64,000 bases of DNA, taken from contig NZ_JASAMB010000028.1 in the NCBI RefSeq assembly GCF_029948125.1, forward strand, positions 1 to 64,000. Direction: 5' to 3'. This DNA is from Catellatospora sp. KI3. Lineage in GTDB: Bacteria > Actinomycetota > Actinomycetes > Mycobacteriales > Micromonosporaceae. The notes beneath the pieces were generated by a model. The model was not told the DNA's origin. It did no database searches and saw only the letters and a program-made list of their open reading frames with translations. A program made the position numbers and the translations under genes. Positions within the stretch are counted from its first letter, which is position 1. Each line of letters starts with the position of its first letter. Shown here in pieces: positions 1 through 64,000 of the stretch.

Positions 1-526
1 GGACGCCGCGATCCAGCCGAGGCTTCGACCCCAAACGACGATCTCCGGCTTCCGCGGAGTAGTCGCTCACCGGTTGCGGTCAAAATGTCAGCCCAGGCCG
101 CTTCCGACCCCAGCCCGCACGGGCTCGGTCCGCTCCATGCCCAGCCCACTTCGACGACCAGCCGACTTGGGCTCAGGCCCAGTTCGGCCCAGCCCGCTCC
201 GGGGCGAGGCGAGGCTCGGTCTCTGCTCACGTGGTTGATCGTCGTCTGGTGTCGAAACCAGGCTCTTCGGGCGAGGTTCTGACACCAGACGGCGATCAGT
301 GAGCTTGCGGGCCGAGACTTTGGCCGCAGGCGGCGATCAGTGAGCTTGCGTGGCGGAGGTTTTGGCCGCAGGCGGCGATCAGTGAGCTTGCGGGCCGAGA
401 CTTTGGCCGCAGGCGGCGATCAGTGAGCTTGCGTGGCGGAGGTTTTGGCCGCAGGCGGCGATCAGTGAGCTTGTGGGGCGGGGGTTTGGGCGTGGGGGGC
501 GATCGCTGTCGGTGGCCGGTGGTGCG
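1..526. other. Non-coding region with short-repeat array
   Basis: No credible gene is seen in this 526-base stretch. Open frames in it are repetitive Ser/Pro/Arg-rich strings on both strands without a ribosome binding site. Its right half is a tandem array (281-about 488). Before that, an 18-base inverted repeat (236-253 with 281-298, one mismatch) surrounds a 27-base loop, and its right arm overlaps the first array unit. Confidence 0.6.
281..488. repeat. Five-unit tandem repeat of about 41-42 bases
   Basis: Units start at about 281, 322, 364, 405 and 447. Each contains the core GGCGATCAGTGAGCTTG, mostly preceded by GGCCGCAGGC. Two unit types alternate (tails ending GAGACTTT and GAGGTTTT), so the array is really an 83-base dimer repeated twice plus a degenerate fifth unit. 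There are no unique spacers, so it is not CRISPR. The CCGCAGG-n-GGCGATC core recurs near 16.2-16.6 kb and at 62.35 kb. Confidence 0.85.
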
Positions 527-1324
527 TCAGGGCTGGTGGGGGTTGTGGGGGTAGGGCGGGGTGGGCGGGGTCGGGGTGGGGAGGGTGTCGGGGTAGGGGT
601 GGTCGGTCGGGTACGCGGGTACCGCAGCACCGGCCGGGGCCTGGGCGGCGTGGCGGCGGGTGAGCCAGATGGCGAGCACCACGATGCCGACGATCACCGC
701 GAGCCCCGCGACACCCCCGACCGCCGCGACGACCGCCCACGGGATCCCCGGCCCGTCCTCGGCGACGGCGCGCAGCCGGTTGTCCTCGCCGAGGCTGAGC
801 TGCCAGGTGACCTTGCGGCCATCGACCCGGGCGTGCGCGTCGTGCTCGATGACGTCGCCGGGGAAGGTGAGCGCGATGGTGATCTGGATGCCGCTCAGGA
901 GCGGCCGGGCCAGTTCGGCCTGCGGGCCGAGGTCGCTGGAGCCGGTCTTGAGGTCGGCGGTGAAGGTGTACTTCCCGTTCGCGTGCTCGATGCGCGGGGC
1001 GCCCGCCCCGCCGGAGTTGAACGCAGCGAACGACAGGTCGTCGTAAATGATCTTCTTGCCGTAGAACTTCCCGTCGTCGTACACCTCGGTCCGGGAGCCC
1101 TTGGGCAGGTCCTTGACCGTGTCTCCGGCCTGGTCGAACGCCTTCTCGGGGCTCTGGCCGCCCATCGAGAGCAGTTTGCGGTCGAGCGCTACGACGGCGG
1201 TCCCGTCGAGGGTGTCGTTGCTGTTGACGGTGAGGTCCATGTCGAGCTTCATGCAGCCCGACAGGCCGAACGCGACGAGCGCGAGGGCGGCCAGGGCGCG
1301 GATTGGTCGGCGGAGCTGTCGCAT
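527..1324 (-). CDS. LppM-like lipoprotein with C-terminal membrane anchor
   Basis: 265-residue secreted protein. An N-terminal signal sequence ends in a lipobox (LSGC, Cys24), so the mature protein should be lipidated. The body (about 25-190) matches what I know of the actinobacterial LppM domain (MKLDMDLTVNSNDTLDGT start). A hydrophobic helix at about 195-217 is followed by a Pro/Thr/His-rich cytoplasmic tail. The double anchoring is usual for LppM, which in mycobacteria is linked to phosphatidylinositol mannoside and phagosome phenotypes. It lies head-to-tail with the next minus-strand secreted protein (42-base gap), perhaps one transcript. Substrate and partners are unknown. Confidence 0.8.
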   Translation of the reverse strand: MRQLRRPIRALAALALVAFGLSGCMKLDMDLTVNSNDTLDGTAVVALDRKLLSMGGQSPEKAFDQAGDTVKDLPKGSRTEVYDDGKFYGKKIIYDDLSFAAFNSGGAGAPRIEHANGKYTFTADLKTGSSDLGPQAELARPLLSGIQITIALTFPGDVIEHDAHARVDGRKVTWQLSLGEDNRLRAVAEDGPGIPWAVVAAVGGVAGLAVIVGIVVLAIWLTRRHAAQAPAGAAVPAYPTDHPYPDTLPTPTPPTPPYPHNPHQP

Positions 1325-1366
1325 CGCGTCAGTATCCGGTCCCGGCGCGGGTACCGGAAGCGCCGG

Positions 1367-2041
1367 TCAGACCCGGCGGCGCAGGACGTACGCGATGGCG
1401 AAGACGCCGAGGGCGATGACCACCACGACCGCGCCGTTGAGCCCGACGAACTTCTGCCAGTCGCCGACCATCGCCTCGATGTCGGGTTCTGCCTGCGGGG
1501 TCTCGACGGTGCCGCCGCCGCCCCCGCCCTCGTTCGGGCCGGGGGTGCCGAGCACGACGCCGACGGCGCGCAGGCTCGACGGCATGCTGAGGCGGCCGTA
1601 GAACCAGGCGGCGGTGACCTTGCGCTTGTCGGGCTGGGCCTGGGGCCGGAAGACGCGCGGGCCGCCCGCCGCGGCGGGGTACAGGTCGTAGGTCTGCTTG
1701 GCCGCGCCGTTGACCGTGGTGACCACGGTGTACTTGGGGCCGAGCTTGTCGGCGGCGGGCGCCTTCAGCACGGAGGTGCGGCTGGCCAGCCAGTCGACCT
1801 CGCTGATCAGTAGTGCGAACACCCGCTGGTCGCTGGCGGAGCTGACGGTCAGCGGGGCGGTGATCCCCGCGCCGGTGATCGTGATGAGCTTCAGGTCGGG
1901 GGAGGGGCTGGGCTTGGCCGACGGCCTGGGCGGCTTCGGGGCCGGGCTCGGCGCCGAAGCGTGCGCTGCCGGAGCGCTCACCAGCAGCAGGAATGCGGTG
2001 AACACCCCTGCGACGATCTTCCGGTGGATGCTCCGGCCCAT
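1367..2041 (-). CDS. Secreted, membrane-anchored hypothetical protein
   Basis: 224 residues, family not recognised. It has a signal peptide (about 1-28, ending AAHA), then a Pro/Ser/Lys-rich linker and a globular region of about 130 residues without cysteines or an obvious catalytic motif. A Gly-rich stretch precedes one C-terminal transmembrane helix (about 200-220) ending in Arg residues, giving an extracytoplasmic domain tethered at its C terminus. The next gene downstream (527-1324) has a similar signal plus C-terminal anchor design, so the two may form a small cell-envelope unit. The ATG has a weak G-rich ribosome site. Function is not inferable. Confidence 0.7.
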   Translation of the reverse strand: MGRSIHRKIVAGVFTAFLLLVSAPAAHASAPSPAPKPPRPSAKPSPSPDLKLITITGAGITAPLTVSSASDQRVFALLISEVDWLASRTSVLKAPAADKLGPKYTVVTTVNGAAKQTYDLYPAAAGGPRVFRPQAQPDKRKVTAAWFYGRLSMPSSLRAVGVVLGTPGPNEGGGGGGTVETPQAEPDIEAMVGDWQKFVGLNGAVVVVIALGVFAIAYVLRRRV

Positions 2042-2405
2042 GCTCGCCCCGTTCGCTGCAACGACTCGGCCCGCCGGAGGGCGGGCGGGGTCACCTGAGA
2101 TCCGTCCGAAGGGCGGATCGTGTCACCCGTACCCGCTGAGGGGCGGGTCACGTCAACTGAGAACAGTGTGACTGGTGATACCAGTCAAAGACTCGCGCAG
2201 GGGCCGTCTAGTTGCCGAATGGATAGTCACGTTTAGGACACGAAATCCGGATGTGCCTCCGTTCTGGACGGCCCGTGATCGTGACATGTGCCACGAGTGA
2301 CGATCGACCGCCGGTAAGCGAGGTGACGTCCGTCCCGTCGGGAACCAGACGCCGGGTACCGTCGACCAACCGCGGACAGACCTGCCCGACCGAGTGGAGA
2401 ACGAC
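2042..2405. other. Divergent intergenic region with inverted repeats
   Basis: No gene is seen in this 364-base gap between divergently oriented genes. It holds a 9-base stem at 2099-2119 and a perfect inverted repeat at 2170-2186 (GACTGGT, 3-base spacer, ACCAGTC), the latter a plausible operator. A possible promoter for the CopC-like gene is TTGCCG at about 2212 with TAGGAC at about 2234, but the match is weak. Confidence 0.4.
2170..2186. promoter_or_regulatory. Putative operator (7-base inverted repeat)
   Basis: GACTGGT-gat-ACCAGTC is a perfect 7-base dyad in the gap between the secreted-protein gene and the CopC-like gene. Size and position suit a dimeric repressor site, but no regulator is encoded nearby. 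Confidence 0.35.
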
Positions 2406-2996
2406 GTGACCAACCCCGTCCAGCGCACCCGCACCTGGGCGTACGCCCTGGTGGCAGCCGTAGCGGCCGCCCTGCTGGCGCTGGTGGCGCAGCCGGCCTG
2501 GGCGCACAACTCGCTGGTGTCGGCGTCCCCGGCCAAGAACGCGACGGTGGCCGCCCCGCCCGCCCAGGTGATGCTGAAGTTCCTGGCCACGCTGAAGAAG
2601 GACGGCGCGAAGCTCACCGTCACCGGCCCGGACGGTGCGAGCGCGGCGGAGACGCCCGCGATCAGCGGCAAGACCATCTCGGCGAAGTTCACCGGCACCG
2701 CCGGGGGCGCGTACAAGGTGGCCTTCGAGGTGTCCTCCGAGGACGGCCACCTGGTCAAGGGGGAGTACACGTTCACTGTCGCGGGGCAGCCGAGCCCGGC
2801 GCCGGTCACCGAGTCGGCCGCGGCGCCGAGCGCCGCGCCGAGCACCGCCGCGCCCGCCTCGCCCAGCCCGGCGCAGGCGCAGCCGGCCGGCGGCGAGGAC
2901 AAGCCGTGGTGGCCGTGGATCGGCGGGGCGGCGGTGGCGGGTCTGCTCGTCGGCGGGCTGCTCAACCTGGTCAAGCGGCGCCGCGGTCAGGCCTGA
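2406..2996 (+). CDS. CopC-domain copper-binding-type secreted protein
   Basis: 196 residues. The GTG at 2406 is chosen because GGAG lies 6 bases upstream (2396-2399); an in-frame GTG at 2394 would overlap that site. The signal peptide ends AQPAWA, so the mature protein begins with His34. A free N-terminal His is the Cu(II) ligand of CopC proteins, and the later SSEDGHLVKGEY motif supplies the usual Asp/His ligands. The CopC beta-sandwich spans about 34-130. An Ala/Pro/Ser linker (about 131-165) leads to a C-terminal transmembrane helix and KRRR stop-transfer. The protein probably handles copper outside the membrane, though no CopD is adjacent. Confidence 0.88.
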   Translation: MTNPVQRTRTWAYALVAAVAAALLALVAQPAWAHNSLVSASPAKNATVAAPPAQVMLKFLATLKKDGAKLTVTGPDGASAAETPAISGKTISAKFTGTAGGAYKVAFEVSSEDGHLVKGEYTFTVAGQPSPAPVTESAAAPSAAPSTAAPASPSPAQAQPAGGEDKPWWPWIGGAAVAGLLVGGLLNLVKRRRGQA

Positions 2997-3010
2997 CTCC
3001 GGCCGTACCC

Positions 3011-3050
3011 GCGCGAAAGGGCCCGCCGGTCACCGGCGGGTCCTTTCGCG
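3011..3050. terminator. Bidirectional hairpin between convergent genes
   Basis: Nearly perfect inverted repeat with 20-base arms (one mismatch) and core CCGCCGGT/ACCGGCGG, between the end of the CopC-like gene and the end of gltX. Outer arms carry GAAAGG/CCTTTC, giving a short T-run in either direction. Confidence 0.8.
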
Positions 3051-3057
3051 TCCGGGT

Positions 3058-4491
3058 TCAGGACGCGGGGGTCAGCTTCGCCAGGCGGGCGAGCGTACGC
3101 TCGCGGCCCAGCACCTCCAGCGACTCGAACAGCGGCAGGCCCACCGAGCGGCCGGTCACCGCGACCCGCACCGGTGCCTGCGCCTTGCCCAGCTTGAGCC
3201 CGTGCGCCTCGCCGACGGCGACCAGCGTGTTCTTGATCGACTCGGCGTCCCAGGACGGCAGGTCCCGCAGCGCCGAGGTCACGTCGGGCAGGATGCCCGC
3301 GTCCTTGGCCGCCTTGGCCCAGGCCGCCTCGTCCAGCAGCGGGGAGTCCAGGAACAGGAAGTCCACGTAGGAGACCACCTCGGACAGCACCGCGATGCGG
3401 GTCTGCACCAGTTCGGCCACCTGCGCGAACACGGCCGCGTCGTACTTCGCCGGGTCCCACGGCGGCGCCACGATGCCGTAGCCCCGGTCGGCCCGCTCCT
3501 GCTCGGTCGGGAACGGCCCGGTCAGCCACGGCGTGCACGCCTCGGCGAACTCGGCCACGCTCAGCGCCCGGATGTACTCGCCGTTGAACGCGCGCAGCTT
3601 CTTCTCGTCGAAGAACGCCGGGGACGGGTTGACCTCCTCCAGGCGGAACTCGTCCTCGACCACCGACCACGGCACGATCTCGCGGTCGCCGGAGGGCGCC
3701 CAGCCCAGCAGCATCAGGTAGTTGCGCATGGCGGCGGCGAGGTAGCCCTCGTCGCGGTACATCTCCAGGGCGACCTTGTCGCGGCGCTTGGACAGCTTCT
3801 GCCGCTTCTCGTTGACCACGACCGGCACGTGCGCCCAGACCGGCGGCTCGTGCCCAAGCGCCTGCCACAGCAGCTGCTGCTTGGGCGTGTTGGGCAGGTG
3901 CTCCTCGGCCCGGATCACGTGGGTGATCCCCATGGTGACGTCGTCGACCACGTTGGCCAGCAGGAAGACCGGGGAGCCGTCGCCGCGCGCGATGACGAAG
4001 TCCTCGATCAGCTTGTTCTCGAAGGTCGGCTCGCCGCGGATCAGGTCGACGACCTTGGTGACACCCTCGTCGGGGGTACGGAAGCGCAGCGCGCGCCCCT
4101 CGCCCGGGGTGAGGCCGCGGTCGCGGCAGAAGCCGTCGTACCCGGAGAACTTGTTCTCGGTGCGGGCCTGCACGTCGTCGCGGGTGCAGTCGCAGTAGTA
4201 CGCCCGGCCCGCGTCGAACAGCTGCTGGGCGGCCTTGGCGTGCTCGGCGTGGTACGACGACTGGAACAGCGGCCCCTCGTAGGTGTCGCGGGCGATGCCG
4301 ATCCACTCCAGCGCCGAGAGGATGCCCTCGGTCCACTCGGGGCGGTTGCGCGCGGCATCGGTGTCCTCGATGCGCAGCACGAACACGCCGCCGTGCTGCT
4401 TGGCGTAGACCGCGTTCTGCAGGGCTGACCGGGCGCCGCCGACATGGAACATGCCGGTGGGAGATGGGGCGAATCGCACACGTACCGTCAC
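3058..4491 (-). CDS. gltX: Glutamyl-tRNA synthetase
   Basis: 477 residues, normal for bacterial class I GluRS. It charges tRNA-Glu, and in organisms lacking GlnRS also tRNA-Gln. The N terminus [17 protein letters not shown] contains the HIGH-type motif (H16-VGG). IEDTD follows at about 42-46, and the KMSKS-type loop is KLSKRR at 232-237. The C-terminal part (about 320-477) is the helical anticodon-binding domain. Cysteines near 100-140 (YYCDCTRDD and GFCRD) are probably the usual zinc-site region. The gene is monocistronic, closed by the hairpin at 3011-3050. Confidence 0.97.
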
Positions 4492-4575
4492 GGACTCCAG
4501 GGTACGGCGCGACCCCCGTCACCCCGCCACGAGGTTATCGGCGCGCGGTCGCGAGCTGCCGGGCGGCGCTGAGTC

Positions 4576-6150
4576 CTAGGGCCGGGGCGCCAGCGCGGCG
4601 GGCTCGGCCCCGGCCGGGACCTGCGGCAGGGGCTGGCCGGAGCGCTCCAGCAGCACCACGGCCACGCCTTGGATGCGCTGCTCGAACCGCGCGGTGAACT
4701 CGGTGCGCAGCAGCTCGGCGCGGGTGGCCGGCAGCCAGCCGTACAGGTTGCCGTCCGGGGCCGAGGTGACCAGCCACAGCCGCTTGACGCCCCGCGCGCA
4801 GGCCGCCGGGTCGGCGCACTCGACCGCGTTGAAGGTGCCGGTGGCCTGGGACGGGACGCTGACGAACACGTCCTTGGGCGCGGTCACGTCGCGCAGTTCG
4901 AACGCCATGCCGCGCCGGAAGACGCGAGGCCCGCCGTGCGTGGTGCCGCCGTAGGCGATGGCGTCGCCGGGCTCCAGCCGCGCCTTGATGATCTGTGCGG
5001 CGGTGCGCAGGTCGGGCTGGTTGCCGGCGGGCAGCGTACGCGCGTCGACCTGGCCCGGCAGCGCCAGCGCGCCCAGGACGGCCAGGCCCGCCGCGACCAC
5101 GGCCCAGGAACGGCCGCTGCGCGGGGTGACCGGCGCGAACCGGCCCCTGGCGGCGGCGACGAACGCGGTCACGCCCAGCGCCGCGCCCCGCCGCAGCGTG
5201 ACGGCGGCCAGCAGCACCCACGCGGGCAGCGTGAACAGCAGGTACCGCGACAGCATCAGGTTCACCAGGGGCGTGGCCGCCAGCACCAGCGCCGGGGGCA
5301 GCAGCGCCCAGGCCAGCAGCAGGCGGCGGCGCGGGTCGGCCAGCCGGATCGCGAGCACGCCCAGCGCCAGCACCAGCAGGCCGACGGTCAGCGAGCCGAA
5401 CACGGCGGTGACGAACGAGCGGATCGACTCCTCCCGCGTCTCGATCCAGCCGATCTGCCGCGACTGGCCCCGGCCGAGCAGCAGCAGCGGCACCACCGGC
5501 AGGCCGCCGCAGACGGCGGCGGCGGTCCAGCGGCGCAGGGCGGTCAGGCGCGGGGCGGCGGTGGCCAGGACCGCGAGCGCGTGGGCGCCGAGCACCGTCA
5601 GCGCGACCAGGTGCGACCAGCCGATGAGGGTCACCGTCAGCGCGTACGGCACCCAGCGGCGCACCAGGTCGGGCCGCTCCAGGGCGCGCAGCAGCAGCAG
5701 GGTGGCCCCGGCGGTGGCGGCCAGCGCGAACGCGTACGGCCGGGCCTCCTCGCCGTAGCGCGACACCGACGGCAGCACCGCGAACAGCAGGCCCGCGACC
5801 AGGCCGGTGCCGGGTGAGAACAGCCGCCGCCCGAGCGCCCCGAGCAGGCCCGCGGTGACCGCCATCGCGAGCGCCGAGGGCAGCCGCAGGCTGGTCAGGC
5901 TGTCCCCGAACAGGGTGATCCACGCGCGGGTGAACAGGTAGAACGGCGCGAAGACGGCATCTACGTTGGACAGCAGGTGCTTGAGGTCGGCGGGGGACAG
6001 GGTCGCCGCGTACCAGGTGGCGTACTCGTCGCGCCACAGCGCCCGCCGGTCGTGGCCGAGCAGGACGGCGACGAGGGTGACGAGCGCGGGGGCCGTGACC
6101 GGCAGGCTGCGTGTCAGCCGGTCGGGGGCGTGCACGGATAGGCGGGTCAC
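4576..6150 (-). CDS. GT-C family polyprenol-dependent glycosyltransferase (mannosyltransferase-like)
   Basis: 524-residue polytopic membrane protein. The GTG at 6150 is chosen because AGGAGA lies 6 bases upstream (minus-strand complement of 6157-6162); longer ATG starts have no such site. An acidic pair in the first extracytoplasmic loop (WRDEYATW, D41/E42) followed by many hydrophobic helices is the layout of GT39/PMT-like GT-C enzymes. These move a sugar from a polyprenyl phosphate onto protein or glycan outside the membrane. The window also encodes polyprenol-phosphomannose synthase (26664-27398), a possible donor source. It is divergent from the Stealth gene across an AT-rich 106-base gap. 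The acceptor is unknown. Confidence 0.82.
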   Translation of the reverse strand: MTRLSVHAPDRLTRSLPVTAPALVTLVAVLLGHDRRALWRDEYATWYAATLSPADLKHLLSNVDAVFAPFYLFTRAWITLFGDSLTSLRLPSALAMAVTAGLLGALGRRLFSPGTGLVAGLLFAVLPSVSRYGEEARPYAFALAATAGATLLLLRALERPDLVRRWVPYALTVTLIGWSHLVALTVLGAHALAVLATAAPRLTALRRWTAAAVCGGLPVVPLLLLGRGQSRQIGWIETREESIRSFVTAVFGSLTVGLLVLALGVLAIRLADPRRRLLLAWALLPPALVLAATPLVNLMLSRYLLFTLPAWVLLAAVTLRRGAALGVTAFVAAARGRFAPVTPRSGRSWAVVAAGLAVLGALALPGQVDARTLPAGNQPDLRTAAQIIKARLEPGDAIAYGGTTHGGPRVFRRGMAFELRDVTAPKDVFVSVPSQATGTFNAVECADPAACARGVKRLWLVTSAPDGNLYGWLPATRAELLRTEFTARFEQRIQGVAVVLLERSGQPLPQVPAGAEPAALAPRP

Positions 6151-6256
6151 GCGTTGTCTCCTGTGCAGATGCGCCCTCATCGAGCGCGTGAACATGAAAA
6201 GTTCTTATTGTGGCGATACGCTAGCTTTAGTGCCTTATCGTTTATGTTGGGTCGTT

Positions 6257-7948
6257 GTGAAGCAGATTGTCAAACGCCTCCTGCCCCGCCCCGCGCTCAA
6301 AGCCGCGGCGTGCCGTCTGCCGCTGCGCCAGCGGGTCCGCATCGCGAAGCTGCTGGTCGGCGGCGTCGGACGGAGCCGGGCGCGCAGTCACGGGGTGTCC
6401 GCCGTGGCGATCGCCGGCGCCTCCCCGGCGACGGCCTGGCACGGCAACCTGCAGATCGTGCTCGGCCTGCTCGAGGACGCCGGGCTGGACTACTTCTGCG
6501 TGCCGCACATCGACCCGCGCTGCAGCGCGGTCGCGGTCGGCGTCGAACACCGGCCCGCCGTGCTGCGCCTGCTGCGCGGCCAGCCCGCCGCACCCGGCAT
6601 GGTGGTGCGCACCATGGACGGCGAGGGCCGCCGCATCAGCCCGCAGCGGTGCCGGGTGGTGCAGGTCTACCAGGCCGTCACCAGCCCGGAGGGCAACGCG
6701 CTGCTCGACGGGGCGTACGCGTGCGAGATCGAGTTCTGGGACACCGTGAAGGTGGCGGGGTGGGACGCCCCGCGCCTGGTCGGGCCGCGTCCGCACCGGG
6801 TCGGCACCGTCGTCAGCGTCGACACCCCGGTCGAGCACGTACCCGCGCAGCGCCTGTCGCAGTTCATGCCCGCCTCGGCCGAGCCGCGCTTCCGCAGCCG
6901 CGCCGTCTACGCCGAGCCCGGCCCCAACGACGTGCGGTTCCCGATCGACGTCGTCTACACCTGGGTCGACGGCGACGACCCGGCCTGGCAGGCCCGCAAG
7001 GCCAAGGCGATGGGCGCCGACGACTCGTTCAACGGGCTGGCCACCAACGCCTCGCGCTTCACCTCGCGCGACGAGCTGCTGTACTCGATGCGCTCACTGC
7101 ACGCCTTCGCGCCCTGGGTGAACCACATCTACCTGGTCACCGACGATCAGGTGCCGAGCTGGCTCGACCTGTCCTCACCGCGGGTCACCCTGGTCACCCA
7201 CCGGGAGATCTTCGGCGACGTGGGCGTGCTGCCCACGTTCAACTCGCACGCCATCGAGTCGCGGCTGCACCGGGTGCCCGGCCTGTCCGAGCACTTCCTG
7301 TACTTCAACGACGACATGATCCTGGGCCGCCCGGTGCTGCCCGGCCAGTTCTTCTTCGCCAACGGGGTGGCCAAGTTCTTCCCGTCCAGCTCGCTGGTCG
7401 ACCTGAACCCGCCCGCCCCGGCCGACCACCCGGTGGACGTGGCGGCCAAGAACAACCGGCGGCTGATCCAGGCGCGGTTCGGCACCCAGGTCTACCAGAA
7501 GATGCGGCACGTGCCGTACCCGCTGCTGCGCAGCGTGCTGGAGGAGATCGAGACCGAGCTGCGCGAGGAGTCGCACGCGACCGCCTCGCACCAGTTCCGC
7601 GACCGCGGCGACCTGTCCATCCCGTCGTCGCTGGCGCACTACTGGGCGCACAGCACCGGCCGCTCGGTGCCCGCCGGCATCTCCCACGTCTACATCGACC
7701 TGGGCGGTCTGGTCGCGCCGGTGATGCTGGCCCGGCTGGTACGCCAGCGCAACACCGACGTGTTCTGCCTCAACGACACCAACTCCGAGCTCGACGACCT
7801 CGACGAGCAGGCGCGGATGGTGAAGGACTTCATGGCGGCGTACTTCCCGTTCCAGGCGCCCTGGGAGCTGACCGGCGCCCAGGGCCGGATGGAACTCACC
7901 CAGCAGCGCCGCGACCCGGCCGCCGCCCACCCCAAGGTCACCGCCTGA
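6257..7948 (+). CDS. Stealth-family sugar-phosphate transferase
   Basis: 563 residues from the GTG at 6257. An ATG at 6194 would add 21 residues encoded by an AT-rich stretch that looks like promoter/leader, so the shorter start is preferred. Stealth conserved regions are visible: CR1 IDVVYTWVDGDDPAWQ (from about 230), CR2 SRFTSRDELLYSMRSL through FLYFNDDM (about 266-365), CR3 around KMRHVPYPLLRSVLEE (from about 415), and a C-terminal CR4-like segment with CLND. Family members are hexose-1-phosphoryl transferases making phosphodiester-linked capsule or wall polysaccharides. The first 220 residues are a variable N-terminal domain. It probably makes surface phosphoglycan. The acceptor is unknown. 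Confidence 0.9.
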   Translation: MKQIVKRLLPRPALKAAACRLPLRQRVRIAKLLVGGVGRSRARSHGVSAVAIAGASPATAWHGNLQIVLGLLEDAGLDYFCVPHIDPRCSAVAVGVEHRPAVLRLLRGQPAAPGMVVRTMDGEGRRISPQRCRVVQVYQAVTSPEGNALLDGAYACEIEFWDTVKVAGWDAPRLVGPRPHRVGTVVSVDTPVEHVPAQRLSQFMPASAEPRFRSRAVYAEPGPNDVRFPIDVVYTWVDGDDPAWQARKAKAMGADDSFNGLATNASRFTSRDELLYSMRSLHAFAPWVNHIYLVTDDQVPSWLDLSSPRVTLVTHREIFGDVGVLPTFNSHAIESRLHRVPGLSEHFLYFNDDMILGRPVLPGQFFFANGVAKFFPSSSLVDLNPPAPADHPVDVAAKNNRRLIQARFGTQVYQKMRHVPYPLLRSVLEEIETELREESHATASHQFRDRGDLSIPSSLAHYWAHSTGRSVPAGISHVYIDLGGLVAPVMLARLVRQRNTDVFCLNDTNSELDDLDEQARMVKDFMAAYFPFQAPWELTGAQGRMELTQQRRDPAAAHPKVTA

Positions 7949-8002
7949 CCCGTCCAAGATCGCTCAAGTTGCCCGGCGATAAGGGGAAAGAGCGGCCATG
8001 AT

Positions 8003-8058
8003 ACGCACGAGTGCCCGGCAACTCCGATGGTCTTCGGGGTGGCCGGGCACTCGTGCGT
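8003..8058. terminator. Perfect 17-base-arm hairpin between convergent genes
   Basis: Arms at 8003-8019 and 8042-8058 are exact complements (outer ACGCACGAG, inner TGCCCGGC) with a 22-base loop. It lies between the convergent Stealth and metallo-hydrolase genes and lacks a T-run, so it may act in both directions or only stabilise 3' ends. Confidence 0.75.
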
Positions 8059-8073
8059 GCGGCGGGGACTGGG

Positions 8074-8715
8074 TCAGGCCAGGGTGACCGAGGCGCCCAG
8101 GTCGATGCGGGCGTACTCCGTGTCGCCCTTCCACTCCACCCAGCGGTCGACGTTGCCCAGGCCGCGCTCGCTGAGCATGGCGTCGTGGATGGAGTAGGCC
8201 CGCTGCGGCTTGACCGCCCGGACGAAGTCCAGCGCCCCGGCCATGGTGAACCACGGCCCGGAGGTCGGCAGCAGCAGCGTGCGGACCTGCTGGGACGGTA
8301 CGAAGAACGAGTCGCCCGGGTGGTAGACGTCGCCCGCGACCACGAACCCGACGTTCGCGCAGCCCGGCAGGCCCTCGTAGATCTCGGCGTGCAGGCCGCC
8401 GACGACCTCCACCGGCAGCCCGGCGGCGGTGACCGTGTCCCCGACCGCGACCGTGACCACCGCCGCGCCGCGCTCGGCGAGCTGGGCCGCCACCGGGTCC
8501 GGGGCGTAGACGCGCAGCTGCGGATCGGCGGCCGCCGCGGCGGCGATCCGGTCCACGTCGATGTGATCGGCGTGCTCGTGGGTGACGAGCACCGCGCCGG
8601 CGCCCGCGAACGCCTCGTCCTCGCTCCAGGTGCCCGGGTCGATCACCAGCACCTGGCCGTCGTGCTCGATCCGGACACAGGCGTGGGTGTACTTGATCAG
8701 ACGCATGCGGCTCAC
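8074..8715 (-). CDS. MBL-fold metallo-hydrolase (UlaG-like)
   Basis: 213 residues. The start is taken at the GTG overlapping the TGA of the upstream M48 gene (GTGA overlap at 8712-8715); an ATG at 8706 is the alternative. THEHADHID is the metal-binding HxHxDH signature of metallo-beta-lactamase-fold hydrolases. D25-PG (VIDPGTW) precedes it, and GDVYHPGDSF and the late SIHDAM/His supply further ligands. The compact beta-lactamase_B_3 style resembles UlaG-like hydrolases acting on lactones or phosphodiesters. Translational coupling to the protease gene suggests co-expression. The substrate cannot be read from sequence. Confidence 0.87.
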   Translation of the reverse strand: MSRMRLIKYTHACVRIEHDGQVLVIDPGTWSEDEAFAGAGAVLVTHEHADHIDVDRIAAAAAADPQLRVYAPDPVAAQLAERGAAVVTVAVGDTVTAAGLPVEVVGGLHAEIYEGLPGCANVGFVVAGDVYHPGDSFFVPSQQVRTLLLPTSGPWFTMAGALDFVRAVKPQRAYSIHDAMLSERGLGNVDRWVEWKGDTEYARIDLGASVTLA

Positions 8716-10025
8716 AGTAGCTCGAAGTCGCGCTGCCGCTTGGCCAGTTCCCCGCGCAGCGCCTCGACGTACGGGTTCAGCTCGGCGTCCAGCCGCAGCG
8801 CCTGCTCGGGCGTCACCACCACCGCGGCCTGCTGGAACGGGGCCGCCTTGAGCAGGTCGTGCCGCCGCCCCGGGGCGGGGTGGCTGCTGAACAGCGAGGC
8901 ATCGGTGCGGTTGGACAGCTGGAGCAGGCGCGGCGCCCGCTCGGCGTTGCGCTCGCGGGCCTGCGCCAGCCCTTCCCGCCACCGCGCCTGCGCCGCGCCC
9001 GGCGCCGTCCGGCCGTCCACGACCGGCGCGATGACCGGCCACATGGCCATGTCCGCGACGAGTTCCAGCGTCGCCGCGGTGCCCGCGGCCCCCGCGGCAC
9101 CGAGGTCGGCCAGCGCCTCGGCCCGCCGGTGCGTGCGTTCGGCCAGCAGGTTCATGCCGATGTGCGCGCTGTACAGCACCCGGCACAGCGCCCCGCCCAG
9201 CACCTGCCAGGCGGCCAGCACCACTGCCAGGATCCCGCCGACCCGCAGCTCCCAGGCATCCTTGCGGGGCGGGCGCAGGGCGCGGGCGAGGACGGCGAAC
9301 ATCGTGCACGCCGGCCGGGTCAGCAGCCGCCGCCGGGGGTCGGCGTTGCCGAGGTGGCCCAGTTCATGCGCCAGCAGCGCGACCGTCTGCTGCGGACTGA
9401 GCGCGACCAGCGCCGGTATGCCCAGCACGAGCACCCGGTGCCCGCGTACCCCGGCGCGGGCCACCCAGGCGTTCCACTCGTCGCTCAGCGCGACATGGTC
9501 GGGCATCGGCGCGCCGACCGCCGCGGCGGTCCGGGCGATCAGCGCGAACAGTTCGGGCTGCCTCTCGGCGGACAGCGGATAGGTGTCGTGCTTGAGGTCC
9601 TTGAGGCGGTCGACGCGCGGGCGCAGCCAGTACGCGGCCGCGATCAGCAGCAGCCCGAGGATGATCTGGGTGCCGAACCCGCCGCTGGCGGCGATCAGCC
9701 ACACCCCGCCCGCCAGCAGCGCGAGCGGCAGCAGGAGCAGCACCGCCGAGACGGCGACCAGCACGGCCGTGCCGAGCCGCAGCGTCGGCCGGGCCCGCCC
9801 GGTGGCGAGTTCGCGGACGAGTCCGGTGCCCGAGGTGAACCCCAGGCGGCGCTCCCGTACGTACAGCCACCGGAGCACCCAGTTGAGCCCCTGCGGGGCG
9901 GGGAAGTGGTCGAGGTTCCACTCGCAGCGGGCGCACCAGGGCGTCGCCTCGTTCTCGCTGACCAGGCGTGACTGGCACTTCGGGCACAGCACGGGGGTCG
10001 CGGTGTCGGTCTTGGCGGAGGGCAC
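8712..10025 (-). CDS. M48 family zinc metalloprotease with N-terminal zinc ribbon
   Basis: 437 residues. An N-terminal zinc ribbon (CPKC at 14-17, CARC at 31-34) is followed by two hydrophobic helices (about 95-145). The peptidase domain has HELGH at 220-224, the M48 active site, and a downstream helix with E in RTHRRAEALAD as the probable third zinc ligand. A further membrane segment lies near 255-280. M48/HtpX enzymes degrade membrane or secreted proteins at the cytoplasmic face. A zinc ribbon before the transmembrane pair is not part of standard HtpX and may be a binding module. It overlaps the downstream MBL gene by 4 bases. Confidence 0.9.
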   Translation of the reverse strand: MPSAKTDTATPVLCPKCQSRLVSENEATPWCARCEWNLDHFPAPQGLNWVLRWLYVRERRLGFTSGTGLVRELATGRARPTLRLGTAVLVAVSAVLLLLPLALLAGGVWLIAASGGFGTQIILGLLLIAAAYWLRPRVDRLKDLKHDTYPLSAERQPELFALIARTAAAVGAPMPDHVALSDEWNAWVARAGVRGHRVLVLGIPALVALSPQQTVALLAHELGHLGNADPRRRLLTRPACTMFAVLARALRPPRKDAWELRVGGILAVVLAAWQVLGGALCRVLYSAHIGMNLLAERTHRRAEALADLGAAGAAGTAATLELVADMAMWPVIAPVVDGRTAPGAAQARWREGLAQARERNAERAPRLLQLSNRTDASLFSSHPAPGRRHDLLKAAPFQQAAVVVTPEQALRLDAELNPYVEALRGELAKRQRDFELL

Positions 10026-10055
10026 GAGGCAGTTTGATCACCCGGTGGGGTGCTG

Positions 10056-10715
10056 TCAATGCCGGGCGGCCCAGAGCATGCCGCGCTCGGTGAGGGTACG
10101 GATCTGCGGCACGTCCAGATCGGGCAGGTGGTGCCCGACGGTGGAGACGAAGATCCGTCCGGCGCCCCACCGGCGCGTCCAGACCGCCGGGTGGGTCACC
10201 GGCTCCTGCCAGGGCTCGCCCTCCTCGACCGGGAAGGTGATCGTGGCCAGCACGTCGTTGAGCGGGTCGGCCAGCAGCCAGTAGCGCTCGGTGTCGAGTT
10301 CGACCCGGTCGATCCCGGCCGTGATCGGGTGGTCGGCGTGCTCCGGCAGCACCGTGAGCGTGTGCCGGACGAAGTCGCCCGGGTGGCACACGAACCAGGC
10401 GCCGGTCAGCCACTGGTAGCGGCGCTCGGTGAACGCGGCGACGATGCCGCCGTGCCACCCGGCCAGCCCGGTGCCCGCCCGTACCGCGTCGTCGAGGTTG
10501 GCCGCCCGCTCGGGGGTGAACTCGTCGCCGCCGGAGGTCCAGCAGTTGATCACCAGGTCGGTGGCGTGCAGCCGGTCGCGGTCGTCGTACACGGCCAGGT
10601 CCTCCGCGATCGTGACCGCGACGCCCTGCTCCTCGAGGAACGGCAGGAAGCTGTCGGTGGTGCCGACGGGGTCGTGGAACCCGGCCCCGCCGCGGACGAT
10701 CAACGCGCTGCGCAT
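10056..10715 (-). CDS. ThuA-like (trehalose-utilisation/GATase-fold) protein
   Basis: 219 residues, the full length of a ThuA domain. Features are the N-terminal beta strand SALIVRGGAGFHD, the INCWTSGGDEF turn, GLAGWHGGIVAAF (the WHGG segment is characteristic) and TRRWGAGRIFVSTVGHHLPD near the C terminus. ThuA proteins share the class I glutamine-amidotransferase fold and occur in sugar catabolism operons, but their reaction is poorly established. It lies 30 bases upstream of the M48 gene on the same strand and may head a three-gene operon with the protease and metallo-hydrolase. No ribosome site is obvious at the ATG. Confidence 0.87.
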   Translation of the reverse strand: MRSALIVRGGAGFHDPVGTTDSFLPFLEEQGVAVTIAEDLAVYDDRDRLHATDLVINCWTSGGDEFTPERAANLDDAVRAGTGLAGWHGGIVAAFTERRYQWLTGAWFVCHPGDFVRHTLTVLPEHADHPITAGIDRVELDTERYWLLADPLNDVLATITFPVEEGEPWQEPVTHPAVWTRRWGAGRIFVSTVGHHLPDLDVPQIRTLTERGMLWAARH

Positions 10716-10796
10716 GCCGGAAAGGGTAAACGCCTGCCGCTCGCGCCGGCACCGCGGTGGCGGCCGTGCTTACCGGTCGGCAGGTAGAGTCGGCAC

Positions 10797-12596
10797 ATGT
10801 CGGCGGATCCCCCCAGCGCGCCCAAGGTCGGCCTGCGCACCCTCTGGCCCTACCTGCGCACCCATCGCTCCTCGCTGCTGCTGGTGGCGGGCCTGTCCCT
10901 GATCACCACCCTCGGCACGCTGGCCCAGCCGGTGCTGACCCGCGACGTCATCGACGGGCTGCAGCACGGCACCCCGGTCTCGGCCAGCGTGCTCGGGCTG
11001 GTCGGACTGCTCGTCGGCGCCGCCTCGATCAACGGACTGCGGCACTACCTGCTGCAGCGCACCGCCGAGGGCCTGGTGCTGACCGCCCGCCGCCGCCTGG
11101 CCGCCCACCTGCTCCGCCTGCCCATCGCCGAGTACGACAGCCGCCGCACCGGCGACCTGCTCTCCCGCGTCGGCGCCGACACCACCCTGCTGCGCGCCGT
11201 GGTCACCTCCGGCCTGTTCGAGACGGTCACCGGCGCGATCATGGTGGTCGGCGCGGCCACCGCGATGGTCGTGCTGGACCCGGTGCTGTTCGGGGTGACC
11301 CTGGTCGGCCTGGTCATCGGCCTGTCGGGCGGCATCTTCTTCGCCCGCAAGGTGCGCGGCATGTCCCGGCAGGCCCAGGAGCGCATCGGCGACATGACCG
11401 CCGCCGTCGAGCGCTCGATCACCGCCGCGCGCACCATCCGGGCCAGCCGGGCCGAGGTCCGCGAGACCGCCACCGTCACCGGCAGCGCCGAGCAGGCGTT
11501 CCGCGCGGGCATCCGGATCGCGCGGCTGCAGGCGATCGTCGAGCCCGCCATGGTGACCACCGTCCAGGGCTCGTTCCTGCTGGTTCTGGGCGTCGGCGGG
11601 GCACGGGTGGCCAACGGGACCATCAGCGTCGGCGACCTGGTGGCGTTCGTGCTGTTCGTGTTCTTCCTGGTCATGCCGCTGGGGCAGGCGCTCAACGCGT
11701 ACACGCAGCTGCAGGCCGGGCTCGGGGCGCTGCAGCGGATGGAGGAGGTGCTGGTCATCCCGCTGGAGAGCGAGCAGGCGCCGGTCGTGCCCGAGCCGCG
11801 CCGCGCCGCCGCGGCCGACGCGCCCGCGATCGAATTCGACCAGGTCGGCTTCGCGTACGCCGCGCAGGAGGGCACCGAACCCGCGCCAGTGCTGCACGAG
11901 GTGAGCTTCCGCGCCCCCGCCGGGACCCGCACCGCGCTGGTCGGGCCGTCCGGCGCGGGCAAGTCCACCCTGCTGTCGCTGGTCGAGCGCTTCTACGAGG
12001 TCAGCTCCGGCAGCATCCGGGTAGGCGGCACCGACATCCGCGACCTCGACCACGACACCCTGCGCGCCAGGCTCGGCTACGTCGAGCAGGAGTCGCCGGT
12101 GCTCGCCGGAACCCTGCGCGACAACCTGTGCCTGGCCACCCCCGACGCCACCGACGAGCAGATGCGCGAGGTGCTGGCCGCGGTCAACCTCGGCGAACTG
12201 GCCGGGCGCACCCCGCTCGGGCTGGACGCCCAGGTCGGCGAGGGCGGGGTGCTGCTGTCGGGCGGCGAGCGCCAGCGCCTGGCCATCGCCCGTACGCTGC
12301 TGGCCAAGCCGCCGATCCTGCTGCTCGACGAGCCGACCAGCAACCTCGACGCGCGCAACGAGGCAGCGCTGCGCGCCGCGATCGACACCGTCGCCAGCGG
12401 GCGCACGCTGCTGATCGTGGCGCACCGGCTGTCCACGGTCGTCGACGCCGACCAGATCGTGGTGCTCGAACACGGCCGCGTCGTCGCGACCGGCCGCCAC
12501 GACGAACTGCTGGCGACCAGCCCGCTCTACCGCGAGCTCGCCGCCCACCAGTTCCTGGTCGAACCCCTCGTCGAACCCCTGGTCGAGGCCGACTGA
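10797..12596 (+). CDS. ABC exporter, fused permease and ATPase
   Basis: 599 residues, a half-transporter of the type IV exporter class acting as a dimer in the cytoplasmic membrane. Six transmembrane helices span about 20-300. The nucleotide-binding domain has Walker A GPSGAGKST (about 383-391), signature LSGGERQR (about 487), Walker B ILLLDEPTS (about 506-514) and H-loop AHRLS (about 541). It is divergent from the ThuA-like gene and terminates at a large palindrome. Such single-gene exporters handle drugs, lipids or peptides. The substrate is not predictable. An in-frame VEPLVEPLVE repeat at the C terminus is a small duplication. Confidence 0.93.
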   Translation: MSADPPSAPKVGLRTLWPYLRTHRSSLLLVAGLSLITTLGTLAQPVLTRDVIDGLQHGTPVSASVLGLVGLLVGAASINGLRHYLLQRTAEGLVLTARRRLAAHLLRLPIAEYDSRRTGDLLSRVGADTTLLRAVVTSGLFETVTGAIMVVGAATAMVVLDPVLFGVTLVGLVIGLSGGIFFARKVRGMSRQAQERIGDMTAAVERSITAARTIRASRAEVRETATVTGSAEQAFRAGIRIARLQAIVEPAMVTTVQGSFLLVLGVGGARVANGTISVGDLVAFVLFVFFLVMPLGQALNAYTQLQAGLGALQRMEEVLVIPLESEQAPVVPEPRRAAAADAPAIEFDQVGFAYAAQEGTEPAPVLHEVSFRAPAGTRTALVGPSGAGKSTLLSLVERFYEVSSGSIRVGGTDIRDLDHDTLRARLGYVEQESPVLAGTLRDNLCLATPDATDEQMREVLAAVNLGELAGRTPLGLDAQVGEGGVLLSGGERQRLAIARTLLAKPPILLLDEPTSNLDARNEAALRAAIDTVASGRTLLIVAHRLSTVVDADQIVVLEHGRVVATGRHDELLATSPLYRELAAHQFLVEPLVEPLVEAD

Positions 12597-12670
12597 CGCA
12601 CCAGCCCAGGTGCAGCAGCCGGCAGGTCCGGGAGCAGAACCCCAGCGGCGGCTACGAGCGGCACATACAG

Positions 12671-12724
12671 CGCGGGGTCACGCCGTATGTGGTGTAGCTA
12701 CACCACATACGGCGTGACCCCGCG
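12671..12724. terminator. 54-base perfect palindrome between convergent genes
   Basis: Two 27-base arms abut with no spacer (centre GTGTAG/CTACAC), an exact palindrome between the end of the ABC exporter and the end of aceE. As RNA it would form a very stable hairpin from either strand, so it probably ends both transcripts. There is no T-run. Confidence 0.75.
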
Positions 12725-12735
12725 ACAGGTACTGC

Positions 12736-15471
12736 TTAGGAGTCGCCGCCGGTCTCGCCGGCCGGAGCCGCGTTCACGTCGTCGATCGCGTACTTGCGGA
12801 ACGCCTCGGCGGGCGCCGAGGCCGGCACCTCACCGGCGCGGGCCAGCTGCGACAGCACCGCCACCACGACCGACTCCGCGTCCACGTTGAAGTGGCGGCG
12901 CAGCGCCGAGCGGGTGTCGGACATGCCGAAGCCGTCCGTGCCGAGCGACGTGTAGTCGCCGGGCACCCAGCGCGAGATCAGGTCCGGGACGGCCCGCATC
13001 CAGTCGGAGACGGCCACCTTCGGGCCCGGTGCGCCTTCCAGCGCCCGGGTCACGTACGGCACCTTCGTCGGCTGGTCCGGGTGCAGCAGGTTGAACTGCT
13101 CCGCCTCGACCGCGTCGCGGCGCAGCTCGGTCCAGCTCGTCGCCGACCAGACGTCGGCCGACACGCCCCAGTCCTCGGCGAGCAGCTGCTGGGCCTTGAT
13201 CGCCCACTGCATGCCCACGCCCGACGCCATGATCTGCGCCTTCGGACCCTCGGCCGGGCCGGACGAGTACCGGTACAGGCCCTTGAGCAGACCCTGCACG
13301 TCGATGCCCTCCGGCTGGGCCGGGTGCACATACGGCTCGTTGTACACCGTGAGGTAGTAGAAGACGTCCTCCGGCGACTCGCCGTACATGCGGCGCAGGG
13401 CGTCCTCGACGATGTGCGAGATCTCGAAGCCGAACGCCGGGTCGTACGCGACCGCGGCCGGGTTCGTCGCCGCGATCAGGTGCGAGTGGCCGTCCTCGTG
13501 CTGCAGGCCCTCACCGTTCAGCGTGGTGCGGCCGGCGGTGGCGCCCAGCAGGAAGCCGCGCGTCATCTGGTCGGCCGCGGCCCACAGGCCGTCGGCGGTC
13601 CGCTGCCAGCCGAACATCGAGTAGAAGATGTAGACCGGGATCATCGGCTCGCCGTGGGTGCTGTACGAGCTGCCCACCGCGGTGAACGACGCGACCGAGC
13701 CGGCCTCGTTGATGCCCTCGTGCAGGATCTGCCCGGCCGTCGACTCCTTGTAGGAGAGGAACAGCTCGCGGTCCACGGCGGTGTACTGCTGGCCGTGCGG
13801 CGAGTAGATCTTCGCGGTCGGGAACAGCGAGTCCATGCCGAACGTGCGCGCCTCGTCCGGGATGATCGGCACCCAGCGGTGGCCGATCTGCTTGTCCTTC
13901 ATCAGGTCCTTGAACAGGCGGACGAACGCCATCGTGGTGGCGATCTTCTGCTTGCCGGAGCCCTTCTTCAGGTCCGCGTACACCTTGTGCTCGGGCAGCT
14001 GCAGCGCCGTGTACTTGGTGTTGCGCGACGGCAGCGAGCCGCCCAGCGCCGCCCGGCGCTCCAGCAGGTACGCCATCTCGTCGCTCTTGGCGTCCGGCTT
14101 GTAGTACGGCGGCTCGTACGGGTTGGCCTCCAGGACCGAGTCCGGGATGTCCAGGTAGAGGCGGTCGCGGAACGTCTTCAGGTCGTCCAGCGTCAGCTTC
14201 TTCATCTGGTGCGTGGCGTTGCGGCCCTCGAAGTGCGAGCCCAGCGTCCAGCCCTTGATGGTCTTGGCGAGGATCACGGTCGGCTGGCCGGTGTGCTCGG
14301 TCGCCGCCTTGTACGCCGCGTACAGCTTGCGGTAGTCGTGCCCGCCGCGCTTGAGACCCCAGATCTCGTCGTCGGACATGTGCTCGACCATCTTGCGGGT
14401 GCGCGGGTCGCGCCCGAAGAAGTGCTCGCGCACGTACGCCCCGGACTCCGCCTTGTAGGTCTGGTAGTCGCCGTCGGGCGTGGTGTTCATCAGGTTGACC
14501 AGCGCGCCGTCGGTGTCGGCGGCCAGCAGCGGGTCCCACTCGCGGCCCCAGACGACCTTGATGACGTTCCAGCCGGCGCCCCGGAAGAACGCCTCCAGCT
14601 CCTGCATGACCTTGCCGTTGCCGCGCACCGGGCCGTCGAGCCGCTGCAGGTTGCAGTTGATGACGAAGGTGAGGTTGTCCAGCTCCTCGCGCGCGGCCAG
14701 GCCGATCGCGCCCAGGGTCTCCGGCTCGTCCATCTCGCCGTCGCCGAGGAACGACCATACTCGCTGGTCGGAGGTGTCCTTGATGCCGCGGTGGTGCAGG
14801 TAGCGGTTGAACCGCGCCTGGTAGATCGCGTTCAGGCCGCCCAGGCCCATGGACACCGTCGGGAACTCCCAGAAGTCCGGCATCAGGCGCGGGTGCGGGT
14901 ACGACGGCAGGCCGCCGCCCGGGTGCGACAGCTCCTGGCGGAACCCGTCGAGCTGGTGCTCGGACAGCCGGCCCTCGAGGTAGGCGCGCCCGTACATACC
15001 CGGGGACGCGTGCCCCTGGTAGAAGATGTGGTCGCCGCCGCCGGGGTGGTTCTTGCCCCGGAAGAAGTGGTTGAAGCCGACCTCGTACAGCGACGCCGAC
15101 GAGGCGAAGGTCGAGATGTGGCCGCCGACGCCGATGCCGGGGCGCTGGGCGCGGTGCACGGTCATCGCGGCGTTCCAGCGGATGTACGCGCGGAGCCGGC
15201 GCTCGACGTTCTCGTCGCCCGGGAACCAGGGCTCGCGCTCGCTGGGAATGGTGTTGATGTAGTCAGTGGTGGTCAGTGGCGGAACGCCGACCTGGCGTTC
15301 ACGGGCACGCTCCAACAGCCGCAACATGACGTAGCGGGCGCGTTTGGCGCCGCGTTCGTCGATCACTCCGTCGAGCGACTCAACCCACTCCGCCGTCTCC
15401 TCGGGGTCGATATCCGGGAGCTGGCTCGGCAGGCCGTCGCTGATCACCGGGCGCTTGCGTTCGGTGGCCAC
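12736..15471 (-). CDS. aceE: Pyruvate dehydrogenase E1 component (homodimeric)
   Basis: 911 residues from the GTG at 15471 ([13 protein letters not shown]), which has GAGG about 8 bases upstream; a longer open frame upstream is low-complexity. The enzyme decarboxylates pyruvate on thiamine diphosphate and acetylates the lipoyl group of E2. Motifs are [12 protein letters not shown], the ThDP-binding GDGEMDE (243-249) ending in CNLQ, and the transketolase-like half from about 480 ([11 protein letters not shown], then [10 protein letters not shown]). E2 and E3 are not in the window, but lipA and lipB, which lipoylate E2, are. An AACAGA-n5-TCTGTT dyad (15511-15527) lies 40 bases upstream. Confidence 0.98.
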
Positions 15472-15510
15472 AGGCGTTCCCTCGTAGTTGTAGTGATAGT
15501 CGGTCTTGCC

Positions 15511-15527
15511 AACAGAAGTTGTCTGTT
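15511..15527. promoter_or_regulatory. Putative operator upstream of aceE
   Basis: AACAGA-agttg-TCTGTT is a perfect 6-base inverted repeat 40 bases before the aceE start. The position fits a repressor or activator site. No known regulator consensus is matched with certainty. Confidence 0.35.
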
Positions 15528-15674
15528 CGCCCCATCCTGCCCCTTCGGCGGGGCATTCGTCACGCGTACCGCTGCTCGGTGCGATCCGCGACACGCATAC
15601 TGACCAGTAACTTTTGGGTCGGATGGGCGACGGGTTCAGCAAGCCAGCGGATCTGATCGATTAACGTGCCGCGC

Positions 15675-16208
15675 ATGCGAAGACTCCTCGGCCTGCTCCT
15701 GTTCCTCTGGGGCTGCCTGCTCGTGGTCAACACGACCTTCCCGCTGGTGGCCGAGGTGGGCGGTGATCCGGTCACCGCGCTGTCCATCGTCGGGCGCGGC
15801 TGCTCCGCACCGCTCGGCAAGCCGCCGTTCGCCGGCATCCACCGCTACTGCGAGGCCACCTGGTCGCACGACAACCAGCGCCACCAGGGGCGGCTCGTCG
15901 GCGCGAACGTCGAGCAGCGCATCGACTCGCCGACCCCGGCGCACGTCATCCCCGGGATGGACGGCTACGCCTTCCTGGCCCCGTCCGGCCCGGCGCAGGT
16001 CGCGGGCATCGCCGCACCGATCATCGCGCTGGTCGGGCTGACCCTGCTGTTCGCCCGTCGCCGGCGGCGCCGCCGCGGCGGTCACGGCGGCAGCCACCAC
16101 GACCACGACGACGACTACGACGATGACGACTCGGACGGCGACTCCGACGGCGGGGACTCCGGCGGCTCCGGCGGCGACGGGGGTGGGGACGGCGGCGGGG
16201 GCGACTGA
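15675..16208 (+). CDS. Two-helix membrane protein with acidic Asp/Gly-rich tail
   Basis: 177 residues from the ATG at 15675; a GTG at 15666 is possible and neither has a ribosome site. The first helix (about 3-22, LLGLLLFLWGCLLVV) is followed by an extracytoplasmic loop of about 85 residues with two cysteines (RGCSAP and HRYCEAT) that could form a disulfide. A second helix (about 108-124) leads to an Arg cluster, then a cytoplasmic tail of His, Asp, Ser and Gly only. The tail is strongly acidic and low complexity, possibly metal- or cation-binding. It is divergent from aceE. No family is recognised. Confidence 0.6.
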   Translation: MRRLLGLLLFLWGCLLVVNTTFPLVAEVGGDPVTALSIVGRGCSAPLGKPPFAGIHRYCEATWSHDNQRHQGRLVGANVEQRIDSPTPAHVIPGMDGYAFLAPSGPAQVAGIAAPIIALVGLTLLFARRRRRRRGGHGGSHHDHDDDYDDDDSDGDSDGGDSGGSGGDGGGDGGGGD

Positions 16209-16243
16209 AGCCCCTGGCCCGGTGCCTTCGGCTCGGCGTTTTC

Positions 16244-16300
16244 TGACCGCAGGTGGCGATCGACGGCGCGTTTCCCGCCGTCGATCGCCACCTGCGGTCA
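16244..16300. repeat. Perfect inverted repeat with 25-base arms
   Basis: Arms 16244-16268 and 16276-16300 are exact complements with a 7-base loop. Each arm starts TGACCGCAGGTGGCGATC, the same core as in the arrays at 281-488 and 16444-16561. It lies 36 bases after the acidic-tail membrane protein and could serve as its terminator. Confidence 0.85.
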
Positions 16301-16443
16301 TTGCGCGCGCTCTCAAGCCCACTTCTGACCGGAACGCGTGATCTTCGGCCGGGCTGCCGGATGTGATCGCGTCGTGCGGTCGCATTGTCGGGGAGGTCGC
16401 ATTGGCGACCGGTCAGGTCGGCCAGGCGCGTGCGGGGTCGGGC

Positions 16444-16561
16444 GGCGCCGTGGCCCTTCACGATCGCGCCCTGCGGTCACTCCGTGCGCTCAGACCTCAT
16501 CTGGCGCCGTGGCCCTTCACGATCGCGCCCTGCGGTCACTCCGTGCGCTCAGACCTCATCT
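16444..16561. repeat. Two identical 59-base direct repeats
   Basis: Copies at 16444-16502 and 16503-16561 are base-for-base identical and directly adjacent. They contain the reverse complement of the CCGCAGG-type core (CGATCGCGCCCTGCGGTCA). Perfect identity implies a recent duplication. Confidence 0.9.
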
Positions 16562-16746
16562 CCTGACCCGGCGCTGTGGTCTTGCGCCTTCTGTCCTGGG
16601 GTGGCGATCTTGGGTGCTGTTGCCGGCGGTGATCGCGTTCTTGGGGCGGTTGGCGGGGGCTGGGGCGGAGGTAGTGGCCGGGGGTGGTGATCTTTGGGCG
16701 GAGGGGAGGGGTTGATCGGGGTCTGGGGGCGTTTACGGTGGTGCGC

Positions 16747-17151
16747 ATGGAGAGCATCGTGATCACCGTGCGTACCGGGTCTCGTCCGAGCGTGGTGGAT
16801 CTGACCGCCCAGGCTGAAACTTTCACCGCCGACCGGGGCGACGGGCTCCTGCATGTGTTCGTGCCGCACGCGACGGCCGGGGTCGCGATCATCGAGACCG
16901 GGGCGGGCAGTGACGACGACCTGCTCACGGCGTTGGAGCACGTGCTGCCCGCCGACGACCGCTGGCGGCACCGGCACGGCTCCGCCGGCCACGGGCGCGA
17001 CCACGTGCTGCCCGCCTTCGTGGCGCCGTACGCGACGCTGCCGGTGCTCGGCGGCCGCATCATGCTGGGCACCTGGCAGTCGATCTGCCTGGTCGACACC
17101 AATGGCGACAACCCGACCCGGCAGGTGCGCTTCTCCTTCCTCGCGGGTTGA
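16747..17151 (+). CDS. YjbQ/UPF0047 family protein
   Basis: 134 residues, the usual single-domain length. Family marks include HVFVPHATAGVAIIE near 36-50, the His-rich RHRHGSAGHGRDHVLPA stretch with conserved histidines, LGTWQSICLVDTNGDN and the C-terminal RQVRFSFL. Members form trimers and have been reported to have weak thiamine-phosphate synthase activity, but the physiological role is unsettled. ATG 16747 is used; GTG 16741 is an alternative. A short hairpin at 17233-17251 may end the transcript. Confidence 0.88.
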   Translation: MESIVITVRTGSRPSVVDLTAQAETFTADRGDGLLHVFVPHATAGVAIIETGAGSDDDLLTALEHVLPADDRWRHRHGSAGHGRDHVLPAFVAPYATLPVLGGRIMLGTWQSICLVDTNGDNPTRQVRFSFLAG

Positions 17152-17232
17152 CCGGCCGTCGCGGTGATCGCGGGTGGCCCCGGACAGGCCGGTGACTTGC
17201 CCGCAGTGGGGCGAAAGAGGCGGGGCAGACGG

Positions 17233-17251
17233 CCGGTTGCCGGGCAACCGG
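17233..17251 (+). terminator. Small hairpin downstream of the YjbQ gene
   Basis: CCGGTTGC-cgg-GCAACCGG is a perfect short stem about 80 bases after the YjbQ stop, with no T-run. Confidence 0.4.
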
Positions 17252-17314
17252 GTAAGTAGCCGGTGGGTCGGTGGGTGGGCGGGCGGGTTCCCGGGTGCCC
17301 GGCCGGGCGGGCGA

Positions 17315-17344
17315 TTGACACTGCCGAAACGCGGCGGCAATAAT
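17315..17344 (+). promoter_or_regulatory. Promoter of the GH9 cellulase gene
   Basis: TTGACA (17315-17320) and AATAAT (17339-17344) are separated by 18 bases, close to the vegetative sigma consensus (6/6 and 5/6). The predicted start near 17351 lies just before the CebR/CelR-type operator, and the leader to the GTG at 17459 is about 105 bases. Confidence 0.7.
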
Positions 17345-17357
17345 TCATACGCACGAA

Positions 17358-17371
17358 TGGGAGCGCTCCCA
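17358..17371 (+). promoter_or_regulatory. CebR/CelR-type operator
   Basis: TGGGAGCGCTCCCA, the perfect 14-base palindrome known as the operator of the LacI-family regulators CebR (Streptomyces) and CelR (Thermobifida). It lies just downstream of the predicted transcription start of the GH9 cellulase, where bound repressor would block transcription until cellobiose or a similar inducer releases it. The repressor is not encoded in this window. Confidence 0.9.
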
Positions 17372-17458
17372 CCCTGCTCATGCGTGAAAGCGCAGGTGGA
17401 CCGGCATTCCGTGCCTCTTTCGATGCACCACCCGATCGCTTCATCGAAAGGAACCTCA

Positions 17459-20026
17459 GTGCGCAAACCCGTTCTGATCGCCATCGCGGCGGTGGCCGGG
17501 CTCGTCGCCACGAGCCTCACCGCGGCCGGTGCGTCAGCCGACCCGCCCGAGCAGATCGTCAACGGCACCTTCGACTCGGGGCACGCCCCGTGGTGGGGTA
17601 CCAGCAACATCGCGCTCGACTCCAGCGGCGGCCAGCTCTGCGCCGACATCCCCGGCGGCACCGTGAACCCGTGGGACGTCATCATCGGGCAGGACAACGT
17701 CCCGCTGGTGGCCGGTGAGACCTATCAGTACAGCTTCAAGGCGAGCGCGACCCCCGACAAGGTCGGCAAGGCGCTCATCCAGCTGCCGGTGGATCCGTGG
17801 ACCCAGTTCCTGGCCGCGAATCCGCTGATGACGGGCACTGCCACCGTCTACTCGTACACCTTCACCGCGCCCGTCTCCCTACCGAACGCGCAGGTGGCGT
17901 TTCAGATCGGTGGCAGTGCCTCCCCCTGGCGGATCTGCCTGGACGACATCTCCCTCAAGGGCGGCGCCGCGCCCGAGGTGTACCAGCCCGACACGGGTCC
18001 GCGCGTGCGGGTCAACCAGGTGGGCTACCTGACCAAGGGCCCGAAGGGCGCCACCGTGGTCACCGAGGCCACCGGGGCGCTGCCGTGGCAGCTCAAGAAC
18101 AGCGGCGGCACGGTCGTGGCCTCCGGCAGCACCACCCCGCGCGGGGTGGACGCCAGCTCGGGGCAGAACGTGCAGTCGATCGACTTCAGCTCGTACGCGG
18201 TGGCCGGCACCGGCTACACCCTGGTCGCCGACGGTGAGACCAGCCGCCCGTTCGACCTGGCCGGCGACCTCTACGCCGGGCTGCGCGACGACGCGCTGAA
18301 GTTCTTCTACCCGCAGCGCTCCGGCATCGCCATCTCCGACGCGCTGCGCCCCGGCTACGGCCGCGCGGCCGGGCACGTCGGCGTGGCGCCGAACACCGGT
18401 GACGTGTCGGTGCCCTGCCAGCCGGGCGTCTGCGACTACCGCCTGGACGTCTCCGGCGGCTGGTACGACGCGGGAGACCACGGCAAGTACGTGGTCAACG
18501 GCGGCATCTCGGTGTTCCAGCTGCTCAACGAGTTCGAGCGGGGCAAGTACGCCGCGAGCGGCCAGGCGCCGTTCACCGACGGGCAGCTGAACACGCCCGA
18601 GAGCGGCAACGGCGTCCCGGACATCCTGGACGAGGCCCGCTGGGAGATGGAGTTCCTGCTCAAGATGCAGGTGCCGGCGGGCAACCCGCTGGCCGGCATG
18701 GCCCACCACAAGATCCACGACAGTGAGTGGACCGGCCTGCCGCTGCTGCCCGACCGCGACGACAAGCTGCGCGAGCTGCACCCGCCGTCGACGGCGGCGA
18801 CGCTGAACCTGGCCGCCACGGCCGCGCAGGCCGCTCGCGTCTACGCCTCGTACGACCCGGCCTTCGCCGCCCGCAGCCTGGCCGCGGCCCGGACCGCCTA
18901 CGCGGCGGCGCTGGCCCACCCGGCGATCTACGCGAGCACCTCCGACGGCACCGGCGGCGGCACGTACGACGACGTCAACGTCACCGACGAGTTCTACTGG
19001 GCAGCGGCGGAGCTGTTCCTGACCACCGGTGAGAACCAGTACCGCGACGCGGTGACCGCCTCGCCGCTGCACACGTCCGACATCTGGTCGGCGGGCGGCT
19101 TCGGCTGGCAGGGCGTGGCGGCTCTCGGCCGCATCGACCTGGCCACCCTGCCCAGCGCCCTGCCGAACCGGGCCGCCGTGCGCGCCTCGGTCGTGGCGGG
19201 CGCGGACAAGTACCTGGCCGACGGCGTCGCCCACCCGTACGGCGTGCCGTACGCCCCGGCGAACAACTCCTACGACTGGGGCTCCAACAGCGGGATCGTG
19301 AACAACATGATCGTGCTGGCGGCCGCGTACGACATCAGCGGCCAGCGCAAGTACGCCGAGGGCGTCGCCCGGGGCATGGACTACATCATGGGCCGCAACG
19401 CCCTGAACATGTCCTATGTCACCGGCTACGGCGAGGTGAACTCGCGCAACCAGCACAGCCGCTGGTACGCCCACTCGCTCAACCCGGACCTGCCCAACCC
19501 GCCCAAGGGCACGCTGTCGGGTGGCCCGAACTCGTCCATCCAGGACCCGGTCGCGCAGCAGAAGCTGGCCGGCTGCACGGGCCAGTTCTGCTACATCGAC
19601 TCGATCGACTCGTGGTCGACCAACGAGCTGACGATCAACTGGAACGCCCCGCTGGCCTGGATCGCCTCGTTCCTGGCCGGTCAGGGCGACGGTGCCGCCC
19701 CCGCCGCCGCCAAGTGCAAGGTGACCTACACCAAGTACACGCAGTGGGGTGACGGCTTCAACGCCCAGGTGACCCTCAAGAACACCGGCACCACCTCGGT
19801 CAACGGGTGGACGCTGCGCTGGTCGTTCCTGGGCGGCCAGTCGATCAAGAGCAGCTGGGACGCCGGGTTCGCCCAGTCCGGTGCCCAGGTCAGCGCGAGC
19901 AACCTGGCGTACAACAAGGTCATCGCGCCCGGCCAGACGGTGACCTTCGGTTTCGTCGGCAACCCCGCCACCGGGGCGAACCCGAACCCGGCCCTGTTCA
20001 CCCTGAACGGCGCCGCCTGCTCCTGA
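17459..20026 (+). CDS. Secreted multidomain endoglucanase (CBM4-like, GH9, CBM2)
   Basis: 855 residues from the GTG at 17459, with AAAGGA about 8 bases upstream. The signal peptide is cleaved after ASA27. Order: CBM4/9-type module (about 28-170, [14 protein letters not shown] to CLDDISL), Ig-like CelD_N domain (about 182-270, RVNQVGYL), GH9 catalytic domain (about 275-740) and a C-terminal CBM2 cellulose-binding module (753-855, bounded by two Cys). The GH9 nucleophile-activating Asp lies in DAGDHGKY (337-344), and the acid Glu is E723 in NELTINWN. It hydrolyses beta-1,4-glucan outside the cell. Expression should be cellobiose-inducible through the operator at 17358-17371. Confidence 0.96.
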
Positions 20027-20045
20027 ACCACCGCACTGCCTGAAA

Positions 20046-20085
20046 CCGGGGCGGTCGCGCGGCACCAGCCGCGCGGCCGCCCCGG
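20046..20085 (+). terminator. Hairpin terminator after the GH9 gene
   Basis: 18-base arms (20046-20063 and 20068-20085) with one G-U position and an ACCA loop, 19 bases past the cellulase stop. GC-rich, no T-run. Confidence 0.75.
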
Positions 20086-20161
20086 CCCGGTTGCGGCCCC
20101 GGTGCGCCGCACGGTCCTGTTTGCGCCGCGAGCGCTGGTCACGTTTCGGTAGCCTCAGCTT

Positions 20162-21736
20162 ATGAGCCTCGAATCCCTCGACGCCCCGATCGTGGCCGTC
20201 ACGGTCTTCCCCGACCGCGCCCGGGTCACCCGCCGGGGCACGGTGACCCTGCCCGCGGGTGAGCACCGGGTCCCCTGTGGACCGCTGCCGCTGGGCCTGC
20301 TGCGCGACTCCGTCCGGGTCTCCGGGCACGGCCCGGCCGCCGTCGCCGGCGTCAACGTGATCACCCGCCGCGAAGCGGCCAGCGACGACGCCACCGTGTC
20401 GGCGCTGGAGGCGCAGCTGCGCGAGATCGAGGCGCGCGTCGCCGAGCTGCTCGACGCCGACACCGTGGCCGTGTCCCGGGAGCGGTTCCTGGCCCGGCTC
20501 GCGATGCGCGGTGCGGGCAACCTGGCCACCGGCGAGGTCGCCGCGGCGGCCCGGTTCGCCGACGGCCTGGACGAGCAGCTCACCGCGCTGCACCGCGACC
20601 GCCGCCTGCGCGAGCAGGAGCGCACCGAGCTGCACAAGCGGCGCGAGGCCGTCGAGCGGCGGCTGATGGACCTGCGCGGCAGCGCCCGCCCCGACCGCCT
20701 GCTGGCCGAGATCCTGCTGGAGGTCGACGAGGGCGGCGGCGAGGTCGAGCTCGAGCTGACCTACCTGGTCCCGGGCGCGAGCTGGACCAGTGGGTACGAC
20801 CTGCGCCTGGCCGGTGACCGGCTCGCCCTCACCTGGCACGGCATGATCACCCAGCGGACCGGGGAGGACTGGCCCGAGTGCCGGCTGCGCCTGTCCACCG
20901 CCCGCCCGGCGGGCGCGCTGACCGTGCCCGAGCTCGACCCGTGGTTCGTCGACGTGTTCCACCCGGCGCCCCCGCAGCTGTACGGCATGACGATGGCCGG
21001 GGCGCCGATGCCCGCCGCGGCGATGCCCGCCCCCGCCCCGGGCGGCCCGCCGATGCAGGCCATGGCGCCCAAGGCGCGGGCCGCGGTGCGGGAGACCAGC
21101 GCGGCGGTGGAGGAGGGGCCGGTCGCGGCGACGTACACCCCGCTCAAGTCGGTGGCCGTGCCCGCCGACGGCACCGCGCACCGCACCCTGATCGCGACCT
21201 TCGACCTGGAGGCCCGCCTCGACCACATCACCGCGCCGGTACGCGCCCAGGAGGCGACCCTGCGCGCCACGGTGCGCAACACCTCCGGGCACACGCTGCC
21301 GCCCGGCCAGGCGGCGCTGTTCCACGAGGGCGACTTCGTCGGCTCGACCCGGCTGGAGCCGTGGGCGCCGCTGGAGGAGCGCGAGCTGGCCCTGGGCGTC
21401 GACGACCGGGTGCGGGTGGAGCGGGAGCTGGTGCGCCGGGCCGCGAGCAAGGCGACCCTCGGCTCGACCCGGCGTACGGACGCCGAGTACAAGCTCACCA
21501 TCACCAACCACAGCCCGCGCCCGGTCTCGATGACGGTGCTGGACCAGCTGCCGGTCTCCCGCGACCCGCAGATCACGGTACGTGAGCTGCACGCCAAGCC
21601 CGAGCCCGCCGAGCGCTCCGAACTGGGCGTACTCACCTGGAAACTGGCCCTGCAGCCCGGCACGACCGCGGAGATCCAGTTCGGCCTCCGGGTGGAGTCC
21701 GCCAAGGGCGTGGAGATCGCGGGCTGGCGCGACTGA
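20162..21736 (+). CDS. Mucoidy-inhibitor MuiA-like protein (DUF4140/DUF4139)
   Basis: 524 residues, typical for the family. The N-terminal DUF4140 region (about 10-100, VAVTVFPDRARVTRRGTV) is followed by a coiled-coil-like stretch rich in Glu/Arg/Leu (about 80-175). The DUF4139 beta domain (about 190-520) includes VELELTYLVPGASWTSGYDLR, a low-complexity Ala/Pro/Met loop (about 280-305) and the terminal KLALQPGTTAEIQFGLRVE. The name comes from a gene affecting mucoid growth; the biochemical role is unknown. No signal peptide is seen. It stands alone between the cellulase and a convergent phosphoesterase and is closed by an R1-family hairpin. Confidence 0.85.
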   Translation: MSLESLDAPIVAVTVFPDRARVTRRGTVTLPAGEHRVPCGPLPLGLLRDSVRVSGHGPAAVAGVNVITRREAASDDATVSALEAQLREIEARVAELLDADTVAVSRERFLARLAMRGAGNLATGEVAAAARFADGLDEQLTALHRDRRLREQERTELHKRREAVERRLMDLRGSARPDRLLAEILLEVDEGGGEVELELTYLVPGASWTSGYDLRLAGDRLALTWHGMITQRTGEDWPECRLRLSTARPAGALTVPELDPWFVDVFHPAPPQLYGMTMAGAPMPAAAMPAPAPGGPPMQAMAPKARAAVRETSAAVEEGPVAATYTPLKSVAVPADGTAHRTLIATFDLEARLDHITAPVRAQEATLRATVRNTSGHTLPPGQAALFHEGDFVGSTRLEPWAPLEERELALGVDDRVRVERELVRRAASKATLGSTRRTDAEYKLTITNHSPRPVSMTVLDQLPVSRDPQITVRELHAKPEPAERSELGVLTWKLALQPGTTAEIQFGLRVESAKGVEIAGWRD

Positions 21737-21769
21737 CCCCGCTCCGGGCCTGCGCCGCCCCGGCTTGCT

Positions 21770-21834
21770 ATTGACGCTGGCCTATCTAGAGGATGAATTT
21801 CGGGAATCCGTCTTCTAGATAGGCCAGCGTCGAT
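21770..21834. repeat. R1-family intergenic hairpin, copy 1
   Basis: Arms 21770-21790 and 21814-21834 pair along 21 bases (one G-U) and contain GGCCTATCTAGA/TCTAGATAGGCC. The 23-base loop includes TTTCGGG. It lies between convergent genes. Related copies are at 52029-52094, 57438-57502 and, diverged, 28120-28200. Confidence 0.9.
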
Positions 21835-21890
21835 TTAAGGCGGAGCGGGAAGCGGGGGCGCTGCCGCCGTCAGGCAGGTGGGGCGGGTGG

Positions 21891-22796
21891 TCAGTGGCAG
21901 GTGGCGGTGCCGGTGTCGGTGAAGGTGGAGCCGGGCTGGGCGACGAACTTCCAGTCGTAGCTGTCCTCGTGCAGGCTCAGCTTGAGCACCCCGAAGTCCT
22001 TCGCGTCACGGGCCTTCGAGTTCGGCGCCGGGTGGCGGCCGAAGCCGTTGAGCCCGCCGCCGCCCGTACCGACGATGAACTGGGCGATGCCCTTCGGGTC
22101 GGCCTTGCCGTCGGGGTCCTGCGGCGCGAACCGCTCGTAGTTGTGGTTGTGGCCGTTGAGCACCACGTCCACGCCGTGCTCGTGCAGCACGTCCCAGAAC
22201 GGCTTGACCCGCGGCTCGGAGTGGTGCTTGCTGCCCGAGGTGAACAGCGGGTGGTGGAACATCGCCACCTGGCACTTGGCGTCGCTGTCGTCGAGCTCGT
22301 CGTCCAGCCACTCCAGCTGCTCGGAGTCGTCGTCGCAGTCGATGACGTCGCAGGTCGAGTTCAGCACCAGCACCTGCCAGCCGTTGAGCTCGTACGAGTA
22401 CCAGCCCTTGCCCTCCGGCCCGGCCGCCTTGCCGAAGTAGTCGTAGTACGGGCCGCCCTCGTCGGTGCGGGAGTCGTGGTTGCCGATGGCGGGCCGGGTG
22501 CGGTCGCGGTGCCGTCCCCAGTAGGGCTCGTAGCACTTCTGGAACTGGGCGGCGGTGCCCGCGACGTACGCGTTGTCGCCGAGGGTGAACACGGTGCCCG
22601 GGATCCGGTCGAGCAGTTTGGCCGTGATCTCGTCGCCGTCGCTGGCGCAGCTGCCGATGTCGCCGGCGCCGACGAGCACCGCCGGCTCGTCGGCCTTCTT
22701 CGCGTGGTCCGGCCCCGCCGCCGCCGGGACGGCGGCGAGCGCCAGCAGTCCGGCGCCGAGCAGGGAGTACAGGATCGGAAGACATGGTTTAGCCAT
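21891..22796 (-). CDS. Secreted metallophosphoesterase
   Basis: 301 residues from the ATG at 22796, which begins a clear signal peptide (MAKPCLPILYSLLGAGLLAL, cleavage near AAAG). Calcineurin-like metal motifs appear in order: GAGDIG, GDNAY, GNHD, HHPLF and GHNHNYER, the set of purple-acid-phosphatase-like enzymes. The protein is extracytoplasmic and probably hydrolyses phosphomonoesters or diesters. Cysteine pairs (CASDGD, CDVIDCDDD) suggest disulfides. It is convergent with the MuiA-like gene and divergent from the fused E1 dehydrogenase. A substrate is not evident, and no Pho box was identified. Confidence 0.9.
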   Translation of the reverse strand: MAKPCLPILYSLLGAGLLALAAVPAAAGPDHAKKADEPAVLVGAGDIGSCASDGDEITAKLLDRIPGTVFTLGDNAYVAGTAAQFQKCYEPYWGRHRDRTRPAIGNHDSRTDEGGPYYDYFGKAAGPEGKGWYSYELNGWQVLVLNSTCDVIDCDDDSEQLEWLDDELDDSDAKCQVAMFHHPLFTSGSKHHSEPRVKPFWDVLHEHGVDVVLNGHNHNYERFAPQDPDGKADPKGIAQFIVGTGGGGLNGFGRHPAPNSKARDAKDFGVLKLSLHEDSYDWKFVAQPGSTFTDTGTATCH

Positions 22797-22910
22797 GGGC
22801 CCGATTATCGTCAGGAACCAGACAATAAGGGTATTTCGGCAGGCCGCCACGCGTGTCTGATCCGCGATCCGACTGGTTGCCTGTCACCCTCCTGGGTCAT
22901 GCTGTGCAGC

Positions 22911-25220
22911 GTGAGCACCTCTCATGATCTCGACGAACGGTTCCGCGGCGCGCTGACAGCCTGGTCCACCCAGCCCGCCACCACCCCGGTCGCCGATCCG
23001 CATGCGACGGTGCGCGGCGACAGCGGGCTGACCGCCGCCCAGGCCCGCGAGCTGTTCGACGCCCAGGTCACCAGCCGCCACCTCGATCTGGCCGCGCGCC
23101 GTCTGCGCGCCGACGGGGCGGGCTTCTACACCATCGGCTCGGCCGGGCACGAGGGCAACGCGGCCGTCGCCGCCGCGCTGCGGCCCACCGACCCGGCGCT
23201 GCTGCACTACCGCTCCGGCGCGTTCTACTGCGCCCGCGCCGGGCAGCTGGCCGAGGGCAAGGTCGACCCGATCCGCGACGTGCTGCGCGGCATCACCGCC
23301 AGCGCCGCCGAGCCGATCGCGGGCGGGCGGCACAAGGTCTTCGGCAGTACCGAGCTGAACATCATCCCGACCACCTCGACCATCGCCTCGCACCTGCCGC
23401 GGGCGGTCGGGCTGGCGTTCGCGATCGAGCGGGCCCGGCAGGGCGCGGACGCGCTGCGGGCCGGGCGGCACGCCGCACCCGAGCTGGACACGCCGCTGCC
23501 GCCGTGGCCGCGCGACGCGATCGCGGTCTGCTCGTTCGGCGACGCCTCGGTCAACCACGCCAGCGCCGCCGCCGCGTTCAACACCGCGGGCTGGTCGGAC
23601 TTCACCGGGCTGCGGCTGCCGCTGCTGTTCGTGTGCGAGGACAACGGGCTGGGCATCAGCGTCCGCTCGCCCGCCGGCTGGGTCGGCGCGGCTCTGAAGG
23701 CCCGCCCCGGGCTGCGCTACCACCATGCCGACGGGTGCGACCTGGCGCAGACGTACGCGGTGGCCCGCTCGGCCGTGGCCTGGGTCCGTCGCCACCGCCG
23801 CCCCGCCGTGCTGCACCTGCGTACGGTACGGCTGATGGGCCACGCCGGGGCCGACGCCGAGCTGGCCTACCGCGCCCCGGCCGAGATCGAGCACGACCTG
23901 GCGCTGGACCCGCTGCTGCGCACCGCCCGACTGCTCATCGACTCCGGCCAGGCCACCGCACCGGAGCTGCTCAGCCGCTACGACGAGCTCGGCTGGCGGG
24001 TGCGGCACGCCGCCGCCCAGGTGCGCGAGGAGCCGAAGCTGGCCTCGGCGGCCGAGGTGGTCGCCCCGCTGGCGCCGCGCCGCCCGCTGCGGGTGGCCCG
24101 CAGCGTCACCCGGGCGGGTGAACGGGCGGCGGGGGCGCTGCTGGCCGCCCGCGCCGAGAGCTTCGGCGGTACGCCGCCCGAGCGCGGCGGGGCGCAGACC
24201 CTGGCCCAGGCGATCAACGCCACGCTGGCCGACCTGCTGCTGGCGTACCCGCAGGCGCTGGTGTTCGGCGAGGACGTGGCCCGCAAGGGCGGCGTGTACG
24301 GGGTGACCAAGGGGCTGCGCGACCGCTTCGGCCCGGCCCGGGTCTTCGACACGCTGCTCGACGAGACGTCCATCCTCGGCCTCGGGCTGGGCGCCGGGCT
24401 GGGCGGGATGCTGCCGATCCCGGAGATCCAGTACCTGGCGTACCTGCACAACGCCGAGGACCAGCTGCGCGGCGAGGCGGCCAGCATGCGGTTCTTCTCG
24501 CAGGGGGCGTACCGCAACCCGATGGTGGTCCGCATCGCCGGGCTGGCGTACCAGAAGGGCTTCGGCGGGCACTTCCACAACGACCACTCGGTGGCCGTCC
24601 TGCGCGACATCCCCGGTCTGGTCGTGGCCGCCCCGGCCCGACCCGACGACGCCGCCGCGATGCTGCGCACCTGCGTCGCCGCGGCCGAGGTCGACGGGAC
24701 GGTCAGCGTGTTCCTGGAGCCGATCGCGCTGTACCACACGCGTGACCTGCACCACGACGGCGACGGCGGCTGGACCGCGCCCTACGCCCCGCCCGCGCGC
24801 TGGGGCGACACGCACGTGCCCGTCGGCCGCGCCCGCGGCTACAGCTTCGGCAGCACCGACGAGCTGACCATCATCACCTTCGGCAACGGCGTACGCATGT
24901 CGCTGCGGGTCGCGGCCCGGCTGGCCGAGGCGGGCCACGGCTGCCGCGTCGTGGACCTGCGCTGGCTGGCCCCGCTGCCGGTCGCCGACATCGTCCGCGA
25001 GGCCGCCGCGACCGGCCGGGTGCTGGTCGTCGACGAGACCCGCCGCACCGGCGGCGTCGCCGAGGGCGTGCTGGCCACCCTGGTCGACGCCGGGTACGTC
25101 GGCCTCGCCCGGCGCATCGCCGCCGTGGACACCTTCCTGCCCCTGGGCCCGGCCGCAGACCACGTCCTGGTCGGCGAGGACGCCATCGAACGGGCCGCCA
25201 GGGCGCTGCTCGCCGCGTAG
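22911..25220 (+). CDS. Fused 2-oxoacid dehydrogenase E1 (alpha plus beta in one chain)
   Basis: 769 residues from the GTG at 22911 (VSTSHDLDERF); an ATG at 22899 is the alternative and neither has a strong ribosome site. The N-terminal half (about 35-385) is an E1-alpha domain, with ThDP motif GDASVNHASAAAAFN (from 210) ending CEDN. The C-terminal half (about 425-769) is E1-beta: QTLAQAINATLADLL, FGEDVARKGGVYGVTKGL, GGHFHNDHSV and VLVVDETRRTGG. Separate alpha and beta genes are the norm for this E1 class. No E2 or E3 gene is adjacent, so the partner core and substrate (pyruvate, branched-chain or acetoin) are open. Confidence 0.9.
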   Translation: MSTSHDLDERFRGALTAWSTQPATTPVADPHATVRGDSGLTAAQARELFDAQVTSRHLDLAARRLRADGAGFYTIGSAGHEGNAAVAAALRPTDPALLHYRSGAFYCARAGQLAEGKVDPIRDVLRGITASAAEPIAGGRHKVFGSTELNIIPTTSTIASHLPRAVGLAFAIERARQGADALRAGRHAAPELDTPLPPWPRDAIAVCSFGDASVNHASAAAAFNTAGWSDFTGLRLPLLFVCEDNGLGISVRSPAGWVGAALKARPGLRYHHADGCDLAQTYAVARSAVAWVRRHRRPAVLHLRTVRLMGHAGADAELAYRAPAEIEHDLALDPLLRTARLLIDSGQATAPELLSRYDELGWRVRHAAAQVREEPKLASAAEVVAPLAPRRPLRVARSVTRAGERAAGALLAARAESFGGTPPERGGAQTLAQAINATLADLLLAYPQALVFGEDVARKGGVYGVTKGLRDRFGPARVFDTLLDETSILGLGLGAGLGGMLPIPEIQYLAYLHNAEDQLRGEAASMRFFSQGAYRNPMVVRIAGLAYQKGFGGHFHNDHSVAVLRDIPGLVVAAPARPDDAAAMLRTCVAAAEVDGTVSVFLEPIALYHTRDLHHDGDGGWTAPYAPPARWGDTHVPVGRARGYSFGSTDELTIITFGNGVRMSLRVAARLAEAGHGCRVVDLRWLAPLPVADIVREAAATGRVLVVDETRRTGGVAEGVLATLVDAGYVGLARRIAAVDTFLPLGPAADHVLVGEDAIERAARALLAA

Positions 25221-25435
25221 CGGGCTTCTTCGCCGATGCGGTCGGCGGCCGGTCGCAGGGGGTGTGTGCGGGCCTTTTTCGGGACCCGCGCGGTGTGCCA
25301 CTTGCGCTGGGGGCTAGAACTGTGTGGACTACCGGCAGTCGGCTGTGACGCCGACGACAATGGCAACAGAACGCGAAGGGCACGTGAACCCGCCACGGGG
25401 CGGGCGTGCGCGAACGGAAGAGGAGGCACGCGACA

Positions 25436-25879
25436 GTGAGCGCGACCGCTGGTCAGGCCGCCGAGGGCGTACGCAGCCTGGCGGACCGGTTCGGTATCGA
25501 GCCGGACATGGTGGTCATGGAGATGGGGTACGACGACGACGTCGACTTCGAGCTCCGTGACGCCCTGGCCGAGGCATGCGGATCAGATTTGGTGGACGAG
25601 GACACCGACGAGGTCGTCGACGCGGTGCTGGTGTGGTACCGCGAGGACGACGGGGACCTGGTCGACCTGCTCGTCGACGCCATCGCCCCACTCGCCGAGA
25701 GCGGCGTGGTGTGGCTGCTGACGCCCAAGTCGGGCCGGCCCGGACACGTCGAGCCGAGCGAGATCGCCGAGGCGGCACCCACCGCCGGGCTCACCCAGAC
25801 TTCCACCCTCAGCGCCGGCAAGGACTGGAGCGCGGCGCGGTTGGTGGCACCGAAGGCGGCGCGCGCCCCCAAGCGCTGA
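25436..25879 (+). CDS. DUF3052 family protein
   Basis: 147 residues. The GTG at 25436 follows AGGAGG (25421-25426) at 9 bases. The protein is strongly acidic in its first half (MGYDDDVDFELRDALAEACG, DLVDEDTDEVVDAV), then has a Rossmann-like strand WLLTPKSGRPGHVEPSEIAEAA and ends SAGKDWSAARLVAPK. This pattern matches actinobacterial DUF3052 proteins, whose function is unknown. It precedes the AhpE-like peroxiredoxin, an association I recall from mycobacteria (Rv2239c next to ahpE), suggesting a link to redox homeostasis, but that is inference. Confidence 0.88.
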   Translation: MSATAGQAAEGVRSLADRFGIEPDMVVMEMGYDDDVDFELRDALAEACGSDLVDEDTDEVVDAVLVWYREDDGDLVDLLVDAIAPLAESGVVWLLTPKSGRPGHVEPSEIAEAAPTAGLTQTSTLSAGKDWSAARLVAPKAARAPKR

Positions 25880-26016
25880 CGTCGGCCGCCGTCGCAGCGG
25901 CCTGCCCCACCCGGCAGGCCGCCAGCCACGCCTGCGATCATCATGGGCGGCGCGGTCGGCGGGCGGCTCTGCCCGCGCCCGAGGCAGCAGTCGCCGCGGC
26001 TTCAGGGGGAGACACC

Positions 26017-26472
26017 ATGATCGAGGTCGGGACGCAGGCACCGGACTTCGTGCTGAAGGACCAGAACAACCAGGAAGTGCGGCTGTCGGACTTCCGGGGC
26101 GCCAAGAACGTGCTGCTGGTCTTCTACCCGCTCGCCTTCACCGGCATCTGCCAGGGCGAGCTCTGCTCGGTCCGCGACAACATCGGCGACTTCGCCAACG
26201 ACACGACCCAGGTGCTGTCGGTCAGCGTCGACTCCGTCTTCGCCCACAAAGTATGGGCCGACCAGCAGGGTTACGACTTCCCGCTGCTGGCCGACTTCTG
26301 GCCGCACGGCGAGACGGCCCAGGCGTACGGGGTCTTCAACGACGAGCGCGGGTTCGCCAACCGGGGCACCTTCGTGATCGACCGCGAGGGCGTCGTCCAG
26401 TACGCCGAGATGAACCTGCCCGGCGAGGCGCGCGATCAGGACGGCTGGCGCAAGGCCCTCGCCGCGCTGTGA
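26017..26472 (+). CDS. ahpE: AhpE-like peroxiredoxin
   Basis: 151 residues, single thioredoxin-fold domain. PLAFTGICQGELC holds the peroxidatic Cys45 in the PxxxTxxC context, with Arg in the late part of the domain (NRGTFVIDREG). The enzyme reduces hydroperoxides and peroxynitrite in the cytoplasm. Mycobacterial AhpE is described as one-Cys. Here a second cysteine, C50, sits five residues after C45, the spacing of the resolving Cys in some BCP-type enzymes, so an intramolecular disulfide is possible. A G-rich site (GGGGGAG) precedes the ATG. It lies downstream of DUF3052 with a 137-base gap. Confidence 0.93.
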   Translation: MIEVGTQAPDFVLKDQNNQEVRLSDFRGAKNVLLVFYPLAFTGICQGELCSVRDNIGDFANDTTQVLSVSVDSVFAHKVWADQQGYDFPLLADFWPHGETAQAYGVFNDERGFANRGTFVIDREGVVQYAEMNLPGEARDQDGWRKALAAL

Positions 26473-26554
26473 TCTCCTCCGGTGCGCCGGGGTTTCGAGA
26501 TTCCGGCGCACCATCAGGTAGGATGTCCGGGTTCCGTGCGGGCGCCTGCCCACC

Positions 26555-26626
26555 GGGCGCGTAGCTCAGCGGGAGAGCATCCGCCTTACAAGCGGAGGGT
26601 CGCAGGTTCGAACCCTGCCGCGCCCA
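26555..26626 (+). tRNA. tRNA-Val (anticodon UAC)
   Basis: 72 nucleotides with a complete cloverleaf: acceptor GGGCGCG/CGCGCCC (26555-26561 and 26619-26625) with discriminator A26626, D arm around AGCTCAGCGGGAGAGC, anticodon stem TCCGC/GCGGA with loop CTTACAA (anticodon TAC at 26587-26589), and T arm GCAGG-TTCGAAC-CCTGC. CCA is not encoded. It sits between the peroxiredoxin and polyprenol-phosphomannose synthase genes. Confidence 0.98.
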
Positions 26627-26663
26627 CTTCACGTGCCGATTCCGGCCAAACCCAAAGGTGATC

Positions 26664-27398
26664 ATGTCCAGCGCTCCGAAGACCACCGTCGTCGTGCCGA
26701 CGTTCAACGAGCGGGACAACCTGCCCAAGTTGGTCGAGCTGCTCGCGGCGCTGAAGATCCCGAACCTGGGTGTCCTGGTCGTCGACGACAACTCGCCGGA
26801 CGGCACCGGCGAGGTCGCGGACAAGCTCGCCGTGGACGGGCCGATCCCGGTCAGCGTGCTGCACCGCACCGAGAAGAACGGCCTCGGCCGGGCGTATGTG
26901 GCGGGCATGACGCGCGCGCTGGACGAGGGCGCCGACATCGTGATCCAGATGGACGCCGACCTGTCCCACCCGACCTCGGCCATCCCCGGCATGCTGGACA
27001 AGCTCGCCCATACCGACGCGGCGGTCGTGCTCGGCTCGCGCTACGTCCCCGGCGGCGCGCTGGCCAGCGACTGGCCCTGGCACCGCAAGGCGCTGTCGGC
27101 CTGGGCCAACTTCTACGTGAACGCGATCCTGCAGCTCAAGGTCAAGGACGCCACCGCGGGCTTCAAGGCGTGGCACGCCGACACCCTGCGCGCGATCGAC
27201 GTCGCGTCGGTGCAGAGCAACGGCTACGCGTTCCAGGTGGAGATGAACTACCGCGTCGTGCGGCAGGGCATGCGCATCGCCGAGGTGCCGATCAAGTTCG
27301 AGGAGCGCGCCGAGGGCGTCTCCAAGATGAGCCTCGGCGTCCAGGTCGAGTCCGCGATGGTCCCCTGGAAGCTCCGCTTCGGCAAGAACCCCCACTGA
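26664..27398 (+). CDS. Polyprenol monophosphomannose synthase (GT2)
   Basis: 244 residues from the ATG at 26664, preceded by AAAGGTGA (26654-26661); a GTG at 26658 overlaps that site. It transfers mannose from GDP-mannose to polyprenyl phosphate at the inner membrane face. GT2 motifs are VVVPTFNERDNL, VVDDNSPDGTGE and the metal-binding QMDADLSHP. Later come LGSRYVPGG and the C-terminal EVPIKFEERAEGVSKMS. It lacks the transmembrane or N-acyltransferase domains fused to Ppm1 in some mycobacteria. Its product is the donor for GT-C mannosyltransferases such as the candidate at 4576-6150. Confidence 0.93.
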   Translation: MSSAPKTTVVVPTFNERDNLPKLVELLAALKIPNLGVLVVDDNSPDGTGEVADKLAVDGPIPVSVLHRTEKNGLGRAYVAGMTRALDEGADIVIQMDADLSHPTSAIPGMLDKLAHTDAAVVLGSRYVPGGALASDWPWHRKALSAWANFYVNAILQLKVKDATAGFKAWHADTLRAIDVASVQSNGYAFQVEMNYRVVRQGMRIAEVPIKFEERAEGVSKMSLGVQVESAMVPWKLRFGKNPH

Positions 27399-27411
27399 CC
27401 GGTCCCGCCCC

Positions 27412-27440
27412 GCGCCCCCACCCCGTTCGGGTGGGGGCGC
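27412..27440 (+). terminator. Terminator after polyprenol-phosphomannose synthase
   Basis: GCGCCCCCACCC (27412-27423) pairs perfectly with GGGTGGGGGCGC (27429-27440) around a 5-base loop, followed by TCCTGTTT. It lies 14 bases past the stop. Confidence 0.85.
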
Positions 27441-27453
27441 TCCTGTTTCGGCG

Positions 27454-27515
27454 TGCGGTTTCGGGGAAAGTGCACGAATCTTGGCCGCGATTGCTGCACT
27501 TTCCCCGAAACTGCA
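27454..27515. repeat. R3-family intergenic hairpin, copy 1
   Basis: 21-base arms (27454-27474, 27495-27515) with one mismatch, containing GTTTCGGGGAAAGTGCA, and a 20-base loop beginning CGAATCTTGGCC. It lies between convergent genes. Related copies are at 41004-41067 and 49822-49881. Confidence 0.9.
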
Positions 27516-27564
27516 CCCTCCGGCGCGGGCGCGGGCGCGGGCGCGTCGGGGCGCGTGGGGTGCG

Positions 27565-28008
27565 TCAGGGTGTGGCGGTGAGGTTGGTGTGGGCGCGGCG
27601 GAGCAGGGCGTTGAACTGGGTCAGCTCGGCGGGGGAGAAGTCGGCGAACATCCGGCCGACGGTGCGGGCGAAGATCGGTGGCACGTGCGGCAGCAGCGCG
27701 CGTCCGGCCGGGGTCAGCTCGATGACCACCGCCCGGCGGTCTGCCACGTGCGGGGCGCGGCGCAGCAGGCCCTTGCCTTCCAGCCGGTCGACCAGCCGGG
27801 TCATGCCCGCGGTGTCGGTGCCCAGGTCCTCGCGCAGGCTGCTCGGCGTGACCGGGCCGCCGGCGGCGTGCGTGAGCAGGGCCGCCTGCTGGGTGGTCAG
27901 GTCGTGCTGCGCCAGCTGGCGGTCCAGCAGGTTGGTGAGCTCCCGGGAGACCTGGTGCAGCATGGAGCCGCCACCGAGCGCGGCGAAGTCGGGCATGGGT
28001 TTGTCCAT
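27565..28008 (-). CDS. MarR-family transcriptional regulator
   Basis: 147 residues, normal MarR length. N-terminal dimerisation helix, then a winged helix-turn-helix: LTTQQAALLTHAAG, PVTPSSLREDLGTDTAGMTRLVDRLEGKGLLRRAPHVADRRAVVIELTPAGRALL (about 38-105), followed by a C-terminal dimerisation helix. The DRR motif of the wing is intact. It lies alone and divergent from the amylase, with a dyad containing GCTGTC/GACAGC in its own upstream region, fitting autoregulation. The ligand and any target gene other than itself are unknown. Confidence 0.92.
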   Translation of the reverse strand: MDKPMPDFAALGGGSMLHQVSRELTNLLDRQLAQHDLTTQQAALLTHAAGGPVTPSSLREDLGTDTAGMTRLVDRLEGKGLLRRAPHVADRRAVVIELTPAGRALLPHVPPIFARTVGRMFADFSPAELTQFNALLRRAHTNLTATP

Positions 28009-28017
28009 ACCGTCACT

Positions 28018-28053
28018 TTAGCTGTCACAACTGTTGCTGTCACGACAGCTAAA
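28018..28053. promoter_or_regulatory. Putative MarR autoregulatory operator
   Basis: TTAGCTGTC (28018-28026) is the exact complement of GACAGCTAA (28044-28052), and an internal tighter dyad GCTGTC-ac-GACAGC occupies 28036-28049. These lie 10-45 bases upstream of the MarR start, the usual position for a self-repressing MarR dimer. Confidence 0.55.
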
Positions 28054-28119
28054 CCCGCGCGCCGCGCCGACAGCGGCACCACCCCGCGGCACCACCCCGG
28101 CACCACCCGCCCCACCCTC

Positions 28120-28200
28120 GGCTTTTCATAGACGTTGGCCTATCGCGTCGAGTTTGATCTCGATCCAGTCGATGTAATGGGCCGGCGTCCATGAAAGGCC
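28120..28200. repeat. R1-family hairpin, diverged copy
   Basis: Imperfect 24-base arms (28120-28143, 28177-28200) containing GACGTTGGCCTAT on the left. The relationship to the TAGATAGGCC hairpins is visible only in the GGCCTAT portion. Unlike other copies it lies between divergent genes, upstream of the amylase promoter. Confidence 0.55.
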
Positions 28201-28235
28201 GGGGGTGTGGCGGGGGCCGTGGCGCAGTGGAGTAG

Positions 28236-28249
28236 TGAAAGGTCTTTCA
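28236..28249. promoter_or_regulatory. Putative amylase operator, distal
   Basis: TGAAAG-gt-CTTTCA, a perfect 6-base inverted repeat about 47 bases upstream of the proposed -35 element. It shares the TGAAA/TTTCA half-sites with the proximal dyad at 28313-28328. Confidence 0.5.
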
Positions 28250-28282
28250 TCTGCTTTGGCGTGCCAGTTCGATATTCACACG

Positions 28283-28311
28283 TTGACCGGGCGGCAAGCC
28301 GATTGTAACTT
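28283..28311 (+). promoter_or_regulatory. Putative amylase promoter
   Basis: TTGACC (28283-28288) and TAACTT (28306-28311) with a 17-base spacer. The -35 match is good and the -10 match is weak. The proximal operator begins two bases after the -10. Confidence 0.5.
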
Positions 28312-28312
28312 T

Positions 28313-28328
28313 GCTGAAAGATTTCAGC
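28313..28328 (+). promoter_or_regulatory. Putative amylase operator, proximal
   Basis: GCTGAAA-ga-TTTCAGC, a perfect 7-base inverted repeat immediately after the predicted -10. Position and CG-flanked half-sites resemble a LacI-family (MalR-like) repressor site, so expression is probably maltodextrin- or starch-responsive. The regulator is not in the window. Confidence 0.6.
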
Positions 28329-28357
28329 GAGGTTTCCATCGTGTATGGAGTGTCCCC

Positions 28358-29800
28358 ATGAGACGACGCAGGCTCCTCCCTCTGGCGCTGTCGGCGGTCC
28401 TGGCCGCGACTGCCGTCACCGGCGTCACCAGCGCCCCCGCCGCGGCCGCCCCCTCCGGCACCAAGGACGTGATCGTCCAGCTCTTCGAGTGGAACTGGCC
28501 TTCGGTCGCCGCCGAGTGCACCAACTTCCTCGGCCCGCGCGGCTACGGCTACGTGCAGGTCTCCCCGCCCCAGGAGCACGCGACCGGCCAGCAGTGGTGG
28601 GTGGCGTACCAGCCGGTCAGCTACAAGATCGAATCCCGCAAGGGCACCCGGGCCCAGTTCCAGTCGATGGTCACCACCTGCCACAACGCGGGCGTGAAGG
28701 TGATCGTCGACGCCGTGGTCAACCACATGACCGGCGTCGGCTCGGGCACCGGCTGGGCGGGCTCGACCTACACCTCGTACACATACCCGGGCATCTACCA
28801 GACGCAGGACTTCCACCACTGCGGGCGCAACGGCAACGACGACATCGTCAACTACAACGACCGGTACGAGGTGCAGAACTGCGAGCTGGCCAACCTGGCC
28901 GACCTCAAGACCGAGAGCGACTACGTCCGCACGAAGATCGCCGGTTACCTCAACGACCTGCTCACCCTCGGCGTGGACGGGTTCCGGCTGGACGCCAGCA
29001 AGCACATGCCCGCCGCCGACATCGCCGCCATCAAGGCCAAGCTGTCGCGCAGCGCGTACATCGTGCAGGAGGTCATCTTCGGGGCCGGTGAGCCGATCCT
29101 GCCGACCGAGTACACCGGCAACGGCGACGTGCACGAGTTCCGGTACGGCAAGGACCTGGGCCGGGTGTTCCGGTACGAGAAGCTGGCCTACCTGAACAAC
29201 TTCGGCGAGCCGTGGGGCTACATCTCCACGTCCAAGGCGGTCGTGTTCACCGACAACCACGACACCCAGCGCGACGGCGGCGACATCCTCACCTACAAGG
29301 ACAACGGGATCTACGCGCTGGCCAACGCGTTCATGCTGGCCTGGCCGTACGGCTCGCCCGCGGTGATGAGCAGCTACGAGTTCAGCAACCGCGACCAGGG
29401 TCCGCCGTCCAACAGCGCCGGCAAGACGAACAACTCGACCTGCTTCACCGGCGGCTGGCGCTGCGAGCACCGCTGGCAGGTCATCGCGAACATGGTCGCC
29501 TTCCACAACGCGGTCAAGGGCACCACCGTCGTCAACTGGTACGACAACGGCAGCAACCACATCGCGTTCGGTCGCAACGGCAAGGGCTACCTGACCATCA
29601 ACGACGAGGACGGCGCGGTCAACGGGCGCTCGTACCACACGAACGTGCCCGCCGGACGCTACTGCGACGTCATCCACGGCGACTACACGGGCAGCGCCTG
29701 CACCGGCCCGGTGATCACGGTCGACGCGAACGGCTGGTTCGTCGCCAACGTCGCCGCACACGACGCGATCGCGATCCACGTCGGCGCGAAGATCGGATAG
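28358..29800 (+). CDS. Secreted alpha-amylase (GH13)
   Basis: 480 residues. The ATG at 28358 has GGAG 7 bases upstream. Signal peptide about 1-31 (ending AAAA), then the compact Streptomyces-type amylase catalytic barrel. Conserved GH13 regions are VIVDAVVNHM, GFRLDASKH with nucleophile D212, QEVIF with acid Glu238, and FTDNHDTQ with D302. A C-terminal beta domain ends at residue 480. There is no starch-binding CBM20 module, so it is shorter than many streptomycete amylases. It hydrolyses internal alpha-1,4 bonds of starch outside the cell. Two TGAAA-type dyads flank its promoter. Confidence 0.96.
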   Translation: MRRRRLLPLALSAVLAATAVTGVTSAPAAAAPSGTKDVIVQLFEWNWPSVAAECTNFLGPRGYGYVQVSPPQEHATGQQWWVAYQPVSYKIESRKGTRAQFQSMVTTCHNAGVKVIVDAVVNHMTGVGSGTGWAGSTYTSYTYPGIYQTQDFHHCGRNGNDDIVNYNDRYEVQNCELANLADLKTESDYVRTKIAGYLNDLLTLGVDGFRLDASKHMPAADIAAIKAKLSRSAYIVQEVIFGAGEPILPTEYTGNGDVHEFRYGKDLGRVFRYEKLAYLNNFGEPWGYISTSKAVVFTDNHDTQRDGGDILTYKDNGIYALANAFMLAWPYGSPAVMSSYEFSNRDQGPPSNSAGKTNNSTCFTGGWRCEHRWQVIANMVAFHNAVKGTTVVNWYDNGSNHIAFGRNGKGYLTINDEDGAVNGRSYHTNVPAGRYCDVIHGDYTGSACTGPVITVDANGWFVANVAAHDAIAIHVGAKIG

Positions 29801-29822
29801 AACCTCCGATAACGGTACGAAC

Positions 29823-29854
29823 ACGCGCCCCGGCTCTCCCCGGCCGGGGCGCGT
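29823..29854 (+). terminator. Terminator after the amylase gene
   Basis: ACGCGCCCCGG (29823-29833) pairs with CCGGGGCGCGT (29844-29854) around a 10-base loop, 23 bases past the amylase stop and before the DUF2236 start. Confidence 0.8.
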
Positions 29855-29868
29855 GGCACTCTGGGGTG

Positions 29869-30735
29869 ATGAGCGCCGTCAGCACGGGCCTGCGCCCCGC
29901 CGTGGACGAGAGCTGCGACGTGGGCCTGTTCGGGCCGGATTCGGTCACCTGGCGCGTGCACGCCGAGCCGATCCTGTACGTCGCGGGCGTACGCTCCCTG
30001 TTCCTCCAGGCCCTGCACCCGCGCGCGATCGCCGGGGTGGTGCAGAACTCGAACTACAAGACCGACCCGTGGGGCCGCCTGATCCGCACCGCGCAGTACG
30101 TCGGCACTGTGATCTTCGGGACCACCGCGCAGGCCAGGGCGGCCGGGCGGCGGGTGCGAGGGCTGCACGCGCGGATGCGGGCGGTCGATCCGCGTACCGG
30201 TGAGCGGTTCCGCATCGACGAGCCGGAGCTGCTGCGCTGGGTGCACGTGACCGAGGTGGAGTCGTTCGTGGGCACCGCCCGGCGGGCCGGGTTGGAGCTG
30301 ACCGAGGCCGAGGTGGACCGCTACTACACCGAGCAGCGGGCGGCAGCCGCGCTGATCGGACTCGACCCGGACACCGTCCCGGGCACCGCCGCCGAGGTGG
30401 CCGCCTACTACCGGTCCATGCGCCCGGCCCTGAGGATGACCAGGGAGTGCGCGGACACGCTGCGCTTCCTGATGATCCCGCCGCTGCCCTGGCACCTGGG
30501 CCTGACCCCGGCCCGGCTGCTGTACACCGGCGTCGCGGCGACCGCGTTCGCCCTGCAGCCACCGTGGGCCCGCCGCATCTACGGCAGCATCGCCCTGCCC
30601 ACCACGGACGTCTCCGCCTCGATCTCGGTCCGCGCCCTGCGCCTGGCCGCCAACGCCCTGCCCCAGCGCCTCCTGCGCGGCCCCATCTACCGTGACGCGC
30701 TGCGCCGGGCGGCCGCCGCCGCGTCCGCGACGTGA
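29869..30735 (+). CDS. DUF2236 (MpaB/latex-clearing-like) oxygenase-family protein
   Basis: 288 residues. The ATG at 29869 has GGGG just upstream. Family hallmarks: GPDSVTWRVHAEPILYVAGVRSLFLQALHPRAIAGV near the N terminus (conserved R and H-P), WGRLIRTAQYVGTVIFGT, WVHVTEVESF, and a helical C-terminal half. Members related to rubber oxygenase Lcp and mycophenolic-acid enzyme MpaB bind haem b through conserved histidines; whether this one does is not shown. It is probably a soluble or peripheral oxygenase of unknown substrate. It follows the amylase terminator and is closed by an R2 hairpin. Confidence 0.87.
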   Translation: MSAVSTGLRPAVDESCDVGLFGPDSVTWRVHAEPILYVAGVRSLFLQALHPRAIAGVVQNSNYKTDPWGRLIRTAQYVGTVIFGTTAQARAAGRRVRGLHARMRAVDPRTGERFRIDEPELLRWVHVTEVESFVGTARRAGLELTEAEVDRYYTEQRAAAALIGLDPDTVPGTAAEVAAYYRSMRPALRMTRECADTLRFLMIPPLPWHLGLTPARLLYTGVAATAFALQPPWARRIYGSIALPTTDVSASISVRALRLAANALPQRLLRGPIYRDALRRAAAAASAT

Positions 30736-30763
30736 CCACCCGCCGCCCCGCCCGCCACCACCG

Positions 30764-30814
30764 TTAAGAAGGGGCCCTTCTACTGCGGAATGCGATAAGA
30801 AGGGTCCCTTCCTT
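30764..30814. repeat. R2-family intergenic hairpin, copy 1
   Basis: Two GAAGGG-n-CCCTTC blocks surround a central GCGGAATGCGAT, forming one long hairpin between convergent genes. Related copies are at 33221-33269, 46648-46698 and 60548-60596. Confidence 0.88.
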
Positions 30815-30817
30815 GCC

Positions 30818-31468
30818 TCAGGTCCAGGCGGGGGAGGGGGGCTGGGATTGCTGGGCGGTGGGGGAGACTCGGGGGTCGGCGGCGTTGAAGGCCTCCCACC
30901 AGCGGATGCCCTCGGCGATGAAGGCGGTCAGGGGGACGGGGGAGCCGTCGGCGCGCTCGACCTCGAGCCGTTCGAAGCGGATGTCGCCCTCGATGCAGTA
31001 GCCGACGTCGCCGCCGGGCTCGGCGCGGCCGCACTCGCAGAACCAGTACAGGGTGTGCGTGTCGGGGCCGTCGGCGGGGCCGTTGGGGGAGGTCAGGGTG
31101 AAGCTGAGCTCCTCGGGCCAGTCGTGGGTGAGCTGCGGGTCGTCGACGAAGGTCCAGCCGTACATCGGGTTGGACCAGCCGACCGAGGCCAGGAACCGGT
31201 CCGCGTCGTCGGCGTCGGCCAGCGTGATCGCCCGGCCGTAGTCGCGGCTGTTGCTGCGGTCGGTGCGCAGCAGCACGCGCACCTGCGAGACGCCGGTGAA
31301 GATGAGGGCGCGGCGGGTGTCGGGGTCGGCGGGGCCCTCCTCCGGCAGTGCGAGCACGTGCAGGAGCAGCCGCACCGTGCGGCCGGGCCAGTAGACGCGC
31401 AGCCCGACCACGTCGGCCTCGTTCAGCGCGGTGTTGAGGCCCGCCACGACGGATCGATCCTGGAGCAT
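30818..31468 (-). CDS. Hypothetical protein with Cys cluster
   Basis: 216 residues from the ATG at 31468; a GTG at 31474 is possible. No family is recognised. It looks soluble and acidic: beta-rich N-terminal half (VVGLRVYWPGRTVRLLLHVLALP), a central DADDADRFLASVGW segment, then LYWFCECGRAEPGGDVGYCIEGDI with three cysteines and a His upstream, and a C-terminal amphipathic region with WWEAF. The Cys spacing C-x-C-x11-C could be a metal site but lacks an obvious fourth ligand. It is convergent with DUF2236 and divergent from the VOC gene. Base composition matches the surroundings. Confidence 0.78.
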   Translation of the reverse strand: MLQDRSVVAGLNTALNEADVVGLRVYWPGRTVRLLLHVLALPEEGPADPDTRRALIFTGVSQVRVLLRTDRSNSRDYGRAITLADADDADRFLASVGWSNPMYGWTFVDDPQLTHDWPEELSFTLTSPNGPADGPDTHTLYWFCECGRAEPGGDVGYCIEGDIRFERLEVERADGSPVPLTAFIAEGIRWWEAFNAADPRVSPTAQQSQPPSPAWT

Positions 31469-31605
31469 GGCCACATCATCGCGCGACAGTGACGTTCGCG
31501 CATGGACCGATCGACCCCCTCGACACTACACCTGGCCGAACGGCGGGGTAACGGTGGCGCGGCGGACCTCTCGCCGCGGAGCCGATCTAGCCCTAAGGTG
31601 TCGAC

Positions 31606-32367
31606 ATGCGAGTTAGGGGATACGCGCCTGCCACGCCGTGCTGGGCGGAGTACGCCGCAGCCGACGTCGCCGGGGCGACGGCGTTCTACGCGGCCATGTT
31701 CGGGTGGGAGCCGGGGGAGGTGTTCTCGCTGGACGGCCGGGCTGTGGCGGGGATCAGACCGGGTGTGCCCGGACGGCCCTCCGCCTGGCTCGAGTACATC
31801 TCGGTGCCCAGCGTCGACGACGCGGCGCAGACGGTGGCCGGTGCCGGCGGGACCGTGCTGATGCCGCCCACCGACTTCGGGCCGCGCGGCCGCGCAGCGC
31901 TGTGCGCCGACGCCGAGGGCGCGGTTTTCGGGCTCTGGCAGAAGGGCGCCTTCGCCGGTGCCGAGCTCGCCAACGAGCCGGACACCCAGTGCTGGGCCGA
32001 GGTCGTCGCGCGCGACGAGAGCGCGGCGGTGTCGTTCTACGGCAAGGCGTTCAACTGGTACGAGCGCAAGGGCGAGATCGTCGAGGGTGTGCCGTACATC
32101 GAGTGGCTGGTGGAGAGCCGGACGGTCGGCGGGCTGTCGGTGATGGACGGTCGCTACCCGCTGGACGCGCCCGCGCACTGGCGGGTCACCTTCGAGGTCA
32201 GCGACTGCGCCCGCGCGGTCGCCCGCTGCGAGGAGCTGGGCGGCCGGGTGCTGACCGGGCCGCTGGAGATGCCGGTGGGCAACTACGCGATGCTCAGCGA
32301 TCCACAGGGCGGCATGTTCGCGATCATCGAGCTGTCGGAGCTGGTGCTGGAGACGATGGGCCGCTGA
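31606..32367 (+). CDS. Two-domain VOC (glyoxalase/bleomycin-resistance) protein
   Basis: 253 residues made of two vicinal-oxygen-chelate domains (about 8-120 and 125-250). Each begins with a CWAE-V/Y-x3-D-x2-A-x2-FY strand-helix (CWAEYAAADVAGATAFYAAMFGW and CWAEVVARDESAAVSFYGKAFNW are internal duplicates) and ends in a DxxG-x-hydrophobic strand (DAEGAVFGLW, DPQGGMFAII). The family includes metal-dependent dioxygenases, glyoxalases and drug-binding proteins. The specific role is unknown. AAGG lies about 8 bases before the ATG. Its stop overlaps the start of the TPR gene (TGATG), so the two are translationally coupled. Confidence 0.9.
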   Translation: MRVRGYAPATPCWAEYAAADVAGATAFYAAMFGWEPGEVFSLDGRAVAGIRPGVPGRPSAWLEYISVPSVDDAAQTVAGAGGTVLMPPTDFGPRGRAALCADAEGAVFGLWQKGAFAGAELANEPDTQCWAEVVARDESAAVSFYGKAFNWYERKGEIVEGVPYIEWLVESRTVGGLSVMDGRYPLDAPAHWRVTFEVSDCARAVARCEELGGRVLTGPLEMPVGNYAMLSDPQGGMFAIIELSELVLETMGR

Positions 32368-33218
32368 TGGGCGACCGGCTGCGGGGGCTGTGGGACTTCG
32401 CCGATCTCGACACGACCTGGCGGCGGCTGTCGGCCCGGCTGGAGGCCGAGCCGGGCGACACCGGCCGGGCCGAGGTGCTGACGCAGCTCGCGCGGGTGCA
32501 CGGGCTGCGCGGCGAGTTCGGTGCCGGGGACGGGCTGCTGGACCGGGCGGAGCTGCTGGCCGGGTCGGTGCCGGTGGTGCGGGCCCGGGCGCTGCTGGAG
32601 CGCGGGCGGCTGCGGCGCAGCGGCGGGGACGCCGCCGCGGCGCTGCCGCTGTTCCTGGCCGCGTACGAGGCCGCCCGCGCCGGCACCGACCCGTCCGCCG
32701 AGTTCGTGGCGGTCGACGCGGCCCACATGGTCGCGCTGGCGCAGCCCGAGGGCGCGGACCGGCGCGCGTGGACCGGGACGGCGCTGGAGCTGGCCCGGTC
32801 CTCGGCCGACCCGGAGGTGCGCCGCTGGCAGGGCTCGCTGCTCAACAACCTGGGCTGGGACCTGCTGGACGGCGGTGAGCCCGAACCGGCGCTGGCGGCG
32901 TTCCGGCAGGCGCTCGCGGTGCGCCAGGCCCACCCCGACCAGCCCGCCCAGGTGCCGATCGCGCGGTACGCCGTGGCCAGGGCGCTGCGCCTGCTGGACC
33001 GGCCCGCCGAGGCGCTGCCGGAGCTGGAGCTGGCCGTGGCCGAGTCCGCGGCACCGGACGGCTGGCTGTTCGAGGAGCTGGCTCTGTCGTACGCCGCAGC
33101 GGGTCGCCCGGACGACGCGGCCGCACCGGCCCGGACGGCGCTGGAGCTGCTGCCCGGGTGCGACCCGTCGTTCGCCACCGACCCCGCCCGCCGCGCCGCC
33201 CTCACCCACCTGGCTTGA
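32367..33218 (+). CDS. Tetratricopeptide-repeat protein
   Basis: 283 residues, all alpha. Helical pairs of TPR type are visible: ARVHGLRGEFGAGDGLLDRAELL, LGWDLLDGGEPEPALAAFRQAL, YAVARALRLLDRPAEALPELELA and LALSYAAAGRPDDAAAPARTALELL. No catalytic domain, signal or membrane segment is present, so it is probably a cytoplasmic scaffold. It starts inside the stop of the VOC gene (overlap at 32367), so the two products are made together and may interact. Very high Ala/Leu content is normal for such repeats in this genome. The transcript ends at the R2 hairpin that follows. Confidence 0.85.
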   Translation: MGDRLRGLWDFADLDTTWRRLSARLEAEPGDTGRAEVLTQLARVHGLRGEFGAGDGLLDRAELLAGSVPVVRARALLERGRLRRSGGDAAAALPLFLAAYEAARAGTDPSAEFVAVDAAHMVALAQPEGADRRAWTGTALELARSSADPEVRRWQGSLLNNLGWDLLDGGEPEPALAAFRQALAVRQAHPDQPAQVPIARYAVARALRLLDRPAEALPELELAVAESAAPDGWLFEELALSYAAAGRPDDAAAPARTALELLPGCDPSFATDPARRAALTHLA

Positions 33219-33220
33219 GC

Positions 33221-33269
33221 AAGGAAGGGGCCCTTCTTATCGCTTTGCGAGGTGGAAGGGCCCCTTCCC
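33221..33269. repeat. R2-family intergenic hairpin, copy 2
   Basis: GGAAGGGGCCCTTC and GGAAGGGCCCCTTCC blocks around TATCGCTTTGCGA, three bases after the TPR stop and seven before the convergent phosphatase stop. It almost certainly serves as a bidirectional terminator. Confidence 0.9.
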
Positions 33270-33275
33270 AACCTC

Positions 33276-34001
33276 TCAGGCGGCGGTGCGCAGGCGGGTG
33301 CGCAGGGCGGTGATCTCGGCGGAGGTCAGGCCCGAGCTGAGCAGGTAGGCCTCGATCGAGCCGTGGAGCCGGCGCAGGTCGGCGAGGAACACCAGCATCG
33401 CCTCGGCGGGGGTGCTGGCCAGGTACGGCTCCAGCGGCAGCTTGCCGGGCCGGTGCCGGTCGCGCCAGGCCAGGAACCGGGCGGTGCCCTGCTCGGTGCG
33501 GTGGTAGTCGGCGGCGATGTCGGCGTCGGCGACCCCGCACAGCGCCAGCACCAGGGCGACCACGACGCCGGTGCGGTCGCGGCCGCCCCAGCAGTGCACC
33601 ACCGCCGGGCCGCAGTCGGGGTCGGCCAGGATCCGCACCGCGGTCGCGATGTCGGCGGCGGCGTGCACCGCCGCCTCGTGGTAGCGCTCGGTCAGGAACG
33701 CGGCCACGCCGTCGGCCGGGGAGTAGTCCTCGTGCCGCCACATGGGGTTGTTCAGCGGCACGTTGTGCCAGCGCTCGCACGACCACTGCGGCGCCCGGCC
33801 GTAGCGGTCCAGCTCCACCTGCTTGCGCAGGTCGATGACGGTACGGATGCCCAGCGCCGCATACGCCGCCCGGTCGGACTCGGCCAGGTCGCACAGCGCG
33901 TCGGAGCGGTAGAGCAGCCCCGACCGCACCGCCGCGCCGTCGGTGGTGGCCACCCCGCCCGCGTCGCGGAAGTTGAAGACGGTGCCCGCGAAGTCCAGCA
34001 T
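33276..34001 (-). CDS. Tyrosine-protein phosphatase, paralogue B
   Basis: 241 residues from the ATG at 34001. N-terminal FNFRDAGG is the usual start of this DSP/PTP-like family (Tyr_phosphatase_3). The catalytic P-loop is VVHCWGGRDRTGVV (HC-x4-DRTG), where Cys is the nucleophile and Arg binds phosphate. C-terminal TPAEAMLVFLADL and GSIEAYLLSSGL match mycobacterial PtpB-like enzymes, which dephosphorylate phosphotyrosine, phosphoserine and phosphoinositides. There is no signal peptide. It lies 8 bases downstream of a close paralogue and the two are surely cotranscribed. Confidence 0.92.
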   Translation of the reverse strand: MLDFAGTVFNFRDAGGVATTDGAAVRSGLLYRSDALCDLAESDRAAYAALGIRTVIDLRKQVELDRYGRAPQWSCERWHNVPLNNPMWRHEDYSPADGVAAFLTERYHEAAVHAAADIATAVRILADPDCGPAVVHCWGGRDRTGVVVALVLALCGVADADIAADYHRTEQGTARFLAWRDRHRPGKLPLEPYLASTPAEAMLVFLADLRRLHGSIEAYLLSSGLTSAEITALRTRLRTAA

Positions 34002-34009
34002 CCCGGCGC

Positions 34010-34753
34010 TCAACGCAGCAGCCGCTCGCGCAGCATGCCGATCCGCTCCCGGTGCAGCCCGGAGCCGACCAGGTACTCCTGCACCGACCCGTACCGCTGC
34101 CGCAGCTCGCGCAGCGTGAGCAGCATCGCCTCGGCCGGGGTCTGCTGGTAGACCACCGGGGTCGGCACGTTCGCCTGGTCGGGGTGGGTCTGGATGAACC
34201 AGCGGGTGAACGCGGCCTCGCTGCGGCCGGTCAGCGCGTAGTCCTGGGCGATCTCCTCGTCGGCGACCCCGAGCAGGTCCAGCGTGAGCGCGACGATCAG
34301 GCCGGTGCGGTCCTTGCCCGCCAGGCAGTGCACCACGGTCGGTCCGTTGTCTGCGTCGGTGAGCATCCCGATCACCCGGGCGATGTCGGCCCGCCCGTGG
34401 TGGGCCAGCTCCAGGTAGCGTTCGGCCAGCCAGCGGGCCACGCCCGTCTCGGCGGTGTAGGTGCTGTGATCCCACAGCGGGTGCTCCAGGTGGTTGTGCC
34501 GCCACACCACCCCGGTCCACTCCGGCACCCGCCCGTAGGAGGCGACCTCGGTGGGGCGGCGCAGGTCGATCACGGTGCGGACGCGCAGCGCCCCGAACGA
34601 GTCCCGGTCGGCCTCCACCAGGCGGCTCAGGTTGTCCGACCGGTACACGGTGCCCGACCGGACCACGGCCCCGTCGGCGGCGGGCAGCCCGCCCAGATCA
34701 CGGAAGTTGAAGACGGCGGTGAACATGATGCTGCGGTCGGGCACGATCGTCAC
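34010..34753 (-). CDS. Tyrosine-protein phosphatase, paralogue A
   Basis: 247 residues. The GTG at 34753 has a GTAGGGG ribosome site, and an ATG at 34726 is possible. It shares the architecture of its neighbour throughout: FNFRDLGGLPAADGAVVRSG near the start, P-loop VVHCLAGKDRTGLI, and TPAEAMLLTLRELRQRYGSVQEYLVGSGL at the C terminus. The pair is a tandem duplication. P-loop residues x2-x4 differ (LAGK here, WGGR in the partner), which may alter substrate preference. Substrates could be host-independent phospho-signalling or phosphoinositides; nothing in the neighbourhood decides. Confidence 0.92.
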   Translation of the reverse strand: MTIVPDRSIMFTAVFNFRDLGGLPAADGAVVRSGTVYRSDNLSRLVEADRDSFGALRVRTVIDLRRPTEVASYGRVPEWTGVVWRHNHLEHPLWDHSTYTAETGVARWLAERYLELAHHGRADIARVIGMLTDADNGPTVVHCLAGKDRTGLIVALTLDLLGVADEEIAQDYALTGRSEAAFTRWFIQTHPDQANVPTPVVYQQTPAEAMLLTLRELRQRYGSVQEYLVGSGLHRERIGMLRERLLR

Positions 34754-34817
34754 GCCCCTACCGTAGTGTCCGCACCGAGCTCCGCTCCACCGCCGCCCGC
34801 CTCGACGCCCCGCCGGG

Positions 34818-35615
34818 TCAGCCGAGCTGGATGGACCGCTTGGCCAGCCCCATCCAGAACCCGTCGATGACGCTGCGGCGCCGGTCCAGGTCGGACTCGC
34901 CGGCGCCCAGGGTCACGAACAGCGGCGCGAAGTGCTCGGTGCGCGGGTGCGCCATCCGGCCCGACGGCGCGGCGTGCAGGAAGTCGAGCAGGCCGTCGAT
35001 GTCGCGCTCGGCCAGGGCGCGGGCGCCCCAGTCGTCGAACTCGGCGGACCAGCCCTGCACCGGGGCGTCGGCGCCGAGGAACGCGTACGGCATCGCGGCG
35101 CGCAGGTTGTGCGTGAAGAAGCCGGAGCCCACGATGAGCACGCCCTCGTCGCGCAGCGGGGCGAGCCGCCGCCCGACCTCCATCAGCGTGCGCGGGTCCA
35201 GGGTCGGCATGGACAGCTGCAGCACCGGGACGTCGGCGTCCGGGTACATCTCCTTGAGCGGCACGTACGCGCCGTGGTCGAGGCCGCGGTCGGGCACGTC
35301 GACGACCGGGCGGCCGGGGGCGCGCAGCAGGCCGCGCACCTTGGCGGCCAGCTCGGGCGCGCCCGGCGCGGGGTAGGTGACCTCGTAGTAGCGGCGTTCG
35401 AAGCCGCCGAAGTCGTACACCAGCGGGACGGTCTCGGTCGCGCCGAGGGCCAGCGGGGCGTTCTCCCAGTGCGCCGAGATCATCAGGATCGCGGTGGGGC
35501 GGGGCAGCCCGGCGGACCAGTCGGCCAGCTGGCGGGTCCAGAGCGGGTCGTCCGCCAGCGGCGGAGCGCCATGGCTGAGGTAGAGGGCGGGCATCCGGGT
35601 AGTCACGCCGACCAT
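34818..35615 (-). CDS. DODA-type extradiol ring-opening dioxygenase (LigB superfamily)
   Basis: 265 residues from the ATG at 35615; GTG 35606 is an alternative. Class III extradiol dioxygenase motifs: LYLSHGAPPL with a metal His, ISAHWEN, RGLDHGAYVPL with His, and GSGFFTHNLR with His. Close relatives act as 4,5-DOPA dioxygenases or on other catechols, and E. coli YgiD is of this type. Non-haem Fe(II) or zinc is expected. Downstream on the same strand lie the phosphatases (64-base gap). A TTGA-n4-TCAA dyad (35621-35632) lies just before the start. Physiological substrate unknown. Confidence 0.9.
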   Translation of the reverse strand: MVGVTTRMPALYLSHGAPPLADDPLWTRQLADWSAGLPRPTAILMISAHWENAPLALGATETVPLVYDFGGFERRYYEVTYPAPGAPELAAKVRGLLRAPGRPVVDVPDRGLDHGAYVPLKEMYPDADVPVLQLSMPTLDPRTLMEVGRRLAPLRDEGVLIVGSGFFTHNLRAAMPYAFLGADAPVQGWSAEFDDWGARALAERDIDGLLDFLHAAPSGRMAHPRTEHFAPLFVTLGAGESDLDRRRSVIDGFWMGLAKRSIQLG

Positions 35616-35620
35616 GATAC

Positions 35621-35632
35621 TTGAGCATTCAA
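35621..35632. promoter_or_regulatory. Putative operator before the DODA-type gene
   Basis: TTGA-gcat-TCAA, a perfect short dyad 5 bases upstream of the proposed start. The position suits a MarR-type repressor, but the site is short. Confidence 0.3.
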
Positions 35633-35747
35633 CTATCCGCACCCGCCCGGCCTCCGACCTGCCGAATCTCTCGGTCGGGGCGCCACGTTGTCCCGAATCG
35701 CGGGAGCTTGCTGGCCTGAGCGTCGCAAAAGTGGGACGCTACCGAGC

Positions 35748-35798
35748 GTGATCCACCTCGTACTGATTATTCGCAGCGAGCGCGCCGGCATCGCCTGA
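35748..35798 (+). CDS. Leader peptide of the cimA attenuator
   Basis: 16-codon open frame with GTG start, MIHLVLIIRSERAGIA. Seven of the first eight residues after His are discounted by none: Ile, Leu, Val, Leu, Ile, Ile cluster in codons 2-8, exactly the branched-chain amino acids whose synthesis cimA feeds. Its stop lies inside a hairpin (35793-35808) and is followed 24 bases later by an intrinsic terminator (35823-35856). This is the classic layout of ribosome-mediated attenuation, as at actinobacterial ilv and leu leaders. It was found by reading, since it is far too short for ordinary gene finding. Confidence 0.8.
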   Translation: MIHLVLIIRSERAGIA

Positions 35799-35808
35799 AG
35801 TCTCAGGC
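35793..35808 (+). promoter_or_regulatory. Leader hairpin overlapping the leader-peptide stop
   Basis: GCCTGA-agtc-TCAGGC, a perfect stem that contains the TGA of the leader peptide. Flanking GCGCGCCGGC and GCCGACGCGC can extend it with one mismatch. A ribosome at the stop would mask it. It is probably the pause or anti-antiterminator element. Confidence 0.6.
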
Positions 35809-35822
35809 ACCGCCGACGCGCA

Positions 35823-35856
35823 GACCTCCCGCGACCCGCGGGGGGTCTTTTGTTTT
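35823..35856 (+). terminator. Attenuator terminator upstream of cimA
   Basis: GACCTCCCGC (35823-35832) pairs with GCGGGGGGTC (35838-35847, one G-U) around a 5-base loop, followed directly by TTTTGTTTT. A T-run this good is rare in this window, and it lies 57 bases before cimA, within its own leader, so it should end transcription unless stalled translation prevents it. Confidence 0.85.
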
Positions 35857-35913
35857 GCCGGGTCAGTTCGGAATCAGGCGTTTCCCGCATGCGGCTCTAG
35901 GAGGAGCGACATC

Positions 35914-37509
35914 ATGCAGATCTTCGACACCACGCTGCGCGACGGGGCACAGCGCGAGGGCATCACGTACTCGGTGGCCGACAAACTCGCCGTGGCGCGG
36001 CTGCTCGATCAGTTCGGCGTCGGCTTCATCGAGGGCGGCTGGCCCGGCGCCGTGCCCAAGGACACCGAGTTCTTCGCCCGCGCGCAGACCGAGTTGCAGC
36101 TCAAGCACGCGGTGCTGGTCGCGTTCGGCTCCACCCGCAAGGCGGGCACCCCGGTCGAGCAGGACGCGCAGATCGCGGGCCTGCTGGCCGCGAACACCCC
36201 GGTGGTGTGCCTGGTCGCCAAGTCCGACCGGCGCCACGTGGAGCGCGCGCTGCGCACCACGCTGGAGGAGAACCTGGCCATGGTCCGCGACAGCGTGACC
36301 CACCTGCGCGGGCACGGCCGCCGCGTCTTCGTCGACTGCGAGCACTTCTTCGACGGCTTCCGCTTCGACCCCGACTACACCGCCTCGGTGGTGCGCACCG
36401 CCCTGGACGCCGGCGCCGAGCGGGTGGTCCTGTGCGACACCAACGGCGGCATGCTGCCCTCGCAGGTCGGCCGGGCGATCGAGGCGCTGTGCGGGCGCCT
36501 GGGCATCGAGCCCGACCTGCTCGGCATGCACGCCCAGAACGACACCGCGTGCGCCGTCGCCAACACCCTCGCCGCGGTGGAGGCGGGCGTACGGCACGTG
36601 CAGGGCACCGCGAACGGCTACGGCGAGCGCCCCGGCAACGCCGACATCTTCGCCATCACGGCCAACCTGCAACTGAAGCTCGGCATGACCGTCCTACCGG
36701 AGGGCTGCCTGGAACAGATGGCGCACGTCTCGCACGCCATCGCCGAGATCGCCAACATCGCACCCGACACCCACCAGGCCTACGTCGGGTCCGCCGCCTT
36801 CGCCCACAAGGCGGGGCTGCACGCGAGTGCGATCAAAGTCGACCCCGCGCTCTACAACCACGTGGATCCCGCGGTGGTCGGCAACGACATGACGATCCTC
36901 GTCACCGAGATGGCCGGCCGGGCCAGCATCGAGCTCAAGAGCCGAGAGCTCGGGCTGGACCTGGCCGGCCACCCGGAGACCCTGTCGAAGGTCACCAACC
37001 GGGTCAAGGAGCTGGAGGCGGCGGGCTGGTCGTTCGAGGCGGCCGACGCGTCGTTCGAGCTGCTGGTGCGCCAGTCGCTGGGGGAGCAGACCACGCCGTT
37101 CACGCTGGAGTCGTACCGGGTGATCGTGGAGCACCGCGAGGACGGGGCGGTGGTGAGCGAGGCGACCGTGAAGCTGCGCGTACGCGGCGAGCGGGTGATC
37201 GCCACCGCCGAGGGCAACGGCCCGGTGAACGCGCTGGACCAGGCGCTGCGCCAGTCGCTGGCGCGGCACTATCCGCAGCTGGCGGGGCTGGAGCTGGCCG
37301 ACTACAAGGTGCGCATCCTGGCCGGGTCGCACGGCACCGAGGCGGTGACCCGGGTGCTGGTCGAGACGGTGGACGCCGACGGCCGCGACTGGACCACGGT
37401 CGGCGTGCACGAGAACGTGGTCGAGGCGAGCTGGCGGGCGCTGGTCGACGCGCTGGCGTACGGCGTGACCGCGGCGGGGGGTGACCGGCGGGTGCGCTCC
37501 GGCCACTGA
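35914..37509 (+). CDS. cimA: (R)-citramalate synthase
   Basis: 531 residues. The ATG at 35914 follows GGAGGAGCGACATC. It condenses acetyl-CoA and pyruvate to (R)-citramalate, a threonine-independent route to 2-oxobutyrate and isoleucine. N-terminal DTTLRDGAQREG (5-16) is the HMGL/IPMS active-site signature. GMHAQNDTACAVANTLAAVEAG is the metal-binding helix region, and GTANGYGERPGNAD follows. The C-terminal LeuA allosteric domain (about 385-525) is present, so feedback inhibition by isoleucine or leucine is expected. The 2-isopropylmalate synthase alternative is less likely given the cimA-type AFGSTRKAG and YVGSAAFAHKAGLHASA segments. Expression is gated by the leader-peptide attenuator upstream. 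Confidence 0.95.
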   Translation: MQIFDTTLRDGAQREGITYSVADKLAVARLLDQFGVGFIEGGWPGAVPKDTEFFARAQTELQLKHAVLVAFGSTRKAGTPVEQDAQIAGLLAANTPVVCLVAKSDRRHVERALRTTLEENLAMVRDSVTHLRGHGRRVFVDCEHFFDGFRFDPDYTASVVRTALDAGAERVVLCDTNGGMLPSQVGRAIEALCGRLGIEPDLLGMHAQNDTACAVANTLAAVEAGVRHVQGTANGYGERPGNADIFAITANLQLKLGMTVLPEGCLEQMAHVSHAIAEIANIAPDTHQAYVGSAAFAHKAGLHASAIKVDPALYNHVDPAVVGNDMTILVTEMAGRASIELKSRELGLDLAGHPETLSKVTNRVKELEAAGWSFEAADASFELLVRQSLGEQTTPFTLESYRVIVEHREDGAVVSEATVKLRVRGERVIATAEGNGPVNALDQALRQSLARHYPQLAGLELADYKVRILAGSHGTEAVTRVLVETVDADGRDWTTVGVHENVVEASWRALVDALAYGVTAAGGDRRVRSGH

Positions 37510-37525
37510 GCGTGCAAGTTTACTT

Positions 37526-37545
37526 CATGAACTCATCAGTTCATG
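37526..37545. promoter_or_regulatory. Inverted repeat before the M15 peptidase gene
   Basis: CATGAACT-catc-AGTTCATG, perfect 8-base arms, 17 bases after the cimA stop. TTGACA follows at 37553-37558. It could be a weak cimA terminator or, given its low GC, an operator for the peptidase gene. Confidence 0.45.
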
Positions 37546-37587
37546 TAAGGACTTGACATCGACGTACGTGGTTGGCAAGGTTTCGCC

Positions 37588-38337
37588 ATGCCCCCTCGTA
37601 CCCTCAGAAAAGCCCTTATCCGGGCACTGACCGTGATCGTGATGGCGGCCGTCGGCTCGACGGCCGCCGTCGTCGTCGGCGGCACCCCCGCCTTCGCCGA
37701 CGGCTGCTACACCTGGACCCGCAACCTGTCCACCGGCACCTCCGGCGAGGACGTGCGCCAGCTCCAGATCCGCGTCGCGGGTTACCCCGGCTACGGCGGC
37801 TTCATGGTCATCGACGGCATCTTCGGCCAGGCGACCAAGGACGCGGTGACCCGCTTCCAGTCGGCGTACGGCCTGGGCGCCGACGGCATCGCCGGACCGC
37901 AGACGTACAACAAGATCTACTCGCTGCAGGACGACGACTGCACCCCGATCCACTTCGCCTACTCCGAGCTGAACACCTGCAACAGCACGTGGGCCGGCGG
38001 CAACGTCTCGGCCGCCACCGCCAAGGCCAACGCGCTCAAGGTGATGTGGCGCCTGGAGGCGCTGCGGCACGCGCTGGGCGACCAGCCCATCCGCGTCACC
38101 TCGGGCTTCCGCAGCCAGGCCTGCAACGCCGCCGTCGGCGGCGCCTCCGACAGCCAGCACCTGTACGGCAACAGCGCCGACCTCGGCGCCGGGGCGCACT
38201 CGCTGTGCACCATGGCCAAGCAGGCCCGCTACCACGGCTTCAACGGGATCCTCGGCCCCGGCTACCCCGACCACGGCGACCACGTCCACGCCGACATCCG
38301 GTCCAGCCGCTTCTGGTCCGCCTCGCAGTGCTTCTGA
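37588..38337 (+). CDS. Secreted peptidoglycan-binding M15-type peptidase
   Basis: 249 residues. Signal peptide about 1-37 (ending AFA-DG). A PG_binding_1 domain (about 50-110) shows SGEDVRQLQIRVAGYPGYGGFMVIDGIFGQATKDAVTRFQ. The C-terminal M15A-type domain (about 125-249) has GFRSQACNAAVGGASDSQHLYGNSADLGA with metal His and Asp and DHGDHVHADI with the catalytic/metal His. These are D-Ala-D-Ala carboxypeptidase or L,D-/D,D-endopeptidase features as in Streptomyces VanY-like and zinc DD-peptidases. Five cysteines in the mature protein suggest disulfides. It probably trims cell-wall stem peptides outside the membrane. Confidence 0.93.
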   Translation: MPPRTLRKALIRALTVIVMAAVGSTAAVVVGGTPAFADGCYTWTRNLSTGTSGEDVRQLQIRVAGYPGYGGFMVIDGIFGQATKDAVTRFQSAYGLGADGIAGPQTYNKIYSLQDDDCTPIHFAYSELNTCNSTWAGGNVSAATAKANALKVMWRLEALRHALGDQPIRVTSGFRSQACNAAVGGASDSQHLYGNSADLGAGAHSLCTMAKQARYHGFNGILGPGYPDHGDHVHADIRSSRFWSASQCF

Positions 38338-38370
38338 CCTGCGTCCGCGCCTGAACCGCACCGCCTGACC

Positions 38371-38406
38371 CGGTCGTCCGGCAGCAGCGCCGCTGCCGGA
38401 CGACCG
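38371..38406 (+). terminator. Perfect 15-base-stem hairpin after the M15 gene
   Basis: Arms 38371-38385 and 38392-38406 are exact complements with a 6-base loop, 34 bases after the stop. Outer bases are CGGTCGTCC. Confidence 0.8.
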
Positions 38407-38516
38407 CCCGCGCCGGTCCGGACCCCACCGGATCAGCCGAAGCCGAGCCCGTCGCCCGTGGCGCTACGCTGCGTGCCACGGGCTCCCCGCACGGCCCGGG
38501 ACGGAGGCGGCACCCC

Positions 38517-38921
38517 ATGCTCGACAACCCCTACCGGGCGCCGGACAGCCCGGCCGCCGTGGCGGTCCAGCCCGGCCCGGCCCCCGCGATGAGCCCCGAC
38601 CAGTACCGTGCCCGCCGGATGTGGCGCGGCGCCGGAATCGCCGCGCTCGGCCACGCGGCCACCGTCGGTGCCGCGACCCTCGCGGCGCTCGCCTTCGCCC
38701 GCCCCGGCGACGGCTACTACTACGACTCCGACCTGGAGTCGGCCTACATCGCCACCGGTCTGCTCAGCCAGCTGGTGCTGGGCATGACGGTGCTGGTGTA
38801 CGGCATCACACGCATCGTCAAGCGCGACAGCCTCGGCGTCGGCCTGCTCGTCGGCTGGGCCGTCGGCCTGCTGGTCACGCCCATCCCGGCGCTGATGGTG
38901 CTGACTTCGCTGAACAGCTGA
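38517..38921 (+). CDS. Small membrane protein, function unknown
   Basis: 134 residues. The ATG at 38517 has GGAGGCGG upstream. A Pro/Ala-rich N terminus (MLDNPYRAPDSP) precedes three hydrophobic segments: about 38-58 (AGIAALGHAATVGAATLAALAF), 75-97 (ATGLLSQLVLGMTVLVYGI) and 105-127 (VGLLVGWAVGLLVTPIPALMVL). Between the first two is the acidic, tyrosine-rich PGDGYYYDSDLES loop. No family is recognised. It stands alone, convergent with the LD-carboxypeptidase, with a small GTCGGC-acc-GCCGAC stem between them. Confidence 0.75.
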   Translation: MLDNPYRAPDSPAAVAVQPGPAPAMSPDQYRARRMWRGAGIAALGHAATVGAATLAALAFARPGDGYYYDSDLESAYIATGLLSQLVLGMTVLVYGITRIVKRDSLGVGLLVGWAVGLLVTPIPALMVLTSLNS

Positions 38922-38996
38922 CCGCTCCCGCCCGCCGCCGTGCTCCGGTCGGCACCGCCGACCCGGTTGCGGCCGCCGCCTGACCGGTGCGCGAGG

Positions 38997-39947
38997 TCAG
39001 GCCGCCGCCGCGGCGACGGTGAGCGTGCCCGCGTCCACGTCGAGCACGGCCCGGGTGCCCAGCGGCACCGCGGTGTGCTGGGCACCGTGGCCGATCGGCA
39101 GGCCGCCGAGCACCGGCAGGCCGAGCCCGGTCAGGCGCTCGGCGAGCACGTCGGCGACGCTGACCGGCCAGCCGTCGGCGCAGTCGGTGAACTGGCCCAC
39201 GGCGATCCCGGCGACGCGGTCGAGCACGCCGCTGCGGCGCAGGTGGGTCAGCATCCGGTCGACGCGGTACGGCACCTCGCCCACGTCCTCCAGCAGCAGG
39301 ACCGCCCCGGTCAGGTCCGGCAGGTGCGGCGTGCCCAGGGTGCTGGCCAGCAGCGACAGGTTGCCGCCGAGCAGCACGCCCTCGGCCCGGCCGGACGTGC
39401 GCACCGGGTGGGTGTCCTCGGCCGGGTCCGCCTCGACCAGCACCGGTTCGCCGGTCATCAGGGCGTGCCGGGCGCCCCGCGCCGTCAGCGAGTCGGGCCC
39501 CTTGTCGAACTGGGCCGCGACCGGTCCGTGCACCGTGGCCAGCCGGGCGCCCTGCCACAGCGCCAGGTGCAGCGAGGTGATGTCGGAGAAGCCCAGCACC
39601 AGCTTCGGGTCGCGGCGGACCGCGTCGAGGTCGAGGCCGTCGACGATGCGCTGGGCGCCGTAGCCGCCGCGCGTGCACAGCACCGCCCGCATCCGGTGGT
39701 CGGACAGGGCCGCGTTCAGGTCGTCGAGGCGCTGCTCGTCGGTGCCGCCGAGGTAGCCGTGCCGGGCCAGCACGTGCGGGTACACGTGCGGGCGCAGCCC
39801 CCAGCCGGTCAGCACCGACACCGCCGCCTCCACCCGCTCGGCGGGCACCGGCCCAGACGGGGACACCAGCGCCACCGTGTCGCCGGGGCGCAGCCGGTCC
39901 GGGTGCAGCGTGGGGGTGGTGGGGGCGGGGGCGGCCAGGTCGGTCAT
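38997..39947 (-). CDS. LD-carboxypeptidase (peptidase S66)
   Basis: 316 residues from the ATG at 39947 (MTDLAAPAP). S66 family: RPGDTVALVSPSGP start, CTRGGYGAQRI, and the nucleophile Ser in GFSDITSLH (S121). A Glu lies in the GGNLSLLASTLGTP region, and His occurs near the C terminus in GLPIGHGAQHTAVPLG. LdcA enzymes remove the terminal D-Ala from murein tetrapeptides during recycling. MccF homologues of the same family instead cleave microcin C-type nucleotide peptides, and that cannot be excluded. It is cytoplasmic, with no signal peptide. It is divergent from the EEP-family gene across 79 bases. Confidence 0.92.
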   Translation of the reverse strand: MTDLAAPAPTTPTLHPDRLRPGDTVALVSPSGPVPAERVEAAVSVLTGWGLRPHVYPHVLARHGYLGGTDEQRLDDLNAALSDHRMRAVLCTRGGYGAQRIVDGLDLDAVRRDPKLVLGFSDITSLHLALWQGARLATVHGPVAAQFDKGPDSLTARGARHALMTGEPVLVEADPAEDTHPVRTSGRAEGVLLGGNLSLLASTLGTPHLPDLTGAVLLLEDVGEVPYRVDRMLTHLRRSGVLDRVAGIAVGQFTDCADGWPVSVADVLAERLTGLGLPVLGGLPIGHGAQHTAVPLGTRAVLDVDAGTLTVAAAAA

Positions 39948-40026
39948 GGCCGCAGAGCCTAGCGCGCACAGAACCTTCACAAAGCCCGCCCCCGCGGCGC
40001 GGCAACGATCATTAGAGTCCGAGCCC

Positions 40027-40995
40027 ATGCGGAGCATATTGCGGTTCACCGTACGGTCCGTGCTGCCGTGGCTGCTGGTGCTGCCCGGCGCGGTATGGGC
40101 GCTGCTGCGCCTGACCGGCTCGGACGAGTGGTACCCGATGACGCAGTTGATCGCGTTCACCCCGTACGTCGCGCTCGGGGCGCTGGTGCCCCTGGTCGGG
40201 CTGCTGGTGTGGCGGCGCTGGGCGGCCGCGGCCGCCGCGGCACTGGTCGTGCTGCTGCTGGCGGCGGTGGTGCTGCCTCGGATGACCGCCGACGGCGATG
40301 CGCTGGCCGGGGCGAAGGGACCGGCGCTGCGGGTGCTGACCGCCAACGTGCTGGCCGGGTCGGCCAGTTCCAAGGGGCTGGTGGCGCTGGTGCGCGAGCA
40401 GCGGGTGGACGTGCTGGCGCTGCAGGAGATGACGCCGAGCTTCGTGGACGAGCTCACCGCGGCCGGGCTGCGCGACGAACTGCCGTACTGGGTGACCTAT
40501 CCGGAGGGCAACGTGGGCGGCTCGGGGCTGTTCGCGCGGTATCCGCTGCGCGACGACGGGATGCGGCTGAACCCGTGGAACTTCGGGCAGGCCAAGGCGG
40601 TGCTGACCATGCCGGGCGGGCAGCAGGTCGCGCTGGAGTCGATGCACCCCACCGCGCCGTCGACCGAGGTGGCGGTGCCGCCGTGGCGGGACAGCTACGC
40701 CGACCAGCAGCGGGCCACCCCGGACGGGCCGCTGCGGGTGCTGCTGGGCGACTTCAACGCCACACTGGACCACCACTTCATCCGCGACCTGATCGACACG
40801 GGCTACCGGGACGCGGCGGACGTCACCGGGCACGGGCTGATCGGCACGTGGGGGCCGTACGACGGGGACCGGATCCCGCCGGTGGTGCTGGACCGGGTGC
40901 TGGCCGACCGGCGGGTGGGCATCCGCGACTACCACGTCCTGTCCCTGCGCGGCAGCGACCACCGCCCCGTCCTGGCCGAGCTCGTCCTCCCCTGA
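40027..40995 (+). CDS. Membrane-anchored endonuclease/exonuclease/phosphatase family protein
   Basis: 322 residues. Three hydrophobic helices at the N terminus (about 10-30, 43-60, 66-85) anchor a C-terminal EEP domain (about 95-322) on the outer face. Domain motifs: LTANVLAGS, DVLALQEM with the metal Glu, GGSGLFARYPL, LLGDFNATLDH and the terminal LRGSDHRPVLAEL with catalytic Asp-His. Such proteins hydrolyse phosphodiesters of nucleic acids or phospholipids/inositol phosphates; the substrate is not predictable. An R3 hairpin follows 8 bases after the stop. Confidence 0.9.
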   Translation: MRSILRFTVRSVLPWLLVLPGAVWALLRLTGSDEWYPMTQLIAFTPYVALGALVPLVGLLVWRRWAAAAAAALVVLLLAAVVLPRMTADGDALAGAKGPALRVLTANVLAGSASSKGLVALVREQRVDVLALQEMTPSFVDELTAAGLRDELPYWVTYPEGNVGGSGLFARYPLRDDGMRLNPWNFGQAKAVLTMPGGQQVALESMHPTAPSTEVAVPPWRDSYADQQRATPDGPLRVLLGDFNATLDHHFIRDLIDTGYRDAADVTGHGLIGTWGPYDGDRIPPVVLDRVLADRRVGIRDYHVLSLRGSDHRPVLAELVLP

Positions 40996-41003
40996 TCGTG
41001 CCT

Positions 41004-41067
41004 GTGCAGTTTCGGGGAAAGTGCTCGAATCCGGTCCAAGATTCCTGCAACTTCCCCGAAACTGCAC
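41004..41067. repeat. R3-family intergenic hairpin, copy 2
   Basis: 21-base arms (41004-41024, 41047-41067) with one mismatch, containing GCAGTTTCGGGGAA. The loop carries CGAATC and a complementary GATTC that can close a second inner stem. It probably terminates the EEP gene. Confidence 0.9.
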
Positions 41068-41091
41068 GGACCCCGCGCCCCCGCGGCGGGC

Positions 41092-41107
41092 TTGAGCGAT
41101 CGCTCAA
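41092..41107. promoter_or_regulatory. TetR-type operator overlapping a -35 element
   Basis: TTGAGCGATCGCTCAA is a perfect 16-base palindrome of the form common for TetR-family sites. Its first six bases also serve as a -35 (TTGAGC) spaced 17 bases from TATCGT (41115-41120). The TetR regulator starting at 41328 is the likely binder. Confidence 0.7.
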
Positions 41108-41125
41108 AGAGGGCTATCGTCGAGG

Positions 41126-41240
41126 GTGATCGCTTCGACGGAGCGGCTCGCGGCCCTGTCCCGACGCCGATGGCGGCCGATGTCGTTTTCTGTCAGACCC
41201 GTGCGCGAAAGTCTTCGCGTCCGAGTCGGATTCCAGACTT
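41126..41240 (+). pseudogene. Probable truncated, leaderless target gene
   Basis: A GTG at 41126 lies 5 bases after the TATCGT -10 (41115-41120), the geometry of a leaderless message. The first codons read MIASTERLAALSRRRW, plausible as the N terminus of a transporter-like protein. After that the frame becomes low quality, runs into a hairpin and then out of frame into tetR. A 17-base-arm terminator (41241-41288) follows. The most economical reading is a TetR-controlled gene whose middle was deleted, leaving promoter, operator, start and terminator. The family of the lost gene cannot be named. Confidence 0.35.
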
Positions 41241-41288
41241 CGAACGGCGCCGGCCACATTGGCAACGGGGGGTGGCCGGCGCCGTTCG
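41241..41288 (+). terminator. Perfect 17-base-arm hairpin before tetR
   Basis: Arms 41241-41257 and 41272-41288 are exact complements containing GGCGCCGGCCAC/GTGGCCGGCGCC, with a 14-base loop. No complete gene ends here, which supports the idea of a deleted gene upstream. Confidence 0.75.
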
Positions 41289-41327
41289 GGACCCCTGCCT
41301 ACGCTGGTCGGGGCAGGAGGGGGAACG

Positions 41328-41966
41328 ATGTCGGACACGAAGCAGCGGCTGCTCGACGGGGCCATGGCCACGCTGCGCGACCACGGCATCGCCGGTGCGT
41401 CTGCGCGCACCATCGCCGCCGCCGCCGGGGTCAACCAGGCGCTGGTCTTCTACCACTACGGCAGCGTCGAGGACCTGCTCGTCGCCGCCTGCCGGGCCGG
41501 CACCGAGGTCCGGGTCGGCGCCTACCGCGAGCGGCTGGCCTCGGTCACCTCACTGCGCGGGCTGCTCGACGTCGGCCGGGCGCTGCACACCGAGGAGCGA
41601 GACCTGGGCAACGTGGCGGTGCTGGCGCAGCTGCTCGCCGGGGCGCAGGGCGGCGGGAAGCTCACCGAGAGCACCGCGCAGGCGCTCGACCTGTGGACCG
41701 TCGAGATCGAGCACGTGCTGCGGCGGGTGCTGACCGGCTCGCCCATCGCCGAGATCGCCGACGTGCCGGGGCTGGCCAGAGCGGTCTCGGCCGCGTTCAT
41801 CGGCCTGGAGCTGTACGAAGGGGTCGACCCTGACGGCGCCCAGCGGGCCATGGCCGCGCTGGAGCAGCTCGCGGTGCTGGTCGAGATGGTCGACGAGCTG
41901 GGGCCGGTAGCCCGCCGCGCGCTGCGCTCCCGGGTCACCAAGAAGGCCGCCGCCCGCCGCTCCTGA
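41328..41966 (+). CDS. TetR-family transcriptional regulator
   Basis: 212 residues. The ATG at 41328 has GGAGGGGG upstream. The DNA-binding domain (about 3-48) is TKQRLLDGAMATLRDHGIAGASARTIAAAAGVNQALVFYHYGS, with the helix-turn-helix and the terminal VFYHYGS typical of TetR proteins. The C-terminal ligand domain (about 60-205) is helical and unassigned. It is 221 bases from a canonical TetR palindrome that overlaps a promoter. With no intact target gene between them, it may now control only itself or distant genes. The amidotransferase gene starts 25 bases downstream. Confidence 0.93.
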   Translation: MSDTKQRLLDGAMATLRDHGIAGASARTIAAAAGVNQALVFYHYGSVEDLLVAACRAGTEVRVGAYRERLASVTSLRGLLDVGRALHTEERDLGNVAVLAQLLAGAQGGGKLTESTAQALDLWTVEIEHVLRRVLTGSPIAEIADVPGLARAVSAAFIGLELYEGVDPDGAQRAMAALEQLAVLVEMVDELGPVARRALRSRVTKKAAARRS

Positions 41967-41991
41967 CCAGCACTGGGCTAACCTCGTCGGC

Positions 41992-42756
41992 GTGGCGACC
42001 GCACTGGTGATCGAGAACGACCCGTCCGACGACCTGCGCCGGCTCGGCGACTGGCTGACCGGGGCAGGCCTGGAGCTGGCCGTGCTCAAGCCGCACGCGG
42101 GCGACGAACTGCCCGACGACCTCACCGGGTACGCCGCGTTCGTGGTGCTCGGCGGGGAGCAGGACGCGTTCCCGACCGGCGGGGTGCCCGGCGCGCCCTG
42201 GTTCCCGAAGCTGGAGGGGCTGCTGCGCAAGGCGGTCAAGCACCGGGTGCCGACGCTGGCGATCTGCCTCGGCGGGCAGCTGCTCGCCCAGGCCCACGGC
42301 GGCACGGTCGAGCGGTCCACCATGGGCCCCGAGATCGGTGCCCGGCTGGTGGCCCGCCGCGACGTGGCCGAGTCCGACCCGCTGTGGTGGGCGGTCCCGT
42401 TCGCGCCCGACGTGATCCAGTACCACTTCGACGAGATCACCGAGCTGCCGCTCGGGGCGACCCTGCTCGCGGCGTCGCCGCGCTACCCGCACCAGGCGTT
42501 CCGGCTCGGCGACCGGGCCTGGGGCACCCAGTTCCACATCGAGTGCGACCTGGACATGTTCGCCGCGTGGATCGAGCACAACCGCGACTGGATGACCGAG
42601 CAGGGCTGGCAGCCCGACGGGCTGATCGCGGGCGTCGAGGCGACGCAGGACGACGTGGCCGAGGTGTGGCAGCCGTTCGCCCGGCGCTTCGCCGACCTGG
42701 CCCTGGGGCGTACGCCCGAGGTGGACGTGCGCAAGGACCTGCCGCTGCTGGGCTGA
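41992..42756 (+). CDS. Class I glutamine amidotransferase-like protein
   Basis: 254 residues from the GTG at 41992. The triad of type I GATases is present: Cys92 in AICLGGQLLA, and His plus Glu in WGTQFHIECDL. GGEQDAFP forms the oxyanion region. Free-standing proteins of this kind resemble GuaA-domain or gamma-glutamyl hydrolase-like enzymes. The acceptor that would receive ammonia is unknown. It lies 28 bases upstream of glnE on the same strand, so the two are probably cotranscribed, suggesting a nitrogen-metabolism role by context. Confidence 0.9.
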   Translation: MATALVIENDPSDDLRRLGDWLTGAGLELAVLKPHAGDELPDDLTGYAAFVVLGGEQDAFPTGGVPGAPWFPKLEGLLRKAVKHRVPTLAICLGGQLLAQAHGGTVERSTMGPEIGARLVARRDVAESDPLWWAVPFAPDVIQYHFDEITELPLGATLLAASPRYPHQAFRLGDRAWGTQFHIECDLDMFAAWIEHNRDWMTEQGWQPDGLIAGVEATQDDVAEVWQPFARRFADLALGRTPEVDVRKDLPLLG

Positions 42757-42784
42757 GCACCGGCCCGACCGATAGCCTGAGCGC

Positions 42785-45739
42785 GTGGCGGGCATCGGCA
42801 GGCTGGCACGGTTCGGCTTCACTCTCGCGGCGACCGGGCCGGACCCGGTGGCGCTGCTGCGCGGGCTGCGGCTGTGGGACCCCGACGCGCAGCGGCCCGT
42901 TGACGAGGAGGGCGCGCTCATCCTGGAGCAGCTCGGCCGCGCCGCCGACCCCGACCTGGCGCTGCGCCAGCTGCACCGCATCTGCGAACGCGAACCTGGT
43001 GTGATCGAGCGGCTCGGCGCCGACGAGGACCTGCGCATCCGCCTGCTGACCGTGCTGGGCGCGTCGTCGGCGCTGGGCGACCAGCTCGCCGCGCAGGCCG
43101 GGCAGTGGCAGGTGCTCGGCCACACCGTGCCGCCGCGGTACGAGGTGCACAGCGGGCTGGCCGACGTGCCCGCGCTGCGGCAGGGGTACCAGCGGGGGCT
43201 GCTGCGGATCGCGGCGGGCGACCTGGCCGACGGGGTCGACGTCGAGACGACGATGGCCGAGATCACCGCGCTGGCCGACGCGACGCTGCGGGCGGCGTAC
43301 CGGATCGCGCTGGGGCGGGTGGCCACCCGGCCGCGGCTGGCCGTGATCGCGATGGGCAAGTGCGGCGGCGACGAACTGAATTACGTCTCCGACGTGGACG
43401 TCATCTTCGTCGCCGCCGAGGACGAGGATCTGAGCGCGGCCACGACCGTGGCGGCGGCGCTGATGGAGATCTGCGGGCATGTGGCCTGGCCGGTGGACGC
43501 GGCGCTGCGGCCCGAGGGCGGGCGCGGGCCACTGGTGCGTACGCTGGCCAGTCATCTCGCGTACTACAAGCGCTGGGCGCGTACCTGGGAGTTCCAGGCG
43601 CTGCTCAAGGCCCGTCCGGTGGCGGGGGACTCGGGGCTGGGCAAGGCGTGGCTGGCCGCGCTGCAGCCGCTGGTCTGGCACGCCGCCGAGCGGCCCGAGG
43701 CGGTCGAGGACGTGCGGGCGATGCGGCGGCGCATCATCGACCAGGTGCCCCGCAACGAGATCGAGCGCGAGATCAAGCGCGGGCCGGGCGGGCTGCGCGA
43801 CATCGAGTTCGCGGTGCAGCTGCTGCAGCTGGTGCACGGCCGGGGTGACGAGTCGCTGCGCTCGGGCAACTCGCTGCGCGCGCTGCGGTCCCTGGTCGCG
43901 GGCGGTTACGTCGGCCGGGGCGACGGCGAGGCGCTGAGCAAGGCGTACCGGTTCCTGCGCAACGTCGAGCACCGGCTGCAGCTGCAGCGGCTGCGGCGTA
44001 CCCACACGGTGCCCGCCGACGACGGCGGCGCCGGCACCGCCGCGCTGCGCTGGCTGGCCCGAGCGATGAACTACAAGCGGGAGGAGCCCGCGCTCGGGGT
44101 CGGCCGCAGCCGCGAGGGGGCCGGGCTCGACCCGGTGGCCGCGTTCCGCGCCGACTGGGTCACCCACGCCGCCGAGGTACGCCGCCTGCACGCCAAACTG
44201 CTCTACCGCCCCCTGCTGGCGGCGGTGGCCCGGGTGCCGGCCGACGGCCTGTCGCTGCGCGCCGAGGGCGCCCGGCGCCGCCTGGAGCTGCTCGGCTACG
44301 CCGACCCCGCCGGGGCGCTGCGGCACCTCGAGGCGCTGACCGCCGGGGTGTCGCGCACCGCCGCGATCCAGCGCACCCTGCTGCCGGTGCTGCTGGCCGA
44401 GTTCGCCGACGCACCCAACCCCGACGCCGGGCTGCTGGCCTACCGGCAGGTCTCCGACACCATGGGCAGCACCCCCTGGTACCTGCGGCTGCTGCGCGAC
44501 GAGGGCCCGGTGGCGCTGCGGCTGGCCCGGGTGCTGGACAGCTCCCGGTACCTCACCGATCTGCTCACCCGCGACCCGGAGGCGCTGCGGCTGCTCGCCG
44601 ACGACACGGAGCTGGCGCTGCGCATCCGCGAGCCGCTCTGCGACGGGCTGGCCGCGGCCGCGGCCCGCCACCCCGACCCGCGCGCGGCGGTGGCCGCCGT
44701 GCGCGCGATGCGCCGCCGGGAGCTGTTCCGCATCGGCTGCGCCGACCTGCTCAGCGGCGCCGGTGAGCTGGCCCCGGCCCGCCCGGTCGACGTGCTGGAG
44801 GTCGGGCAGGGCCTGGCCGACCTCACCGACGCGACCCTCGGCGCCGCGCTGGCCGTGGCCCGCCAGGCCGCCGGGGCGCCGCCGGAGTTCCGCTTCACCA
44901 TCATCGGCATGGGCCGCCTGGGCGGCGCCGAGCTGAGCTACCCCAGCGACGCCGACGTGCTCTTCGTGTACGAGCCGGCCCCCGGCATGCGTGACGACGA
45001 GGCCAACGGTGTCGCCCTGGCCATCGCCGAGCAGCTGCGCACCCTGCTGTCGGCCCCGGCGCCGGACCCGCCGCTGGGCGTGGACGCGGACCTGCGCCCC
45101 GAGGGCCGCCAGGGGCCGCTGGTGCGCAGCCTGGCCGCCTACCAGCGCTACTACGCCACGTGGTCGCAGATATGGGAGGCGCAGGCGCTGCTGCGGGCCC
45201 GGCCGGTGGCGGGCGACGCGGACCTCGCCCACCGCTTCACCGCGCTGATCGACCCGATCCGCTACCCGGTCGACGGGCTGCGCCGGGAGCAGATCACCGA
45301 GATCCGCCGGATCAAGGCGCGGGTGGAGAGCGAGCGGCTGCCCCGGGGCGCCGACCCGCTCACCCACACCAAGCTGGGCCGGGGCGGCATCGCCGACGTC
45401 GAGTGGACCGTGCAGCTGTGGCAGCTGCGCCACGGCCACGAGATCGACGCCCTGCGCAGCACCCGCACGCTGGTCGCGCTGCGCGCCGCGCACGAGGCCG
45501 ACCTGGTCTCGGTCGAGGACGCCGAGGTGCTCGACACGGCCTGGACCCTGTGCTCGCGGGTGCGCAACGCGCTGACGCTGATCCGCGGCCGCGCCGTCGA
45601 CCAGCTGCCCCGCCACGGCGACGAGCTCGCGGGCGTGGCCCGCATCCTCGCCGCGGGCGATCCAGGGGAGTTCCTGGACGAATACCTCAAAACCACCCGG
45701 CGCGCCCGCGCCGCCGTCGAGCGACTGTTCCACGCGTGA
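42785..45739 (+). CDS. glnE: Bifunctional glutamine synthetase adenylyltransferase/deadenylase
   Basis: 984 residues from the GTG at 42785. It has two nucleotidyltransferase modules: the N-terminal one, deadenylylating by analogy with E. coli (GGDELNYVSDVDVIFV, about residue 194), and the C-terminal adenylylating one (LGGAELSYPSDADVLFVYE, about residue 713). Each is followed by a GlnD-UR-type helical region with the ExxKRGPGGLRDIEFAVQ and HTKLGRGGIADVEWTVQ motifs. It adds or removes AMP on a Tyr of GlnA, here probably Y405 of the product at 49949-51382. The gene order glnE near glnA on the opposite strand matches other actinobacteria. Confidence 0.98.
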   Translation: MAGIGRLARFGFTLAATGPDPVALLRGLRLWDPDAQRPVDEEGALILEQLGRAADPDLALRQLHRICEREPGVIERLGADEDLRIRLLTVLGASSALGDQLAAQAGQWQVLGHTVPPRYEVHSGLADVPALRQGYQRGLLRIAAGDLADGVDVETTMAEITALADATLRAAYRIALGRVATRPRLAVIAMGKCGGDELNYVSDVDVIFVAAEDEDLSAATTVAAALMEICGHVAWPVDAALRPEGGRGPLVRTLASHLAYYKRWARTWEFQALLKARPVAGDSGLGKAWLAALQPLVWHAAERPEAVEDVRAMRRRIIDQVPRNEIEREIKRGPGGLRDIEFAVQLLQLVHGRGDESLRSGNSLRALRSLVAGGYVGRGDGEALSKAYRFLRNVEHRLQLQRLRRTHTVPADDGGAGTAALRWLARAMNYKREEPALGVGRSREGAGLDPVAAFRADWVTHAAEVRRLHAKLLYRPLLAAVARVPADGLSLRAEGARRRLELLGYADPAGALRHLEALTAGVSRTAAIQRTLLPVLLAEFADAPNPDAGLLAYRQVSDTMGSTPWYLRLLRDEGPVALRLARVLDSSRYLTDLLTRDPEALRLLADDTELALRIREPLCDGLAAAAARHPDPRAAVAAVRAMRRRELFRIGCADLLSGAGELAPARPVDVLEVGQGLADLTDATLGAALAVARQAAGAPPEFRFTIIGMGRLGGAELSYPSDADVLFVYEPAPGMRDDEANGVALAIAEQLRTLLSAPAPDPPLGVDADLRPEGRQGPLVRSLAAYQRYYATWSQIWEAQALLRARPVAGDADLAHRFTALIDPIRYPVDGLRREQITEIRRIKARVESERLPRGADPLTHTKLGRGGIADVEWTVQLWQLRHGHEIDALRSTRTLVALRAAHEADLVSVEDAEVLDTAWTLCSRVRNALTLIRGRAVDQLPRHGDELAGVARILAAGDPGEFLDEYLKTTRRARAAVERLFHA

Positions 45740-45741
45740 GC

Positions 45742-45782
45742 CCACACCTCATGCGGTGTACCCACACCACATGAGGTGTGGC
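45742..45782. terminator. Hairpin after glnE
   Basis: CCACACCTCATG pairs with CATGAGGTGTGG, and inner GGTGT with ACACC (one mismatch), leaving a small CCC-type loop. It lies three bases after the glnE stop and shares the ACACCACAT segment with the palindrome at 12671-12724. Confidence 0.8.
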
Positions 45783-45859
45783 CCGGTGACACGGACCCGC
45801 CGCCGACCGTGCTCCAGCCGTGATCGTTTTCGAAACGCGCCTGGCGTACTGTGTGCCCC

Positions 45860-46639
45860 GTGACGCTGTATGTGGTCGGTGACGTGCATGGACACCTTGT
45901 GCCGCTGACCCGGGCGCTGCGGAGCACGGGCCTGCTCGACGAGCACGGGGCGTGGTCCGGCGGCGACGCGCGGCTGTGGTTCCTCGGCGACCTGACCGAC
46001 CGGGGGCCGGACGGGCTCGGCGTGATCGACCTGATCCGGCGGCTGCAGGGCGAGGCGCAGGCGGCGGGCGGCCAGGTCGGCTGCGTCATCGGCAACCACG
46101 ACATGCTGCTGTACGGCAGCAGGCACACGCCCCACTCCGCCGTCACCGAACTGCGCGACATCGTCTCCGTCTGGGCCCTGAACGGCGGCCAGGAGGCCGA
46201 CCTCGCCGGGCTCGACGACGAACGCTGCGACTGGCTGGCCGACCTGCCCGCGGTGGCGCTGGTCGACGACCACCTGCTCATCCACGCCGACACCCTGGCC
46301 TACCTGGAGTTCGGCGCCACCATCGACGAGATCAACGCCGCGGTGCGGCAGATCATGCGCGACCGCGACGCCGAGACGTTCGGACGCAACACCCGCCTGC
46401 TGTTCCGCCGCTTCGAATTCCTGTCCGCCGGCGGCCCCGACAACGCCCGCGAGCTGCTGGCCAAGCTCGGCGGCAGCCGCATCGTGCACGGCCACTCCAC
46501 CATCCCGGAGACCTTCGGCGTGCCCCCGGAGATCGTCTGCGCCCCCGTCGTGTACGCCGACGGCCTGGCGGTGGCCGTCGACACCGGCATCTCCCTCGGC
46601 GCGGCCTGCCTGGTCGTCCCGCTCCCGCTCCAGACCTAG
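45860..46639 (+). CDS. Calcineurin-like metallophosphoesterase (PPP type)
   Basis: 259 residues from the GTG at 45860 (VTLYVVGDVHGH). Metal motifs in PPP order: GDVHGH, GDLTDRG, GNHD and HGHST near residue 210. This pattern is that of bacterial serine/threonine protein phosphatase-like or diadenosine tetraphosphatase-like enzymes. No signal peptide or membrane helix is present, so it is cytoplasmic. A ribosome site is not obvious and a start a few codons upstream (GTG 45851) is possible. It stands alone after the glnE terminator and ends at an R2 hairpin shared with the convergent acylase gene. Confidence 0.9.
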   Translation: MTLYVVGDVHGHLVPLTRALRSTGLLDEHGAWSGGDARLWFLGDLTDRGPDGLGVIDLIRRLQGEAQAAGGQVGCVIGNHDMLLYGSRHTPHSAVTELRDIVSVWALNGGQEADLAGLDDERCDWLADLPAVALVDDHLLIHADTLAYLEFGATIDEINAAVRQIMRDRDAETFGRNTRLLFRRFEFLSAGGPDNARELLAKLGGSRIVHGHSTIPETFGVPPEIVCAPVVYADGLAVAVDTGISLGAACLVVPLPLQT

Positions 46640-46647
46640 CCAGGCCG

Positions 46648-46698
46648 AAAGGAAGGGCCCCCTCTTATCGCAATGCGATGTAGAGGGGGCCCTTCTTA
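46648..46698. repeat. R2-family intergenic hairpin, copy 3
   Basis: GGAAGGGCCCCCTC and GAGGGGGCCCTTC around TTATCGCAATGCGATG. Compared with other copies, a T-A pair in the stem is changed to C-G on both sides, a compensatory change supporting selection for the structure. Confidence 0.9.
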
Positions 46699-46710
46699 AC
46701 CTTGCGGCCG

Positions 46711-49245
46711 CTACGGGGTGAGCGTCAGGACCTGCTTGGTCTCCTGGTCGGTGCCGAAGCGGAACGGCAGCAGCCGCCCGGTGCGCCACAGCTCGAACTG
46801 GTCGCTGTAGTTGTCGTGGAAGGCGTGGCCCGAGTTGCCCGTCAACTGCACCCAGCGGGAGTCGTTCAGGTCCGCCAGGTTGACGATCATGCGCATGGAC
46901 GGCACCGCGTCGACCTCGTACCCGTCGCCCGCGCTCCAGCCCGTCGCGTTGACGATCGAGTCGCCGCCGGACACCCCGGCCGCGGGCTCGTTGAACAGCC
47001 ACTCGATCGGCCCGATGCCCGACTCGCCGAACGTGGCGTGGGTCGGCGTCAGCGTGTGCATGGCGCCCCAGCGCCACTTCGACACGTCCTCGCCCTGCGC
47101 CTCGGCCAGCTCCTTCACCGCGTCCGACATGGCCCGGACCAGGATGTCGTCGCGCTTCTCCACGGTCGGGGTGGACTTCACGTCCCAGTACGCGTCGTCC
47201 GGCTTGTCCAGCAGCGCCTTGACCACCTCGAACCACCGGTCGCCGCCGTCGGGCGTGTAGTCGGCCGGGATCTCGTCGAAGGTCAGCAGCAGCAGGTTGC
47301 GCCAGATCGCGTTGTAGTACGCCGCGGCCGCCGAGTCCTCACCCTGCTGGAAGTCCCAGCCCTGCAGCAGCCTGTCCGCGTCCTGCTCGACCTTCGACCG
47401 GCCGCCGCGCTGGTCGGCCTGCAGCACCGGGATCAGCGTCGGGGCGAAGCCGTTGCGGTTGTCGAACTGCATCTGCCGCACGTCCTCCAGCGTGATGCCG
47501 GACTTCGCCTGGATCATGTCGTTGATCCGCTGGCTGCGGTAGCCGAAGCTCCAGTCGTCGGTCAGGTGGTGCTGGTACTGGTCGCCGATCACCTTCTGGT
47601 TCGCGGTGGCGATGTACCCCTGCTCGGGGTTGAACACGCTGGGCAGTTCCGCGAACGGGATGTAACCGGTCCAGTCGTATCTGCTGTCCCAGCCCTGCGC
47701 GAACCACCGGCCGTCGGCCTGCGCGCCCCGCACCGGGATGCGGCCGGGGGACTGGTAGCCGATGTTGCCGTCGACGTCGGCGTACACGATGTTCTGCGCG
47801 GGCACCTCGAACAGCGCCGCGGCGGCCCGGAACTCGGTCCAGTCCTTCGCCTTGTTCAGCGCGAACAGCGCGTCGGCGGTGCGGCCCGGGTCCAGCGCGG
47901 TCCAGCGGATCGCCAGGCCGTACTCCCCGCCCAGCTTCTTCAGGCTGTCGCTGGCGTCGGACAGCAGCGGACCGTGCTTGCTGGACCGGACCGTGATGGT
48001 CACGTCCTGGCCGCCCGCGACCTTGATGACCTCCTGGCGGGTGGTCAGCGGCTGCCACACCCCGTCGACCTCGACCTTGTCGCCGTCGAGCTTCTCCAGG
48101 TACATGTCGATCACGTCGGGGTCGAGGTTGGTGAAGCCCCACGCGATCCGGTCGTTGTGGCCGATCACCACGCCGGGCACGCCGGAGAAGGTGAAGCCGG
48201 CGACCTTGGTGCCGCACTCGCAGAACAGGCCCATCTGGTACCAGATGCCGGGCTGGCTCGGGCTCAGGTGCGGGTCGTTGGCCAGGATCGGCTTGCCGGT
48301 CGCGGTCCGCTTGCCGGAGATCACCCAGGAGTTCGAGCCGATGCCGTCGCCGTCGGCGTTGCCCATCAGGCCCGGCAGCTTCGCCAGGCCCTCGGCCAGG
48401 TCCAGCAGCCCGCCCGCGGGCAGCGACACGGTGTCGGCCTTCGGGGTCGTCGTGGTCGGCTCACCCTTGGCGTTCTGGTCGAAGGCCCCGTTCACCACGG
48501 CACCGCCGGGCACGATCGGCACGTTCCGGTCCACCGGGTACGCCGGGTAGAGCTGCTCTACCTGCTCGGTCGACAGCCCCGACGCCTTCAGCGCCTCCCG
48601 GCGGATCTCGGTCTCCATGTTGCCGCGCAGGTCCCACGCCATCGCCTTGAGCCAGGCGAGGCTGTCGGCGGCCTGCCACGGCTCCACCACGTAGTCGGAG
48701 TTCTGCAGCCCGAGGATGCTGTACTCCAGGCTCAGCGTGCCCGAGGCGGCGAAGCCGTCACCCTGCCGGTCGGTGTTGGCGGCCAGCCACGCGTTCACGC
48801 CGTCGGCGTACGCCCTCAGGCCCTGCTGCGCCTGCGGCGACAGCAGCCCCACCTCCTGCTCGGCCACCCGGCGCCAGCCCATGGTGCGCAGGTACCTGTC
48901 CGTCTCCAGCTGGCTCTCCCCGAACAGCTCGGAGATCCGGCCCGCGGTGACGTGGCGGCGGAAGTCCATCTCCCAGAACCGGTCCTGGGCGTGCAGGTAG
49001 CCCTGCGCCCGGAACAGGTCGTCGGAGGTCTTCGCGAACACCTGCGGAATGCCGTACTCGTCGCGCTTCACGGTGACGGGCGCGGACAGGCCGGGCAGGG
49101 ACAGGGTGCCGTCCTGGGTCGGGAAGGCGCGGCGCACGGACCACACTCCGAGCCCGGTGGCGACGATGGCGAGGACCACCACCACCCCGAGGGTCCAGAG
49201 CGCGACCTTGCGCAGGCGGCGGAGGAAAGTACGTGGGGGTTTCAC
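46711..49245 (-). CDS. Penicillin acylase-family Ntn hydrolase, membrane-anchored
   Basis: 844 residues from the GTG at 49245 (VKPPRTFLRRLRK). One N-terminal transmembrane helix (about 15-35) places the enzyme outside the membrane. Alpha-chain region: VTVKRDEYGIPQVFAKTSDDLFRAQGYLHAQDRFWEMD. The autoprocessing site is DGIGSNSWV, where the Ser of SNSW becomes the N-terminal nucleophile of the beta chain. LANDPHL, GHNDRIAWGFTN and a late HATFG segment are also typical. Relatives cleave amide bonds in beta-lactams or acyl-homoserine lactones, so quorum quenching or antibiotic modification are possible. The natural substrate is unknown. Confidence 0.93.
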   Translation of the reverse strand: MKPPRTFLRRLRKVALWTLGVVVVLAIVATGLGVWSVRRAFPTQDGTLSLPGLSAPVTVKRDEYGIPQVFAKTSDDLFRAQGYLHAQDRFWEMDFRRHVTAGRISELFGESQLETDRYLRTMGWRRVAEQEVGLLSPQAQQGLRAYADGVNAWLAANTDRQGDGFAASGTLSLEYSILGLQNSDYVVEPWQAADSLAWLKAMAWDLRGNMETEIRREALKASGLSTEQVEQLYPAYPVDRNVPIVPGGAVVNGAFDQNAKGEPTTTTPKADTVSLPAGGLLDLAEGLAKLPGLMGNADGDGIGSNSWVISGKRTATGKPILANDPHLSPSQPGIWYQMGLFCECGTKVAGFTFSGVPGVVIGHNDRIAWGFTNLDPDVIDMYLEKLDGDKVEVDGVWQPLTTRQEVIKVAGGQDVTITVRSSKHGPLLSDASDSLKKLGGEYGLAIRWTALDPGRTADALFALNKAKDWTEFRAAAALFEVPAQNIVYADVDGNIGYQSPGRIPVRGAQADGRWFAQGWDSRYDWTGYIPFAELPSVFNPEQGYIATANQKVIGDQYQHHLTDDWSFGYRSQRINDMIQAKSGITLEDVRQMQFDNRNGFAPTLIPVLQADQRGGRSKVEQDADRLLQGWDFQQGEDSAAAAYYNAIWRNLLLLTFDEIPADYTPDGGDRWFEVVKALLDKPDDAYWDVKSTPTVEKRDDILVRAMSDAVKELAEAQGEDVSKWRWGAMHTLTPTHATFGESGIGPIEWLFNEPAAGVSGGDSIVNATGWSAGDGYEVDAVPSMRMIVNLADLNDSRWVQLTGNSGHAFHDNYSDQFELWRTGRLLPFRFGTDQETKQVLTLTP

Positions 49246-49437
49246 GTTGGCGGAGTCTACGCACCGGGTGTGATCAGCGTTACCGCCAGGTAACGGAAAT
49301 CCCCCGTACGGCCGGTCGCGGCTGACCGAACCGCTCCGTGCCAGGTGGGGGCAGGTGTCGCACAGGCGACGGCTTCCGGCCACCCCGGGCATCTAGGCTC
49401 ATGCCCGTCTTGGCTTCACCCCTTAGGGAGCAATGGC

Positions 49438-49818
49438 ATGTACCTGCTCAACAAGCAGTTCTGGATCGGCACCATGGAGCGTGCGATCAAGACCTTCGTC
49501 CAGGCCCTGATCGCGGCGTTCGGAGTCGGCTCGTTCAGCGGCGCCGTCGGGGTCGACGTCACCGCCATCGAGTGGCGCGGGGCGCTGTCGCTGGCGGTCA
49601 GCGCCGCCCTGCTGTCGGTGCTGATGTCGATCGGATCTGGCCCGATCGGCGCCGCGAACAGCCCCAGCCTCGTCGGGGCGGCCGCCCCGCTGCTGGGCGC
49701 CTCCCCGGCCGCCGTCGCCGTGGCCACCGCCACCGCCACCGCCGAACCCGCCGCCCCGGCCCCCACTCCGGCCCCCGCCGCCGCCCCCGACGACGCCCCC
49801 GCCCCCGCGCGGAAGTAG
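49438..49818 (+). CDS. Solitary r1t-type holin-like protein
   Basis: 126 residues. The ATG at 49438 has GGGAG 8 bases upstream. MYLLNKQFWIGTMERAIKTFVQALIAAFG begins the protein in the style of phage r1t-type holins. Two short hydrophobic helices (about 15-35 and 48-68) are joined by a loop with VDVTAIEWRGAL. The C-terminal half is Ala/Pro low complexity with a GSGPIGAANSPSLVG entry and a charged end (ARK). Holins make membrane lesions for lysin release. No phage gene or lysin is adjacent, so this is a domesticated copy or part of a secretion or cell-death process. Confidence 0.8.
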   Translation: MYLLNKQFWIGTMERAIKTFVQALIAAFGVGSFSGAVGVDVTAIEWRGALSLAVSAALLSVLMSIGSGPIGAANSPSLVGAAAPLLGASPAAVAVATATATAEPAAPAPTPAPAAAPDDAPAPARK

Positions 49819-49821
49819 CGC

Positions 49822-49881
49822 GCAGTTTCGGGGAAGTTGCACGAATCTTGGTCGCGTTTCCCGCACTATCCCCGAAACTGC
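49822..49881. repeat. R3-family intergenic hairpin, copy 3
   Basis: 19-base arms (49822-49840, 49863-49881) with three mismatches, containing GCAGTTTCGGGGA, and a loop starting ACGAATCTTGGTCGCG. It directly follows the holin stop and precedes the glnA terminator. Confidence 0.88.
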
Positions 49882-49891
49882 ACCGACTGCC

Positions 49892-49937
49892 AGCAAGCAG
49901 AAAGGGCCGGGCGAGAGCCCGGCCCTTTCTGCTTGCT
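49892..49937. terminator. Terminator between holin and glnA
   Basis: Perfect 21-base stem (49892-49912 with 49917-49937) closed by a GAGA tetraloop, with CAGAAAGGG/CCCTTTCTG. It lies 11 bases past the glnA stop on the minus strand and is one of the strongest hairpins in the window. Confidence 0.92.
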
Positions 49938-49948
49938 GACTGACTACA

Positions 49949-51382
49949 TCAGCAATCGAAGTACATCTGGAACTCGTGCGGGGTCGGACGCAGGCGGACC
50001 GGGTCGATCTCGTTGGACCGCTTGTAGTCGATCCAGGTCTCGATCAGGTCGCTGGTGAACACGCCACCGGCCTGCAGGTAGTCGTTGTCCTTCTCGAGCG
50101 AGTTCAGGACGTCCGACAGCGAGCCCGGCACCTGGGTCACGTTCGCGACCTCCTCCGGCGGCAGGTCGTAGAGGTCCTTGTCGATCGGAGCCGGGGGCTC
50201 GATCTTGTTGCGGATACCGTCCAGACCGGCCATCAGCATCGCCGAGAACGCCAGGTACGGGTTCGACGACGGGTCGGGGCAGCGGAACTCGATGCGCTTG
50301 GCCTTCGCGTTCGTGCCGGTGACCGGGATACGGGTGCAGGCGGAGCGGTTGCGCTGCGAGTACACCAGGTTGACCGGCGCCTCGAAGCCCGGCACCAGGC
50401 GGCGGTACGAGTTGACCGACGGGTTGGTGAAGGCCAGCAGCGACGGCGCGTGGTGCAGCAGACCGCCGATGTACCAGCGGGCCATGTCCGACAGGCCGGC
50501 GTAGCCGGTCTCGTCGTAGAACAGCGGCTCGCCGCCCAGCCAGAGGCTCTGGTGGGTGTGCATGCCCGAGCCGTTGTCACCGAACAGCGGCTTCGGCATG
50601 AAGGTCGCCGTCTTGCCGGCCTGCCAGGCGGTGTTCTTGATGACGTACTTGAACAGCTGCATCTGGTCGCCGGAGGCGAGCAGCGTCGAGAACTTGTAGT
50701 TGATCTCAGCCTGACCGGCGGTGCCGACCTCGTGGTGGCCGCGCTCGACGGTGTAGCCGAGGTTCACCAGGTTGGTCACCATGGTGTCGCGCAGGTCCGC
50801 GTAGTGGTCGGTTGGCGCGACCGGGAAGTAGCCGCCCTTGTAGCCGGGCTTGTAGCCGCGGTTGGCCGAGCCGTCGGCGTTGGTGGCCGCACCCGTGTTC
50901 CAGGCGCCCTCGATCGAGTCGATGTGGTAGAACGCCTGGTTCGCCTGGGTGGAGTAGCGGATCGAGTCGAAGATGTAGAACTCCGCCTCGGCGCCGAAGT
51001 ACGCGGTGTCGGCGATGCCGCTGGCGGCCAGGTACGCCTCGGCCTTCTTCGCCACGTTGCGCGGGTCACGCGAGTAGGCCTCACGCGTGAACGGGTCGTG
51101 GATGAAGAAGTTCAGCGCCAGCGTCTTCTGGATCCGGAACGGGTCGATGAACGCCGTGGTCACGTCCGGCAGCAGCAGCATGTCCGACTCGTGGATCTGC
51201 TGGAAGCCGCGGATGGACGAGCCGTCGAAGGCGAGGCCGTCGGAGAAGACGCTCGCGTCGAACGACTGCACCGGCACCGTGAAGAACTGCATCACGCCGG
51301 GCAGGTCACAGAAGCGGACGTCGACGAACTTGACGTCTTCGTCCTTGATGTACCGAAGCAGTTCTTCGGAGTTGGCGAACAC
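49949..51382 (-). CDS. glnA: Glutamine synthetase type I
   Basis: 477 residues. The GTG at 51382 has AGGAGGACGT immediately upstream; a longer frame upstream lacks such a site. It forms glutamine from glutamate, ammonia and ATP as a dodecamer. Motifs: beta-grasp [32 protein letters not shown] (metal Glu), [40 protein letters not shown] (ATP site), and NRSACTRIP. The adenylylation Tyr is Y405 in [10 protein letters not shown], so GlnE can regulate it. About 145 bases upstream lies a two-box GlnR-type site (51526-51563). Confidence 0.98.
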
Positions 51383-51525
51383 ACGTCCTCCTGGCACGGA
51401 TGGTCTCTGGGAGCTCACGGCCCCCACTCAGCACATCTCTCGGGGGCTCTTCCCTGGGAAACGCGGCCGACGGCGCTGCGTTGCGTCGGGTGGCCATTGG
51501 CTGGTCGCGACGCTAGAACCGCGGC

Positions 51526-51563
51526 GTTGCCCGGCCGTGTCAGTTTTGTTTCGGCCGTGTTAC
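51526..51563 (-). promoter_or_regulatory. GlnR operator upstream of glnA
   Basis: On the minus strand reads GTAAC-n6-GAAAC-n6-GACAC-n6-GCAAC, that is two consecutive gTnAc-n6-GaAAc boxes with exact 6-base spacing; the first is a perfect match, the second has one deviation per half. This is the known actinobacterial GlnR binding pattern at glnA promoters. A TAGCGT -10-like element follows at 51510-51515 (minus strand). GlnR would activate glnA under nitrogen limitation. Confidence 0.85.
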
Positions 51564-51619
51564 GTCACCTGTAAACCGGCCCGGTGGGGGTCCGTCGACC
51601 CGGGCGGTACGCTCACCGG

Positions 51620-51985
51620 GTGACAGACGCCTCGCTACCTGCTGTTCCGTCGTTGGCCCGGCGCTTCGGCGCCCTGCTGCTCGACTGGATGCTGTGCGTC
51701 CTGATCGCCGGGATCTTCGCCCGCCCGATGGTGGACGGTTGGGCCCCGGTTGTCGTGCTCGTTGCCGAATACACCTTTTTCGTGGGCCTGTTCGGCCAGA
51801 CGCCCGGCATGCGTCTGGCGAAGATTACCTGCCTCGGCGAGCAGACGGGTCAGCCGGTCGGCCTACTTCGCGGCGCCCTGCGCGGCATCCTGCTCGCCCT
51901 GGTCATCCCGGCCCTGGTGATGGACCCCGAGCGCCGCGGCCTGCACGACCGCGCCGCCGGCACCCTCATCCGCCCCGCCGCCTGA
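51620..51985 (+). CDS. RDD-family small membrane protein
   Basis: 121 residues from the GTG at 51620. An RDD domain covers nearly all of it: SLARRFGALLLDWMLCVLIAG (the Arg and Asp of the family name), helices at about 17-35, 40-58 and 85-103, and the conserved TPGMRLAKITCL and GLHDRAAGT segments. Function of RDD proteins is mostly unknown, with transport suggested for some. It is divergent from glnA across the GlnR-site region, so it may share that control. The neighbourhood of glnA is a common location for this family in actinobacteria. Confidence 0.9.
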   Translation: MTDASLPAVPSLARRFGALLLDWMLCVLIAGIFARPMVDGWAPVVVLVAEYTFFVGLFGQTPGMRLAKITCLGEQTGQPVGLLRGALRGILLALVIPALVMDPERRGLHDRAAGTLIRPAA

Positions 51986-52028
51986 CCCGCCCGGTCGATC
52001 CGCCCCCGCTGGTCCCGCCCCGCCTTTT

Positions 52029-52094
52029 ATTGACGCTGGCCTATCTGGAAGACGGTTTCGGACAAAACTGTCTTCTAGATAGGCTAGCGTCGAT
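52029..52094. repeat. R1-family intergenic hairpin, copy 2
   Basis: Arms carrying GACGCTGGCCTATCT and AGATAGGCTAGCGTC (few mismatches) extend inward through GGAAGAC/GTCTTCT. The loop has GTTTCGGACAAAAC. It lies between the convergent RDD and MFS genes and, like copy 1, is followed by TTTAAGGCGG. Confidence 0.9.
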
Positions 52095-52145
52095 TTAAGG
52101 CGGGACGGGTGGGGTGCGGCGACGGATCAGCCGGGCGCGCGCCGG

Positions 52146-53396
52146 TCACACGGACGGTGCGGTCAACCGGGCGCGGCGCAGGGCCGGGACCGCGAGGCAC
52201 AGCACCGCCGCGAGCAGCTCCAGCGAGGCGCTGCCCGCGAACGTGGCCACCGTTCCGAACGCCCCGGCCGCGGCGCCCACCGCCGCGATCGCCAGCGGCG
52301 TCACCCCCAGGCTCGCCAGCGTGTTCACGCTCGCGATCCGCCCCCGGTGGGTGTCGGCGGTGTGCCCCTGCACCAGCGCCGACAGCAGCACCCCGAGCGG
52401 CCCGCTGGTGAGCCCCACGACGGCCGTGGCGGCCACCGCCCACACCTGGGCCGGGGCGAGCGCGACCGCGAACACGGCCACCCCCTGGACCGCCGCGCCG
52501 AGGGCCAGCACCGGGCCGAGGCTGCGCTTCGGGCGTACCCGCAGCATGGCGAGGCTGCCCAGCGCGGCGCCGGCGCCGAACCCGGCGAGCATGGCCCCGA
52601 TGCCGCCCGCGCCCCAGCCCCGGTCGGCCGCGACCAGCGCGAGCCCGACGTTCATCGGCCCGACGAAACCGATGTTGACCAGCAGGGACACCCCGAGCGT
52701 GCCGCGCAGCACGCGGTGGCCGGCCAGGTACCGCAGGCCCTCGCGGATCGAGGCGCCCAGCGGGGTGCGGACGGTGGCGGCGGGGGCGGGTGCCGGGCGC
52801 ACCGACCACAGCGCCAGCACTGAGATGGCGAAGGTGACCGCGTTGACCAGGCAGGCCAGCGGCAGGCCGCCCAGCGGCAGCAGCAGGCCGCCCAGCGGCG
52901 CGCCGAGGGTCAGCGCCAGGCGCGCGGCCAGGCCGGACAGGGCCAGCCCGCTGGTGAGCTGCGCGGGGGCCAGCAGGCGCGGCGGCATGGTGGCCGCGGC
53001 GGGCAGGAACAGCGCGTCGGCGACACCGAACGCGAGCGCGACCACCACCAGCAGCGCGACGCTCGGCTGGGCGAGCGCGACGGCGGCGGTGACCAGGGCG
53101 ATCGCACCCCGGGCCAGGTCGCTGCCGATCATGAGGCGGCGCGGGCTGTACCGGTCGACGATCGCCCCGCCGAACAGCAGGAGCAGCAGCCGCGGCACCG
53201 AGGAGACGGCCAGGACGGCGCCCGCGGTGGCCGGGTCGGCGAGCTGTACCGCCGTGTACGACAGCGCGACGTACCAGACCTGGTCGCCGAGGACGGACAC
53301 GGCCTGGCCGGCCACGTAGCGCAGGTAGCCGGGTTCGCGGTGGACGGGCCGGGCCGGGGTGGCCGCCGGGGCGGGGGTGAGGGTGGCGGTGGTCAT
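52146..53396 (-). CDS. MFS transporter
   Basis: 416 residues from the ATG at 53396, with GGAG about 10 bases upstream. Twelve hydrophobic helices are discernible. The N-terminal MFS pattern is GYLRYVAGQAVSVLGDQVWYVAL, and the loop 2-3 motif is GGAIVDRYSPRRLMIGSDLARG, a typical motif A (G-x3-DRxxxRR). A second copy-like loop is LAMLRVRPKRSLG. It resembles enterobactin/macrolide-efflux-like (MFS_3) exporters. It lies 28 bases downstream of an ArsR-type regulator on the same strand, the usual regulator-pump operon. The substrate is unknown. Confidence 0.9.
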   Translation of the reverse strand: MTTATLTPAPAATPARPVHREPGYLRYVAGQAVSVLGDQVWYVALSYTAVQLADPATAGAVLAVSSVPRLLLLLFGGAIVDRYSPRRLMIGSDLARGAIALVTAAVALAQPSVALLVVVALAFGVADALFLPAAATMPPRLLAPAQLTSGLALSGLAARLALTLGAPLGGLLLPLGGLPLACLVNAVTFAISVLALWSVRPAPAPAATVRTPLGASIREGLRYLAGHRVLRGTLGVSLLVNIGFVGPMNVGLALVAADRGWGAGGIGAMLAGFGAGAALGSLAMLRVRPKRSLGPVLALGAAVQGVAVFAVALAPAQVWAVAATAVVGLTSGPLGVLLSALVQGHTADTHRGRIASVNTLASLGVTPLAIAAVGAAAGAFGTVATFAGSASLELLAAVLCLAVPALRRARLTAPSV

Positions 53397-53424
53397 GCGG
53401 GGCGCTCCAGGGGGTTCGCGGCGG

Positions 53425-53997
53425 TCAGGGACGCTCGGGGAAGGCGTGGAAGAAGAGGAAGACGTGCTCGCGATCGGGGTCGGGCTCCGGGGCGGCGGCG
53501 CGTTCGCGGCCGAGGCGGGCCCAGCGCACCAGTACCCCGTGCAGCTCGCCGGTGAGCTCGGCCAGCTCGTCGGCGGTGAGCCGCAGGAACGAGTCGCTGC
53601 TGGTCGCGGCGGCCTGCCAGGCGGGGCTCCAGGTCTCGCGGGCGCGCTCGTAGGCGCGTACCCGCTCGAACTCGTCGATGACGACCTGGGCCTTGGCCGC
53701 GGCGGCGACGGCCTGGGCCTCCGGGGTGGTGAAGTCGACGTGCGCCCAGCCGGTGGAGCCGGGCACGGCGCGCCACCAGCGCTCGCGGCGGTCGCGGGCC
53801 AGCTCCGGCACATCCTCGACGAAGCCGTGCCGGGCCAGTTCGCGCAGGTGGTAGCTGGTCTGCCCGGGGTCGGTGCCCAGTCGCCGGGACAGGGTCGCGC
53901 CGGTCGACGGCCCGAGCTGCACCAGCAGCCGGTACAGCTTCTGCCGGATCGGCTGCGCCAGCCCTTTGAGCGCCTGCGGATCGGTGATGCGTCGCAT
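53425..53997 (-). CDS. ArsR-type winged-helix regulator
   Basis: 190 residues. The winged helix (about 8-75) begins ITDPQALKGLAQPIRQKLYRLLVQLGPSTGATLSRRLGTDPGQTSYHLRELARHGFVEDV, the ArsR-like pattern with no metal-binding Cys. The wing is ARDRRERWWRAVPG. The C-terminal helical part (about 95-175) may bind a ligand or mediate dimerisation. It is the first gene of a two-gene operon with the MFS transporter and presumably its local repressor. An 8-base TTCCGGAA palindrome is in the upstream region (about 54028). The bidirectional terminator at 54073-54108 isolates it from DUF4191. Confidence 0.9.
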   Translation of the reverse strand: MRRITDPQALKGLAQPIRQKLYRLLVQLGPSTGATLSRRLGTDPGQTSYHLRELARHGFVEDVPELARDRRERWWRAVPGSTGWAHVDFTTPEAQAVAAAAKAQVVIDEFERVRAYERARETWSPAWQAAATSSDSFLRLTADELAELTGELHGVLVRWARLGRERAAAPEPDPDREHVFLFFHAFPERP

Positions 53998-54072
53998 GAT
54001 CCATACGCTAGATCAAGTATTCGCGTTCCGGAAGGTTCCTACTGGATCTCATGATTATCGATGTATGTGGCC

Positions 54073-54108
54073 ACGAAAAAGGCACCCTGAGCAGGGTGCC
54101 TTTTTCGT
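54073..54108. terminator. Intrinsic terminator downstream of DUF4191
   Basis: Perfect 16-base arms (54073-54088, 54093-54108) with GAAAAAGGC/GCCTTTTTC and a GAGC loop. The A5/T5 runs make it a genuine T-run terminator for the minus-strand lipA-DUF4191 transcript. Confidence 0.92.
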
Positions 54109-54119
54109 ACGGGTTCGCG

Positions 54120-54803
54120 TCAGCGCATGCGGCCGCGGGGCATCTTCGGGCGGAACTCCTTGGGCAGGCCGCCCTTGGGCATCTGCGGGCGCGCGGTGAG
54201 CGCGGTCAGCGCCCGGTCCAGCGCGTTGATGTCCTTGCCCTTGAGGCGCACGGGCAGGCGCAGCAGCGTCGAGCGCAGCTTGCGGATCGACAGCTGGCCC
54301 TCTTCGGTGCCGATGATGTAGTCGTACAGCGGGGTGTCGCCGATGACCTTGGCGAGGCGGCGCTTCTGCTCGCCGAGCAGCGGCTTGACCCGCTGCGGAG
54401 CGCCCTCGGCCAGCAGGATGACGCCCGGCTTGCCGATCACCAGGTGCACCACGTCCATCTGCGCGGTCGCGCTGACGGCCTGCTTGACCCGCCAGTCGCC
54501 GCGCATCTGCTCGACCAGCTGGCCTGCCGCGCCCGGCTGGCCCTCCATCATGTTCATCATCGCGGTGTTGGACCGCAGGTTGAGCACGATGAGCACCGCG
54601 AGCAGCGCGAACAGGATGCCGATCGGAAGCCACAGCCAGCCGGCGCCGAGCAGCACGGCGGCGATCGTCACGGCCAGCGGGATCAGCGCGGCGGCCGCGA
54701 CCAGCGGCACGAACCAGCGGTCCTGCTTGGCGGTGAACGAGAACACCATGCCGATCTGCTTCAACCGCTGGAAGAAGGAGACCTTTTCTTCGGCCTTTGC
54801 CAT
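54120..54803 (-). CDS. DUF4191 membrane protein
   Basis: 227 residues. Start MAKAEEKVSFFQRLKQI is cytoplasmic, then two transmembrane helices (about 32-52 and 56-76, VPLVAAAALIPLAVTIAAVLL and LPIGILFALLAVLIVL). A cytoplasmic domain (about 85-200) follows, with GDWRVKQAVSATAQMDVVHLVIGKPGVILLAEG and a basic tail (KMPRGRMR). The family is actinobacteria-restricted and usually encoded beside lipA, as here (32-base gap downstream of lipA). Function is unknown. A role linked to lipoate metabolism or membrane protein handling is only guilt by association. Confidence 0.92.
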   Translation of the reverse strand: MAKAEEKVSFFQRLKQIGMVFSFTAKQDRWFVPLVAAAALIPLAVTIAAVLLGAGWLWLPIGILFALLAVLIVLNLRSNTAMMNMMEGQPGAAGQLVEQMRGDWRVKQAVSATAQMDVVHLVIGKPGVILLAEGAPQRVKPLLGEQKRRLAKVIGDTPLYDYIIGTEEGQLSIRKLRSTLLRLPVRLKGKDINALDRALTALTARPQMPKGGLPKEFRPKMPRGRMR

Positions 54804-54835
54804 GGGTGTGGATCCTAAGGGTCAGTGTCGACGGT

Positions 54836-55768
54836 TCAGGCGGCGGTACGGGCTGCCAGGGCCTGACGGTACAGGCGTCCGGCCCGGTACGACGAGCGAA
54901 CGAGCGGACCGCTCATCACACCGGCGAAACCGATCTCGGTCGCCTCCGTGCTCAGCTCGACGAACTCCTCCGGCTTCACCCAGCGCTCCACGGGGTGGTG
55001 GCGCGGGGTCGGGCGCAGGTACTGCGTGATGGTGATCAGCTCGCACCCGGCCGCGTGCAGGTCGCGCAGCGCCTGCGAGACCTCTTCGCGCTCCTCGCCC
55101 AGGCCCAGGATCAGGTTCGACTTGGTGACCAGCCCGGCCTCGCGGGCCTTGGTGATCACTTCGAGGGAGCGCTCGTAGCGGAACGCGGGCCGGATGCGCT
55201 TGAAGATGCGCGGCACCGTCTCCACGTTGTGCGCCAGGACCTCGGGCGCGGCCGCGAACACCTCGGCCAGCTGCTCGGGGACGGCGTTGAAGTCGGGGAT
55301 CAGCAGCTCGACACCGCAGCCGGGGACCAGGTTGTGGATCTGGCGGACGGTCTCGGCGTACAGCCAGGCGCCGCCGTCGGGCAGGTCGTCGCGGGCCACA
55401 CCGGTCACGGTGGCGTACTTCAGGCCCATCGTCGCCACCGACTCGCCGACCCGGCGGGGTTCGTCGGCGTCGAACTCGGCGGGCTTGCCGGTGTCGATCT
55501 GGCAGAAGTCACAGCGGCGGGTGCACTGGTCACCGCCGATGAGGAAGGTCGCCTCGCGGTCTTCCCAGCACTCGTAGATGTTGGGGCAGCCCGCCTCCTG
55601 GCAGACCGTGTGCAGGCCCTCCCGCTTCACCAGCGAGTGCAGCTGGGTGAACTCCGGGCCCATCTTCGCTTTGACCTTGATCCACTCGGGCTTGCGCTCG
55701 ATCGGCGTCTCGGCATTTCGGGCCTCCACGCGCAGCAGGCGCCGGCCCTCGGGAGCGACGATGGTCAT
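54836..55768 (-). CDS. lipA: Lipoyl synthase
   Basis: 310 residues, radical SAM enzyme inserting two sulfurs into protein-bound octanoyl groups. The auxiliary [4Fe-4S] cluster cysteines are C56, C61 and C67 ([12 protein letters not shown]). The SAM cluster motif is C82-x3-C86-x2-C89 (CTRRCDFC). The C-terminal RSSYRAG contains the conserved Ser ligand of the auxiliary cluster. It depends on the octanoyl groups transferred by LipB (57550-58206); lipB is separated from lipA here by an aspS-type gene. Targets are E2 subunits working with AceE and the fused E1, and GcvH. Confidence 0.98.
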
Positions 55769-55884
55769 GCGGCCAGCGTACGCGCCGACGACCCCTTGAT
55801 CTCAGCGCGGGTAACGGACGTCTCAGCGCCCGCCACGCCACGAAAACGGTTGCCCGCGGCGGCGCGGGCCGCTAGCGTCGTCGC

Positions 55885-56075
55885 TCAACAGCAGGAACGG
55901 GGCGAATCACCGGAGTGACGCCCGGGTCGAGCCGCCGCGCTCGTATGGCCCCGACCCGTGCTGCATGAGGCCCCGGCCGGACGATCCGGTCGCGGGTGAA
56001 GGTGTGGTGGCACCGCGGGTTCCCAAACCGCCCACACCCCTTTGGGGATGGCGTTGCGGAAGAACCCGGAGGTAA
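55885..56075 (+). promoter_or_regulatory. Translational T-box riboswitch
   Basis: The T-box core GGTGGCACCGCG (56006-56017) is present. Its TGGC would pair with a tRNA 3' GCCA, that is a tRNA with G73, as in tRNA-Asp and tRNA-Asn. Upstream, CAGCA/TGCTG (55889-55893 with 55959-55963) and CGGGGC/GCCCCG (55898-55903 with 55948-55953) form a Stem I-like helix around a loop with GAC (55953-55955). An AAC lies on the other side (55896-55898). CGGGTTC (56016-56022) is the exact complement of GAACCCG (56062-56068) abutting the GGAGG ribosome site, so the 3' switch probably sequesters the ribosome site. No T-run is present. Confidence 0.75.
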
Positions 56076-56081
56076 ACACCC

Positions 56082-57350
56082 ATGCAACGCATCCTTTCCG
56101 CTGAGCTGCCCGCGCACGTGGGCGCACGGATCACCATCGCCGGCTGGATCCATCGCCGCCGGCTGCTCAAATCGGTCGCCTTCCTGATCGTGCGCGACGC
56201 CGCGGGACTGAGCCAGGCCGTCATCACCGAACCCGGGCCGCGCGAGCTGGTCGAGGCGCTGCCCGAGGAGACCGTCGTCGCCGTCGAGGGCACGGTGACC
56301 GCCAACCCGGCGGCTCCGGGCGGGGTCGAGCTCACCGAGGTGGGGGTACGGCTGCTCGGCGAGCCCGCCGAGGCGCCGCCGTTCGACCTGTACCGGCCGG
56401 TGCTGGGCGCGGGCCTGCCCACGCAGCTCGACGCCGCCCCGATCTCGCTGCGGCACCCGTCGCGCTCGCGGGGCCTGCGCGTGGCCGCCGCCGCGGCCGG
56501 GGGCTTCCGGCAGACCCTGGACGGGCTCGGCTTCACCGAGATCCACACGCCGAAGATCACGGCGACCGCGACCGAGTCCGGCGCCAACGTCTTCGCGATC
56601 GACTACTTCGGCCGCCCGGCCTACCTGGCCCAGTCGCCGCAGTTCTACAAGCAGATGATGGTCGGCGTCTTCGAGCGCGTGTACGAGGTCGGGCCGGTGT
56701 TCCGGGCCGAACCCAGCGACACCACCCGGCACCTGGCCCAGTACACCTCACTCGACGCGGAGCTGGGGTTCATCGGCGACCACCGCGACGTGATGGCGGT
56801 GCTGCGCGAGGTGGTCGCCGGGATGGTCGGCCGCGTCGGCGAGCTGGGCTACGAGTACGCGCTGCCCGAGGTACCGGCCGAGATTCCGGCGCTGCACTTC
56901 AGCGAGGCGCTGAAGATCGCGGGCGCGCCGGAGGACGAGCCGGACCTGGCGCCCGCGCACGAGCGGGCGATCGGGGAGTGGGCGGTGCGCGAGCACGGCA
57001 GCGACTTCGTCTTCGTCACCGGGTACCCGATGGCCAAGCGGCCGTTCTACACCCACCCCGAGCCCGGGGACGCGCGCTGGTCCAACAGCTTCGACCTGCT
57101 GTTCCGGGGGCTGGAGATGGTGACCGGCGGGCAGCGGCTGCACCGCTACAGCGACTACGCGGCGGCGCTGGCGGCGCACGGGGAGACGACGGCGGCCTAC
57201 GAGTCGTACCTGCAGGCGTTCCGGCACGGGATGCCCCCGCACGGCGGCTTCGCCATCGGGCTGGAGCGCTTCACGGCCCGCCTGACCGGCGCGGCGAACA
57301 TCCGCGAGGTCAGCGCCTTCCCTCGCGACCTCAACCGCGTCACCCCCTGA
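56082..57350 (+). CDS. aspS: Archaeal-type aspartyl-tRNA synthetase, predicted non-discriminating
   Basis: 422 residues, much shorter than the bacterial AspRS (about 590) because it lacks the GAD insertion; closest in layout to archaeal AspRS2. N-terminal OB fold (1-100), then the class II catalytic core with FTEIHTPKITATATESGANVF, LAQSPQFYKQMM, FRAEPSDTTRHLAQYTSLDAE and PPHGGFAIGLERFTARL (motif 3). Anticodon-domain residues H24 (GWIH) and P79 (NPAAPGG) align with positions 26 and 85 of the Thermococcus enzyme, where Trp/Lys give specificity for tRNA-Asp and His/Pro relax it. It should charge tRNA-Asn as well. GGAGG is 9 bases before the ATG and lies in the T-box sequestrator. Confidence 0.92.
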   Translation: MQRILSAELPAHVGARITIAGWIHRRRLLKSVAFLIVRDAAGLSQAVITEPGPRELVEALPEETVVAVEGTVTANPAAPGGVELTEVGVRLLGEPAEAPPFDLYRPVLGAGLPTQLDAAPISLRHPSRSRGLRVAAAAAGGFRQTLDGLGFTEIHTPKITATATESGANVFAIDYFGRPAYLAQSPQFYKQMMVGVFERVYEVGPVFRAEPSDTTRHLAQYTSLDAELGFIGDHRDVMAVLREVVAGMVGRVGELGYEYALPEVPAEIPALHFSEALKIAGAPEDEPDLAPAHERAIGEWAVREHGSDFVFVTGYPMAKRPFYTHPEPGDARWSNSFDLLFRGLEMVTGGQRLHRYSDYAAALAAHGETTAAYESYLQAFRHGMPPHGGFAIGLERFTARLTGAANIREVSAFPRDLNRVTP

Positions 57351-57437
57351 GCGGTCCCCGCAGCGCGGCACCGAGCCGTGTCCCGCGCCGCGCGGCGCTT
57401 CCATGTGTCGCGCGGCGCTGGTCGCTGCCCACCTAGC

Positions 57438-57502
57438 ATCGACGGTGGCCTATCTAGAGGACGGATTTCGGAGAATCGTGCTCTAGATAGGCCACCGTCG
57501 AT
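57438..57502. repeat. R1-family intergenic hairpin, copy 3
   Basis: Perfect 22-base arms (57438-57459, 57481-57502) carrying GGTGGCCTATCTAGAG/CTCTAGATAGGCCACC and a 21-base loop with GGATTTCGGAGAATC. It lies between the convergent AspRS and lipB genes. Compared with copy 1 the outer C-G pair changes on both arms (CGCTG versus CGGTG), a compensatory difference. Confidence 0.92.
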
Positions 57503-57549
57503 TCAAGAACGGGGTGGGGCGGGCGAGAGGGGACTCTCGGGCTGCTGGG

Positions 57550-58206
57550 TCAGCTGGCCATGATGGTGTGGAGGTGGCGTTCGACGATGGGGAGGACCTC
57601 GTCGACCGTCACGTCGCGGTGCAGTTCCGCCGTCAGGGAGGTCACCGAGGCGTCCTTGATGCCGCACGGCACGATGCGGTCGTACCAGGTCAGGTCCGGA
57701 TCGCAGTTGAGCGCGAACCCGTGCAGGCTCACGCCGCGCGCGACCCGGATGCCGATCGCGGCGACCTTGCGGTCGGGCCCGCGCTCGTCCGCGCGCACCC
57801 ACACCCCGGAGCGCCCCTTGACTCGCTCGGTCGTCAGCCCCAGCTCGGCGCAGACGTCGATGAGCATCTGCTCGGTGCGGCGCACGTGCGCCACCACGTC
57901 GGCCAGGCCGCCGCGGATCACCGGCAGCTTGACGATGGGGTACCCGACGATCTGCCCCGGCCCGTGCCAGGTGATCTTGCCGCCGCGGTCGACGTCCACG
58001 ACGGGCGTGCCGTCGAACGGGCGCTCCCACGGCTCGGTGAGCTTGCCGGCGGTGTACACGCTCGGGTGCTCCAGCAGCAGCACGGTGTCGGGCTCGGTGC
58101 CCGCCACGACGCCGGCGTGCAGGCGGCGCTGCTCGTCCCAGGCGGTCAGGTAGTCGACGGTGCCCGCGCGGCGTACGGCGAGCGTGGGAATCGCGGTGCT
58201 GGTCAC
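57550..58206 (-). CDS. lipB: Lipoyl(octanoyl) transferase
   Basis: 218 residues from the GTG at 58206. It transfers octanoyl from acyl carrier protein to the lipoyl domains of E2/GcvH. Signature [12 protein letters not shown] (74-85) is intact, the conserved Lys lies in [10 protein letters not shown], and the catalytic Cys is C181 in [15 protein letters not shown] (47-55) is also typical. It is the first step of the pathway finished by lipA, three genes away on the same strand. Between them are the T-box-controlled AspRS and its leader on the opposite strand. Confidence 0.97.
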
Positions 58207-58320
58207 GTCGCTCAGGCTACTCGCGCGGGGGACCCGTGGCCCCGTACGTGGCCGGGGTCACCCGCACCCGTGAATGCGTGCCCGGCCCGCGATCGGTAAT
58301 GTGAGCCGCAAGTCATGCTC

Positions 58321-58334
58321 GTGAAAGTTTTCAC
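58321..58334. promoter_or_regulatory. Putative operator upstream of the MMPL gene
   Basis: GTGAAA-gt-TTTCAC, a perfect dyad with the same TGAAA/TTTCA half-sites as the proximal amylase operator (28313-28328) and 2-base spacing, about 60 bases before the MMPL start. Confidence 0.4.
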
Positions 58335-58391
58335 AAATAGTGGCACGTGCTGACACCTTGCTGGTCACACGCGGGAGAGGACGCCTCGGCC

Positions 58392-60539
58392 ATGACGGCG
58401 ACGCGGGAGAAGAAGGAGTCTCGGGTCGACGACCCGGGCACGGGCGGCGCACAGCCGCCCGCGACGGTCCGGCCGTGGCGCTGGGTGCTGCCCGCCGTGG
58501 CGCTGGTGCTCTGGCTGCTGGTCGGCGGCGGCATGGGCAGCCTGTCCAGCAAGGTGAGCGAGGTGCAGAAGAACGACAACGCGTCCTTCCTGCCCGAGAG
58601 CGCCGAGGCGACCGCCGTGCTCGACCTGGCCAAGGGCTTCGCCGGCCTCGACGCCGTACCGGCCCAGCTGATCTACGCACGCGACACCGGCCTCACCGAG
58701 GCCGACCAGACGACCATCGCGAGCCAGCTCGCCGCGATCAAGTCCGAGCTCGGCGCCCACCTCGTCGACGTGCCGCTGGTGCCCCAGCCCTCCGCCGACG
58801 GCAGGTCCGTACAGGTCACGGTGCTGTTCTCGGAGACCGACGCGCAGAAGAACGTCGACTACGTGGAGTGGATCCGCGACCACACCGGCACCGCCGACGG
58901 CCTGCAGGCCCACGTGGGCGGGCTCGGCGGCATCCTCACCGACATGATGGCCGTGTTCGGCTCCATCGACGGCCTGCTGCTGGGCGTCACCGTCGGCATC
59001 ATCGCCGTCATCCTGCTGATCGTGTACCGCAGCCCGATCCTGCCCGTGGTGGTGCTGTTCGGCGCCGGTCTGGCGTTCGCGCTGGCCAACGGCGTGGTCT
59101 ACCTGCTGGCCAAGAACGACGTCATCACCGTCTCCGGCCAGAGCCAGGCCATCCTGGACGTGCTGGTGCTCGGCGCGGCCACCGACTACGCGATGCTGCT
59201 GGTGTCGCGCTTCCGGGAGGAGCTGCGCCGCACCGAGGACCGCTTCGACGCGATGCGGACCGCGCTGCGCGCCTCGTTCGAGCCGATCCTGGCCAGCGGC
59301 GCCACCGTCATCCTCGGCCTGCTCTGCCTGCTCGTCTCCGACCTGGCCTCCAACAAGGGCCTCGGCCCGGTCGGCGCCATCGGCATCGCCAGCAGCCTGC
59401 TCGTCTCGCTGACCCTGCTGCCCGCCATCCTGGTGCTGCTCGGCCGGGTCGCGTTCTGGCCGGTACGGCCGAAGTTCGGCTCCGCGCCCGCCGAGGAGCG
59501 CGGCATCTGGGCGAAGGTCTCCGCGCTGGTCGGCCGCCGCGCCCGGCTGGTCTGGATCGCCACCGCGTTCCTGCTGCTGGCGGGCGTGGCCGGGCTGACC
59601 CAGCTCAAGGCCGAGGGCATCCCGCAGACCGAGGGCTTCACCGGCCGCCCCGACTCGGTCGCCGCGCAGGAGCTGACCACCGCGCACTTCCCGGGCGGCA
59701 CCGGCAGCCCCGCCGAGATCGTGGTCCGGGCCGACAAGCTCGACCAGACCCTCGCCGTGGTACGGGCCACCGGCGGCGTAGCCGAGGCGCACGCCTACAC
59801 CGGCCCGTTCCCGATCCCGAACGCGCAGCCGAAGGTGGTCGACGGGCTGGTCCGCATCGACGCCACGCTCGCCGACGCGGCGGACTCCACCGCCGCCGCC
59901 GACACCGTGCACCGGCTGCGCGACGCGGTGCACGCGATCGAGGGCGCCGAGGCGAAGGTCGGCGGGTTCACCGCGATCAACGTCGACGTGCAGCAGACCT
60001 CGCAGCGCGACCGCAACGTCATCATCCCGCTGGTGCTCGGCGTGATCTTCCTGATCCTGATGGTGCTGCTGCGCTCGCTCATCGCTCCGCTGCTGCTCAT
60101 CGCCACCGTGGTGCTGTCGTACCTGGCCACGCTGGGGATCTCCGGGTTCGTGTTCACCGACATCCTGGACTTCCCGGGCGCCGACTCGTCGTACCCCCTG
60201 TTCGCGTTCGTGTTCCTGGTGGCGCTCGGCGTCGACTACAACATCTTCCTGATGACCCGGGTACGCGAGGAGGCCGGCCGGATCGGCCACAAGGACGGCA
60301 CCCTCAAGGGCCTGGCGGTCACCGGCGGCGTCATCACCTCGGCGGGCGTCGTGCTCGCCGCCACCTTCGCGGCCCTGGCCGTACTCCCGCTGGTGTTCGT
60401 GGTCGAGATCGCGTTCGCGGTGGCGTTCGGCGTGCTGCTGGACACGCTGCTGGTGCGCTCCCTGCTCGTCCCCGCGCTGACGATCGACATCGGCCGCTTC
60501 GTCTGGTGGCCCGGCAAGCTCTGGCGCCGCTCCGCCTGA
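58392..60539 (+). CDS. MMPL-family RND transporter
   Basis: 715 residues from the ATG at 58392; GGGAGAGGA lies about 10 bases upstream. Two homologous halves have one N-terminal helix each (about 40 and 400), a periplasmic-side porter loop, and five helices. GVIFLILMVLLRSLIAPLLLIATVVLSYLATLGISGFVF and FVFLVALGVDYNIFLMTRVREEAGR are the second-half hallmarks (conserved GVDYN region). The first half has VLGAATDYAMLLVSRFREEL. Proton-driven export of lipids or hydrophobic compounds is the family role; in actinobacteria MMPL proteins export cell-envelope lipids or antibiotics. A TGAAA-type dyad upstream and an R2 hairpin downstream frame it. Confidence 0.94.
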   Translation: MTATREKKESRVDDPGTGGAQPPATVRPWRWVLPAVALVLWLLVGGGMGSLSSKVSEVQKNDNASFLPESAEATAVLDLAKGFAGLDAVPAQLIYARDTGLTEADQTTIASQLAAIKSELGAHLVDVPLVPQPSADGRSVQVTVLFSETDAQKNVDYVEWIRDHTGTADGLQAHVGGLGGILTDMMAVFGSIDGLLLGVTVGIIAVILLIVYRSPILPVVVLFGAGLAFALANGVVYLLAKNDVITVSGQSQAILDVLVLGAATDYAMLLVSRFREELRRTEDRFDAMRTALRASFEPILASGATVILGLLCLLVSDLASNKGLGPVGAIGIASSLLVSLTLLPAILVLLGRVAFWPVRPKFGSAPAEERGIWAKVSALVGRRARLVWIATAFLLLAGVAGLTQLKAEGIPQTEGFTGRPDSVAAQELTTAHFPGGTGSPAEIVVRADKLDQTLAVVRATGGVAEAHAYTGPFPIPNAQPKVVDGLVRIDATLADAADSTAAADTVHRLRDAVHAIEGAEAKVGGFTAINVDVQQTSQRDRNVIIPLVLGVIFLILMVLLRSLIAPLLLIATVVLSYLATLGISGFVFTDILDFPGADSSYPLFAFVFLVALGVDYNIFLMTRVREEAGRIGHKDGTLKGLAVTGGVITSAGVVLAATFAALAVLPLVFVVEIAFAVAFGVLLDTLLVRSLLVPALTIDIGRFVWWPGKLWRRSA

Positions 60540-60547
60540 CCTGACGT

Positions 60548-60596
60548 AAGGAAGGGCCCCTTCTTATCGCAATGCGAGGTGGAAGGGGCCCTTCTT
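60548..60596. repeat. R2-family intergenic hairpin, copy 4
   Basis: GGAAGGGCCCCTTC and GGAAGGGGCCCTTC around TTATCGCAATGCGAGG, 9 bases after the MMPL stop. Unlike the other R2 copies it lies between genes in the same direction. Confidence 0.9.
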
Positions 60597-60652
60597 CACG
60601 TGCGGTCCGCCGGTGCGGCGGGTGCGGTCGGCCGGGCCGTAAGGTATCCGGC

Positions 60653-62035
60653 GTGTCGACGACCACCATCGAAACCCGAGCGCAGGTCACCGCGGAGCAG
60701 TCACCGGACCCGCGCCGTCCGGGCTGGACCGCCGTCGTGGAGACCGTGCTGATCGTCGCCGGGCTCGCCCGGCTGGTCTTCGGCCAGCAGCTCGGCCCGG
60801 TCGCCGACGGCGCCGACCGGCTGCGCAGCATCACCGCGCTGCTCGCCGAAGGACGGGTGGACCACAGCGAGTACTCGCTGATGGGGCCGCTGTTCTCCAC
60901 GCCGCTGTGGCTGCTCGGCAAGCTCGTCGCCACGCCCGAGGCCGGCATCCGCTACTTCAACCTGGTCGTCTTCACCGCCGGGCTGGGCGCGCTGGCGCTG
61001 CTGCTGCGCGGGCTGGTGCCCGGCACGCTGATCCGCCGGTTCCTGCTGCTCACCGTGTCCGCCAGCATGATCGCGCCGGACGTCGGCCACTACGGCAGCG
61101 AGCCGTTCACCATGATCTTCGTGATGGTCGGCATCGTGGTCGTGGTCCGCGGTCGCCGCCGCGGCTGGGGCTGGGCGTCGATGGTCGTCGGGGCGGTCAA
61201 CACCCCGGCCACCCTGGTCGGGCTGGGCCTGGTCGGCCTGTCGCAGCTGTGGCGCGACCGGCGCCTGCGGCTGGTGCTGCCGGTGGTCGCGGCGGCCGCG
61301 CTGGTGCTGCTGGAGATCCTGGTACGCCACGGCGGCTACGTCGGCGACCGCGGGGCCAAGGACATCATGCCGTTCTCGGGCCGCCCCGGATTCTCGTACC
61401 CCGTCTTCTTCGGCCTGCTCGCCCTGCTGTTCTCGTTCGGCCGCGGCCTGGTCTGGTACCTGCCCGGCATGTTCCTGCCCATCCGCGGACCGCTGGCCGA
61501 CCTCGGCCCGACCGGCCTCGACCTGGCCCGGCTGCAGCGCCTCTGGCTCACCTTCCTCGGCGGCCTGCTGCTGGTCTACGCCCCCTGGTGGGCCTGGTAC
61601 GGCGGCATGAGCTGGGGCCCGCGCTTCTTCCTCGCCGGGATCCTGCCCGCCTCGCTCGCACTGGCCCTGCGCCTCGGGCACCGGCAGGCGCGCCTCGGCG
61701 CCGACCTGCTCACCCTGGCCGTGCTGATCGTGTCGGTATGGATCGGCCTGAACAGCCTGCTGTGGCACGAGCTGTGGCCGACCGCCTGCTTCAACACCCC
61801 GCAGTCGGTCGAGGCGCTGTGCTGGCACAGCCCCGAGTACAGCTCGCTGTGGTACCCGCTGGTGTCCTGGCAGTTCCGCTACCTGACGGCGGGGCAGTGG
61901 GTGAGCGCGGCCTACAGCGGCGGGGTGCTGCTCTGGCTCGGAGTGCCGCTGGTGCGCCGGATCGCCGCGAGCACCCGCGCGGCCTGGGCCGAGCGGGTCG
62001 CCCCGCGCCTGGCCCGCGCCGAGTGGCGCTGGTGA
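60653..62035 (+). CDS. Polytopic membrane protein (GT-C-like), function unknown
   Basis: 460 residues. The GTG at 60653 has AAGG about 9 bases upstream. Around ten hydrophobic helices alternate with short basic loops. An early loop YSLMGPLFSTPLWLLGKL after DHSEYS, and the WYGGMSWGPRFFLAGILPASLALAL segment, are features I associate with GT-C-type glycosyltransferases working on polyprenyl-linked sugars. A clear DD or DE catalytic pair is not evident, although D-x-S-E-Y near residue 70 could serve. It ends with an Arg-rich cytoplasmic tail. It is upstream of a repeat-bearing gap and convergent with the last gene. Confidence 0.75.
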   Translation: MSTTTIETRAQVTAEQSPDPRRPGWTAVVETVLIVAGLARLVFGQQLGPVADGADRLRSITALLAEGRVDHSEYSLMGPLFSTPLWLLGKLVATPEAGIRYFNLVVFTAGLGALALLLRGLVPGTLIRRFLLLTVSASMIAPDVGHYGSEPFTMIFVMVGIVVVVRGRRRGWGWASMVVGAVNTPATLVGLGLVGLSQLWRDRRLRLVLPVVAAAALVLLEILVRHGGYVGDRGAKDIMPFSGRPGFSYPVFFGLLALLFSFGRGLVWYLPGMFLPIRGPLADLGPTGLDLARLQRLWLTFLGGLLLVYAPWWAWYGGMSWGPRFFLAGILPASLALALRLGHRQARLGADLLTLAVLIVSVWIGLNSLLWHELWPTACFNTPQSVEALCWHSPEYSSLWYPLVSWQFRYLTAGQWVSAAYSGGVLLWLGVPLVRRIAASTRAAWAERVAPRLARAEWRW

Positions 62036-62434
62036 GCCGCTGATCAGGACCGCCACCGGCGTACCACCCGGCCACCACCGACCAGCTCCACGATGTCACC
62101 GTCGGCCCGACGGTCGCTGGAGCCGCGCTGCTCGAAGATCACTCTCGCCGGTCAGAACCTCGTGTAAGTGCGAGCAATGTGACCCGAAGCCGCGATCTCG
62201 GGTCAGCTGGCGGCGATGGTCGGCGTCTCTGGGCCGAAGGTGGGATAGGGCCAGCGGGTGGGCGGTGATGTGACCGGAGACCGCGATCTCCGGGCCTGTT
62301 TCGGCTGTTGGTCGCCGTCTGAGGTCAGAACGTCGGCCTGAACCACGGCTTGTGACCGCAGGCGGTGATCACCGGCCCTTCGCGTTACCCTGCTCGCCCA
62401 GCCGACCGCCGCCGAGTAGCTGACCGGGGCCGGG
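62036..62434. other. Non-coding region with CCGCAGG-type core
   Basis: No gene is seen in these 399 bases between convergent membrane-protein genes. TGACCGCAGGCGGTGATCA (62353-62371) is another copy of the core found at 281-488, 16244 and 16444. Related motifs GTGACCGGAGACCGCGATC and TGACCCGAAGCCGCGATC precede it (about 62271 and 62180). This is the only convergent pair in the window without a long hairpin. Confidence 0.6.
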
Positions 62435-64000
62435 TCAGGCGGGGGTACGCCAGAGCCAGACGTCGTCGACGCGTTCGGGGGCGCCGAGCAGGGCGGTCAT
62501 GGTCTGGAGCAGCGCGGGCTGGTACGTCGGCCAGTGGGCGCCGTGTACGTCGTCGGCGAGCACCACGATCGAGCCGTGCCAGTAGCGCAGATCCTCGCGC
62601 AGCGCGGCCCGTTCGGCCTCGCCGATCGGCGGCACGGTGCCGGTCTTGGCGACTTCTTCGAGCAGCGTCTGGGTGGGGCGCGGGATCGGGCCGATCCGGC
62701 CGGTGCCGTTGGGACCGCCGGGGCCGAGGAAGAACCCGGCGGGCAGCCGGAACACGCCCTCGCCCGCACCGGCCGCGTCGGCCAGGGCGGCCGCCTGCCA
62801 GCGCTGGCCGTCGGGCAGCAGGTCGTTGGTGATCGGGACGGGGACCACGGTGCCGCCGTCGGCGACGTACTGGCGCCAGGTGCCGTCGGCGAAGAAGTGC
62901 GGAACGGGCGCCCGGTCGCGGGCCGACAGCTGGGTCGGAAAGAGGGGGACCAGCGCGACGGCGAACGCGGCGAGCCAGGCCCAGCGGGGTCCGGGCAGCG
63001 GTCGGCCGGGGGTGGCGGACCGGGTAGCGGCCGTGTCGGCGCTGGATTCAGTGTCGGCGGCGGGTCCGGAGTCGGCGGGACGGGCGGTGGGCTCGGCGGT
63101 GGCGGGGTGGGCCCGGTGGCGGGTCAGGGTGGTGCCGAGCCAGGCGAGTAGGAGGCCGAAGACCGGGGCGACGATGAGGGCCAGGCGGGACGGTAGCGCG
63201 GCGTTGAAGACGGGCAGGCCGCCGACGAGCGCCTCGGGCATCGGGGTGCCGGTGAGGCGGCCGAGCCAGCGCAGTTCCGGGCCGAGTGACAGCACGGTGA
63301 ACACGCCCGCCACGACGGCCAGCCCGCGCAGGGTGGCCCGGTGGGCCCGGTCGGCGCGGCGCCACAGCAGCACCAGGCCGACGATGACCAGCAGCAGGAG
63401 CGGGGCGCCGAAGAAGGAGTTCTCCTCGGTCGGGTTGGCGGCGAGCTTGGCGTTGAGCCCGAGCGCACCGGCGATGGAGCGCTCCGGCCAGGCGGCGTAC
63501 GCGGCGAGGTCCTCGTTGTGGACCTTCGGGTCGAAGCCGGTGCCGTGGTAGCCCTGCGGGCCGAGGAAGTGCAGCCAGAGGGGGTACGCCAGGAGCGCGC
63601 CCGCGACCAGCGCGGCGGTGCCGAGGCCGGTCAGCGCCGGGCGCAGCAGCGTGCGGGTCTCGGCGCGCCGGGACAGCGCCCAGACGAGCGTGAACACGCC
63701 GAGCGCGAGGGCGGTGAAGAACAGCGCCTCGGCGGCGATGGAGAAGCAGACCGCGATGAGCAGGCCCAGGATCGCTCCGTCGCGGACGGGCCTGCCGCGC
63801 CGGATGAGCAGCAGGCAGCGGCCGATGATCAGCGGGATGACCCACTGGGCGGTCCAGTTCAGGTGCGCGTTGGCGTGGGAGATCATCGCGGGCGCGAAGC
63901 CGCAGAACAGCCCGCCGACGGCGGCGGCCCACGGGGCGGCGCCGAGGTGGCGGGCGAACAGGCGGTACCAGGCGAAGGCGCTCAGGGCCAGGTTGAGGGT
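62435..64000 (-). CDS. Polytopic membrane protein, GT-C-like, 5' end outside window
   Basis: The frame is open to the window edge, so at least 521 residues and an incomplete N terminus. The visible part has some nine helices, with ISHANAHLNWTAQWVIPLIIGRCLLL and LLIAVCFSIAAEALFFTALALGVFTLVWAL first, then a long extracytoplasmic loop around GFDPKVHNEDLAAYAAW. A C-terminal soluble domain (about 150 residues) has FADGTWRQYVADGGTVVPVPI and LREDLRYWHGSIVVLADD. This resembles membrane proteins of the GT-C or YfhO type. A Thr/Ser/Asp-rich linker (PTARPADSGPAADTES) separates helices from domain. No specific function. Confidence 0.8.
   Translation of the reverse strand, partial: TLNLALSAFAWYRLFARHLGAAPWAAAVGGLFCGFAPAMISHANAHLNWTAQWVIPLIIGRCLLLIRRGRPVRDGAILGLLIAVCFSIAAEALFFTALALGVFTLVWALSRRAETRTLLRPALTGLGTAALVAGALLAYPLWLHFLGPQGYHGTGFDPKVHNEDLAAYAAWPERSIAGALGLNAKLAANPTEENSFFGAPLLLLVIVGLVLLWRRADRAHRATLRGLAVVAGVFTVLSLGPELRWLGRLTGTPMPEALVGGLPVFNAALPSRLALIVAPVFGLLLAWLGTTLTRHRAHPATAEPTARPADSGPAADTESSADTAATRSATPGRPLPGPRWAWLAAFAVALVPLFPTQLSARDRAPVPHFFADGTWRQYVADGGTVVPVPITNDLLPDGQRWQAAALADAAGAGEGVFRLPAGFFLGPGGPNGTGRIGPIPRPTQTLLEEVAKTGTVPPIGEAERAALREDLRYWHGSIVVLADDVHGAHWPTYQPALLQTMTALLGAPERVDDVWLWRTPA

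Follow-up and report, generated by a model that had tools for sequence, protein, structure and literature searches.

In the T-box structures known so far, the tRNA is held by a second grip, on its elbow or through stem II, besides the contacts with its anticodon and 3′ end. T-boxes of aspS/Asn genes in Clostridia were reportedly described by Saad et al. in 2012 and 2013. In Actinobacteria, ileS T-boxes acting on translation were reported in 2005, according to the accessible text of that paper (PMC1262725). The accessible part of a 2008 survey counts T-boxes in 12 of 19 actinobacterial genomes, names ileS and gives Symbiobacterium as an outlier (PMC2494555). For the T-box database TBDB, Actinobacteria were scanned with a class II model, and 94% of the Asp specifiers are GAC, with genes unnamed in the portion available (PMC7778990). 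No description of an aspS T-box in Actinobacteria was found in the literature searched; subscription papers lay outside that search, and TBDB entries are possible.

We analyzed a candidate of this kind in a 64,000-nucleotide (nt) stretch of the Catellatospora sp. KI3 genome, here called the window. The leader (55769-56081) is flanked by lipA (54836-55768, minus strand; the label was assigned from its protein sequence) and by a 422-codon gene:
56082-57350, plus strand: aspS2, archaeal-type AspRS of 422 aa (NCBIfam NF003483; nearest solved structure 1n9w/3kfu).
The gene scored 513.4 bits against NF003483 (aspartate--tRNA(Asn) ligase; cut-off 353), which bears out the archaeal-type AspRS gene of a preliminary description of this DNA. 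Its product looks like an archaeal-type, non-discriminating AspRS: its nearest relative with a solved structure is the Thermus thermophilus AspRS2, named non-discriminating, and it has His and Pro where W26 and K85 of the T. kodakaraensis enzyme align, two residues that we take to be determinants separating the discriminating from the non-discriminating class. Besides this one archaeal-type AspRS, the AspRS-type matches in the 8.2-Mb genome (96 contigs) included a bacterial-type AspRS of 616 residues and a LysX-like protein of 1102 residues. No T-box core was present in the flanks fetched for the bacterial-type AspRS (L002, L004). A profile search of the genome yielded no AsnRS above its cut-off, and GatB is present. 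By pattern search there is one tRNA-Asp (GUC) and one tRNA-Asn (GUU); on reading, both end in G73, and tRNA-Asn has a U1-A72 pair. Extra AspRS genes occur mainly in Actinomycetales without AsnRS, as far as the available text of PMC4206432 states. A palindromic element around CCTATCTAGAGGAC has three copies in the window (57433-57507, 52040-52083 and 21781-21823) and six half matches versus 0.17 expected; the copy 3′ of aspS2 has 31-base arms that are 90% complementary.

The T-box core named in the preliminary description, GGTGGCACCGCG, lies at 56006-56017, and a T-box sequence with the UGGN bulge (here UGGC, 56008-56011) between helices A1 and A2 was found at 56001-56038:
56001-56007, plus strand: antisequestrator helix A1, 5′ strand GGTGTGG, pairing with 56032-56038 (100% paired cells across 51 sequences; both sides changed at two pairs).
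56008-56014, plus strand: T-box bulge UGGCACC, read from the sequence, with UGGC (56008-56011) opposite the tRNA NCCA.
56015-56031, plus strand: antisequestrator helix A2 (GCGG/CCGC) and its loop, with covariation in 51 sequences.
56032-56038, plus strand: antisequestrator helix A1, 3′ strand CCACACC, with covariation in 51 sequences.
The window alone is insufficient to distinguish this core from chance: 0.35 copies of the 12-base sequence are expected in the window, at least one copy occurred in 29 of 100 shuffles, and the leader fold energies were ordinary (z of -0.99 and 0.18). We regard the core as more than chance because it is conserved at the same place before orthologues. The comparison comprised 150 leaders: the window, 80 loci of named genomes (the best 80 of 572 relatives) and 69 leaders of the same family (29 best matches and 40 picked by hand; the gene is held by 200 of 250 sampled family genomes). 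Eight row pairs among the 150 are identical. The pattern TGGNACCRCG, sought up to 400 bases 5′ of each archaeal-type AspRS orthologue, was present in 124 of the 150 leaders (116 of 142 distinct), a strong result for the conservation in relatives that had been set as a test. The 7-base A1 helix had at least six matches in 104 of these 124 leaders, and the core stood alone in 20; the bulge N was C in 85 and T in 39. The 26 leaders without a core within 400 bases include all seven Nonomuraea (L009, L010, L014, L019, L023, L041, L058), one Streptomyces (L045), Caldiserica, two MAGs of Acidimicrobiia/Dormibacterota type and a few more. Some leaders hold two elements in tandem before aspS2: two cores at -317 and -172 in L060, and two T-box or T-box-like elements in L068, L081 and L083.

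Covariation was tested for A1, A2 and a helix at the start codon in 51 distinct sequences of the family. Together the three helices had 98.1% paired cells. Two-sided changes were seen in 21 cells (15 in A1, 5 in A2 and 1 in the start helix) versus 4.7 in shuffled alignments, and the covariation score of 0.108 (0.074 shuffled) was reached by none of 500 shuffles. Further pair types were not in excess over shuffles (346 of 500). Within A2, pair 61-73 of alignment A1 is A-U in 46 sequences and G-C in 5. Members of the window's genus differ little, and therefore little covariation is visible among them. Pairing of the A2 loop with bases 3′ of A1, seen by eye in several leaders, was left out of the count because its register shifts.

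The RF00230 covariance search proposed as a check in the preliminary description did not match the window copy, either at the gathering cut-off or at E ≤ 10 in the Rfam scans, an outcome that this description had listed as refuting its proposal. Orthologous leaders did match. At E ≤ 0.05, 15 of 20 same-family leaders were recovered; their scores of 31.5 to 74 bits stay under the gathering score of 93. L131, L137, L140, L143 and L149 were unmatched. Among eight further leaders, L098 and L107 matched; L006 and L034 (both of the window's genus), L015, L024, L017 and L025 did not. In total, 17 of the 28 actinobacterial leaders tested gave a match, each short of the gathering score, with a best E of 6e-15. 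At or above the gathering score were 5 of 20 loci, all in Chloroflexi/Firmicutes: L033 (a Chloroflexi MAG, 100.4 bits), L068, L073, L081 and L083. A second L068 match, 3′ of the start, is distinct from its aspS2 leader. On this comparative evidence (conservation, A1/A2 covariation and RF00230-matching orthologous leaders), we judge the leader upstream of aspS2 to be a T-box, as had been proposed.

Its 5′ part appears reduced. No long stem I was recognized in the window's genus. None of the 11 distinct genus leaders has AGTA, half of the stem II S-turn motif, in the 220 bases upstream of the start, and no stem II with S-turn and IIA/B pseudoknot was recognized there by eye. The following elements can be drawn:
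55889-55903, plus strand: closing helix P1, 5′ strand (CAGC... CGGGGC), pairing with 55948-55963.
55909-55927, plus strand: specifier hairpin with arms CCGG (55910-55913) and CCGG (55922-55925) and loop AGUGACGC; all 11 distinct genus leaders have the surrounding 23-base element.
55917-55919, plus strand: specifier codon GAC (Asp), placed by homology; a non-circular anchor reads GAC in 61 leaders.
55928-55943, plus strand: second junction hairpin P2 (CGAG/CUCG), with an A-U/G-C change at one pair.
55948-55963, plus strand: closing helix P1, 3′ strand (GCCCCG ... GCUG), pairing with 55889-55903.
55970-55997, plus strand: Stem III, a hairpin in the minimum-energy fold, varying in length and sequence among genus members.
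P1 encloses the specifier hairpin, which is followed by P2; the specifier would then occupy an apical loop next to the long closing helix. In nine aligned genus sequences the P1 duplex energy was -16.6 to -23.7 kcal/mol, with one pair changing from G-C to G-U; in this alignment L034 is without the outer strand, and L087 and L092 are misaligned or mismatched at one to three pairs. The variable P2 pair is A-U in the window, L087 and L088 and G-C in the remaining six rows. We also considered a K-turn in the basal stem (GGC/GCC) but gave it up, since it clashes with P2, which has this two-sided change. The Stem I-like helix of the preliminary description can be drawn, but the specifier sites proposed with it fall at or beside its closing helix.

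The 23-base specifier element, ATCACCGGAGTGACGCCCGGGTC, is kept in all 11 distinct genus leaders within neighboring sequence that varies. Short-type leaders share (T)GAC(A/G) in the hairpin loop. In 18 of them the hairpin flanks fitted each other better than shuffled partners (0 of 10,000, with shuffles that ignore kinship); 3 of 10,000 permutations reached the fit when Nocardioides was left out, and for Nocardioides alone it was not significant (1085 of 10,000). When the window sequence was folded in isolation, GAC was mostly paired in a competing hairpin (unpaired 0.04-0.12; -13.2 kcal/mol versus -10.6 with GAC open). A specifier triplet matching the amino acid of the gene is present by homology, with the competing hairpin as a caveat.

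Four anatomies, classed by eye, coexist in the family: long stem I with stem II (e.g., L098), long stem I with no evident stem II (e.g., L018), short stem I with stem II (L120, L130, L140) and neither evident (L131, L149). A quick tree was made from 53 AspRS2 proteins, and their leaders were labeled long or short by eye, the default being long. On this tree the short label requires eight changes, at least three of them forced by well-supported branches. L149 falls in a starred group of six, five of which are long; from GAC onward its leader is like that of its long-stem-I neighbor L043, and its upstream part is now GGGAGUGACGCCC. The window T-box looks like a pared-down version of a switch kept fuller in related bacteria. 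We tentatively put forward, at somewhat less than even confidence, that the window's genus has a minimal natural T-box, in which a GAC loop on one arm of a three-way junction and the UGGC bulge would read tRNA-Asp without a long stem I or an S-turn, and that reduction occurred more than once before the same gene, the plainest case being L149, nested among long-stem-I leaders. If true, a T-box working without the elbow or the stem II grip would show the minimum required.

Alternatively, the leader may be a degenerate relic: tRNA sensing would have disappeared together with long stem I and stem II, and the core and expression platform would persist as a fixed repressor or leader. The unrecognizable S-turn, the missing RF00230 match and the buried specifier are in line with such decay, but the constancy of the specifier element and of the UGG[CT]ACC bulge in all 11 distinct genus leaders amid variable sequence, and the recurrence of shortening in separate branches, argue against it, and we consider a relic unlikely.

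The preliminary description had paired CGGGTTC with GAACCCG beside GGAGG and had seen no T-run terminator. The exact complementarity was confirmed, and no T-run terminator follows the window leader. The elements concerned are:
56016-56022, plus strand: sequestrator 5′ strand CGGGTTC, overlapping A2, an exact complement of 56062-56068 and paired with it in the unconstrained minimum fold.
56052-56058, plus strand: GCGTTGC, the complement of GCAACGC (56084-56090, at the start codon), with 97.0% of cells paired in 51 sequences.
56062-56072, plus strand: sequestrator 3′ strand GAACCCG (56062-56068), running into the Shine-Dalgarno GGAGG (56068-56072).
Each of the 11 distinct genus leaders has CGGGTTC, and 8 have an exact GAACCCG as well (L034, L090 and L092 differ). 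This exact pair characterizes the window's genus. In Actinoplanes- and Nocardioides-like relatives, the Shine-Dalgarno GGAGGU pairs with ACCUCC instead. Across other family members, ACCUCC/GGAGGU was paired in 94.1% of cells, with no covariation in this helix of the relatives.

Folding of the platform alone gave -38.2 kcal/mol unconstrained and -36.3 with A1 forced for the window, a cost of 1.9 kcal/mol. The ribosome site went from 0.53 to 0.64 unpaired and the start codon from 0.65 to 0.62, a small difference. In L006, L008 and L034, forcing A1 cost 5.4, 6.1 and 3.6 kcal/mol, and the start codon went from 0.03-0.06 to 0.51-0.64 unpaired. For Nocardioides (L015, L024, L030) the costs were 7.6, 10.3 and 5.3, and the ribosome site went from 0.00-0.02 to 0.21-0.26. 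The unconstrained minimum was already the A1 form in 8 of 25 sequences (L011, L018, L046, L107, L126, L130, L131, L148). The start-codon helix GCGUUGC/GCAACGC is nearly invariant (one cell with a two-sided change) and kept in most family leaders examined; in L140 both sides are changed, but only in a register shifted by one. As the switch it was set aside because it can coexist with A1/A2: although it would bind the start codon, the antisequestrator could still form.

The sequestrator and the lack of a terminator suggest translational control, which is likely on this anatomy. Control of transcription would have a precedent in L033, the Chloroflexi MAG, where a G+C-rich hairpin and then TTTT lie 3′ of the T-box in a terminator-like form; with no T-run in the window leader and Shine-Dalgarno complementarity in relatives, we give it only a small chance.

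The specifier could be read without presupposing its identity. As a neutral anchor we used the 3′ strand of stem I plus two purines before the triplet, the triplet itself being free. Among 101 core-bearing leaders of the Actinobacteria/Chloroflexi group, the anchor was readable in 61 (57 distinct), and all 61 gave GAC; in the other 40 it was unreadable (32 without an anchor, 8 failing the purine rule). The window leader has no anchor. Four Sulfobacillus/Bacillota leaders gave GAC (three) and GAT (one). Of 18 Clostridia-group leaders, seven, all from Lachnospiraceae, gave AAC (Asn; L069, L070, L071, L077, L080, L084, L085), nine had no anchor, and two were out of register and show GAC in the RF00230 alignment. 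RF00230 alignments likewise have GAC in the columns that we take to be the specifier position of the model (L033, L068, L073, L081, L083, L134, L124, L126, L118, L098, L107). By homology, we read the specifier as GAC (Asp), with 55917-55919 as its best position, so that the question of Asp or Asn is answered as Asp. The preliminary description had offered GAC at 55953-55955 or AAC at 55896-55898; we rejected both because they are not conserved within the genus. It had also held that the C facing the discriminator fits G73, which agrees with both tRNAs of this genome; because both have G73, the UGGC bulge cannot separate tRNA-Asp from tRNA-Asn. Reading of tRNA-Asn through AAC at 55896-55898, as in Lachnospiraceae, would match the gene name aspartate--tRNA(Asn) ligase, the AAC of 7 of 18 Clostridia-group orthologues and a bulge blind to the difference, but this AAC adjoins the closing helix and is GAC, TGAC or GGAC in other genus members, and every readable actinobacterial or Chloroflexi leader has GAC, so that we regard it as highly improbable.

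Our preferred reading, held with good confidence, is a tRNA-Asp T-box that acts as an antisequestrator switch on translation of a second, inducible AspRS. Judged from sequence, the leader very probably senses uncharged tRNA-Asp and controls translation. Uncharged tRNA-Asp would pair through its GUC anticodon with GAC in the loop (55917-55919) and through its GCCA end with the UGGC bulge, stabilizing antisequestrator A1/A2 (56001-56038). A1/A2 would break CGGGUUC/GAACCCG, free the ribosome site and turn on translation of the second, probably non-discriminating AspRS. With charged tRNA-Asp, the leader would remain sequestered. On the simplest reading, aspS2 would be an inducible back-up for the bacterial-type AspRS, whose gene lies elsewhere. 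Comparable back-ups are the T-box-controlled second TyrRS and ThrRS of Bacillus subtilis. Many actinomycetes may have such an inducible second AspRS, a point of relevance to their response to aspartate shortage or AspRS inhibitors.

Among known systems, canonical RF00230 T-boxes are matched over the full model length by same-gene leaders in the family; the window copy, in contrast, is unmatched and lacks the long distal stem I. Glycine T-boxes share the absence of stem II, but in the accessible text of PMC7583486 they keep the elbow-gripping long stem I, which the window leader does not. With the translational ileS T-boxes of Actinobacteria (class II of TBDB; structures from Mycobacterium tuberculosis and Nocardia farcinica), as described in the available parts of PMC1262725, PMC7583486 and PMC10651847, the leader shares the short specifier stem, the UGGN bulge with A1/A2, a ribosome site predicted to be sequestered and the lack of a terminator. 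It differs in having GAC instead of AUC, in the gene and in having no recognizable S-turn stem II, whereas tRNA binding by the ileS forms depends on stem II and the IIA/B pseudoknot (accessible text of PMC7583486). The one RF00230 match obtained in the genome (38.2 bits, below cut-off; L086 1501-1673, G000:C22:76186-76358) lies 5′ of a putative ileS in a minus-strand frame. This putative ileS T-box has AUC followed by A in a comparable short hairpin, the triplet being at 16-18 counted from its G1, as in the N. farcinica numbering (PMC7583486, available text). The aspS/Asn T-boxes of Clostridia share the position before an extra AspRS, but the Lachnospiraceae leaders read here have AAC, unlike the GAC of Actinobacteria. 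T-boxes of one enzyme family would thus read Asp in Actinobacteria and Asn in Lachnospiraceae, a change of tRNA.
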